From NCBI GenBank assembly GCA_016875915.1, contig VGOM01000017.1, positions 1 to 42,734 of the forward strand: a stretch of 42,734 nucleotides of DNA. The letters are read 5' to 3'. How positions within the stretch are numbered: position 1 is the stretch's first letter; the number at the start of each line of letters is the position of its first letter. This stretch comes from Chloroflexota bacterium. GTDB taxonomy: Bacteria; Chloroflexota; Dehalococcoidia; UBA2247; RBG-13-53-26. This document shows positions 1-42,734 of the stretch, piece after piece. The translations under genes and the position numbers were made by a program. Below the pieces are notes generated by a model that worked only from the letters and a program-made list of their open reading frames with translations, ran no database searches and was not told where the DNA came from.

Positions 1-1
1 C

Positions 2-1993
2 GACGTCAGCCGGGCTGTCAGCTACGCGGAGGGACAGCTGGCCAAGCTCTTCCAGGCCAGCTACTCGGGCACCGGCACGGCTGCGGATTTCGAGAGCATG
101 GTCCTCCATGCTGGTTCCGTGCTGCTCCTGGCCATGGGCGCGGCCGAGATGCTCAAGGTAGCCTGCTACGGTTTCATCAGCGCCGCCAACCAGGAACTGG
201 AGGGCATCGAGCAGTTCCCTCCCGCCACCCTGTCCTGCGGCTGGGCCTCCATCGAGTCCGGCAAGCCGGTGATCGCTTTCGCCGGCGACGACTTCCTGCC
301 TGCCTGGTGCGCCATCGACCGGATGAAGCAGGAGGGGCTGACCGAGAAGGTGGAAGTGTGTGGACTGGGTGCCGTTGGCGACGATATCGTCCGTTTCTAT
401 GACCGGGGCCGCATCGTGGCGCCGGCCGTCAGGGCTCCCAAGGCCATCAGGAATGGGGTCTTCGACGTCATCGTCATCAGCCCCGGCTGCCTCCCCCAGG
501 ACCTCCTCGCTGAGGCAGAGCGTGCTGACAGCAAGGCCATCTGGGTGGGACACAATGGTGCCGGCGATCTGGCCGACAGCACCGACGAGACCGCGGAGAA
601 GATCGTCAGCCGCCTGGCCGGCGGACAGAAGGCGGTCTGGATCAGGAATCCTGAGAAGGCGGCGGAGGTAGCTCTGAAGGCGGCCATGGGTGTCAAGAGG
701 GGTGGGGCCCGGATCATCTCCGATGCCGAGGCCGTGAAACATGCTGGGGAGCACCGGAAGGACTGCGACCTCTGCACCATGGTGTGTCCGGTCGGCCTGC
801 CCGTCTCCAGGGCCGTCAGTCAGTTGGGCCAGGGCGACTGGGCCGGGTTCTCGGAGGTGGAGAAGGGCTGCAATTTCTGCGGCAAGTGCGAGCAGGCCTG
901 TCCCAGCCAGGTCCCCCTGCGCGACATCATCGTCGCCGCCGAGAGGAAGGGGGCCGGTGCCGACAGGTTCGTCATGAGGCCGGGCAGAGGGCCGATCTCC
1001 ATCACCGAGCTTCTGCAGTCGGCCTTCGCCGTGGGCTGGGGCAGCATCCCGGCCATGGTCACCATCCTCGGCTGCGGCGATGCCCACAAGGATGAGATCG
1101 CCTGGATAGCCAGTGAGTTGCTCAACGGCGGCTGCATGGCCTTCGTGGCCGGCTGCGCCGGGTCGGAGGTGGCCCGCTCCTTCAACCAGGCCAAGAAGAA
1201 GCACCTCTTCCAGGAGTACAACGCCACCTGCGCTTCGCGCAACATCGTCAACTGCGGAAGTTGCTCCGCCATCTGCCACGCTGTGCCCATGTATCTGATG
1301 CTCCGGCCCTCGGGCGGCATCCCCCTCTTCGGCAATATACCGCCGCTGGGTGACTCCATCAGCCTCGGCGGTGCTCAGACCATCATCATCTGGGGCGCCC
1401 TGCCCGACAGGATGTACGCCGTGGCCGCCGCCTGGGCCCGGATGGGGTCGACGGTCATCGTCGGCCCGGCTTCTTCGCTGGGCTGGAAGCGCTATCTGCC
1501 CGGCAACAGGTACGACCGCAGCAAGTGGTGGGTCCGCCACGGCGAGACCGGCAAGAAGCGCGAGGTTGAGCCGGTGAAGGAGCACATGATCGTCCCCGTG
1601 GAAACCAAGGAAGAGGCTCTGACCATGCTGGCCCGCTCCGTCCTGAATGTGAGGGACTATCGTGAGAGCCGGCTGACCCACCTGGAGGTCCTCATAGACT
1701 ACTATGAGCGTTTCTACCAGCAGTTGCCCGAGGACTGGCACCTTGCCGTCAGGTCGGACTTCGAGCTGCCCCCGCGGTACAGAAGGCGCATGGTCAGCCT
1801 GCTCCAGTCGGAACAGGGATGGGAGACCGAGGGCGTCAAGATCAACAAGGCTAAGCACCGCGACGGCAAGATGATGAACATGTCCGAGTTCGCCGCCAAC
1901 TATGGGATGGAGCAGGGCATCTACTGCACCAGGCTTCGCAGTCTCTTGCCACTCCGACTCAGAGATGTCCCTGAAGATGGGCCCCGGTCCTGA
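2..1993 (+). CDS. CdhA-like carbon monoxide dehydrogenase alpha-subunit paralogue, 5' truncated by the window
   Basis: The reading frame is open from base 2, and the residues before the first ATG (98) match the downstream paralogue at 3762-6245, so the gene begins outside the window. The protein belongs to the archaeal-type CODH/ACDS alpha family. It has an inserted two-cluster ferredoxin domain (CDLCTMVCP, then CNFCGKCEQACP) and later Cys motifs GCGDA, AGCAG and NCGSC that resemble C-cluster ligand positions. The segment where active CdhA has GHN reads GDD (codons at 284-292), and the CC of the GICCTAHD motif is replaced (CGLGAVGDD). Two of the C-cluster ligands therefore seem absent. The acetyl-CoA synthase gene follows at 2108. 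CO oxidation should not be assumed; a structural or electron-transfer role is possible. Confidence 0.8.
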   Translation, partial: DVSRAVSYAEGQLAKLFQASYSGTGTAADFESMVLHAGSVLLLAMGAAEMLKVACYGFISAANQELEGIEQFPPATLSCGWASIESGKPVIAFAGDDFLPAWCAIDRMKQEGLTEKVEVCGLGAVGDDIVRFYDRGRIVAPAVRAPKAIRNGVFDVIVISPGCLPQDLLAEAERADSKAIWVGHNGAGDLADSTDETAEKIVSRLAGGQKAVWIRNPEKAAEVALKAAMGVKRGGARIISDAEAVKHAGEHRKDCDLCTMVCPVGLPVSRAVSQLGQGDWAGFSEVEKGCNFCGKCEQACPSQVPLRDIIVAAERKGAGADRFVMRPGRGPISITELLQSAFAVGWGSIPAMVTILGCGDAHKDEIAWIASELLNGGCMAFVAGCAGSEVARSFNQAKKKHLFQEYNATCASRNIVNCGSCSAICHAVPMYLMLRPSGGIPLFGNIPPLGDSISLGGAQTIIIWGALPDRMYAVAAAWARMGSTVIVGPASSLGWKRYLPGNRYDRSKWWVRHGETGKKREVEPVKEHMIVPVETKEEALTMLARSVLNVRDYRESRLTHLEVLIDYYERFYQQLPEDWHLAVRSDFELPPRYRRRMVSLLQSEQGWETEGVKINKAKHRDGKMMNMSEFAANYGMEQGIYCTRLRSLLPLRLRDVPEDGPRS

Positions 1994-2107
1994 CCGGGCG
2001 CCATCCGTCGCTGTGGCCATGGTGTGACGCGCTTGAACGGCCGCTCCGCTGCGGGCGGGGCCGTTGCCTGCATGGCCCTTGAGAGACTTCACGAGAGAGG
2101 TAGACAA

Positions 2108-3475
2108 ATGGCGCTTTCAGAAGAAGAGGCGGCAGCGAAACTCCCTGCGGGCAGGGTGTTCCAGCTGCCCACGGATCTCGAACATCTCTGGGATGGACTG
2201 GACGACATCGGACTGGGCCTGAGGTGGCTCAGCGAGGTGAAGAAGGCCGACATGCACCTCGAGCTGGGCGGGCCCAAGTGGGACTACAAGATGTTCTCCA
2301 TCTTCTACATTGAGGAGGACCCGGAGAAGGTCAAGGACGGCGAGGTCAGGCTCATTGGCCCCGACATCCCCGAGGTCGCCCCGGGCACTTCGCTGCCCGG
2401 CGGCTTCACCATCAGGATCTACGGGAAGGAGCTCACCCCGGCCCACCAGGGCTACGTCTCCCGGCAGATAGGCACCGCCCTGCAGGGACTGGAGGGCTTC
2501 ATGCTCTTCGGTACCCCCGACTCTCTCTGGATCAGGATCAGCAAGGACGTGGCCAGCCGGATGACCTTTGCCAAGATATCCCAGTTCTGCTATGCCACTG
2601 CCAAGACCCTGGTGCCGCAGATAGATGCCGTGGCCTTCTACTGGGCCGTGGGGTCGCCCGAGGTCGGCGGCGTTGAGGCCCTGTCTTCGCTCTACGCCTG
2701 GGCCGCCGAGAAGTACAAGATCGTCAGCGCCAAGGAGCTCTACGACGACGAGGATGTGGACACCTTCTACGGGTGCACCATCTGCAAGTCCCTGGCCCCC
2801 AACCATGCCTGCGTCCTCACCCCCAGCGCCCTGCCCTACTGCGGCATCATCGGCTATGATTCGGCCAAGGTCACCGCGGAGCTGGACCCCGAAGGCTATG
2901 TCTTCACCATCCCCAAGGGCGACTGTCTGGATCCCGAAGCCGGACACTACCGGGGCGTGGACGCGGCCATCTACGAGAAGAGCAATCACCTGGTCAAGCG
3001 GGTCAGCATCTACAGCAGCGTCAAGTACCCTACCACCAACTGCGGCTGCTTCGAAGCCGCCTCGTTCTATATCCCCGAGGTGGACGGCATCGGACTGGCC
3101 ATGCGCCGCTACACCAAGATGACCCCCTTGGGCATCAAGTTCTCCTCCCTGGCCGGGATGATCTCCGGCGGCGCACAGAACCACGGCTTCAAGGGACTGT
3201 CCATCGCCGGCATGTCCAGCAAGAACTTCCTCCGGGGCGATGGCGGCTGGAACCGCATCGTCTGGATGCCCGCCGACCTGAAGAGGGACATCGCCGATGT
3301 TGTCCCGGAAGAGGTCTACGACAAGATAGTCACCGACGAGGAGACTGTGGATGCCCTGGAGCTGAAGGAGCTCCTCCGCAAGAAGGGCCATCCCATAGTC
3401 AAGATGTTCTGGAAGAACGGCGAGCCTCAGCCGATGAAGTTGCCTCTTCCCGGAGAGGACTGGCCCGAGGAATAG
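2108..3475 (+). CDS. cdhC: Acetyl-CoA synthase catalytic subunit (CdhC/AcsB type), 455 aa
   Basis: This subunit condenses a methyl group from the corrinoid protein, CO and CoA into acetyl-CoA at the Ni-Ni-[4Fe-4S] A-cluster. The cluster ligands are complete: C223-x2-C226-x8-C235-x9-C245 for the cubane and C312-G-C314 for the distal nickel. These spacings are the same as in the Moorella enzyme (506/509/518/528 and 595/597). The length fits the compact archaeal CdhC without the N-terminal CODH-binding domain of bacterial AcsB. The ATG at 2108 is chosen because GAGAGAGG lies just upstream; an in-frame GTG at 2024 has no good ribosome binding site. It sits between two CdhA-like genes in one plus-strand run. 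No CFeSP genes (cdhD/cdhE) are visible here. Confidence 0.9.
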   Translation: MALSEEEAAAKLPAGRVFQLPTDLEHLWDGLDDIGLGLRWLSEVKKADMHLELGGPKWDYKMFSIFYIEEDPEKVKDGEVRLIGPDIPEVAPGTSLPGGFTIRIYGKELTPAHQGYVSRQIGTALQGLEGFMLFGTPDSLWIRISKDVASRMTFAKISQFCYATAKTLVPQIDAVAFYWAVGSPEVGGVEALSSLYAWAAEKYKIVSAKELYDDEDVDTFYGCTICKSLAPNHACVLTPSALPYCGIIGYDSAKVTAELDPEGYVFTIPKGDCLDPEAGHYRGVDAAIYEKSNHLVKRVSIYSSVKYPTTNCGCFEAASFYIPEVDGIGLAMRRYTKMTPLGIKFSSLAGMISGGAQNHGFKGLSIAGMSSKNFLRGDGGWNRIVWMPADLKRDIADVVPEEVYDKIVTDEETVDALELKELLRKKGHPIVKMFWKNGEPQPMKLPLPGEDWPEE

Positions 3476-3489
3476 TCTGGAGGTTGACC

Positions 3490-3711
3490 ATGGCAGAGAG
3501 CAACTGTAGCGTGTGTCAGAAGAAGGCCGCCCAGTGGACCTGCAGCGAATGCCACGTCGCCCTGTGCGATGAGTGCGTCCGTGAGGTCCGCATCGACTCC
3601 ACCCGGCCGGGACAGCGGATGATGGGCCGGATCACCAGCCCCATGAAGTCCGGCGTCCAGAAGCTGAAGGTCTGTGAGAAGTGCTTCAAGGAGAAGGAGT
3701 TCCTGGGCTAG
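3490..3711 (+). CDS. Small zinc-ribbon/B-box-like protein, 73 aa
   Basis: This short protein is full of paired Cys/His: CSVCQKK, CSECH, CDECV and a C-terminal CEKC. The pattern resembles a B-box or cross-brace zinc finger, so it probably binds two zinc ions. GGAGG lies 6 nt before the ATG at 3490; a TTG two codons upstream is less likely. The gap to cdhC is 14 nt and the next CdhA-like gene starts 50 nt downstream, so it is almost certainly co-transcribed. Its role is not known. A small assembly or scaffolding factor for the neighbouring Fe-S/Ni proteins is an inference from position only. Confidence 0.75.
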   Translation: MAESNCSVCQKKAAQWTCSECHVALCDECVREVRIDSTRPGQRMMGRITSPMKSGVQKLKVCEKCFKEKEFLG

Positions 3712-3761
3712 GGGGAGACCCTCCTTTTCTGGGACGGCGTCTGCCTGAGGAGAGAGGCATT

Positions 3762-6245
3762 ATGGAGAAGAAGCGCGTTGCGCGCGTCGGACCCCACCAG
3801 GTGGATATCGGCCAGGTGGTCCGTGACCCCCGGGGCATCGAGGACGTGGTCACCGAGATCCTGGAACACGATTTCGTGGAGAGCCGCTACGCCCAGTTCG
3901 GCGCCTGGCTGAGCATCCTGCCCGATGCCGCGGACATCGGCGACTGGGACCGGGCCCTGCTGGAGAGGTATCCCCCGCTCTATGCCATGCCGCAGGAGGT
4001 CTGCTGCGACTGCGACCTGGGGCCGTGCCATCTGGAGAAGGCCGCCGGCAAGTGCGGACTGACCATGGCTGCCTTCCAGGGGCGGCTCAGCTTGCGCAAG
4101 GCCTGCCGCGGCTGCCTGGGCCAGATGGTCGCTTCGCGCCGCCTGCTCGATCACGCCCTGAAGGTCTGGGGGGAGAGCCATCCCGTCAGCATGGGAGAGG
4201 TACTCACCATGTCGGACGCCTGCCCTCCCGTGGGCACCCTCACCGGCGTCTATGTCAAGAACCTGAAGGACCTGAACAGGGTCCTCTCCTACGGCGAGGC
4301 CCAGCTGGCCAAGCTGGCCTCCGCCGGGTACTCGGGGACAGGGACCGTGGCCGACTTCGAGAGCATGGTGATGCACGCCGGGTCGGTCCTGCTCATGGCC
4401 ATGGGCGTGGCCGAGATGATCAAGGTGGCCTGCTTCGGCTTCGCCTCCGCCGCCAACCAGAAGATCGATGAACTGGAGAACTTCCCCCCGGCCACGCTGG
4501 CCGGAGGCTGGGCCTCGATCGAGGCTGGCAAGCCGGTCATCGCCTTCATCGGCGACGATTTCCTGCCTGCCTGGTATGCTCTGGAGTCCCTGAAGCAGGG
4601 CGATGCCCTGGGCAAGGTGGAGCTCTGCGGGGCGGGCCCCGCCGGTGATGACGTGGCCCGGTTCCATGCCAGGTGCCGCATAGTCGCCCCCATGGTCAAG
4701 GCCGGCAAGGCCGTCAGAAACGGGGTCTTCGACGTCATCCTGGCCTCGGATGGCTGCATACCCCTGGACCTGGCCTCCGAGGCCGCCCGGGCCGGCAGCC
4801 GGTTCATCTGGGTCGGCTCCCAGAGTATTGCCGGCCTGCCCGATGCCACCAACCAGTCGATGGATGCCATCGTCGCTGGACTGCTCACCGGAGGCAGGGC
4901 TGTCTGGATCAGGGACGTGGAGAAGGCCGGCGAGGTGGCCGCCAGGGTGGTGCTTCAGGTTGACATAACGCAACGCCATCCCCCGAACGATGACGCTGCA
5001 GTCAGCCAGGCCCGAGAATGTCGGAGGGACTGCGACCTCTGCACCATGGCCTGCCCCAATGATCTGCCGCTGTCAGAGGCGGTCAGACAGCTCCGCGACG
5101 GCAACTGGGATGGCTTCTCCGCCGTCGAGAAGGGCTGCTACTTCTGCGGGAAGTGTGAGTCCGCCTGCCCCGCCGGGGTCGGCCTGCGCGACATCATCGT
5201 CGCCGCCGAGAGGCGGCAGGCAGGGAAGGACAAGTTCCTCATGAGGCCCGGCCGGGGGCCGCTGCCCCTGACCGAGATACTCCAGTCGGCCTTCTCCATG
5301 GTCTGGGGCAACGCCCCTGGCATCGTGGTCGTCGCCGGGTGCGGCGATGCCCCCAGAGAGGAGATCGGCTGGCTGGCCTATGAACTGACCCGGCGGAACT
5401 GCATCGTCTTCGTGGCCGGCTGCGCCGGGGCCGAGATCGCCCGCAACTACCATGAGCGGAAGGGCAAGTACATCTTCGAGCAGTACCTCGCCTCTGTTGA
5501 GCCGAGGTCTCTCATCAATTGCGGCGGCTGTGCGGCCATCTCCCTGGCCAACAACATGTACATGTACTCCCGGGCCGCCGGCGGCATCCCACTCTATGGG
5601 GGCATACCGGAGGTCGGCGAGGGTTCCTTCTACACCACCTTCTCGCTGGTCATCTGGGGCTCGTTGCCCGACCGGATGTACGCCGCCGCCGCCGCCTACG
5701 CCCGCCTGGGCATCCGGGTGGTTGTTGGCCCGGCGTCGGGATGGACCTGGGGCCGGTACCTGCCCGGGAACAGATATGATCGGAGCAAGTGGTGGGTCTA
5801 CCACGGCGAGGACGGCCGCAAGAGGGAGACCGAGCCCATCCCCGAGCATCTCATTGTGCCCGTGGAGACCAAGGAGGAAGCGCTGACCATGGCGGCGCGG
5901 ACCTTCTTCAGCACCTCGGAGATGAGGGAGGGCCGGGCCGCCCGGCTCGACCTGCTCATTGAGCTCTATCGCATCTTGTACGGACAGCTCCCCGAGGACT
6001 GGCACCTGCTGGTCAGGTCGCACCTGGATATCCCCACCCGGCACCGGATCAAGCTGATCAAGACGCTCCGGGATGAGCAGGGCTGGGAGGGGGAGGCCCT
6101 GAAGGTCACCAGGGCCAGGAACAGGGACGGCAAGCTGCTGACCCTCTCGGAGTTCAACACCAGCTATGGCATGGAGCTGGGCCGGTACCACTGCCGCCTG
6201 GCCAGGCTCCTTCCCCGGACCATCAGGGACAAGAAGGGCGACTAG
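3762..6245 (+). CDS. CdhA-like carbon monoxide dehydrogenase alpha-subunit paralogue, 827 aa, degenerate C-cluster
   Basis: Full-length paralogue of the truncated first gene. Layout: N-terminal D/B-cluster-type cysteines (C81, C82, C84, GPC89, C98), CODH core, ferredoxin insert (C424/427/431 and C459/462/465/469), then core cysteines C332, C527, C554 and C587/C590. Alignment by eye to remembered archaeal CdhA puts the conserved C-cluster His (IGHN) at D265 of IGDD, and the ligand Cys of GICC at P293 (CGAGP). The remaining C-cluster cysteines are present. GAGGAGAGAGG precedes the ATG. The stop codon shares CTAG with the convergent Fe-S gene. The family is clear. Classical CO/CO2 activity is doubtful, and a scaffold, electron conduit or different chemistry is possible. 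Confidence 0.85.
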   Translation: MEKKRVARVGPHQVDIGQVVRDPRGIEDVVTEILEHDFVESRYAQFGAWLSILPDAADIGDWDRALLERYPPLYAMPQEVCCDCDLGPCHLEKAAGKCGLTMAAFQGRLSLRKACRGCLGQMVASRRLLDHALKVWGESHPVSMGEVLTMSDACPPVGTLTGVYVKNLKDLNRVLSYGEAQLAKLASAGYSGTGTVADFESMVMHAGSVLLMAMGVAEMIKVACFGFASAANQKIDELENFPPATLAGGWASIEAGKPVIAFIGDDFLPAWYALESLKQGDALGKVELCGAGPAGDDVARFHARCRIVAPMVKAGKAVRNGVFDVILASDGCIPLDLASEAARAGSRFIWVGSQSIAGLPDATNQSMDAIVAGLLTGGRAVWIRDVEKAGEVAARVVLQVDITQRHPPNDDAAVSQARECRRDCDLCTMACPNDLPLSEAVRQLRDGNWDGFSAVEKGCYFCGKCESACPAGVGLRDIIVAAERRQAGKDKFLMRPGRGPLPLTEILQSAFSMVWGNAPGIVVVAGCGDAPREEIGWLAYELTRRNCIVFVAGCAGAEIARNYHERKGKYIFEQYLASVEPRSLINCGGCAAISLANNMYMYSRAAGGIPLYGGIPEVGEGSFYTTFSLVIWGSLPDRMYAAAAAYARLGIRVVVGPASGWTWGRYLPGNRYDRSKWWVYHGEDGRKRETEPIPEHLIVPVETKEEALTMAARTFFSTSEMREGRAARLDLLIELYRILYGQLPEDWHLLVRSHLDIPTRHRIKLIKTLRDEQGWEGEALKVTRARNRDGKLLTLSEFNTSYGMELGRYHCRLARLLPRTIRDKKGD

Positions 6246-6739
6246 CTGTCTTCCTGGTCCGGTTCTTCGGGCTTGACCAGGTCCAGAGCGCTGAAGGGAC
6301 ACTTCTCGGCGCAGAGGTTGCAGATGTCCAGTCCCGGCACGGCCCGCTTGCAGCTGGACCACTCCACCACCTGCAGTCGGCCGTCCATCACCTTGAGGGG
6401 TGGTGGCACCGCGGCCCGCTGGGCCAGCCTGCCGTTCTTGGTGATGGTGGTCAGCGCCCTGATGCATACCGCCACGCAGTCCCCGCAGCCGGTGCACCTC
6501 GATCTGTCCAGAACGTGATCGCTCCCGGCGATGCGCTCTCCCTCGCCGAGCATCTTCTTCAGGGCGCGGAATGACTCCCCGAACTCGTCCTTGAGCAGTT
6601 CGGGGCAGTCCTCCACCCGCCTGCTCCGGCTGATCAGGTTGAAGGCGAAGGCATAGCAGGTGGGACAGCCGCAGAGCTTGCAGTTCGTCCGCGGCAGCAG
6701 TCTGTAGATCTGCAGCGGCTGCAGGTCCTTCCTAGGCAA
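6242..6739 (-). CDS. Polyferredoxin-like Fe-S protein with CFeSP-type N-terminal cluster domain, 165 aa
   Basis: The N-terminus carries NCKLCGCPTC followed by a later Cys, the four-cysteine [4Fe-4S] domain found at the start of the corrinoid/Fe-S protein large subunit and related proteins. A ferredoxin motif follows (CTGCGDCVAVC), then C-x8-CNLCAEKCP, which may hold a second cluster. It is the last gene of the minus-strand operon. Its start overlaps the end of the FwdD-like gene by 8 nt, so translation is probably coupled. It likely passes electrons between the FwdB-like protein and partners, by analogy to FwdF/FwdG. The link to Fwd is by context, not by close similarity. Confidence 0.7.
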   Translation of the reverse strand: MPRKDLQPLQIYRLLPRTNCKLCGCPTCYAFAFNLISRSRRVEDCPELLKDEFGESFRALKKMLGEGERIAGSDHVLDRSRCTGCGDCVAVCIRALTTITKNGRLAQRAAVPPPLKVMDGRLQVVEWSSCKRAVPGLDICNLCAEKCPFSALDLVKPEEPDQEDS

Positions 6740-7133
6740 CCGTCCTCCTCACCAGCAGGTCTTCGACAGGTGTCACTCCCTTCCCGGTCGGGGAGACCGT
6801 GGACTGGATCAGCCTCAGGGCCGGCAGCGGCCACCGGGATGGCCGGTATTCGGCCAGGCGGTTGGAGTACAGGCTGAGCGGCATGCGGCCCGCGCCCTCT
6901 TCAAGGTCGCCGTCCGCCTCCGCGGCCACAACCACGGAGCCGGATGCGGCGGTGAGCTCCACCCGGTCGCCATCCCTGATCTGCAGCCTCTTCATGTCGG
7001 CCGGAGACAGGTGTACCACTGCTGCCCTGTCCCGGTATGCCTGGCCCAGCCCCTCCCTCAGGGCGGCCAGGGATACGTAGATGCTCTCGCAGGTCACCAG
7101 GTTCACGTCGATGGCGTGGACTGCTTGCTCCAT
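6732..7133 (-). CDS. FwdD-like molybdopterin-dinucleotide-binding subunit, 133 aa
   Basis: This is the small beta-barrel domain that closes over the pterin cofactor in molybdopterin oxidoreductases. In formylmethanofuran dehydrogenase it is a separate polypeptide, FwdD. The typical stretch with HLSPADM, then GDRVEL and a Gly/Ser-Val strand is visible around residues 40-70. Its ATG directly abuts the stop codon of the FwdB-like gene (TAG then ATG) and it overlaps the next gene by 8 nt, so the three are translated as a unit. No FwdA or FwdC gene is in the window. Confidence 0.7.
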   Translation of the reverse strand: MEQAVHAIDVNLVTCESIYVSLAALREGLGQAYRDRAAVVHLSPADMKRLQIRDGDRVELTAASGSVVVAAEADGDLEEGAGRMPLSLYSNRLAEYRPSRWPLPALRLIQSTVSPTGKGVTPVEDLLVRRTVA

Positions 7134-8357
7134 CTACAGGATCTCCAGCAGGCGACTCAGCACTGCCTCTTCGGTGGGGTATGCCCCCTTCTCCAGTTCG
7201 GCCAGCGCCACCTCCACCCCGTCCATCCTCAGTACCGAACCGCCGCACTCCACGCCGGGCAGCGCCGTGGGTATGACCACGTCGGCAGCCATGGTGCTGG
7301 CCGTGGCCAGGGGGGAGAGGCAGACGATCTTGGCGTCGCCCAGGTTCTCCATCACCGACTGAGGCAGGGCTGCGAAGGGGTCGGAGCCGACGATGAGGAC
7401 GCAGTCTGCCGACCGCCTCCTGACCTGCTCCAGGAACGAGTGCTCCCGCCCTGCGGCGGTCCCGTCCTTGAAGCCCACGCTGCTTACCTGCCCCGCCGTC
7501 TGGTGGAGCAGCCGGCAGAAGCCCATCATGTTGACCTCCGAGATCATGGGGATCACCGCCATCCGGGTGGACCCGGCGAACAGGCGCGCCATTCTCACCA
7601 GCGGGCCGGGATCGCCGCCCAGGCTGTGCATCAGCCCCAGCCCGCAGAAGAGGACGCAGAAGTGCGATTTCCTGATCAGTTCGGCCAGGCCCTGGGCCGC
7701 CCCCACCTGGCTCTGTGCCTCCCCGGTGATGGCCTCGATTACCGCCCTGTCTTCACCGGGCTTGATCCTGATGGCCGGCTTGGACATGGAGCTCAGCTCC
7801 GTCCGCCTGACCTCAACGCAGACCAGGGTCACCCTGGGGTACCATCCGGCCGGATTGTACTCGCTGTAGGCGTAGTAGCTGTGCAGCGACAGGTGTCTGG
7901 GATGGGTGTTGGGCGGATCGGCCCCCCAGTACAGCAGCAGATCGGCCCTGTCCTTCACCTCCGCCAGTGAGCAGGCCGGCAGATCGCCGCCCAGCATCGC
8001 GGCCAGCAGCGGCCCGTACGAGAAAGAGGCGGCGCTGTCGATGGAGCCACCCAGCTTCCGGGCCAGTGCTATGGCCAGTGATTGAGCCGACAGGGTGGAG
8101 CTGTCCAGGCCGAAGATCAGCGGATTCCTGGAGTTGCCCAGGAGGCGTCTGGCCTCCGCCACCGCCTCGCCCGGACCGCACTGGCGCCCCCCGATGGTGC
8201 AGTGGGGACGCCTCTCCGGGTTGAAGCTGGCCTGGATATGGGCCGCCCCCTTGGCGCAGGCGTTCTCGATCAGGATGGGCCGGGAATCGTTAGTCTGGAC
8301 CTGGATGTCGTCGCAGAGGCAGCCGCAGCCGGTGCAGACCAGGCTCCTGGACCTCAA
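7134..8357 (-). CDS. FwdB-like formylmethanofuran dehydrogenase subunit B homologue, 407 aa, Mo/W cysteine missing
   Basis: The N-terminal cluster motif CTGCGCLCDD and a fourth Cys in NACAKGA match the [4Fe-4S] domain of FwdB. YWGADPPNTHPRH matches its pterin-binding region. Where FwdB has the metal-binding Cys (about GWSCTECEAQ) this protein reads GLDSSTLSAQ, with Leu at the ligand position, and the following CHG reads SYG. It may therefore hold a pterin without the normal Mo/W ligation, or be a non-catalytic subunit, as suggested for some bacterial Fhc complexes. The start is TTG at 8357: a stop lies in frame just upstream and GGTGAGG precedes it by 6 nt. It lies 33 nt after the AAA-VWA gene. 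Confidence 0.75.
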   Translation of the reverse strand: MRSRSLVCTGCGCLCDDIQVQTNDSRPILIENACAKGAAHIQASFNPERRPHCTIGGRQCGPGEAVAEARRLLGNSRNPLIFGLDSSTLSAQSLAIALARKLGGSIDSAASFSYGPLLAAMLGGDLPACSLAEVKDRADLLLYWGADPPNTHPRHLSLHSYYAYSEYNPAGWYPRVTLVCVEVRRTELSSMSKPAIRIKPGEDRAVIEAITGEAQSQVGAAQGLAELIRKSHFCVLFCGLGLMHSLGGDPGPLVRMARLFAGSTRMAVIPMISEVNMMGFCRLLHQTAGQVSSVGFKDGTAAGREHSFLEQVRRRSADCVLIVGSDPFAALPQSVMENLGDAKIVCLSPLATASTMAADVVIPTALPGVECGGSVLRMDGVEVALAELEKGAYPTEEAVLSRLLEIL

Positions 8358-8390
8358 TGTCGGACCTCACCCGCCGTGTTCACGTCGTCA

Positions 8391-10601
8391 TCAGTTCGAG
8401 ATGCGCGCCATGGCCGCCTCTTCAAGCAGTGTGGAGGAGAGTCCCTCCGGCCCGATGAGGTGGATCCTTCCCTTTCCCGTCTTGGCGATCCGCCGCATCA
8501 GCTCCGGGTCGGCCGAGCGCTGGTTGATGCAGATGCAGGAGATGCTGATCCCCCTGCGGGCCACCCGGGCCGCCAGCCTCAGGGCATACTTCTGGGGGGA
8601 CGGATGGGGCGCCGTGGCGTCCCCGTCGGAGACCAGGATGATGTGCTGCTTGGCCCTCCCTTTGGGATGGTGCTCCAGCAGCTCGCAGGCCTTGAGCAGG
8701 CCGTAGCCGATGTTGGTGAAGGCGTTCTCGTGCAGCTCCAGCTCCACCACCCGGCGGGTCACCTTGTGGGGGTTGCTGGTCAGGTCTACCAGGACGTCGG
8801 CCAGATTGGAGAAGGTGACCACCGCCACCCTGTCTTTGAAGGCCGTCGCCGCCAGCGAAAGGGCGATGGCGCTCTCCTTGGCGAACCAGAACTTCTCCAG
8901 TTGGAGCATGGTCCCCGATACATCGATGACCAGGACGATGTCCATTCTGGTGTGGATGTCCTTGATGCTCACCCTGATGTCTTCTCTGGTGATCTGCGTT
9001 CTGCGGTTCCGGATGGCCTCCCTCATGGTGTCCCGGATGGAGACATCCCGGTACTTGTCCCCGAAGCGGAAGTGGCGTGTGCCCACCACCTTGCCCTCGC
9101 CCAGACTGAGCTTCTTGCCCGAGCTGTGCCTGCCGTATCCGTAGAGGTACATCCCTTCGTCCAGCCGCGGCGTCAGCCTCTCCAGCAGCAGGTTGATGCC
9201 CCGCTGACTCAGCATCCAGCCGCTGCTGGTCCGCTCCAGGATATCCTCCTTCTCGAGGAACTCCAGGGTCTTGGCCAGCGCCTGCTGTTCCAGGATCTTG
9301 GCTATCCGCTCCTTCTCTTTGCGGTAGTCCTCCACCTCCCGGAGCAGTTCCTCGTCGAGGTTGTCGGCCTTGTACCGCTCCGGGTAGAGCTCCGGCAGGC
9401 GGGCGGCGATCTCCCGGTGAAGCTGGGCCAGCCTGGAATCGGGGAAGCGCTTGATCCTCCTCAACAGCAGATCGAAGGCCCCGTACTTCAGGGGCTTCCG
9501 GAACTTGTCCTCTCTGACGATCTCCTCCACCAGGGCCAGCACATCGTCGCGGGTGAGCGTGGCCAGCTCCTCTTTCTCCCTCGTCCGGCCCGAACCGGTG
9601 ACCCTCTCCACGATCTCCTCAACGATGGCCTCCCTCTTGCCCGGCAGGTCCACTTCCGCGGCGAGCTTGAGGCGGTGGGGCAGCGACATGGCCGCTGCGG
9701 CCGAGAGCACCTCGTTCCCGTCCCCGTATCGCAATTGTGGGAGTTGGCCCAGAAGCTCGGCATTCCTGATCATCCCCCGCGTCCCCACCCCCCTCTCCAC
9801 CTCTTCGTGCCGCCTAGTCTGGTTGACGATCTCGATGGCCTGCTCCACCAGCGGCCCGGCCAGCTTCTCGGCTTCGGCCCCCAGGTGGGACTGAACGATC
9901 TTCTTCTGCTTCTCCGGGTCATCCACGTAGCCCAGGTGAATGACGTCGAAGTTGTCCAGCAGGTCCAGGGGCAGGGACCTCAGGGCGTCGTCGCCGCCCG
10001 TGGCCACTATCAGCGTGTCCAGGGTCATCCTCTGCTCCAGGGCCCCGATGCTTATGGCATCACCCTGAACGGCGGACAGCATCACGTTGAGTACGTTCTC
10101 GGGCACCCTGTCTATGAAGTCCACCACCAGGATGCATCTGTTGGCCCTGGGCAGCTTCCCTGGAATGAAGGCGGTGGGGGAGTAGATGCCTTCCCTCAGA
10201 GCGGCTTCCGGGTCCAGGTCGCCGATGAGGTCCTCCGCCGTCAGTCCCCCGCTGCCCTGCACCCGGACCAGCCTCTCGCTCCTTCTGAGGACCGCCGGCT
10301 TCAGGGCTGTTCCCCGGGACCTCTTCTCTCTGCACCAGGGACAGTCGGCCTCCGCCGGCGGGCAGTGCAGCGGGCAGTCCGCCACAACCTCGATGTCATT
10401 CAGGATGTTCGAGAGGCTGCTGGCCAGACGGGTCTTGCCGCTACCCGGTGGACCGAGGAGGAGCAGATGATGGCCGCTGCAGATGCTGCTCAGCAGGGCC
10501 TGTTTCTGGGCCTCATCCAGCTGGAGATCGCCGAAGATGGCGGCGCTGAACGCCGCCGGGCCCAGCCTGTCCAGAGCGGTGATGATCTCTTCTCTGAGCA
10601 A
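8391..10601 (-). CDS. Fusion of a degenerate MoxR/ChlI-like AAA+ domain to a VWA domain, 736 aa
   Basis: The AAA+ part has Walker A GPPGSGKT (50-57) and a four-Cys knuckle (C76, C80, C87, C90). Its catalytic features are altered relative to the neighbouring MoxR: Walker B reads VVDF instead of FFDE, the sensor-1 region reads ATGGDD instead of ATMNPR, and LLDRFD becomes LLDNFD, losing the presumed arginine finger. A charged, probably helical linker leads to a C-terminal VWA domain with a MIDAS motif DVSGT at D560. The arrangement resembles the Mg-chelatase D subunit and the CbbO/NorD/CoxE partners of MoxR ATPases, which remodel or metallate target enzymes. It sits 15 nt after cooC and probably pairs with the active MoxR encoded two genes upstream. 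Confidence 0.85.
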   Translation of the reverse strand: MLREEIITALDRLGPAAFSAAIFGDLQLDEAQKQALLSSICSGHHLLLLGPPGSGKTRLASSLSNILNDIEVVADCPLHCPPAEADCPWCREKRSRGTALKPAVLRRSERLVRVQGSGGLTAEDLIGDLDPEAALREGIYSPTAFIPGKLPRANRCILVVDFIDRVPENVLNVMLSAVQGDAISIGALEQRMTLDTLIVATGGDDALRSLPLDLLDNFDVIHLGYVDDPEKQKKIVQSHLGAEAEKLAGPLVEQAIEIVNQTRRHEEVERGVGTRGMIRNAELLGQLPQLRYGDGNEVLSAAAAMSLPHRLKLAAEVDLPGKREAIVEEIVERVTGSGRTREKEELATLTRDDVLALVEEIVREDKFRKPLKYGAFDLLLRRIKRFPDSRLAQLHREIAARLPELYPERYKADNLDEELLREVEDYRKEKERIAKILEQQALAKTLEFLEKEDILERTSSGWMLSQRGINLLLERLTPRLDEGMYLYGYGRHSSGKKLSLGEGKVVGTRHFRFGDKYRDVSIRDTMREAIRNRRTQITREDIRVSIKDIHTRMDIVLVIDVSGTMLQLEKFWFAKESAIALSLAATAFKDRVAVVTFSNLADVLVDLTSNPHKVTRRVVELELHENAFTNIGYGLLKACELLEHHPKGRAKQHIILVSDGDATAPHPSPQKYALRLAARVARRGISISCICINQRSADPELMRRIAKTGKGRIHLIGPEGLSSTLLEEAAMARISN

Positions 10602-10616
10602 TTTCGCTTTCTGACT

Positions 10617-11378
10617 TCAGCCGTAGCTCAGGATTCTCCGGCAGATCTCATCTATGGCCTGGGAGGCCGGCGAGTCGTCCGGGATCTGGCTCACGGGCCT
10701 GCCCTGTGTGTCGAACTGGCCCACCAGCGGCTCAAAGGGGATGTACACCGCGATGCTCAGTCCGTTCTCCGCTGCCAGCCTGTCTGCCTGGGGCCGGTTC
10801 TCCGGTGTTACCCTGTTGGCTATGACCAGCATCTGCCCGAAGTCGATGCGCAGCTCCCTGGATAGATCGACGATCCTCCTGGCGCTCTGCATGGCGTTCT
10901 TCGTGGGGTCGGCCACAATGATCATGATGTCGACGTCCCTGGTGGTCCGCCGGCTGAGGTGCTCCAGCCCGGCGTGGCAGTCGATCACCGTGAAATCGTG
11001 TCCCTTGCCCCGGCTGTCCAGCACCTGGCGGATGACGTGGTTGACGGCGCAGTAGCAGCCCTCGCCCTCCGAACGTCCCATGACCAGCACGTCGAACTGG
11101 GGGAACTCCTCGATGGCCTCGTGGAGGGCCAGCTCCAGATACTCCTGTTTGGCGCTGGCCACCTTGCTCCGCGCCGGCGCGTTGAGAATGGCCTCACGGC
11201 TCTCCCCCACGTTCTTGGTCACTGACACGCCGAGGGCCTGGGGCAGGTTGGTGTCGGGATCGGCGTCTATGGCCAGCACGCTGCCGTGCTGGGAGAGCTT
11301 CTTCACCAGCATGCTGGACAGGAATGTCTTTCCCACCCCCCCCTTGCCCGAGACTGCTATGGCGATTCCCTTGCTCAT
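10617..11378 (-). CDS. cooC: CooC-type nickel-insertion ATPase for CODH/ACS, 253 aa
   Basis: A SIMIBI/MinD-like ATPase with deviant Walker A GKGGVGKT (11-18). It has the CxC motif (C108-Y-C110) that CooC proteins use to bind Ni/Zn at the dimer interface. In known systems CooC/AcsF delivers nickel to the C-cluster of CODH or the A-cluster of ACS. The ATG overlaps the stop of the MoxR gene by 4 nt. The presence of an intact CooC suggests that at least one nickel protein nearby, most simply the ACS with its complete A-cluster, is matured here. Confidence 0.88.
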   Translation of the reverse strand: MSKGIAIAVSGKGGVGKTFLSSMLVKKLSQHGSVLAIDADPDTNLPQALGVSVTKNVGESREAILNAPARSKVASAKQEYLELALHEAIEEFPQFDVLVMGRSEGEGCYCAVNHVIRQVLDSRGKGHDFTVIDCHAGLEHLSRRTTRDVDIMIIVADPTKNAMQSARRIVDLSRELRIDFGQMLVIANRVTPENRPQADRLAAENGLSIAVYIPFEPLVGQFDTQGRPVSQIPDDSPASQAIDEICRRILSYG

Positions 11379-12415
11379 CGTTTCCTGTTCTCCATGACGC
11401 TCTCCACCAGTTCCTTGATCAGGCCGGTAGGGTCGTCGTAGAACTTCGATTCCGGCGACGGCTTGATCCTGCTGCCCAGGGATGAAGGGGCCATCTCCCG
11501 GATGTCGTCCAGGGTCGGCTCCCGCCGGTCGTCCAGCTTGGCAAGGGCCTGGACCTTCTCGTAGAGGGACAGCGTGGCCCTCACGCTGGCTGCCTGGTCC
11601 ATCTCCTTGTCCCAGGGCTCTTCGCGGGTGGCCCTGACCAGGGCCACGATAGTGTCTGTGATCTCGCTGGACACGTTGATGTCATCCATCTTCAGGCCGT
11701 GCCTCAGGAGGATGTCCCGCTCCCTCTCCGGGGACTCTGGATAGCCCATCTTGGCCACGTCGAATCTGTCCAGAAGCACGTCCGAGAGCTCCTCCACCCC
11801 GGCCCTCTCCCGGGGGTTCATGGTGGCGATCATGACGAAGTCGGCCGGGTAGTCCACGTCGTACGGTCCGATGGTGGCCAGGCCCTCTTCCAGGACCTGG
11901 AGCAGCGCATTCTGCAGCTTCTCAGTGACCCTGTTCAGCTCATCGAAGAAGACAATCCCCCGGTTGCCCTTGAGCAGCTTGCCGGGCATGAAGGCCCGGT
12001 AGTCCTGGGGACCATACTTGAAGGCCTGGGTGGGGTCGATGTCCCCCAGGAGGTCCTCCGCCGTCAGGTCGGGCGAGCCCTGCAGCCTGACGAACCTCTT
12101 CTCACCCGGGATGGTGATGCCCTGAAGCGCCTCGCCGGCGGATGCCCTGGCCTTGCACTGGGGACAGACCGGCTTCTCCGGGTGGCAGTGGTAGGGGCAG
12201 TCCTTCACCACTGTGATCGGGGGCAGGGCTGCGGCGATATGCCTGGCCAGCGTGGTCTTGCCCACGCCCGGCGGTCCTTCGATGAGCACATGGTGACTGG
12301 CCAGCAGCGAGGCCAGTATCCTCCGCTTGGCGCTCTCCTGTCCCACAATGACCGAGAGCATGTCAGTGCCATCGGCCACGAACTTCAGGATGGTCTCCCG
12401 CAGTCCCTCAATCAT
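11375..12415 (-). CDS. MoxR-family AAA+ ATPase with Cys4 knuckle, 346 aa
   Basis: Walker A GPPGVGKT (47-54), Walker B FFDEL (156-160), sensor-1 ATMNPR and LLDRFD are all intact, so this is an active ATPase. A Cys4 insert (C73, C77, C84, C87) sits between Walker A and Walker B and probably binds zinc; a similar insert is present in the VWA fusion. The start is ATG at 12415, preceded by AGGAGG with a 4-nt gap; an upstream in-frame start at 12448 lies close to the promoter and is rejected. It is the first gene of a six-gene operon with its own promoter. MoxR proteins act as chaperones in metal-cofactor insertion with VWA partners. Confidence 0.88.
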   Translation of the reverse strand: MIEGLRETILKFVADGTDMLSVIVGQESAKRRILASLLASHHVLIEGPPGVGKTTLARHIAAALPPITVVKDCPYHCHPEKPVCPQCKARASAGEALQGITIPGEKRFVRLQGSPDLTAEDLLGDIDPTQAFKYGPQDYRAFMPGKLLKGNRGIVFFDELNRVTEKLQNALLQVLEEGLATIGPYDVDYPADFVMIATMNPRERAGVEELSDVLLDRFDVAKMGYPESPERERDILLRHGLKMDDINVSSEITDTIVALVRATREEPWDKEMDQAASVRATLSLYEKVQALAKLDDRREPTLDDIREMAPSSLGSRIKPSPESKFYDDPTGLIKELVESVMENRKR

Positions 12416-12434
12416 CGTTCCTCCTGTCAGGATG

Positions 12435-12464
12435 AGTATACTATGCAATGGTGGCCCGAGCCAA
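12435..12464 (-). promoter_or_regulatory. Promoter of the MoxR-cooC-VWA-fwd-like operon
   Basis: On the minus strand, TTGGCT (12459-12464) is followed after 18 nt by TATACT (12435-12440). This lies 20 nt upstream of the MoxR start codon and just before its AGGAGG site. It is seen in sequence only; the start point is inferred. Confidence 0.6.
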
Positions 12465-12524
12465 TATGCTCAGCTGCGAGGTCCCGGGCCGGCCGCCCTC
12501 GTCCACCCCCCGTATGGCACGGCT

Positions 12525-12554
12525 TTGACCCTGCCGAAGAGCCGCTGCTATAAT
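12525..12554 (+). promoter_or_regulatory. Promoter of the hypothetical gene at 12601
   Basis: TTGACC (12525-12530), an 18-nt spacer and a perfect TATAAT (12549-12554). Transcription would start near 12561. This rules out the in-frame ATG at 12553 and supports the ATG at 12601. It is divergent from the MoxR operon promoter. Confidence 0.7.
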
Positions 12555-12600
12555 GGCCCCGCCGCGCCAGCGGAGAAGCGCACCATGTTGGGAAGACACC

Positions 12601-13413
12601 ATGTTGACCGTTGACGACGTCAACAAGACCCTGGCCGAGAAGGGACTTCACATCACGCTGCCCTTGCCCTCCCATCTCCAGGTGAGGAACATGAAGATCC
12701 TGGAGAGGCGGAAGATCCCCGGCGGGGTGGGGGTTCTGCTCAGTGTGGACTTCGTCAATGAGAAGGGTGAGAGCGTCTCAGATCTGTTTCATTGCGAGGG
12801 ACAGGTCGATGTGGACAGAGAGAAGAAGCTGCCGCCGACCGCTCCCCCTCCTCTCACGGACCTTCTGCCGCTCCGCACCCAGGAGGGCTTCCGCAGCGAA
12901 GAGGAGGCCAGGGAGTACCTGGGCGGGGCCATGGGCCACCTCCTGGAGGACAAGGGCTACCGCCCTGCTGAGAGCCCCGACGCCGACCTGTACTACGAAT
13001 GGCAGGGGAGGGGCTTCTTCCTCGACCTGGCCCTGCGCTGTGATGATCTGGCCCTGGGCAGGGCCGGAGAGATGGTGGAGATGAGGGGCCGGCGGGGTGT
13101 TGATCACGAATACGGTCTGGTCATCCCCGCCTTCCAGGAGACCCTGGGCGTTTCCCTCCTCAGCGAGGAGCGGTGGATGCTGAGGCATCAGGAGCTGCTG
13201 GCGGCCAATCGCATCGGCGTCTATGCCGTGGACAACTGGAATCCCAACCTGATCTACGCTTTCGGCGTTCACCCTTCCCCGAGGGAGCTGAAGAAGTACT
13301 TCATGACCACTGGCCCGAAGTGGTCCCTGGTTCGGAGCCGCTACGTTCTGCGGCGGGACAAGAAGGCAAAGCCGGGGCAGCCGGGTTCGCCCGGCGACGC
13401 GGCCCAGGAATGA
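12601..13413 (+). CDS. Hypothetical soluble protein, 270 aa
   Basis: I do not recognise this family. The protein is soluble and acidic in the first half. It has a proline-rich stretch near residues 75-90 (PPTAPPPL) that separates an N-terminal domain from a C-terminal one, and a basic, low-complexity tail. There is no signal peptide, membrane segment or recognisable catalytic motif. A good promoter lies 46 nt upstream, and the ATG at 12601 is preceded only by a weak GGGAAG. It is divergent from the MoxR operon and followed 85 nt later by dtd on the same strand. Codon use looks like its neighbours. Confidence 0.7.
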   Translation: MLTVDDVNKTLAEKGLHITLPLPSHLQVRNMKILERRKIPGGVGVLLSVDFVNEKGESVSDLFHCEGQVDVDREKKLPPTAPPPLTDLLPLRTQEGFRSEEEAREYLGGAMGHLLEDKGYRPAESPDADLYYEWQGRGFFLDLALRCDDLALGRAGEMVEMRGRRGVDHEYGLVIPAFQETLGVSLLSEERWMLRHQELLAANRIGVYAVDNWNPNLIYAFGVHPSPRELKKYFMTTGPKWSLVRSRYVLRRDKKAKPGQPGSPGDAAQE

Positions 13414-13498
13414 GGACGCCCCGCTGGGCAGTCCCTCCGGGTCCCAGGGCCGGCGCCCTGTACTCGCGGGGATCTGCTTCGGGGGCGGGCAACCGGGA

Positions 13499-13942
13499 AT
13501 GAAGGCGCTGCTGCAGCGGGTGGTTCAGGCCTCGGTTGAGGTCGGCGGCGAGGAAGTCGGCCGCATCGGCCTGGGACTGGTCTGTCTGGTGGGGGTGGCT
13601 CAGGGCGATACAGAAGATGACGCCCGCCGTCTGGTGGACAAGACGGTGAACCTCCGCGTCTTTCCCGATCAGGCGGGCAGGTTCAACCTCTCCCTCCTCG
13701 ACTGCGGTGGTCAGATCCTGGCCGTCAGCCAGTTCACCCTGCTGGCAGATACCCGCAAGGGACGGCGTCCCAGCTTCACCGAGGCGGCCTCCCCGGGCGA
13801 CGCCGAAGCCCTGTTCAACCGCTTCGTGGAACTGGCCAGAGAGGCGGGGCTGAGGGTAGAGACGGGACGCTTCCAGCAGCACATGCTGGTCCACATTCAC
13901 AACGACGGTCCGGTGACCATCCTTTTGGACAGCAGGGCATAG
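13499..13942 (+). CDS. dtd: D-aminoacyl-tRNA deacylase, 147 aa
   Basis: Dtd hydrolyses D-amino acids mischarged onto tRNA and so protects translation. The two signature motifs of the active site are present: SQFTL (77-81) and GPVT (137-140). The length is the usual 145-150 residues. The ATG is at the very start of the conserved MKALLQRV segment; the ribosome binding site is weak (GGG only). It lies convergent to rpoC, with 133 nt between stop codons. Confidence 0.95.
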   Translation: MKALLQRVVQASVEVGGEEVGRIGLGLVCLVGVAQGDTEDDARRLVDKTVNLRVFPDQAGRFNLSLLDCGGQILAVSQFTLLADTRKGRRPSFTEAASPGDAEALFNRFVELAREAGLRVETGRFQQHMLVHIHNDGPVTILLDSRA

Positions 13943-13956
13943 CGGGTGGGGATCGC

Positions 13957-13999
13957 CCTGTCGGCCGTTCCCCATGGGGTTGTGTTGGCCGCCGACAGG
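13957..13999. terminator. Hairpin between the convergent dtd and rpoC genes
   Basis: A perfect 9-bp inverted repeat (13957-13965 with 13991-13999) encloses a further palindrome CCCCATGGGG (13970-13979). There is no T-run on either side, so intrinsic termination is uncertain. Its place between two convergent genes suggests a bidirectional transcription end. Confidence 0.45.
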
Positions 14000-14075
14000 T
14001 GCTTCAGGACCCTGATTCAGGCTTCGGGAAGCAAACGGAGCCGCGGCCGGCGCCAGCCTGCCGCGGTGTCACCGG

Positions 14076-17000
14076 TCACGACTGGCTCTCTGCCAGTTGT
14101 TCCTCCTGCTGCTGGTCCTCTTCTTGCTCCTGGAGGATCAACTGGGCCTGATCTTCGACGAGGGCCACGATCTCCGCAGGCCTCTCTTCCAGGCTCTCCA
14201 TCGGCGTGGTCTCCATCAGCGACAGCGGCTGAACGGGCTGCAATTCCTCGGCGCTCAGGCAGCGGGCGGGGATCAGTCTGCCGATGATGACGTTCTCCTT
14301 CAGTCCCACCAACCGGTCCACCTTGCCGTTGATGGCCGCCTCCGTCAGCACCCGGGTGGTCTCCTGGAATGAAGCCGCCGCCAGCCAGCTCTCAGCGTTC
14401 AAAGCCGCCTTTGTGATGCCCAGGAGGGCGGGCTGGGCTGTGGCCGGTTCGCCGGCCTCCGCCACCACCCTGGCGTTGATGTCCTCGAAGGCGAAGCGAC
14501 CCACCAGGTCGCCGGGGAGGAGCTCGGTATCGCCCGGGGAATCCACCCTCACCTTCTGCAGCATGCGGCGGACCATGATCTCGATGTGCTTCTCGTTTAT
14601 GGTCACGCCCTGAGAGCGGTAGACCCTCTGTATCTCGTCCACAAGGTATCGCTGCACCGCTTCGCGGCCTCTGATGCGCAGGATGTCCTGCGGGTTGGCG
14701 TTGCCGTCGGTCAGCTGGTCACCGGCCTTCACGTGTGAGCCGTTGGCCACCCTGATGTTGGCGGTGAAGGGAATGGTGTAGTCGGCCTCCTCCTTCTCTT
14801 CGTAGCTTATGATTAGCGTGTCGCCTTCAATGCTCACCCTTCCGCTGATCGGAGCCACCAGCGTGGGGGCGGGCGTCACGTCCGTCGTTGCCCGCTTCGA
14901 CTTGCCTGTCGAGACCTGCTTGGCCAGCACCGTGCCCACATCCACCCAGTCGCCGTCGCTTATCTGCGGCCGTGTGCCGGGCGGCAGGCGGTACTCGTTG
15001 CGGTACATCTCGGAGCTGGTGATCCGGATTCTGTAGCCGTCCTCGGTGGGGACGATCTCCGCGATGCCGTCGATCTCCGAAAGTGTGGCCTGTCCCTTGG
15101 GCACGCGGGCCTCAAAGAGCTCTTCGACACGGGGCAGACCGGTGGTGATATCCAGGCCCATCACACCGCCGGTGTGGAAGGTGCGCAGTGTCAGCTGCGT
15201 CCCCGGTTCACCGATGCTCTGGGCGGCGATGATACCCACGGTCGTGCCCAGCTCGACCAGCCTGCCCTTGGAGAGGTCCATCCCGTAGCAGTTCTGGCAG
15301 ACGCCGTGCCTTGACTGACACCCAAGTGCGGACCTGACGTAGACCTGGGTGATCCCCGCCTGCACGATCCGCCTGGCCTTCTCCTCATCGATCTCTTCGT
15401 TGCGCTCAACTATGATCTCGCCGTCGGCGGGATCGACGACCCTGGCGGCGGCCAGACGGCCCACGATCCGCTCGGACAGCGAAGGCAGGAATCCATCCTT
15501 GGATTCCGTGTACCAGATGCCCAGCGTCGTGCCGCAGTCATCCTCACAGACGATCACGTCCTGGACAATGTCCACCAGACGTCTCGTCAGGTAGCCGGCA
15601 TCCGAGGTTCTCAGGGCGGTGTCGGCCAAACCCTTGCGGGCACCGTGCGTGGAGATGAAGTACTCCAGAACGGACAGCCCTTCATAGAAGCTGGCCTTGA
15701 TCGGGAAGTCGATGATCTTGCCGGAGGGATCGGTCATCAGGCCGCGCATGCCGGCCATCTGTCTGATCTGGGAGATGTTGCCCTTCGCTCCCGACGTGGC
15801 CATCATGTACACTCCGCCGTGCCGGTCGAGGGAGTCCGAGACCAGTCCCGCCACCTTGTCGGTGGTCTCGGTCCACTGGTCGACTATCCTGCTGTAGCGC
15901 TCATCTTCGGTGATCAACCCGTTCTCGTACTGATCTTCTATCTGAGAGACAACCCTCTCCGCCTCCTGCAGGATCTGGAACTTCGTCTGGGGCACCCTGA
16001 TGTCGTTGGTGCTGATGGTTGTGCCGGACGTGGTGGCATACTTGAATCCCAGCTGCTTCACGCTGTCCGCCAGACGGGCGGCGCTCTTGGTTCCCGATGC
16101 CTTGATGCACTCGGCGAAGAGCTTCTTCAAGCGCGACTTGTCCATGGTCTCGTTGATGAACCCCAGGGTTTCGGGCACCACCCTGTTGAAGATGATCCGT
16201 CCCACGGTGGTGCTGATCCGCTGCCCGTCGCCGTTCGCGGACACCTGAATCTCGGCCCCCAGGTCGATAATGCCCAACTCGTAGGCCAGTTCCGCCTCCT
16301 CGAAGCTGCGGAACTGCTTGCCCTCTCCCCTTGAGCCTGGCCTGGGCGATGTCAGGTAGTAGCAGCCCAGGACCATGTCCAGGCTGGGCGCTATGGCGGG
16401 CTCGCCGTTGCTGGGCAGGATCATGTTGTGAATGCTGAGCATCGATTTCCGGGCTTCGAGGACCGCTGCTCTTGACAGTGGTACATGGACGGCCATCTGG
16501 TCGCCATCGAAGTCCGCGTTGAAGGCGGTGCATACCAGCGGGTGCAGCTGAATTGCGCTGCCCTCGATCAAGACCGGTTCAAACGCCTGGATGCTCAGCC
16601 GGTGCAGTGTGGGGGCGCGGTTGAGCAGAACAGGCCGCTCCTTGACCACCTCTTCCAGGATGGCCCAGATCTCCGGCTTGGTTCTCTCCACCATTCTCTT
16701 GGCGCTCTTGATGTTGGTGGCCAGGCCCTGCTGCACCAGGCGGGCCATCAGGAAAGGCTTGAACAGCTCCAGTGCCATGCGCTTGGGCAGCCCGCACTGA
16801 TAGAGCTCCAGTTCCGGCCCCACCACGATCACCGAGCGTCCGCTGTAGTCCACCCTCTTGCCCAGCAGGTTCTGACGGAACCGACCCTGCTTGCCTCTAA
16901 GCACGTCTGACCGCGACTGGAGGGGACGGTTGCCGGCGCCGGTGATGGCCCTCCGCTGCCTGCCGTTGTCGATAAGGGAGTCCACCGCTTCCTGAAGCAT

Positions 17001-17984
17001 TCGCTTCTCGTTGTGGATGATGATCTCCGGGGCGCCCACATCCAGGAGCCTCTTCAGCCGGTTGTTGCGGTTGATCACGCGGCGGTAGAGGTCATTCAGA
17101 TCGCTGGTGGCGAAGCGCCTTCCGTCGAGCTGCACAATGGGCCGCAGGTCAGGCGGCAGGACGGGCAGGACGGTCAGGATCATCCACTCCGGCTTGTTGC
17201 CGCTCTTCCGGAAGGCCTCGACAACCTGCAGTCTCTTGATGGCCTTCTTGCGTCTCTGTCCCGAGGCCGAGTTGATCTCATCATGCAGCGCCGAATGGAC
17301 TTCCTCCAGATCCAGCTTCTTCAGGATCGCCAGGATGGCCTGGGCCCCGGTGTCCGCCTCGAACATGGTGCCGTGCTTCTTCTTCAGCTCGCGGTATTTC
17401 GAGTCCGTCAGCAGCCTCAGAAGACGCAGCTCCTGTATCTCCTCGATCTTGGCCTCGATCTCGGCATCGATGCGCGCCCGCTCTTCGATGCTCAGCTCTT
17501 CTCTCTCGGATACTTCCTGTCTCTCTTCCTTCAGACCGCGGACCAACTCCTCTCTGGCGGCTTCGTCGATGCTGGTGATGATGTACTGGGCGAAATAGAT
17601 CACGCGCTCCAGACTGCGAGGTGACAGGTCGAGGAGCAGCCCCAGCCGGCTGGGGATTCCCTTGACGAACCAGCTGTGCGCCACCGGCGCCGCCAGCTCG
17701 ATGTGGCCCATGCGCTCTCGGCGCACCTTGGACAGTGTCACCTCCACGCCGCACCTGTCGCAGCGTATGCCCTTGTAGCGCACCTTCTTGTACTTCCCGC
17801 AATAGCATTCGAAGTCCTTGGTGGGTCCGAAGATCCTCTCACAGAAGAGGCCATCCCTCTCCGGCTTCAGGCTGCGGTAGTTGATGGTCTCCGGCTTGAC
17901 CACCTCGCCCCAGGACCAGCTCTTGATGTGCTGCGGCGAAGCGAGTGAGATCCGTATTCCGGTCAGGCTGTCAGCACTAAGCAA
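14076..17984 (-). CDS. rpoC: DNA-directed RNA polymerase subunit beta', 1302 aa
   Basis: Catalytic subunit of RNA polymerase. The N-terminal zinc site (CYCGKYKK...CDRCG), the Mg-binding catalytic motif NADFDGDQM and the second zinc site ([17 protein letters not shown]) are visible. The tail is rich in Glu and Gln. Two in-frame TTG codons could start translation. TTG at 17984 lies 8 nt after GGAGG and gives a typical beta' N-terminus, while TTG at 17990 is only 2 nt away, so 17984 is chosen. It follows rpoB by 17 nt and is co-transcribed with it. Confidence 0.97.
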
Positions 17985-18001
17985 TGTCAATTCCTCCCTG
18001 G

Positions 18002-21595
<3,594 letters not shown>

Positions 21596-21740
21596 CTCCT
21601 GTCCTATGTCTGCTCTCCTTTACATGGGTGTGATGCGCCTGGAGCCTATGAGACAGCGAAAAGAGGAAATGTCAATGGCAGGTACACTTAAATGGGAACG
21701 ACAGAGGGATCACACAACATGTGATGATTTACAATCCTCT

Positions 21741-21770
21741 ATTATGAAACAAACGGTTGTTTCTTGTCAA
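21741..21770 (-). promoter_or_regulatory. Main rpoBC promoter with a palindrome in the spacer
   Basis: Minus-strand TTGACA (21765-21770), 18-nt spacer, CATAAT (21741-21746). The spacer is almost filled by a perfect inverted repeat GAAACAA/TTGTTTC (21746-21763), a likely operator. The leader to rpoB would be about 135 nt. A second TTGACA at 21670-21675 has only a poor -10 and may be a minor promoter. Confidence 0.65.
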
Positions 21771-21858
21771 GGGCATTTGCGGATCGCGCTCCGGAGGACG
21801 GGGCCTCCGGGAAGACAGAAGGGTTGCCCGGAAAGGTTGGCAGCCGGGAGAGCCCGGC

Positions 21859-23073
21859 CTAGGCCACTACGTTCTCCTGGCACAACTTCTCGATATCGGC
21901 CTTGGAGTAACCCAGGCCCGAGAGCACCTCCTGCGTGTGGCGGCCCAGGGGCACGGCCAGGCTCCGGATCGTCCCCGGGGTATCGGAGAGCTTGATGCTC
22001 ACGCCGATCTGCTTGATCGCCCCGAACTTGGGATGGGGCACGTCAACCACCATCTGCCGCTGGATCACCTGAGGATCCTTGAATACCTCGTCTACATCCA
22101 GAACCTTCCCCACAGGGACATCCGCCTTCCCCAGAAAGTCGAACCACTCATCGCGGGTCTTGGTGAGGAAGATCTTCTGCAGGTCCTGCAGGATCTCCTC
22201 CTTCTTGGGGCTGGGCGCGAACTCATGAGGGACCAGGTCTTCGCGGCCCAGCGCCTTGCACATGTTGTGCCAGAACCGGGGTTCAATGGGGCATATGGTG
22301 ACGTACTTCCCGTCCTTGGTCTGATAGGCGGTGTAGAAGGGACTGTTACCACTGGTCAGCGTGTCTCCCCGCCGCGGCAGCACCCCGCTGTAGAAGTACT
22401 CTGTTGCGCCCGGTATCCCGGCGAGCAGTCCCACCACGCCGTCGGCCATGGAGATGTCCACCATCTGGCCCTTGCCGGTCCTCTCCCTGGCACAGATGGC
22501 CAGCAGCACCCCCACGGTGGCATTCAGATAGGCCACGGCCAGATCGGCCACGACGTTGAGGGCCATCACCGGTCCGCCGTCCTTCTTGTCCCCCGTCAGG
22601 CCCAGAACGCCGCCGAAGCCGGCGTAGTTGGCATCGTGACCGGGCAGGCTTTTGTATGGCCCGGTCTGACCGTAGCCCGAGACAGCGCAGTAGATGATCT
22701 TCGGATTGGTCTTGGATAGGGCCTCGTAGCCCACATTCATCCGGTCCATAACGCCGGGACGGAAACTCTCGATGACGACATCGCACGTTGCCACCAGCTT
22801 GTGAAAGACCCTCTGCCCGGCTTCGGTGCGGAGATTGACCGCAATGCTCTTCTTGTTGCGGTTGATGGCCACGTAGGCGGTCATCCTCTCCGCTTCCTCC
22901 GCCTCTTGCGGGAAGTAGTCCAGACCGTCGCCGACTCCCCTGTGCCCGCCACCAGGCGGCATGTCCAGCTTTATCACTTCTGCTCCCATGTCCGCCATTG
23001 TCATCGAGACTAGGGATGATGGCCCCAGGCCGGTAAGGTCGATCACTCGAATTCCGCTCAGCGCCGTCGCCAA
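21859..23073 (-). CDS. CaiB/BaiF family (class III) CoA-transferase, 404 aa
   Basis: Class III CoA-transferases move CoA between carboxylic acids through an aspartyl-CoA intermediate; AMACR racemases share the fold. The N-terminal LSGIRVIDLTG segment, NRNKKSI, and the PGHD motif with the catalytic Asp147 are present. The start is TTG at 23073, with AGGAGG 6 nt before it; the longer GTG start at 23094 would put that site inside the gene. The substrate cannot be told from sequence. It lies upstream of the rpoB promoter on the same strand and probably has its own promoter. Confidence 0.92.
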   Translation of the reverse strand: MATALSGIRVIDLTGLGPSSLVSMTMADMGAEVIKLDMPPGGGHRGVGDGLDYFPQEAEEAERMTAYVAINRNKKSIAVNLRTEAGQRVFHKLVATCDVVIESFRPGVMDRMNVGYEALSKTNPKIIYCAVSGYGQTGPYKSLPGHDANYAGFGGVLGLTGDKKDGGPVMALNVVADLAVAYLNATVGVLLAICARERTGKGQMVDISMADGVVGLLAGIPGATEYFYSGVLPRRGDTLTSGNSPFYTAYQTKDGKYVTICPIEPRFWHNMCKALGREDLVPHEFAPSPKKEEILQDLQKIFLTKTRDEWFDFLGKADVPVGKVLDVDEVFKDPQVIQRQMVVDVPHPKFGAIKQIGVSIKLSDTPGTIRSLAVPLGRHTQEVLSGLGYSKADIEKLCQENVVA

Positions 23074-23154
23074 CTCGAACCTCCTGTCTCGCACCGGACA
23101 GCCGCTGTATCATGGCACTAGCAGAGCTGTTCTGGTGTCGAGTTCCCGCGTTGT

Positions 23155-23169
23155 CCTTCGACTCGAAGG
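23155..23169. repeat. 15-bp palindrome upstream of the CoA-transferase gene
   Basis: CCTTCGA-C-TCGAAGG, a perfect 7-bp inverted repeat around one base, about 80 nt before the CoA-transferase start. It could be an operator. A TTGACA on the minus strand lies at 23181-23186, but no matching -10 is seen. The rest of the 23074-23298 gap shows nothing else. Confidence 0.4.
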
Positions 23170-23298
23170 CGTGAATCAGATGTCAATGATACAGCATGCG
23201 TGCCTGCACCGGCAAACCGCTGATCGGGGGTTGGGCGCTGGTTCCTGGGGACTGTCGGCGGCGGTTGCCCTGCGCGGTCCCATCGGGGCGCTTGGGCT

Positions 23299-24864
23299 TC
23301 AGGCCCACCGCCAGATCTGGCCATCCCCGCCTTCCGTCCTGGCGGGAACGATGTTGCCGGCGGCCAGCAACCTGGCCATCTCTCGTTCCGCGGTGTCCGG
23401 AGGCACATCGATCATACGAGATACCCTCTCGGCCAGGTCTCCGGGGCAGTGTTTCCGGTGCCCCAGCTTCTCTATGGCATTGCTCTTCAGCAGCTTCCAC
23501 ACGAAGTCCTGAGTGGCCGTGGTGGACACCCTCTCCTGGCAGAGCGGGTCTCCCTTGCTGGCCTCCGCCTGGATGTTGTCCCACGCGGCGCTGATGGACC
23601 GCTCGTAGTCGGCCAGTATTCTTGTCATTCGGTCCCCGGAGAAGCCGGTGGGTTCGGACACCGGCCGGTTGGCGTCGTACTTGGCCCAGTCCTGGCTGAG
23701 GATCCTGATTCCGTATTCGTTGGCCTTCTCGCGGACCTCCGTGCCGGGCATCGGGGCCAGGATATGGAAGCCGTAGTAGACCCCGAATTCCCTGCGCAGC
23801 TCATCTGCCAGGCTGACCGACTGCCGAGCCGTCCTGCCGTTCTCGCCGGGGAGGCCCAGGAGGAAGGACACCATTACTTCCATGCCCGCCTCCTTGGCCA
23901 TCTTCACCGCCTGCCTCGATTGAGCTACCGTGATCCTCTTCTTGATGTTCTCCAGGATCTTCTGCGATCCCGACTCCAGTCCGAAGCAGACCCACGAGCA
24001 GCCCGACCGCTTCATCAGCCGCAGCAGCCGTGGGCTGACCGTGTCCACCCGTGAGTAGACAGACCACTGGATGTTCAGGCCGCGGTCCATCAAACCCTCG
24101 CAGATGCCCTGGACGTGCCGGTCCTTGACCGTGAAGGTATCGTCCACGATGTTGATCTGCCGGAAGCCGAACTCCCGGTTGATCATCTCGATCTCGTCGA
24201 CCACCGCCTCGGGGTCCCGGAACCGCACCCCGCGGCCGAACATCTTGGGGGCTGAACAGAAGATGCATCCAAAGGGACACCCTCGGCTGGTGATCACTGT
24301 GCACGGAGCCTTCAGGGCCCGGTACTTCGACAGGGGCAGGAGGTGGCGGGCAGGCAGGGGCAGTCGATCGAGCTCCTTGATCAAGGGCCGTGGTGGTGTC
24401 AGCGCGGCCTCCCCGTTCCTTCGGTAGGCGATTCCCGGCACGCTGGACAGATCCCTCCCCCCGGCCAGTGCGTTGAGCAGATCCACCAGGGTGTGCTCGC
24501 CCTCTCCCCTCACCACGATGTCGATCCATGGGGCTTGCGCAATCACGTCCGCCGCTGTGAAGCTCACATGTGGCCCGCCGATGAGGGTGGTCAGGCCGGG
24601 GTCATGGTTCTTGCACACCCGGAGGATTCTCGATGCGATGTGGTAGTTTAAGGTGGAGCAGGTGGCCGCCACGAAATGCGGCTGGTACTCCTTCAGCTTC
24701 CTCTTCAGTGCCCGGGGGGTGTACTGGGCCACCAGGAGATCGAGTACCTGCACATCGGCGCCCTCATTCTCCAGCGCGGCGGCGATGTATGCCAGGCCCA
24801 GTGGCGGCACGGGATGTTCGTCGAAAGGGAAGGGGGTGTTGATGAAGAGCACTCGGGTTTGCAT
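23299..24864 (-). CDS. Radical SAM protein with N-terminal B12-binding-like domain (BchE/Elp3 style), 521 aa
   Basis: The N-terminal 150 residues look like the Rossmann-type cobalamin-binding domain (FINTP, PPLGLAYIAA, GGPH), although no DxHxxG motif for base-off binding is visible. The radical SAM core has CPFGCIFC binding the [4Fe-4S] cluster. The last 80 residues look like a small winged-helix domain. Enzymes of this class methylate, cyclise or rearrange unreactive carbons; the substrate is unknown. The start at 24864 (MQTRVLF) is chosen because it sits at the conserved beta strand. No clear ribosome binding site is present, and upstream starts (24882 and beyond) are possible. Confidence 0.85.
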   Translation of the reverse strand: MQTRVLFINTPFPFDEHPVPPLGLAYIAAALENEGADVQVLDLLVAQYTPRALKRKLKEYQPHFVAATCSTLNYHIASRILRVCKNHDPGLTTLIGGPHVSFTAADVIAQAPWIDIVVRGEGEHTLVDLLNALAGGRDLSSVPGIAYRRNGEAALTPPRPLIKELDRLPLPARHLLPLSKYRALKAPCTVITSRGCPFGCIFCSAPKMFGRGVRFRDPEAVVDEIEMINREFGFRQINIVDDTFTVKDRHVQGICEGLMDRGLNIQWSVYSRVDTVSPRLLRLMKRSGCSWVCFGLESGSQKILENIKKRITVAQSRQAVKMAKEAGMEVMVSFLLGLPGENGRTARQSVSLADELRREFGVYYGFHILAPMPGTEVREKANEYGIRILSQDWAKYDANRPVSEPTGFSGDRMTRILADYERSISAAWDNIQAEASKGDPLCQERVSTTATQDFVWKLLKSNAIEKLGHRKHCPGDLAERVSRMIDVPPDTAEREMARLLAAGNIVPARTEGGDGQIWRWA

Positions 24865-24976
24865 CAGACAACAAGACATCGCCCGGTTGCCAGGCCCGGG
24901 AATCAGAGCATATTCTGGGCCAGCCATAACCTCCATGTCAAGCTGGCGCTGCGTGGCGTCCCCGCACTGACGCCTC

Positions 24977-25005
24977 TTGACAAGCAGCACGGCCTGTTCT
25001 AGACT
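24977..25005 (+). promoter_or_regulatory. Promoter of the small membrane protein at 25054
   Basis: TTGACA (24977-24982), 17-nt spacer, TAGACT (25000-25005). The transcript would begin near 25012 and carry an AAAGGAGGG ribosome binding site. Confidence 0.7.
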
Positions 25006-25053
25006 TCTGCCTCAGAGCGAGAAGGGCTCTAGAAAGGAGGGTGAGATCGCCTA

Positions 25054-25437
25054 ATGAGCAGAGATTCGACGTCGAGGACTCAGGGTGGCCTGATAGTGGC
25101 CCTCGGGGCCATTGCCTTCCTTGCAGGCATGCTCCTGGCCATTATTGCCGGCGGCGTGGAACGGGACAACGGTAGCATCCTGCTTGCCCTGGTGATCCTG
25201 GGCATCATCGTAGGCCTGTTCAACATCACCAGCAGGGAGATGATACCGTTCCTGGTGGCAGCGGTTGCCCTCGTGGTCGTGGGCAACACAGGCCGATTCG
25301 ACTCGCTGGACAAGGTGATCGATGGCATGGGGGAAGTCCTCAATGGCATGGTGGACTACATCGCCGTGTTCATGACCCCTGCGGCCATCATCACTGCCAT
25401 CAGGGTGGTCTGGTCGCTGGCCCGTCCTGGCGACTAG
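25054..25437 (+). CDS. Small integral membrane protein, 127 aa
   Basis: Three to four hydrophobic segments are visible: residues about 12-33, 42-57, 65-76 and 103-118. A short amphipathic stretch (DSLDKVIDGMGEVLNGMVDY) separates the third and fourth. A clear AAAGGAGGG site and a near-consensus promoter indicate a well-expressed single-gene unit, and a 12-bp hairpin follows the stop. I do not recognise a family. There is no signal peptidase site or catalytic motif. Confidence 0.75.
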   Translation: MSRDSTSRTQGGLIVALGAIAFLAGMLLAIIAGGVERDNGSILLALVILGIIVGLFNITSREMIPFLVAAVALVVVGNTGRFDSLDKVIDGMGEVLNGMVDYIAVFMTPAAIITAIRVVWSLARPGD

Positions 25438-25498
25438 CGGCCAGTGGTGACGTCTGCATCCACAGAACATAGTTGACATAAGTACCTGAATGACAAGA

Positions 25499-25531
25499 CC
25501 AAACCCCGCGTCCTGAGATCGCGGGGTTTGG
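25499..25531 (+). terminator. Strong hairpin after the small membrane protein gene
   Basis: A perfect 12-bp stem (25499-25510 with 25520-25531) and a 9-nt loop. It lacks a clear downstream T-run but is very stable, and it sits between a stop codon and the next gene. Confidence 0.6.
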
Positions 25532-25653
25532 CACATCTATCGCCTGAAGTCCGCTCCCCCGTTCCTCTGCACACGGGGATCCTGGCCGGTTCACTGGCCA
25601 CCAGGAATCTGCTACCATGGAGCTGCGAAGCTGGTCTGGAACGGTGGTCCTGG

Positions 25654-26223
25654 ATGGAAGTCGTCATCAGCAACGGAAGCAGGCTCCTCCTTGTTCAAGG
25701 GGATATCACTGAACAGACCACGGGGGCCCTAGTCAACGCGGCCAATTCCAGCCTGATGGGAGGGGGCGGCGTTGACGGTGCCATTCACCGCGCGGGCGGG
25801 CCGGTCATCCTCGAGGAGTGCAGGCAGATCGTCTCCCGGCAGGGCAGGCTGCCGGCGGGAAAGGCCGTGATCACCGGCGGAGGGAACCTCAAGGCGAGAT
25901 ACGTCATCCACACCGTCGGTCCCGTCTGGCGCGGTGGCCAGGCGGGCGAGCCAGAGCTTCTGGCCAGCGCCTACAGGGAGAGCCTGCACTTGGCGGCAGT
26001 CCGTGGCATAGAGAGCGTCTCATTCCCTTCGATAAGCACCGGCGCGTACGGCTACCCCACGGGACAGGCCGCGGTGATCGCTCTGCGGACGGTGCTCGAC
26101 TTACTGGCTCAGCGGAGTTCGGTCAGAGAGGTCACCTTCGTGCTCTTCGATGCCAGGACTCTGCACATCTACCAGGACGCCCTCAAGGAGCTCACGGCCC
26201 TGGAAGAGCGCACCGCAGGCTAG
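25654..26223 (+). CDS. Macro-domain protein (MacroD/YmdB-like), 189 aa
   Basis: Macro domains bind ADP-ribose, and MacroD types remove it from proteins or deacetylate O-acetyl-ADP-ribose. The family signature is clear: GDIT at the start, VNAANSSLMGGGGVDGAIH with the Asn and the Gly loop, GGNLKARYVIHTVGP, and STGAYGYP for the distal loop. The ATG at 25654 is preceded by GGTGG with a short gap and gives the usual length; upstream in-frame codons run into the hairpin. The gene stands alone between a terminator and a hypothetical gene. Confidence 0.93.
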   Translation: MEVVISNGSRLLLVQGDITEQTTGALVNAANSSLMGGGGVDGAIHRAGGPVILEECRQIVSRQGRLPAGKAVITGGGNLKARYVIHTVGPVWRGGQAGEPELLASAYRESLHLAAVRGIESVSFPSISTGAYGYPTGQAAVIALRTVLDLLAQRSSVREVTFVLFDARTLHIYQDALKELTALEERTAG

Positions 26224-26284
26224 ACGGTGTCTCCGGGCGGCCCACTCATCGTCAAACGGGTGCGGCGCGAACGGCATGATGTGC

Positions 26285-26290
26285 TATAAT
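26285..26290 (+). promoter_or_regulatory. Extended -10 element for the gene at 26298
   Basis: TGCTATAAT, a perfect -10 with the TGn extension. There is no recognisable -35 at 17 nt. The expected start point (about 26297) coincides with the GTG start codon at 26298. Confidence 0.55.
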
Positions 26291-26297
26291 TGCCTTC

Positions 26298-26708
26298 GTG
26301 GCAGGTACCGGCAAGGTGTTCAGGTTCTCCCATCCCCAACTGGGGGAGGACGTCAAAGGACGGGCGGGGTACTGCGTTGCCATGGAGGAAGGCAGCCTCT
26401 CGCACGAAGGGCGGGAGGTGCTCTACATCCTGGGGTATGCCTGCATCGACAACTCCTGTTGCAGCGCACCGCGGAACTGGGGCTATGTTCAGGTCCCCGG
26501 CTTCCTGCTCAGAAGGAACGTGGACCACGATGATGGCGGCAGACCTGTCTCGGAAGTGGAGACCATTGGGGACGAGAGGGACCGGAACCGCATCAGGCAG
26601 GCCCTCTTGGAGAGGTATCCTGGCATCCAGGTGGATATGTGGGAGTCGAGCTATGGAGAGGCACGGCCCTCGCCGTCTGCCCCGGGGACTGCCTGCAGCG
26701 CTGTTTGA
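26298..26708 (+). CDS. Hypothetical protein, 136 aa, possibly leaderless
   Basis: I do not recognise a family. The protein is soluble, with a compact first 85 residues containing Cys in the sequence DNSCCSAPRNWGYV, and a low-complexity Pro/Ser/Ala tail. The GTG at 26298 has no ribosome binding site and lies 8 nt after a perfect TATAAT, so translation may start on a leaderless mRNA. Otherwise the true start may be the ATG at 26382 (MEEGS). The stop lies 4 nt before a tRNA-Ser gene, so the two may be co-transcribed. Confidence 0.55.
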   Translation: MAGTGKVFRFSHPQLGEDVKGRAGYCVAMEEGSLSHEGREVLYILGYACIDNSCCSAPRNWGYVQVPGFLLRRNVDHDDGGRPVSEVETIGDERDRNRIRQALLERYPGIQVDMWESSYGEARPSPSAPGTACSAV

Positions 26709-26712
26709 ATCG

Positions 26713-26806
26713 GGAGGGATCGCATAGAGGCCTAGTGCGGGCGCCTGCTAAGCGCTTACAGGGGCTTAAACCTCTGTCGTGGGTTCGAATCCCACTCCCT
26801 CCGCCA
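26713..26806 (+). tRNA. tRNA-Ser (anticodon GCU), CCA encoded
   Basis: The acceptor stem GGAGGGA/TCCCTCC is perfect, followed by G and an encoded CCA. The D stem is GCAT/GTGC with GG in the loop. The anticodon arm GGCGC-CTGCTAA-GCGCT gives anticodon GCT. The long variable arm of type II tRNAs folds as ACAGGGG/CCTCTGT, and the T arm is GTGGG-TTCGAAT-CCCAC. It reads AGC/AGU serine codons. Confidence 0.96.
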
Positions 26807-26910
26807 GGATAGAGAGACCTCCGCATCGGTGTGCCAGCAGCCTTCCTCCCGGATCCAGCACCCTTCCCAGCCGAGCCTGTGACTGACCTGCTCTGAGGTG
26901 ACATCTCCCT

Positions 26911-28185
26911 ATGTCCGGCTACTATATCTGGACCATCGGCTGTCAGATGAACAAGGCCGATTCGGAGCACATGGCCTGCACTCTGGAGCGGGCCGGGTAC
27001 TCACCTGCGCCGCAGGCCGAGCAGGCGGATATAGTCGTCCTGAATAGCTGTGTGGTCCGGGGAAGCGCTGAGACCAGGGTGGTCAACAGGCTCAACTCCC
27101 TCAAAGGACTGAAGAAGAAGTGTCCTGCGGTGACCATCGCCCTGACCGGGTGCATGGTGGACTCCAGGGTGGATGATCTCAGGCGGCGCTTCCCCTGGGT
27201 GGACATCTTCTTCCAGCCCCAGCAATGGCAGGGTCTTGAGGACTGGATCAGTGAACGCGAGTCGTCGGACTCGGCCCAGAGAGGCGGTGCCGCGACCCCG
27301 CCGGGCGGCACGGTTGCCGCCTTCGTGCCGGTGATACACGGCTGCGACAACTTCTGTGCCTACTGCGTTGTCCCCTATCGGCGTGGCCGGGCCAGAAGCC
27401 GGCCCTTGACAGAGATCTGCTCCGAGGTGGAGGCACTGGTCGAGCGGGGCGTGAAGGAAGTCACCCTCCTGGGCCAGATCGTCGATCTCTATGGGAACGA
27501 CTTGCCATCGGGGCCGGACCTGGCCGGTCTGCTGGCCGAGTTGAACAGGATGGCGGGTCTGGAGCGCATCCGATTCCTCACCAACCACCCCAACCACATG
27601 AGCCCGCGGCTGATAGGTGCCGTCGCCGATCTGGACAAGGTCTGCGAGCACATCAGTCTCCCCGTTCAGGCGGGGGACGACGCGATCCTCAGCCTGATGC
27701 GGCGGGGCTACACTGCAGACCAGTACCGCAGGCTGGTGACGGACATCCGGCGCCGTGTCCCCGGCATCTGCTTGAGCACGGACGTGATTGTGGGTTTCCC
27801 CGGGGAGACGGAGGAGCAGTTCGCCCGGACGGCGAACCTCCTCAGTGAGCTGAGATTCGACAAGGTTCACATCGCCGCCTATTCGCCCCGGCCCGACACC
27901 ATCGCTTCACGAAAGATGGAGGACGACGTCTCCAGGGAGCAGAAGGAATCCCGCCGCGGGAGGCTGGAGGCCATGCAACTGCGCATCGCCGGCGAAATCA
28001 ACGCTGGTCTGGTGTACGGGAAGGTGGAGGTGCTGGTGGAGGGTTTGAAGGGAGGCAGGTGGTGGGGCAGAACCAGGGGTGACAAGCTGGTCTTCTTCCC
28101 CGGCAACCCCGACCTGGTGGGGAGACTGGTGCCGGTCAGGGTGGACAAGAGCAGCCCGGTGGCCCTGCAGGGGATGCCTGTCTAG
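26911..28185 (+). CDS. miaB: tRNA-2-methylthio-N6-dimethylallyladenosine synthase, 424 aa
   Basis: MiaB adds a methylthio group to i6A37 of tRNAs reading UNN codons. All three domains are visible. The N-terminal UPF0004 domain has its three cluster cysteines C11, C47 and C81. The radical SAM core has C145-x3-C149-x2-C152. The C-terminal TRAM domain covers about the last 65 residues. GAGGTGA stands about 10 nt before the ATG. The protein is a little shorter than many MiaB (about 440 aa); another methylthiotransferase subfamily is possible but less likely. Its stop shares CTAG with the convergent DUF5343 gene. Confidence 0.9.
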   Translation: MSGYYIWTIGCQMNKADSEHMACTLERAGYSPAPQAEQADIVVLNSCVVRGSAETRVVNRLNSLKGLKKKCPAVTIALTGCMVDSRVDDLRRRFPWVDIFFQPQQWQGLEDWISERESSDSAQRGGAATPPGGTVAAFVPVIHGCDNFCAYCVVPYRRGRARSRPLTEICSEVEALVERGVKEVTLLGQIVDLYGNDLPSGPDLAGLLAELNRMAGLERIRFLTNHPNHMSPRLIGAVADLDKVCEHISLPVQAGDDAILSLMRRGYTADQYRRLVTDIRRRVPGICLSTDVIVGFPGETEEQFARTANLLSELRFDKVHIAAYSPRPDTIASRKMEDDVSREQKESRRGRLEAMQLRIAGEINAGLVYGKVEVLVEGLKGGRWWGRTRGDKLVFFPGNPDLVGRLVPVRVDKSSPVALQGMPV

Positions 28186-28964
28186 CCGGCCCCGGAGTTG
28201 GCCGGACCGCTGCCCATGAAGCCCTTCATGTGTTCGAACCACTTCAGCTTGAGCTCGTCCGGCCAGTCGGCGTTGAACTGAGGGAACTTGTCAATCAGGA
28301 TCACCAGGGTCTGGAAACGGGCAAACCACTCCTCCCGGACCTCTTTGGGCCAACCCGGATCGAAATCGGGCAGTTTGCTGGCGAAGTGGTGTGGGCCGGC
28401 AGCCCTCGTGCTGGCCGGATGGTGCCTCGATGAAGATGATCCCCGCCTGGTCCGGGGCAGGGCGGGCACCGGATGGGCCACGCTCTGGGCCGCCCCCAGC
28501 CTGGACCTGGTCACCAGGTTGGGCGATAGCGCTATCCCTGCGTCCTTGGCCAGGGCCAAGAAGAAGGAAAGGCACTTGCTGCCCACGTTCTTCTCGGCGC
28601 CGTAGTGCTTGAAACGCTCCTCTATCTTCCCCAGGGTGGTCTGCCGCAGGTCGAGGTCTCCGAGCACGGGCTGATAGGCCGACTCAACCATGTCCTTCAG
28701 TTGGGCCTTGTAGTCCTCCCCCTTGGCTTCCAGCAGTGCCCTGAGCCGCACCGTCGGCTCCCCGGTATGCGGGTCGATCAGGCCCAGGAAGGACAGGGCC
28801 GACTTGATGGTCAGGGCGGTGCTCTGCGAGAACCCCAGGTACATCAGGTGGCTCCGGTCCAGGTGCGATGGCGTGTGCCGCCGCAGGGATTCCAGCAGCC
28901 TGTGCCAGGTGGCATAGGTCAGGTATGGGGGGAGGCGGATCCTTTCCTTCGGTTCCCTGGTCAC
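28182..28964 (-). CDS. DUF5343-like protein, 260 aa
   Basis: The first 150 residues resemble the DUF5343 family as I remember it: LPPYLTYATW near the start, then a helical region ending in LALAKDAGI. The family has no assigned function and its fold suggests winged-helix or DNA-binding elements. A Ser/Arg/Pro-rich linker (about 160-195) leads to a C-terminal helical region rich in Trp and Phe. The GTG start at 28964 lies 8 nt after AAAGGAG and just downstream of a near-perfect promoter. It is divergent from the FtsZ cluster, and a shared control region lies between them. Confidence 0.78.
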   Translation of the reverse strand: MTREPKERIRLPPYLTYATWHRLLESLRRHTPSHLDRSHLMYLGFSQSTALTIKSALSFLGLIDPHTGEPTVRLRALLEAKGEDYKAQLKDMVESAYQPVLGDLDLRQTTLGKIEERFKHYGAEKNVGSKCLSFFLALAKDAGIALSPNLVTRSRLGAAQSVAHPVPALPRTRRGSSSSRHHPASTRAAGPHHFASKLPDFDPGWPKEVREEWFARFQTLVILIDKFPQFNADWPDELKLKWFEHMKGFMGSGPANSGAG

Positions 28965-28992
28965 CTCGGCAACTCCTTTGCAGTGTTTCAAC

Positions 28993-29021
28993 AATATAGC
29001 CCCGGCGAGGAAGCATGTCAA
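28993..29021 (-). promoter_or_regulatory. Promoter of the DUF5343-like gene
   Basis: Minus-strand TTGACA (29016-29021), 17-nt spacer, TATATT (28993-28998). The leader would be about 22 nt with a clear AAAGGAG. Confidence 0.72.
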
Positions 29022-29151
29022 GTCTGAGATTACCATGCAATTTCAATGCATCATGAAATATCTATTGAAATGAGATCATACTGTAATATTTGGGCAATGC
29101 AGTGCACATAATTACATAATGTAAACAATGTGTTTCATATCGAAAAACATC
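29022..29151. other. AT-rich divergent control region before the FtsZ cluster
   Basis: This stretch is markedly richer in A and T than the rest of the window and encodes nothing. It holds a perfect inverted repeat ATTTCAAT/ATTGAAAT (29040-29047 and 29064-29071). It separates two divergent promoters and could bind a regulator or nucleoid protein. Confidence 0.5.
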
Positions 29152-29181
29152 TTGACAAGGCATTTTTCTTTCGGCTTAAAT
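29152..29181 (+). promoter_or_regulatory. Promoter of the FtsZ-like gene cluster
   Basis: TTGACA (29152-29157), 18-nt spacer, TTAAAT (29176-29181). The leader to the first FtsZ-like gene is about 60 nt and ends in AAAGGAGGG. Confidence 0.6.
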
Positions 29182-29248
29182 ATCAGGCGTCGTTTCATCT
29201 CTTGCTTTGGTCCATAGCGTCAGACAAAATATTCGAAAGGAGGGAGCA

Positions 29249-30286
29249 GTGGACGAAAGAACCATGAGAGTGCCCGCACCCATTAAGGTAATTGGCGTGG
29301 GCGGAGGAGGATGCAACGCCGTACGCCGGATGCTCAAGAAGCCGACCCCCGGAGTCCAGTACATCGTATGTAATACGGACATCAAGTCCCTTGATTCCTG
29401 CCCCACGGAGATACTCTCGGTCCAGATAGGAGAGCATCTGACCCGTGGCTTTGGGGCCGGCGGGGACATCAGGGTAGGGGAGAAGGCTGCAGAGGAGGGT
29501 CGCTTCTTGTTGAAGCGCGCTCTCAAGGATGCCGAACTTGTGTTCATCACGGCGGGCATGGGCGGTGGCACGGGCACGGGTGCTGCTCCCATCGTGGCCG
29601 AGATAGCCAAGGAGAGCCGGGCGCTGGTTATCGGCGTGGTGACCACACCGTTCTCCTTTGAGGGAAAGAGGCGCTTCTCTCTGGCTCTGACCGGCATCCG
29701 CCGATTGCGGCCGGCGGTGGACAATCTCATCATCATTCACAATGATCGCCTGCTTCAGTTCGTGGAGCAGAACAGCCCCACCGGCCATGCCTTCGCGGTC
29801 GCTGACGAAGCCGTTTCGGAAGGCATCCTGGCCGTTTCGCAGCTGATCAATGTGCCCGGAGAGATCAATGTAGACCTGGCCGACGTGAAGAGCGTCATGG
29901 GCATACCGGGCGGCGCCCTCATGGCCATCGGCAGAGCGGATTCCCAGGCTCGCTACCCGGCTCAGGAGGCTGCGGAGCAGGCCATCTCCAACCCCTTGCT
30001 GGACATCGACATCAAGGGTGCCCGGGGCATTCTGTTCAACTTCAGCGGCGGCCCGGATCTGACCCTCGGCGAGGTAAACGACGCGGCCAATCTCATCGCC
30101 AGGGAAGTCCATCCTGACTGCACCATGTTCTTCGGCATGTCCACCGCCAGCGAAGAGATGAGAAACCAGGTCAAGCTGACTCTGGTGGCCACCGGCATAA
30201 ACCCGGCGCTCCCCACTAACTGGCTGGCTGAGATGGGCGAGACCATCAAGGAGGTGCTCACCGGGCAGCGGAGGGGCAGGGGCTAG
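29249..30286 (+). CDS. FtsZ-family GTPase, paralogue 1, 345 aa
   Basis: Tubulin-like GTPase of the FtsZ family. It keeps the N-terminal GGGGCNAV nucleotide loop, the G-box GMGGGTGTG (103-111) and a T7 loop with N207, D209 and D212, so GTP binding and polymer-coupled hydrolysis are expected. It ends about 20 residues after the core (NWLAEMGETIKEVL, then a basic tail). There is no long linker and no C-terminal peptide for FtsA/ZipA/SepF. The GTG at 29249 follows AAAGGAGGG by 5 nt; the upstream GTG at 29207 is rejected. It is the first of three paralogues, each followed by a tiny membrane protein gene. It is probably not the main cell-division FtsZ, since no ftsA or other division gene is nearby. 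Confidence 0.93.
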   Translation: MDERTMRVPAPIKVIGVGGGGCNAVRRMLKKPTPGVQYIVCNTDIKSLDSCPTEILSVQIGEHLTRGFGAGGDIRVGEKAAEEGRFLLKRALKDAELVFITAGMGGGTGTGAAPIVAEIAKESRALVIGVVTTPFSFEGKRRFSLALTGIRRLRPAVDNLIIIHNDRLLQFVEQNSPTGHAFAVADEAVSEGILAVSQLINVPGEINVDLADVKSVMGIPGGALMAIGRADSQARYPAQEAAEQAISNPLLDIDIKGARGILFNFSGGPDLTLGEVNDAANLIAREVHPDCTMFFGMSTASEEMRNQVKLTLVATGINPALPTNWLAEMGETIKEVLTGQRRGRG

Positions 30287-30364
30287 AGGAGGGCGCCTGG
30301 AACCCTGTCGACAGCATGGGATGCAAGTGGCGGCTGAATCAAGCCGAAAAGGGGGTCAGGTAAG

Positions 30365-30559
30365 ATGTCACGGTTGTTAGCATGGCTCAACACAGCAGCG
30401 GGATTGATCCTGTTCTTTGCCATGTCGGGCATAACCCAGTGGGTCATATTCTCCACACCCCAGGCCAAGGTGTTCCCCTTTCTCATCGGCATACTGCTAC
30501 TGGTGAACGCGGTCTACCTTGCCGTGTCAGAGGCTGAGCCCTACGGCCATCGCAGTTAA
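30365..30559 (+). CDS. Two-helix membrane microprotein, 64 aa (family with 30572, 32070, 33619)
   Basis: Two hydrophobic helices (about residues 4-22 and 37-54) flank a short loop with the sequence QWVIFSTPQAKVF. The C-terminal tail is short and polar. It is very similar to the 62 aa protein at 33619, which shares the loop (EWVIFSSPQAKVF). No enzymatic motif is seen. It lies 78 nt after FtsZ paralogue 1. Given the repeated FtsZ/microprotein order, a membrane anchor or partner for the filaments is a reasonable but untested guess. Confidence 0.78.
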   Translation: MSRLLAWLNTAAGLILFFAMSGITQWVIFSTPQAKVFPFLIGILLLVNAVYLAVSEAEPYGHRS

Positions 30560-30571
30560 GGAGGTCATGAG

Positions 30572-30769
30572 ATGTCACGTTTGTTGAGTTGGGGCAACCT
30601 GCTGGTCGGCGGGCTGCTTCTGTTTGCCCTCTCGGACATAGCCTGGACCTGGTTCTCGTCCCCGACATCCAGACTGATCGTGTTCATCCTCTCGGTCTTG
30701 CTGATCGGGAATGCAGTGATGCTGGCCTTCTTCGGGGATGAGAGACCGGCTTGGCGGGAACGAGGGTAG
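30572..30769 (+). CDS. Two-helix membrane microprotein, 65 aa
   Basis: It begins MSRLLSWGN like its neighbours and has two hydrophobic helices (about 8-25 and 34-53) around the loop WTWFSSPTSRL, then a charged tail. It is a diverged relative of the 30365 protein, 12 nt downstream of it, with AAGGAGG as ribosome binding site. The pair is probably translated together. Function unknown. Confidence 0.76.
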   Translation: MSRLLSWGNLLVGGLLLFALSDIAWTWFSSPTSRLIVFILSVLLIGNAVMLAFFGDERPAWRERG

Positions 30770-30775
30770 GGTGAT

Positions 30776-30812
30776 CCAGCCTCCTCTCGCTCAGGCTAGG
30801 GCAGGAGGCTGG
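30776..30812 (+). terminator. First of two hairpins between the microprotein pair and FtsZ paralogue 2
   Basis: Perfect 10-bp stem (30776-30785 with 30803-30812) with a 17-nt loop, only 7 nt after the stop codon. There is no T-run. It could end or attenuate the first transcript, or protect its 3' end. Confidence 0.45.
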
Positions 30813-30831
30813 CCACGGTCTTCGGACACAT

Positions 30832-30856
30832 GGAGGAGAGGAATTCCCTCTCCTCC
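30832..30856 (+). promoter_or_regulatory. Second hairpin upstream of FtsZ paralogue 2
   Basis: Perfect 10-bp stem (30832-30841 with 30847-30856) around AATTC. Both strands of the stem are purine- or pyrimidine-rich (GGAGGAGAGG and its complement). The 3' arm could pair with the GGGGGAG ribosome binding site at about 30895-30901, so a switch controlling paralogue 2 is possible. Confidence 0.4.
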
Positions 30857-30905
30857 GGTCAGAACAACAGAGCCAATCGCAATAATTAAGTGAAGGGGGA
30901 GTCAT

Positions 30906-32021
30906 ATGATCGATTCGATGCGGGGAGGAATGAGATCAATGGATCGGGCCAGGGCGCCGGCACTGATCAAGGTCATAGGTGTCGGCGGTGGTGGCTGCAA
31001 CACCGTCCGCCGCATGATGCGAAACCAGCGGATCCCTGGCGTGGAGTACATAGTAGCCAACACGGATGTGAAATCCCTGGATCTGGTGGATGGGGCCCTC
31101 TCACTGCAGATCGGTGAGCACCTCACTCACGGATTCGGCGCCGGCGGCGATCCCAAGGTGGGTTGCCGGGCGGCGGAGGAAGCCGACTTCCTTCTCAAGC
31201 GGGCCCTCAAGGATGCCGAGCTGGTCTTTGTGACCGTGGGTATGGGCGGGGGTACGGGGACTGGTGCGGCTCCGGTGGTGGCCGCAACCGCCAGAGAGAG
31301 CGGGGCTCTCGTTCTCGCAGTTGTAACGACGCCATTCTCATTTGAAGGCAGGAAGCGCTTTGACGTGGCCATGGATGGCGTCGGCCGGCTCAAGTCCATG
31401 GTGGACAACATGATCGTCGTCCACAATGACCGCCTTCTGCAGTACTCAGATCATGATGCCAGCATCAGCCAGGCCTTCTCCATGGCTGATGAAGTGGTCA
31501 GCGAGGGCATTCTCAGCGTCTCGCAGCTGGTCAACGTTCCCGGAGAGATCAACGTAGACTTGGCCGATGTGAAGGGCGTCATGCGTCTGCAGGGGACTGC
31601 CATCATGGCCATGGGTACTGGTGAAGGGGCGCATCCCGCCATGGATGCTGCGGAGAAGGCCATCTCCAATCCCCTCCTGGACGTAACCATGAAGGGAGCC
31701 AGGGGACTCCTGGTCAGCTTCTCCGGTGGACTCGACCTCAGTCTCGGCGAAGTGAATGAAGCGGCCACCCTGGTGGCCCGCGAAGCTCACCCTGAATGTA
31801 ACTTCAAGTTCGGCTTGGCTTCGCTTAGTGAGGAGCTCCGGGGCAAGGCCAAGGTAACCCTGATTGCCACCGGGATCAGATCATCGGGGTCTGGCCCATC
31901 GGTGTCATCGGCACCGTCGCACGCAACGCATGCCGCGTCCGCGCCGTCACGCACCGCGTCGTCCGCGGGGAAGTGGCTCTCCGGTCTGGGAGAGAAGCTG
32001 AACAAGGCCGCCAGATGGTAG
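30906..32021 (+). CDS. FtsZ-family GTPase, paralogue 2, 371 aa
   Basis: Same architecture as paralogue 1: GGGGCNTV loop, G-box GMGGGTGTG (112-120), T7 loop with N216, D218 and D221. The core is followed by a 30-residue Ser/Ala/Pro/His linker and a terminal amphipathic stretch (GKWLSGLGEKLNKAARW) with Lys on one face and Leu/Trp on the other. This could bind membrane directly, as the MTS of MinD or FtsA does. The ATG at 30906 follows GAAGGGGGAG. It is clearly a duplicate of paralogue 1 but well diverged, so the duplication is old and both copies are under selection. Confidence 0.93.
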   Translation: MIDSMRGGMRSMDRARAPALIKVIGVGGGGCNTVRRMMRNQRIPGVEYIVANTDVKSLDLVDGALSLQIGEHLTHGFGAGGDPKVGCRAAEEADFLLKRALKDAELVFVTVGMGGGTGTGAAPVVAATARESGALVLAVVTTPFSFEGRKRFDVAMDGVGRLKSMVDNMIVVHNDRLLQYSDHDASISQAFSMADEVVSEGILSVSQLVNVPGEINVDLADVKGVMRLQGTAIMAMGTGEGAHPAMDAAEKAISNPLLDVTMKGARGLLVSFSGGLDLSLGEVNEAATLVAREAHPECNFKFGLASLSEELRGKAKVTLIATGIRSSGSGPSVSSAPSHATHAASAPSRTASSAGKWLSGLGEKLNKAARW

Positions 32022-32069
32022 CCTGATGGCTGCCGGGAATCGGAAGGCGATCTGAAGGAGGGAGGCACA

Positions 32070-32282
32070 ATGTCACGTGCACTAGGTTGGTTCAACGTCA
32101 TAGTCGGATTCTTCCTGCTGTCTCTGATTATGTCCGGCGTGTTCAGCCAGGTGCTCTCAGACATATCGGACTGGAACCAGTTCAGCAGCGTCGGGGCCAA
32201 GATCATCGTTGCCGTTGGCGGCATTCTGGCCATCGGCAGCTCGGTCTACCTTGTGCTGGGACGCAGCCGGCAGGAGAAGTGA
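32070..32282 (+). CDS. Two-helix membrane microprotein, 70 aa
   Basis: Starts MSRALGWFNV and has two helices (about 8-28 and 44-63). The connecting loop (SDISDWNQFSSVGAK) is longer than in its relatives and lacks the IFSxPQAK motif. The tail is short and basic. GAAGGAGGGAGG gives a strong ribosome binding site. It follows FtsZ paralogue 2 by 48 nt, as the first microprotein follows paralogue 1. Confidence 0.76.
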   Translation: MSRALGWFNVIVGFFLLSLIMSGVFSQVLSDISDWNQFSSVGAKIIVAVGGILAIGSSVYLVLGRSRQEK

Positions 32283-32305
32283 TGTCGAGGCGGCAGGGCG
32301 GCATC

Positions 32306-32321
32306 GGTCCGACTGCGGACC
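32306..32321 (+). repeat. Short hairpin between the third microprotein and FtsZ paralogue 3
   Basis: Perfect 6-bp stem GGTCCG/CGGACC with a 4-nt loop. It may punctuate the operon RNA. The rest of the gap to 32437 shows no supported gene. Confidence 0.3.
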
Positions 32322-32437
32322 TCGATGATCGTTCCGCCGGTCCAACGTCCGGTCCGGCAGCCAGCCATATCGGTCTCGTTCGTGTACCAGGCCAGTAGCC
32401 CGAAGGACGAAACTACGAAGAGGGGAGACGCTGAAAG

Positions 32438-33526
32438 ATGGAACAGATGGAGATAATGAGGGCGGGCGATGCTGGTAGGGTGGTAGCCCGCATCAAAGTC
32501 ATAGGCGTAGGTGGCGGTGGCTGCAATGCCGTGCGGCGAATGATGCATCAGCACTACCAGGTGCGGGGCGTCGAGTATGTCGTGATGAACACCGACGTCA
32601 AGTCCCTCGAGCTGACCTCCAGCGTCAATTCCATTCACCATAGCATCCAGATCGGGTCGCATCTCACCCAGGGCTTCGGGGCTGGCGGCGATGCCAAGGT
32701 CGGAGAAATGGCCGCCAGAGAGAACATGATGGTCCTTCAGAAGGTCCTCAGGGGCGCTGACCTGGTCTTCATCGCCGCGGGGATGGGTGGGGGCACCGGC
32801 ACCGGTTCGGCTCCGGTGGTGGCCGAGATCGCCCGGGAGGCCGGGGCGCTCGTCGTCGCCGTAGTCACCACGCCCTTCTCTTTCGAAGGCGCCAAGAGGG
32901 CTGAGGTGGCCCTCGGTGGTCTGCGCCGCCTCATCGAGCGGGTGAACAGCACCATCATCGTCCCCAATGACCACTTGCTCAGGCTGGGCGACCATGATGT
33001 GCCCGTTCGGGAAGCCTTCGCTGCCGCGGATCGCGTTGTATCTGAGGGTATCACGGCCATCTCTGAGCTGATCAATATCCCCGGGGAGATCAACTGCGAC
33101 CTGGCTGATGTGAAGAAGGTGATGAGCATCCCGGGGATTGCCATCATGACCACCGGGCGCGGCGAGGGTCCCAATGCTGCCGAGCATGCCGCTGAGGAAG
33201 TCATCTTCGAGCCCCTGCTGGAGACGCATGTCCATGGTGCCAAGGGTGTTCTGTTCACCTTCACCGGCGGGCCGGACCTCACCTTGGGATCGGTGCAGAG
33301 GGCGGCAACCCTCATCGCCAAGCATGTTGACCCCACCGCCTCCATCTTCTTCGGCATGAACCTGCCCAAGGAGGAGCTCACCGGACAGGTGAAGATCAAC
33401 CTGGTGGCCACGGGGATCAAGCAGACCGTAGAAACCGGCTGGTTCGCCGGCATCAAGCAGAACGTCAAGACCACTGCCCAGGCTCAGCCGAGCAAGTTGA
33501 CCCGATTGAGCATGAAGTATGCCTGA
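32438..33526 (+). CDS. FtsZ-family GTPase, paralogue 3, 362 aa
   Basis: G-box GMGGGTGTG (115-123) and T7 loop with N219, D221 and D224 are intact; Cys220 replaces the usual Val/Leu. It has a 4-residue insertion after the first strand-helix unit (region [11 protein letters not shown]) and an extra segment near SSVNSIHHS, so it differs most from the others. It ends in [11 protein letters not shown] and a basic Ser/Thr/Lys tail, again without the canonical FtsZ tail. GAGGGGAG lies about 10 nt before the ATG. The three proteins could form heteropolymers. Confidence 0.93.
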
Positions 33527-33539
33527 AGGTGGGTGACAG

Positions 33540-33566
33540 GCCCGCCTCGGAGCAATGTGAGCGGGC
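33540..33566 (+). repeat. Hairpin after FtsZ paralogue 3
   Basis: Stem GCCCGC/GCGGGC (33540-33545 with 33561-33566) with a 15-nt loop, directly after the stop. No T-run is seen. Confidence 0.3.
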
Positions 33567-33618
33567 ACAAGTAACGAAAGTGGTCCGAATCGAAACTGTG
33601 TAGAGGGGAGGTCAGACG

Positions 33619-33807
33619 ATGCCGCAGCTACTGTCATGGCTCAACGTGATGGCCGGATTGATCCTGTTCTTCGCGATGTCAGGTATATCTGAGTGGGTCA
33701 TATTCTCCTCGCCGCAGGCCAAGGTATTCCCGTTCTTCATCGCCATACTGCTACTGCTCAACGCGGCGTACTTGGCTGTGGTCAAAGGGGAGTGGGCCCG
33801 GCGCTAG
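33619..33807 (+). CDS. Two-helix membrane microprotein, 62 aa
   Basis: Closest relative of the protein at 30365: LLSWLN, then a hydrophobic helix ending in LFFAMSGI, the loop EWVIFSSPQAKVFPF and a second helix ending NAAYLAV. The conservation of the loop between copies separated by two FtsZ genes suggests that it makes a specific contact. GAGGGGAGG precedes the ATG. It follows FtsZ paralogue 3 by 92 nt. Confidence 0.78.
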   Translation: MPQLLSWLNVMAGLILFFAMSGISEWVIFSSPQAKVFPFFIAILLLLNAAYLAVVKGEWARR

Positions 33808-33948
33808 AGTCAGACCTGGCGGATGGAATTCGCCTCATTCGTTCGAAGCACAACAGCGAGACTGAGGAGGCAGCAAGTACAAGGCGCAGGATGACCTGCC
33901 CTTGCCCGGTTGCTGGGCGCCCCCGGAGGGATGGAGGAGGCAGAGACA

Positions 33949-34038
33949 ATGCCGAGCAAGACGGAAGTCATGGTTTGGGGTTTTGTGGTCATATCCATGT
34001 GCATTGTGGTCATGGGCATGATGAACCCCTGGTCCTAG
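33949..34038 (+). CDS. Single-helix membrane microprotein, 29 aa
   Basis: A very short gene with a strong GGAGG 8 nt before its ATG. Residues 8-25 (VMVWGFVVISMCIVVMGM) form one hydrophobic helix after a polar start (MPSKTE), and the end is NPWS. The ribosome binding site, composition and position at the end of the FtsZ/microprotein cluster make it likely real, but peptide evidence would be needed. Confidence 0.6.
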   Translation: MPSKTEVMVWGFVVISMCIVVMGMMNPWS

Positions 34039-34170
34039 ACCGGTGAGGCCGGAATCAACAAAGGATTCGGTGATCCCTGGTTGACCAAGCACTGAATTGA
34101 AGGGACTCTGTCTGGGATGAACTGGAATGCTGGTTCCCGACGGCAAGCCGGGAACTTGAGGATAGGGAAG

Positions 34171-34368
34171 ATGAGAAGAAGACGCAACCCCAGGACGCTG
34201 CGCGGCCTCCTCAGATTGGCGGGGATCACCCTGGTGGTCCTGCCGGAGCCGTTCACAACTCTGCCCGGGGTGGCATTGCTTTGTGCCTCTTTCGCGCTGC
34301 CGGATAGGAGCTACAGGCCTGCTCCATGCTCCGGCGTGATTGTGCGCCGTGGCGCGCTGCCGGCCTGA
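34171..34368 (+). CDS. Small basic/hydrophobic hypothetical protein, 65 aa
   Basis: Arg-rich start (MRRRRNPRTLRG), then a hydrophobic stretch of about 30 residues (LLRLAGITLVVLPEP and beyond) and a polar tail. A GGATAGGGAAG directly before the ATG could be a weak ribosome binding site; an in-frame ATG at 34117 is an alternative. It may be a sixth membrane component of the cluster or a chance frame. Confidence 0.4.
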   Translation: MRRRRNPRTLRGLLRLAGITLVVLPEPFTTLPGVALLCASFALPDRSYRPAPCSGVIVRRGALPA

Positions 34369-34579
34369 GGATGTGCTTCTGTGGCAATTGAGATAGCGAG
34401 GGGATTTCCGGGCGACTCAGGAGGACGCGACTGTAGTTAGAGAGGATGTCAGCAGGCAGGCTAGGAGCACAAGGCTCCCCCCCTTTGCTTGGCAGGTCAT
34501 TTTGTTGAGCCAAGGCCGGGGCTCAGAGGTGCCCACCTCCGTTGCTCCACAAGCCTTCATCAAATGAGACCCCCCTGCA
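34369..34579. other. Non-coding gap with internal hairpins
   Basis: No supported gene. It holds most of the 145-bp inverted-repeat structure listed separately, with short internal hairpins at 34464-34478, 34506-34525 and 34526-34539. Nothing else is seen. Confidence 0.5.
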
Positions 34580-34594
34580 CTAGCCTGCCTGCTG
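34450..34594. repeat. 145-bp element bounded by perfect 15-bp inverted repeats
   Basis: The arms are at 34450-34464 and 34580-34594 and match perfectly. Three smaller hairpins lie between them, so a transcript from either strand could fold as a closed multibranch structure. The right arm overlaps the last five codons of the Get3-like gene, including its stop. It could be a structured RNA, a miniature inverted-repeat element, or a transcription barrier between convergent genes. No target-site duplication is evident. Confidence 0.55.
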
Positions 34595-35506
34595 GTCAAT
34601 CTGGCCGAAGAGCCGTCTCTCGACCTCTCTGATCCTCTCGATGCCCTTCACTTCATAGGGGAGAAGGGGCAAGATGCAGGAGTTCAGTCCATATCTCCCC
34701 TTCAGTTCCGCCAGGTAGCCCTGCTGCATCCGGGCCTTGGTCTCCAGGAACGACGAGTCAGCCTTCTCCACCACCTGATTGACGATCAGTCTGTCCATGG
34801 TCAGTCCGTAACCGTTGAACTCACTGAAGAGGTCATCCAGCTGGCGCACCGCCAGGGCTTCGGCTATGGTGACGATACTGAACTCCACCCTGCTCCTCAG
34901 GAACTCCATGTCTCTGTCAGAGAGTTCCTGCCACTCCCTGATCACCCCCAGGACCGAGCGCTTCATGTTCGGCGTTGCTTTGAGCGATGAGTAGATCCTG
35001 GCTGCCGGCTTCAGATGGTGATTCATCAGGGAGGGCATCCTCAGCAGCCCCAGGGTCTGCCCTGCCGGAGCGGTATCCCAGACTATGCTCTCGAACCTGC
35101 CGGATTCACTGAGCTCCCTGATGTAGTCCACCATGAACTCGTCTCTGATGCCGGGAAGGATGGTGGCCACGAAGCTGGTGAACTCGCCGTAGTCGATGTC
35201 AACGAAGGTGGAGAACACGTCGTACATCTGGGGGCCGAACTTCTTCTCCCATTGCGCCTTGACATCGCCGTAGCTGATCTCATCCAGGTACAGGTTGTCG
35301 GTCACCCTGGCCGGCTTATCAGAAGAGTTCACCTCGAAGATGTCCCTCAGGGACGGCGTGAAGTCGGTGGAGACCACCAGGGTCTTCCTGCCGGCTGCGG
35401 CGCGGTTCAAGGCGGTGGCCGCCGCTGAGGTGGTCTTGCCCACCCCGCCCTTGCCGCAGAACATGGTCACGTCTCTTGACTTCTTCTCGGCTGGTATTCC
35501 TCCCAT
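34580..35506 (-). CDS. ArsA/Get3-family ATPase, 308 aa
   Basis: Single-domain ATPase with deviant Walker A GKGGVGKTT near the N-terminus, a switch I region STDFTPSL (usually STDPAHSL) and switch II WDTAPAGQTLGLL (usually DTAPTGHTLRLL). Members pump arsenite with ArsB or, in the Get3 branch, chaperone tail-anchored membrane proteins. No CxxC zinc pair and no arsenite cysteine triad are seen, and no ars genes are nearby. The ATG at 35506 has no upstream ribosome binding site; GGGAGG lies within codons 1-3. It is convergent with the FtsZ/microprotein cluster and has its own promoter. Confidence 0.88.
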   Translation of the reverse strand: MGGIPAEKKSRDVTMFCGKGGVGKTTSAAATALNRAAAGRKTLVVSTDFTPSLRDIFEVNSSDKPARVTDNLYLDEISYGDVKAQWEKKFGPQMYDVFSTFVDIDYGEFTSFVATILPGIRDEFMVDYIRELSESGRFESIVWDTAPAGQTLGLLRMPSLMNHHLKPAARIYSSLKATPNMKRSVLGVIREWQELSDRDMEFLRSRVEFSIVTIAEALAVRQLDDLFSEFNGYGLTMDRLIVNQVVEKADSSFLETKARMQQGYLAELKGRYGLNSCILPLLPYEVKGIERIREVERRLFGQIDQQAG

Positions 35507-35527
35507 GTCCGGCCTGTCCGCAATACC

Positions 35528-35556
35528 AGATTAGCACACTGCCGGAGAGGCGGCAA
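35528..35556 (-). promoter_or_regulatory. Promoter of the Get3/ArsA-like gene
   Basis: Minus-strand TTGCCG (35551-35556), 17-nt spacer, TAATCT (35528-35533) with a TGn extension. The leader would be only about 15 nt. Confidence 0.55.
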
Positions 35557-35615
35557 AGCACCGACCCTGTCTCATGACCTCATCCCCGGCCAGGCAGAGT
35601 GGATCATGCGGACGG

Positions 35616-35633
35616 GTAGGCATAAATGCCTAC
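35616..35633. promoter_or_regulatory. 18-bp palindrome, candidate operator for the formate-dehydrogenase operon
   Basis: GTAGGCAT-AA-ATGCCTAC, perfect over 8 bp per arm. It lies about 75 nt upstream of an extended -10 (TGCTATCTT, ending 35714) on the plus strand, a typical distance for an activator site. Confidence 0.5.
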
Positions 35634-35802
35634 TGCCCCCTGCTGGTGCGCGACATTTCGGCAACGGGAACAGGCATTATGGCGCAAGATGGCTTACTGG
35701 CCCTGTGCTATCTTTGATCCTGTTTGTGAGAGGCGAAGGGGAGGAGAGTTCGGTGGCAGGTCATTAGGCCAAGTGATCCATAGCCGGAGGCCAGAGAATC
35801 CT

Positions 35803-35846
35803 GAGGGGGCAAGGCAGCGAATGCAGCCTGCCCTCTCTGTTTTGGG
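35803..35846 (+). terminator. Terminator-like hairpin in the leader of the formate-dehydrogenase operon
   Basis: A 9-bp stem with one G-T pair (35803-35811 with 35829-35837), a bulged A, 3 further pairs and a 10-nt loop, followed by TGTTTT. It lies about 40 nt before the GTG start of the catalytic subunit, inside the expected leader, which suggests attenuation or a riboswitch. Confidence 0.5.
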
Positions 35847-35887
35847 AGCGACTGGTCCTCGGCCTGGTAGAAAGGAGGAAACGGCCT

Positions 35888-38800
35888 GTGGACTTGAACC
35901 GTAGGGACTTCCTTAGGCTGTCTGGAGCTGGTCTGGCCGGTGCGGTGGCCTTCGGTGCCATGCCTGACACGCCGGCGCTGGCGGTCAAGAACTTCCCGCT
36001 GCCGCTGAGGGCCAGCGAAACGCAGACTATCTGCTGCTACTGCTCCGTCGGCTGCGGGGCCATTGTCACCGTCTGGGGGGAGAACGGTGAAGGGGGCATC
36101 AAGATAGAGGGCGACCCCGATCACCCCATAAACCAGGGCTCCCTCTGCCCCAAGGGCATGGCCATGTATCAGATCCACGAAGTGGAGGGGGAGGTCAACT
36201 CCGAGAGGCTCACCCGGATTCTCCACCGGCAGGCCGGGGCCGATGATTGGGACGATCAGGAGTACGACTGGGACCAGATACTGGACATGATCGCCCGCCG
36301 GGTCAAGGAGACCCGCGACGCGGCCTTCCTGGAGACCGATGAGAACGGCAAGAGGGTCAACCGGTTGGACAGAATGGGTTCTTTCGGTGGGGGAGAACTG
36401 GACAACGAGGAGTGCTACCTCCTGTCCAAGATGGACCGGGCCCTTGGCCTGACCTACGTCGAACACTGCGCCAGGTTGTGACATTCCTCCACAGTTGCGG
36501 CTCTGGCAGAGTCGTTCGGCAGAGGGGCAATGACCAACCACTGGATCGACATCAGGAATGCCGACTGTATCCTGATCATCGGGTCCAACGCGGCAGAGAA
36601 CCACCCCATATCCTTCAAGTGGGTCACCGCGGCCATGGAGCGGCCGGACAACCCGGCGAAGCTGATCCACGTTGACCCCCGCTTCAGCCGCACCTCCTCC
36701 AAGGCTGACATATTCGTCCGGATGAGGTCCGGCACCGACATCGCCTTCATGGGGGGGATGATCAACTACCTGTTGAAGGACATGAGGCTCCATCCCGGCA
36801 ACTACAACATCGAGTACGTGCAGCAGTACACCAACGTGGCATACATCGTCAACAGCGGCATCAAGCTGCCCGGAGAGGACCCCGCCCCCGGCTTCTTCAG
36901 CGGGTGGGCGGACAACAAGTATGCCCCGGCCACCTGGAAGTACGCCGATATGGCCAGTGCTACCGCCGAGGCCAAGCTGCTCACGCCGAACTGGGAAGGC
37001 TGGACCAACAGAGGGGCTGATGATGAGGCGGCTTGGGCGGAGCTCCACGATCGGTGCGTCCTCAAGCTCCTCTGGAAGCAGTACCGCCGCTACGATGAAG
37101 AGAAGGTCTCCCGCATCACCGGAGTCCCCGTGGACAACCTGCGTGAGGTCTATGCCGAGTACGCCAAGACCGGCGCCCGGGGCAAGGCCGGGACCATCAT
37201 GTACGCCATGGGCGCCACTCAGCACACCTACGGCACGCAGAACATAAGGGCCTACTCCATTGTCCAGCTCCTGCTGGCCAACATGGGTCTTGCCGGCGGC
37301 GGCATCAACGCGCTGCGCGGCACCTCCAATGTCCAGGGCTCCACGGACATGGGCCTGCTCAGCCACATACTCCCCGGCTACATCAAGGTGCCCAACGATG
37401 GCGATACGGACGCTACGCTGGCAGGCTACCTGGGCAGGATAACCCCTGCCCCGACCCTGCCGCCATCGGAGCTGGCCGCGGACAACCCCGTCAACTGGTG
37501 GCAGCACACCCCCAAATACGTGGCCAGCATGCTCAAGGCCTGGTGGCCCGGGGCCGACCCGGTGGTGAGCTACGGCTACCTGCCCAAGGGGAAGGCCAGC
37601 GGCGTCAACTACACTCACCTGGGCCTGATCGAAGCCATGGGCAACGGCAAGATCGACGGCCTGTGGGTCTGGGGACAGAACCCGGCGTCTGGTGGACCCA
37701 ACTCCAACGGGGCCCGTGAGGCCCTGGGCAAGCTGAAGTGGCTGGTGGTCAGCGACGTCTGGATGAATGAGACCGCCGAGTTCTGGAAGAGGCCGGGCGT
37801 TGACCGCGGCGACATCGATACGGAGGTCTTCGTCCTGCCCGCGGCTGCCTCCTTCGAGAAACAGGGCAGCGTGTCCAACAGCGGCCGCTGGGTGCAGTGG
37901 CGCTACAGGGCGGTCCTGCCCCCGGGCGAAGCTGCGCCCGACCTGGACATCATGAGCCGCCTGATGAAGAAGATCCAGGAACTCTATGAGGAAGAGGGAG
38001 GAGCCTACCCAGACCCCATCCTCAAGCTTGACTGGCCCTACGGCGACGAGGTGGACCCGGACCTCGTGGCCAGGGAGATCAACGGCTATGCACTGGAGAC
38101 CATCACCGTGGGGGCAAGGACCTACCAGGCGGGAGAGCTGATCGACTGGTTCGGCGATCTGCAGAGCAACGGGAAGACCTCGTCCGGCAACTGGCTGTTC
38201 TGCAACCAGTACACCACGGCCTCAGCCAAGGACAAGGCGGACTACCCCGAGCTGATCACGGTGGTGCAGAAGAACGCTGGCACGGCGGCCATCGAGTCCA
38301 TCAACAAGGCCAGGAAGCGCAACAACATGGATACGTCGCTGAACGAGGTGGGCCTCTACCCCAACTGGTCCTGGTGCTGGCCGCGGAACCGCCGCATCAT
38401 CTACAATCGCGCCTCAGTCGATCTCAACGGCGCGCCCTGGGACGCGGATCACCCCGTCCTCCGCTGGACGGGCACCGGCTGGGACCCCGCCGGTGACGTC
38501 ATCGACGGCGGTGGTGATCCCATCAATGTGGCCGCCGATACCAAGAAGAACCTGCCCTTCATCATGAACTCCGAGGGGGTGGGCAAGCTCTGGGGCTACG
38601 GACTGAAGGACGGGCCCATCCCCGAGGCCTACGAGGCCTGGGAGAGTCCCATCAGCAACGTCATGTCCCCACAGCAGACCGATCCGGCGGCCTTCATCGG
38701 CAGCTTCATGAATGCCCGGGGAGACGCGGCCCAGTACCCCTACGTGGGCACCACGTACCGCTGCACCGAGCACTGGCAGACCGGGATCATGACCCGCAAT

Positions 38801-39148
38801 CTGCCCTGGCTGAGCGAGATTGTCCCTGAGATGTACGTCGAGCTGGGCGAGGACCTTGCCGGGGAGCTCCGCATCCGGGCAGGGGACAGAGTCAGGGTCA
38901 GCTCGGCGCGGGGAAGCATAGAGTGCGTGGCCGCGGTCACCCGGCGCTTCCAGGGCATCAGGGTGGACGGTCAGACCATTCATCACATCGGCGTGCTCTG
39001 GCACTGGGGATACTCGGGCCGTGTTCGGGGTGATAGCGGCAACATCCTTACCCCCGGCATAGGCGATGCCAATACCACCATTCCGGAGTACAAGACCTTC
39101 CTCTGCAACGTTGAGAAGCTGACAGGGAAGGAGGCCGCAGATGTCTAA
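35888..39148 (+). CDS. fdnG: Selenocysteine-containing formate dehydrogenase-type molybdoenzyme, catalytic subunit, 1086 aa, Tat-exported
   Basis: FdnG/FdhA-type subunit with bis-pterin Mo or W. The N-terminus is a twin-arginine signal (NRRDFLRLSG). A [4Fe-4S] domain follows (C49/C50, C52, C56, with CPKG later). The frame meets TGA at 36479-36481 exactly where FdnG has selenocysteine: ARL-U-HSSTVAALAESFGRGAMTNHW, compared with ARVUHGPTVASL in E. coli. It then runs on without interruption, so this is Sec198, not a frameshift. The GTG at 35888 follows AAAGGAGG. The end overlaps the next gene by 8 nt. A periplasm-facing formate oxidase is the best call, but related oxidoreductases cannot be excluded. 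Confidence 0.93.
36482..36512 (+). promoter_or_regulatory. Candidate bacterial SECIS element after the UGA codon
   Basis: Directly downstream of the UGA a small hairpin can form: TTGC (36495-36498) with GCAG (36506-36509) around a 7-nt loop GGCTCTG. The distance from UGA is right and the GTTGC-x-G-x-TCTG stretch resembles the E. coli fdhF element. The lower stem is weak by eye, so the exact fold is uncertain. Confidence 0.35.
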
Positions 39149-39947
39149 GGGAGTGCTCTATGACGGCAACAGGTGCATCGGCTGCCGGTCCTGCCAGGTT
39201 GCCTGCAAGAGCTGGAACCGGAACCCGGCGGAAGACACTACCAACAAGGGAGGGTATGACAACCCGCCCCGGCTGTCGGCGACCACCTTCACCACCGTGC
39301 GATTCCGGGAGGTCGACCACAACGGGAAGTTCCACTGGGCCTTCGCCAAGACCCAGTGCATGCACTGCCTCCATCCGGCCTGTGAAGGGGCCTGCCCTGT
39401 GGGCGCTCTGAAGAGGGACAAGGACACCGGGGCCGTGGTCTACGACGACGGCCGTTGCTTTGGCTGCCGCTACTGCATGGTCGCCTGCCCGTTTGGCATA
39501 CCTACCTTCGAGTGGGATGACCCGCTCCCCTGGATCCGCAAGTGCACCTTCTGCTCCGGGCGTCTGGATGGCGGCTTGGAACCGGCCTGCGTCACCGCCT
39601 GTCCCACCGGGGCCCTGCAACTGGGGGAACGGGAGGACCTCATCACCGAGGCCCGGGCCCGGATCAGCGCCTCGCCGGACAAGTACGTCGATCACGTCTA
39701 TGGGGAGAAGGAGGCCGGAGGCACGTCATGGCTCTACATCCTGCCGGTGCCCTTTGAGGAGATGGGCTTCCCGGCCCTAGGCGAGGAAGCCCCCACCGAG
39801 AACCCGCATATCGCCATGCGCACCCTGCCCTACTACGCCGGCGGAGTGGTTGTGCTCATGGCTGGTTTCTACTGGCTCACCAAACGGAAGCAGAAGCTGA
39901 GTCATACGGGAGACAAGCACGGCAAGAAGGAAGGGGTGGCCAAATGA
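39141..39947 (+). CDS. Formate dehydrogenase iron-sulfur subunit, 268 aa
   Basis: Four-cluster ferredoxin subunit of the FdnH/HybA/DmsB type. The motifs CIGCRSCQVAC, CMHCLHPACEGACP, CFGCRYCMVACP and CTFCSGRLDGG with CVTACP carry electrons from the catalytic subunit. One hydrophobic helix near residues 227-245 anchors it in the membrane, and the basic tail would face the cytoplasm. It overlaps the catalytic gene by 8 nt and the NrfD gene by 4 nt, so all three are translationally coupled. There is no Tat signal; it would be exported with the catalytic subunit. Confidence 0.93.
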   Translation: MSKGVLYDGNRCIGCRSCQVACKSWNRNPAEDTTNKGGYDNPPRLSATTFTTVRFREVDHNGKFHWAFAKTQCMHCLHPACEGACPVGALKRDKDTGAVVYDDGRCFGCRYCMVACPFGIPTFEWDDPLPWIRKCTFCSGRLDGGLEPACVTACPTGALQLGEREDLITEARARISASPDKYVDHVYGEKEAGGTSWLYILPVPFEEMGFPALGEEAPTENPHIAMRTLPYYAGGVVVLMAGFYWLTKRKQKLSHTGDKHGKKEGVAK

Positions 39948-41104
39948 TGCAACAGAAACGCCCGTTCCCCTACGGCACCTTGATCCTGAGCATAGTGGCG
40001 CTGGTCAGTGTCCCCGTGATGATCATCCGCTACCTCTACGGGTTGGGAGCCATGAGCAACCTCAGCGACGGACGCGCCTGGGGGTTGTGGATCAGCTTTG
40101 ACCTCTACTGCGGCGTTGCCCTGGCGGCAGGCGGATTCACCCTGGCGGCCCTGGTCCACATCTTCAACGCCGAGAAGTACCATCCCGTGGTCAGACCTGC
40201 CATTCTGACTGCCTTCCTGGGCTATATCATCGTCATTCTGGCCTTGCTGGTTGATCTCGGACAGCCCTGGTACATCTGGCACATTATGATCAACTGGAAT
40301 ATCCATTCCCCCTTGTTCGAAGTAGGCTGGTGCGTCATGTTGTATACCGGGGTTCTGGCTCTGGAGATGAGTCCGGCGCTCTTCGAGAGGCTGCACTGGA
40401 GGATCCCTCTGCGGTTCATCGGCATGATCCAGATCCCGCTCATTATCGCCGGCATCGTCATCTCCACGGGGCACCAGAACTCCCTGGGATCGATGCTGCT
40501 CCTTCTGCCCTACACGCTGGACCCCCTGTGGTATACGCCCATACTGCCCGCCCTCTTCTTCGTCTCAGCAGTGGCGGTGGGACCGGCCATGGTCATCCTG
40601 GAGTCCACGCTCAGCGGCATGGCCTTCGGACACGCCGTGAAACTGGACGTTCTGAGTGGTCTGGGCAGGATCATCCCCTTCTTCCTGGGCATCTACCTCA
40701 TCATGAAGCTGGCTGATCTGGCGGCGGCCGGACAGCTGGACATGATCGTCAACAGCTATCCCCAGAACGTCTACTGGCTGGCGGAGGTCATCGTAGGCGT
40801 GGTGCTGCCCATGGTCCTGTTCTCCATTCCCAAGATCAGGAACAACAGGGCCGGCCTGTTCGGAACAGCCCTGCTGGTGATCGGCGGTTTGATATTCAAT
40901 CGCTTCAATGTCAGCCTGCTCTGGCAGGAGATCCGTCCCGGATACACCTACTTCCCGCACTGGATGGAGTTCGCCGTCTCAGCGGGGGTCATCGCCTGGG
41001 CCATCATTGTCTTCATGCTGGCCATCCGCCTGCTGCCCATTTCTGAGCACCGCGGCGAGGCTGAAGCCCCCGCGGGACGCGTCCCGGAGGCGGCGGCTTC
41101 CTGA
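39944..41104 (+). CDS. NrfD/HybB-family membrane subunit, 386 aa
   Basis: A polytopic membrane protein with nine or ten hydrophobic helices. It has the family features: WGLWISFDLYCGVALAAGG in the second helix, DLGQPW, and EVIVGVVLPMVL. NrfD-type proteins pass electrons from the ferredoxin subunit to menaquinone and carry no heme, unlike the FdnI cytochrome b of E. coli. The complex is therefore an Fdh linked to quinone by NrfD. A polar Ala/Pro-rich tail ends the protein. It is the last gene of the operon. Confidence 0.92.
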   Translation: MMQQKRPFPYGTLILSIVALVSVPVMIIRYLYGLGAMSNLSDGRAWGLWISFDLYCGVALAAGGFTLAALVHIFNAEKYHPVVRPAILTAFLGYIIVILALLVDLGQPWYIWHIMINWNIHSPLFEVGWCVMLYTGVLALEMSPALFERLHWRIPLRFIGMIQIPLIIAGIVISTGHQNSLGSMLLLLPYTLDPLWYTPILPALFFVSAVAVGPAMVILESTLSGMAFGHAVKLDVLSGLGRIIPFFLGIYLIMKLADLAAAGQLDMIVNSYPQNVYWLAEVIVGVVLPMVLFSIPKIRNNRAGLFGTALLVIGGLIFNRFNVSLLWQEIRPGYTYFPHWMEFAVSAGVIAWAIIVFMLAIRLLPISEHRGEAEAPAGRVPEAAAS

Positions 41105-41135
41105 CAACTCCCGGCATGCCGCTGTTCCCTGCTCG

Positions 41136-41169
41136 CAGGTGGCCATGGCCCTAGTGGCCCGGCCACCTG
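41136..41169 (+). terminator. Terminator-like hairpin after the formate-dehydrogenase operon
   Basis: Perfect 9-bp stem (41136-41144 with 41161-41169) and an inner GGCC/GGCC pairing, 31 nt after the last stop codon. There is no T-run. Confidence 0.5.
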
Positions 41170-41239
41170 TGGGCCACTCAGGACCACTGAACCTTACTGA
41201 CTATGCTGCGGTCTTCCTTCACCGGTGACGCCTGTCCGA

Positions 41240-41268
41240 TTGCGGCGTCCCAACCGCCGTGATAGAGT
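41240..41268 (+). promoter_or_regulatory. Possible promoter of the nitroreductase gene
   Basis: TTGCGG (41240-41245), 17-nt spacer, TAGAGT (41263-41268), about 70 nt before the ATG. Only a moderate match. Confidence 0.4.
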
Positions 41269-41339
41269 GTTCTCGCCTCGGCGCAATCGCCACGGCGCGC
41301 CGGCCCGAAACGGACTGACTCAAGAGCGGGAGGGCCCGT

Positions 41340-42008
41340 ATGGACGTCATCGAAGCCATCAACGGACGCAGAAGCATTCGTGCCTTCAAACCCGATCCGG
41401 TGGCCCGGGAGACACTGGAGAAGATCGTGGCGGCCGCCCTGCGGGCGCCTTCCTGGGAGAACTCCCAGCCGTGGGAGTTCTCCGTCCTGGGCGGCGAGGC
41501 GATGAGCGATTTCAAGACCGCCGTCATGGCCATGATGAAGGCCGGAGAGAAGCCCCGCCTGGACATACCGTGGCCGCGGCTGTCGGGACGCTACCTTGAG
41601 CGGGGGAAGGAGGATGGCCGGCGATTGTTCCGGGAACTGGGCATTGCCAAGGAGGACAGGGAAGCGGTGATACGTTGGTGGCAGTCCATGTCCCGCTTCT
41701 TCGACGCGCCCAACGGGGTGGTGGTCTACATGGACTCCTCGCTGGGCGAGTGGTCGCTGGTGGACATCGGCATATCCGTCCAGAGCCTCATGCTGGCGGC
41801 CTGGCGCCACGGCGTGGGCAGCTGCGCCCTGGCTGCAGCGGTGGCATACCCCGACGTCATCCGCAGCCTGCTGAACATACCTCAGTCCAAGCGGATTATC
41901 ATCGGTGTGGCTCTGGGCTATCCGGACCTCTCAAACCCGGCGGCGCAGTTCCGGTCCAGCCGGGACCCCATGGAGGCCGTGGTCAGATGGCACGGGTTCA
42001 GCCCCTAG
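41340..42008 (+). CDS. Nitroreductase-family FMN oxidoreductase, 222 aa
   Basis: The start (AINGRRSIRAFKPDPV) with the FMN-binding Arg pair, then APSWENSQPWEF and, near the C-terminus, GVGSCA and IIIGVALGYP, define the nitroreductase fold. These enzymes reduce nitro compounds, quinones or other acceptors with NAD(P)H as FMN dimers. GGGAGGG precedes the ATG. An insert between residues about 60 and 115, containing two Trp, is longer than in simple NfsB types, so it belongs to a separate subfamily. The physiological substrate cannot be told. Confidence 0.9.
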   Translation: MDVIEAINGRRSIRAFKPDPVARETLEKIVAAALRAPSWENSQPWEFSVLGGEAMSDFKTAVMAMMKAGEKPRLDIPWPRLSGRYLERGKEDGRRLFRELGIAKEDREAVIRWWQSMSRFFDAPNGVVVYMDSSLGEWSLVDIGISVQSLMLAAWRHGVGSCALAAAVAYPDVIRSLLNIPQSKRIIIGVALGYPDLSNPAAQFRSSRDPMEAVVRWHGFSP

Positions 42009-42734
42009 GGCAGGCTGCATCTGACCTGAACACCATGCCGCAGATGGACACCAGGGAGCCACCGTCATCGCTGGCCGGGCACTGGGCATAATCGATGATC
42101 TCCCCACTGACACGGGGCAGCACCGACAGGGCCATATAGATGGGCGGCAGCCCGCAGATCCTCCTCTGATCGCCTTCTGCCCTGATCTCCTCGAAGAAGG
42201 CCTCTGCGCTGCCCTGGAGGAGGGAGCCCATCAAGCGCTGATCCTGCCCCGCCAGTTTGGCCCGCCCGGCCACGTCTATGGGCAGGCGGTCTCCGAATGC
42301 CGGGCCGACATGAGCCAGGTCGGCTGCCGCTACCACCAGCGTGCGCCGCCGTGAGGCAATCCTCCTCAGGGCTGCAGTGGCCGCTGACACGGAGGCACCA
42401 TTCGAGGGACTCCCGCCGCCGTCAATGAACGACCGGAAGGAGCCGCAGAGCACCGGGAGTATCCTGAAGGTCCTCTCTCCGACCAGATGGTGTAGCCAAA
42501 TCAGGGCTGCCTCGATGGAGTGTTCGCCGCGGTGATGGAGTTCCTCTCTGAAGGCCTCATCCCCGCCCAATGCCTCTGACACCTCGTCCAGGGCCGCGTC
42601 GTCTGTGTGTACGATCCCCCAGGGTGTCTGGTACTGTTGCCTGGTCAGGGTGATGCCGCCCTCCCGTCCGATGTGGTCTGTCCCCAGAATGACCATCAGT
42701 TCGGCCTCCCTGGCCGATGCGGCTGCTTGCCCCC
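41998..42734 (-). CDS. MEMO1-family protein (AmmeMemoRadiSam system protein B), 5' part outside the window
   Basis: The frame stays open to the window edge, and the first visible residues (ELMVILGTDH) match the interior strand with a metal-site His, so an N-terminal part is missing. Further family features are EHSIEAALIWLHHL, AADLAHVGP and a C-terminal GSLVSICGMVF. MEMO1 homologues resemble non-heme iron dioxygenases and in bacteria are often encoded next to AMMECR1 and a radical SAM gene; those would lie outside this window. It overlaps the nitroreductase 3' end by 11 nt on the opposite strand. Confidence 0.88.
   Translation of the reverse strand, partial: GQAAASAREAELMVILGTDHIGREGGITLTRQQYQTPWGIVHTDDAALDEVSEALGGDEAFREELHHRGEHSIEAALIWLHHLVGERTFRILPVLCGSFRSFIDGGGSPSNGASVSAATAALRRIASRRRTLVVAAADLAHVGPAFGDRLPIDVAGRAKLAGQDQRLMGSLLQGSAEAFFEEIRAEGDQRRICGLPPIYMALSVLPRVSGEIIDYAQCPASDDGGSLVSICGMVFRSDAACPRG

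Follow-up and report, generated by a model that had tools for sequence, protein, structure and literature searches.

It has long been asked whether FtsZ filaments alone, with neither FtsA nor cell-wall synthesis, are able to constrict a membrane. The described systems closest to the locus reported here include, first of all, the canonical pair of FtsZ and FtsA, encoded in the dcw cluster. In wall-less Dehalococcoidia a remnant of this cluster is kept as mraZ-mraW-ftsZ-ftsA, with rsmH/mraW as the usual neighbor of ftsAZ (PMC10608941). Archaea can have FtsZ1 and FtsZ2 in one cell, and of the Odin proteins OdinFtsZ1 is anchored to the membrane by its own N-terminal amphipathic helix and OdinFtsZ2 by SepF (PMC12583498). 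The same article also mentions putative membrane-targeting sequences for Mycoplasma and chloroplast FtsZ. In Mycoplasma genitalium the cluster reads mraZ-mraW-MG_223-ftsZ, with a single ftsZ, and the available passages describe no interleaved membrane microproteins (PMC8475190). Finally, FtsZl1/FtsZl2 (PMC2875224) and CetZ, which lacks the FtsZ_C domain (PMC9871819), are members of the FtsZ/tubulin superfamily with proposed roles in membrane remodelling.

Here, we describe a locus from a Dehalococcoidia genome (contig VGOM01000017.1, assembly GCA_016875915.1) in which three FtsZ genes alternate with genes for very short membrane proteins; a tandem FtsZ triad with microproteins was not found described in the open-licence literature. 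The window, by which we mean the whole stretch of DNA that was analyzed, is 42,734 nucleotides long. The triad genes lie on one strand in the order Z1-T1-T2-Z2-T3-Z3-T4-m29-H, with intergenic gaps of 12–155 bp and a purine-rich, ribosome-binding-like stretch 5' of every gene, and the intergenic region between Z1 and the divergent DUF5343 gene is AT-rich. The features are as follows:

28182..29036, minus strand: DUF5343-family protein, read divergently from Z1 (alternative start possible at 28964; PF17278, 26.4 bits)
28993..29021, minus strand: sigma-70-like promoter site of the DUF5343 gene, a consensus match only (TTGACA-17-TATATT, 11/12)
29249..30286, plus strand: Z1, FtsZ paralogue, 345 aa (GTG start; tail NWLAEMGETIKEVLTGQRR; TIGR00065, 352 bits)
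30365..30559, plus strand: T1, two-helix membrane microprotein, 64 aa
30572..30769, plus strand: T2, two-helix membrane microprotein, 65 aa
30906..32021, plus strand: Z2, FtsZ paralogue, 371 aa (Ser/Pro-rich linker, tail GKWLSGLGEKLNKAARW; TIGR00065, 340 bits)
32070..32282, plus strand: T3, two-helix membrane microprotein, 70 aa (first helix longer)
32438..33526, plus strand: Z3, FtsZ paralogue, 362 aa (TIGR00065, 334 bits)
33619..33807, plus strand: T4, two-helix membrane microprotein, 62 aa
33949..34038, plus strand: m29, single-helix membrane protein, 29 aa, MPSKTEVMVWGFVVISMCIVVMGMMNPWS (kept in G001, G002, G003, G007, G008 and G009)
34171..34368, plus strand: H, 65 aa, Arg-rich N-terminus and hydrophobic hairpin, motif LPEPFTTxxG (kept at all seven other triad loci, including the reduced one of G005)
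34580..35506, minus strand: Get3/ArsA-type ATPase, convergent (TIGR00345, 149.8 bits)

Judged by their sequences, the three larger proteins are bona fide FtsZs. Each lies above the Pfam cut-offs for Tubulin (PF00091) and FtsZ_C (PF12327) and, with the scores listed above, passes the cut-off of 295.2 bits of the NCBIfam ftsZ equivalog TIGR00065. The G-box GMGGGTGTG and the T7 loop NxDxAD are intact in all 22 triad proteins checked, and the AF2 model of Z1 (pLDDT 91) has B. subtilis FtsZ as its closest PDB structure. To test for divergent members of the FtsZ-like families we used the Pfam Tubulin_2 model (PF13809), for which the triad FtsZs reach only 13–20 bits against a cut-off of 27; although they share a superfamily with FtsZl1/FtsZl2 and CetZ, they are set apart from the former by this score and from the latter by the presence of FtsZ_C.

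The triad gene order occurs in 8 genomes from four genera of a single Dehalococcoidia family, namely that of the window and seven others (G001, G002, G003, G005, G007, G008 and G009). In G005 the locus is reduced to three Zs and one recognizable T, with the 29-aa gene missing, which suggests that not every Z needs a T of its own. A scan of genome contigs returned no triad, with matches mostly from Bacillota, cyanobacteria and candidate phyla, a set from which kin of the window genome may be absent. T1 to T4 form one homologous family with two helices each, folded as a short hairpin of which little is cytoplasmic, and members were found at triad loci only (8 of 393 genomes of the class). Membership of TctB was rejected (PF07331, 20.7 bits against a cut-off of 29.1, with one third of the model covered). 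All triad genes compared are under purifying selection, with dN/dS values of 0.03–0.24 (0.03–0.21 for m29 and 0.11–0.19 for H) and strong constraint on all three Zs; together with the conserved order, these values contradict a spurious or chance origin of the small ORFs. A mobile or phage origin is likewise unsupported, the locus being conserved by descent and near rpoB, and extra partial matches that resembled a fourth FtsZ copy in G002 are Z1 split at contig edges. The first-pass annotation of this DNA had reported three intact FtsZ genes, interleaved two-helix membrane proteins and a 29-aa one-helix protein on one strand, and had proposed looking for the same order in related genomes. The FtsZ genes are indeed full-length, the small genes are real and conserved, and the order recurs as described. 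Its terminal small ORF also proved to be a genuine conserved gene, but with a start better placed at 34171, where the homologues start.

The C-terminal FtsA/SepF-binding peptide (P-x-F-x-R type) was found in none of 22 triad FtsZs, as against 45 of 54 other FtsZs. The triad proteins end in a short conserved W-hydrophobic motif that is clearly amphipathic in Z1 and Z2. Canonical tails can score high on helical moment too, with hydrophobic moments of up to 0.5, so hydrophobic moment by itself was discarded as a discriminator and the 15-mers anchored on W were instead tested against shuffled sequences. Tail amphipathicity was significant for Z1 and Z2 (p 0.001–0.016) and weaker for Z3 (p 0.02–0.26), which suggests that a partner helps Z3. 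AF2 places a tail helix at Z1 325–338, with low confidence (pLDDT about 60).

No ftsZ besides the triad was found in any of the 8 triad genomes, and FtsA was absent from all 8 by both PF14450 and PF02491, with positive controls matched. FtsA is present in G004 and G006 of the same family and in the order members G010–G013; triad-less genomes of the family keep canonical ftsA-ftsZ pairs, and the sister lineage G004/G006 has about three FtsZs with FtsA alongside. SepF was absent from all 60 relatives searched (positive controls matched), and FtsW/RodA and transpeptidase PBPs were absent across the whole order. Since the triad genomes resemble bins from metagenomes (63–97% complete), a missed ftsA or ftsZ is conceivable; the consistent result in 8 of 8 genomes, four of them 93–97% complete, argues against it. 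Considering that the loss of FtsA and the gain of the triad represent a single event in a single clade, their association is not statistically independent. The observation in the first-pass annotation that the locus holds no divisome partner gene is supported, and what is conserved is a dedicated FtsZ-plus-microprotein locus. The separate division ftsZ that it expected elsewhere did not turn up in the triad genomes, from which FtsA and SepF are missing as well, and its premise of one division FtsZ per known bacterium was too strong, with two ftsA-ftsZ pairs in the Dehalococcoidia genome G027.

In the phylogeny, each of the paralogues Z1, Z2 and Z3 forms a monophyletic group (100/99), and all three nest within a clade of accessory FtsZs from the class in which the C-terminal peptide that binds FtsA is missing; Z3 is the fastest-evolving of the three and has the longest stem in the tree. 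Grouping with canonical FtsZ was rejected by the AU test for the same family (p = 5e-74) and the same order (p = 7e-4). On the tree, the origin of the triad lies inside the accessory lineage and not with the division FtsZ that is canonical in its order. In other families accessory FtsZ coexists with canonical ftsAZ (G095, G321, G292, G109 and G369), so the ancestral role of the triad was probably not division alone.

The triad thus shares with canonical FtsZ and FtsA the FtsZ fold, GTPase and T7 motifs, FtsZ_C, the equivalog score and, in G005, the adjoining rsmH/mraW, but differs in its three paralogues, the lack of FtsA and of the C-terminal peptide, the interleaved microproteins and its separate clade. 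It resembles archaeal FtsZ1/FtsZ2 in having several paralogues per cell and a candidate amphipathic helix of its own for membrane attachment; unlike them, it is bacterial, has three tandem copies, has this candidate helix at the C-terminus rather than the N-terminus, lacks SepF and includes microproteins. With Mycoplasma and chloroplast FtsZ it shares wall-less or reduced division with FtsZ and possible direct lipid binding.

Which genes are present, their order, the pattern of losses and the phylogeny were observed; a role in division, heteropolymers and membrane anchoring we infer. We hold, with slightly better than even confidence, that the locus encodes a module for FtsZ-driven constriction without FtsA, which most likely divides the cells of this wall-less family. 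With no other ftsZ, no FtsA and no SepF in the triad genomes, we think it more probable that the triad itself carries out division than that it supplements another machinery. A peptide-less accessory FtsZ was triplicated into Z1, Z2 and Z3 and joined by small membrane proteins, and the same lineage lost canonical FtsZ and FtsA, possibly as a consequence. The three GTPases would then polymerize on the cytoplasmic membrane, probably together or as coordinated filaments, attached through their W-hydrophobic tails, the two-helix microproteins or both; the microproteins may serve as anchors in place of FtsA and SepF or may be partners that curve the membrane, and the filaments themselves would deform the membrane, septal peptidoglycan being absent. 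The bolder proposal, that three co-operating FtsZs with dedicated one- and two-helix microproteins form a cytokinesis machine that has taken over completely from FtsA, SepF and the peptidoglycan divisome within a single family, we regard as plausible but somewhat short of an even chance.

The ancestry of the triad in an accessory FtsZ found alongside ftsAZ in other families, and the ability of wall-less M. genitalium to grow without ftsZ (PMC8475190), would also fit an accessory cytoskeleton serving shape, vesicles, the S-layer or internal membranes, with division independent of FtsZ or carried out by an ftsAZ pair missed in all bins; we consider this unlikely, in view of the missing ftsZ and FtsA in 8 of 8 genomes and the strong purifying selection to which Z1, Z2 and Z3 are subject. 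It is improbable that an ordinary division locus was expanded by triplication of canonical FtsZ, with the small ORFs as incidental membrane proteins: the equivalog scores, the rsmH/mraW neighbor in G005 and the roughly three FtsZs of G004/G006 point that way, but the AU rejections, the loss of both FtsA and the C-terminal peptide, and microproteins co-conserved with and exclusive to the triad disfavor it. The first-pass annotation had named this expansion as its refuting case, of which the lack of another ftsZ was borne out, while the copies group with accessory FtsZ. Quite improbable, finally, is a version of the same module in which the FtsZ tails alone tether and the T proteins act as partners in curvature or insertion, in the manner of reticulon/CURT-like wedge hairpins, which would suit their short hairpins, the conserved tail on each Z and the reduced G005 locus, but not T genes sitting among the Z genes rather than clustered together, the weak Z3 tail, or the lack of Pfam similarity between T and curvature proteins.

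The triad family seems to provide a natural example of constriction by FtsZ without these partners, with three FtsZs and short membrane proteins in genomes where FtsA, SepF, FtsW and transpeptidase genes went undetected, and if replacement is the correct reading, it would represent a new way of building a bacterial division ring. It also exemplifies how a canonical ftsAZ pair may be displaced by an accessory paralogue. The module has nine components, all of them small, and could therefore be reconstituted in vitro.

The divergent DUF5343 gene, missing from the earlier description, belongs to the conserved unit: orthologues lie divergent from Z1 in G001, G005, G007, G008 and G009, and adjoin the single accessory FtsZ in G019 and G321. 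The window protein falls just below the PF17278 cut-off of 27 bits, while the orthologues of G005 and G321 score 30.0 and 54.7; the protein is a possible regulator. The Get3/ArsA-type ATPase, possibly linked to the triad, adjoins it in G001, G002, G003, G007, G008 and G009, and not in G005. As for the wider surroundings, rpoB lies within about 8 kb of the triad locus in the window, and an rpoB-like gene is found on the triad contig of G009.

In the window, three complete FtsZ genes are interleaved with membrane microproteins, in agreement with the first-pass annotation. The main features of this region are as follows:

29249-30286, plus strand: Z1, complete ftsZ gene
30906-32021, plus strand: Z2, complete ftsZ gene
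32438-33526, plus strand: Z3, complete ftsZ gene
33949-34038: gene for a 29-aa single-helix protein
34171-34368: H, gene for a 65-aa hairpin protein
34580-35506, minus strand: Get3/ArsA-type ATPase gene, convergent, downstream of the triad
35888-39148, plus strand: formate-dehydrogenase-like alpha subunit gene, in-frame TGA at 36479 (context VEHCARL-TGA-HSSTVA)

Z1, Z2 and Z3 all pass the TIGR00065 ftsZ equivalog cut-off, contain both Pfam FtsZ domains and share 55-60% pairwise identity. Four mutually homologous two-helix microproteins (T1-T4) are placed between and after them. Gaps within the module measure 12-155 bp, a purine-rich, ribosome-binding-like stretch lies 5' of every start, and a divergent DUF5343-type gene lies upstream. 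The TGA in the formate-dehydrogenase-like gene is likely a selenocysteine codon. Two ftsZ copies occur in few bacteria according to a survey of the FtsZ family (PMC9871819), and in the open-licence papers searched we found no description of a tandem FtsZ triad with membrane microproteins.

The same gene order recurs in 8 of the 10 same-family genomes searched (G000, the window's genome, and G001, G002, G003, G005, G007, G008 and G009), spanning four genera, with the loci of G002 and G003 truncated by contig ends at Z1/T1. H is kept at all eight loci, and the DUF5343 gene at every one where the contig extends far enough; the latter also adjoins a single accessory FtsZ in G019 and G321. A fifth T is present in G001 and G007, and the G005 locus is reduced to a single T, lacking the 29-aa gene and the Get3 neighbour. 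The T family was found in 8 of 393 class genomes, all triad-bearing and with no second site outside the triad locus, and in a phylum sample (n = 400 genomes) it matched only the two triad genomes drawn. All module genes compared gave dN/dS values of 0.03-0.24, with synonymous sites near saturation in several comparisons. The Get3/ArsA-type ATPase, which might aid insertion of small membrane proteins, adjoins the triad in 7 of 8 genomes. In G009, an internal TGA divides Z1 (L120:8254-9345:-) into a 162-aa and a 159-aa frame, which may reflect an assembly error or a pseudogene.

A separate division ftsZ elsewhere, envisaged in the first-pass annotation, did not materialize: no ftsZ was found outside the triad in the window's genome (93% complete) or in the seven other triad genomes (G005 97%, G007 95%, G009 95%, others lower). 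Grouping of the triad with the canonical FtsZs was rejected when imposed as a constraint (AU test, p 5e-74 with the family set and 7e-4 with the order set). Z1, Z2 and Z3 each form one clade across genomes (100/99) in an 85-sequence FtsZ tree whose root lies outside the phylum, and the triplication therefore predates the genera. The triad clade (100/98) is nested in an accessory-FtsZ clade of the class (100/99, with G120), which takes in single extra copies of G019, G053, G321, G095, G326, G292, G346, G109 and G369; same-family and same-order canonical FtsZs are placed elsewhere (100/98). The accessory lineage lacks the FtsA-binding C-terminal peptide, and its genomes mostly hold a separate canonical FtsA, found in 5 of 6 accessory-copy genomes at least 90% complete (no match in G346).

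Two independent models gave no FtsA match in any of the eight triad genomes, which look like bins and in which the loss counts as a single evolutionary event. FtsA was found in four other order members tested with both models, and is kept in the same-family non-triad genomes G004 and G006 (three PF02491 matches each). Because an FtsZ with the C-terminal peptide persists in G042, G050 and G053, those read among the further FtsA-negative non-triad genomes (also G037, G039 and G019; completeness 69-88%), the missing FtsA may reflect incompleteness there. SepF had no match in any of 60 relatives, nor did FtsW/RodA and transpeptidases across the whole order. The class is probably Dehalococcoidia, judging by the reductive-dehalogenase matches given below. 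Derived Dehalococcoidia have lost dcw and peptidoglycan genes and retained mraZ-mraW-ftsZ-ftsA (PMC10608941).

Canonical FtsZs end in an FtsA/SepF-binding peptide (e.g., LDIPAFMR, LDVPPFLRR), a pattern matched by 45 of 54 non-triad, non-accessory FtsZs, 0 of 22 triad copies and 0 of 9 accessory copies; the G019 tail is a degenerate APAFLSRK. Every triad copy ends in a W-hydrophobic-x-x-hydrophobic motif, except G007 Z2, in which L replaces W. The tails carrying it are NWLAEMGETIKEVLT in Z1, KWLSGLGEKLNKAAR in Z2 and 11 residues in Z3. Helical amphipathicity exceeds that of shuffled sequences in every genome for Z1 and Z2 (p 0.001-0.016) and weakly for Z3 (p 0.02-0.26). The AlphaFold2 model of Z1 has an FtsZ fold (pLDDT 91) whose top PDB hit is B. 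subtilis FtsZ; residues 325-338 of the tail form a helix apart from this fold, at low confidence (pLDDT about 60). For T1 the model is a hairpin of two helices (pLDDT 70). The T family conserves an Asn in helix 1, and since the C-terminus is Arg-rich in most members, the positive-inside rule suggests that both ends face the cytoplasm.

We infer a role in division, in which the membrane link given elsewhere by FtsA and SepF would be taken over by the FtsZ tails and/or the T hairpins. The three FtsZs, with catalytic loops intact, would polymerise, perhaps together as heteropolymers, and the filaments themselves would constrict, there being no wall to build. One paper (PMC12583498) describes OdinFtsZ1 as binding membrane through its own N-terminal helix and OdinFtsZ2 as SepF-dependent; it also mentions that mycoplasma FtsZ has membrane-targeting sequences and that Arabidopsis FtsZ1 binds membrane C-terminally.

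Other FtsZ arrangements occur in the class. G004 (L124-L126) and G006 (L127-L129) each hold about three ftsZ and three ftsA genes, several as adjacent pairs, which is a parallel expansion with FtsA kept; one G004 FtsZ (L125:8289-9908:-) has a fused C-terminal PAS domain (PF13596, 51.7 bits). Another family has a tandem FtsZ pair about 0.5 kb apart (L208, G042:C59:2824-5177), at which no related microprotein was found. A same-order genome carries a divergent long-branch FtsZ (L029, G011:C31), its homology containing two in-frame stops. Near-complete single-contig class genomes (1.4-1.9 Mb) have 19-30 reductive-dehalogenase matches apiece, the mark of Dehalococcoides and Dehalogenimonas.
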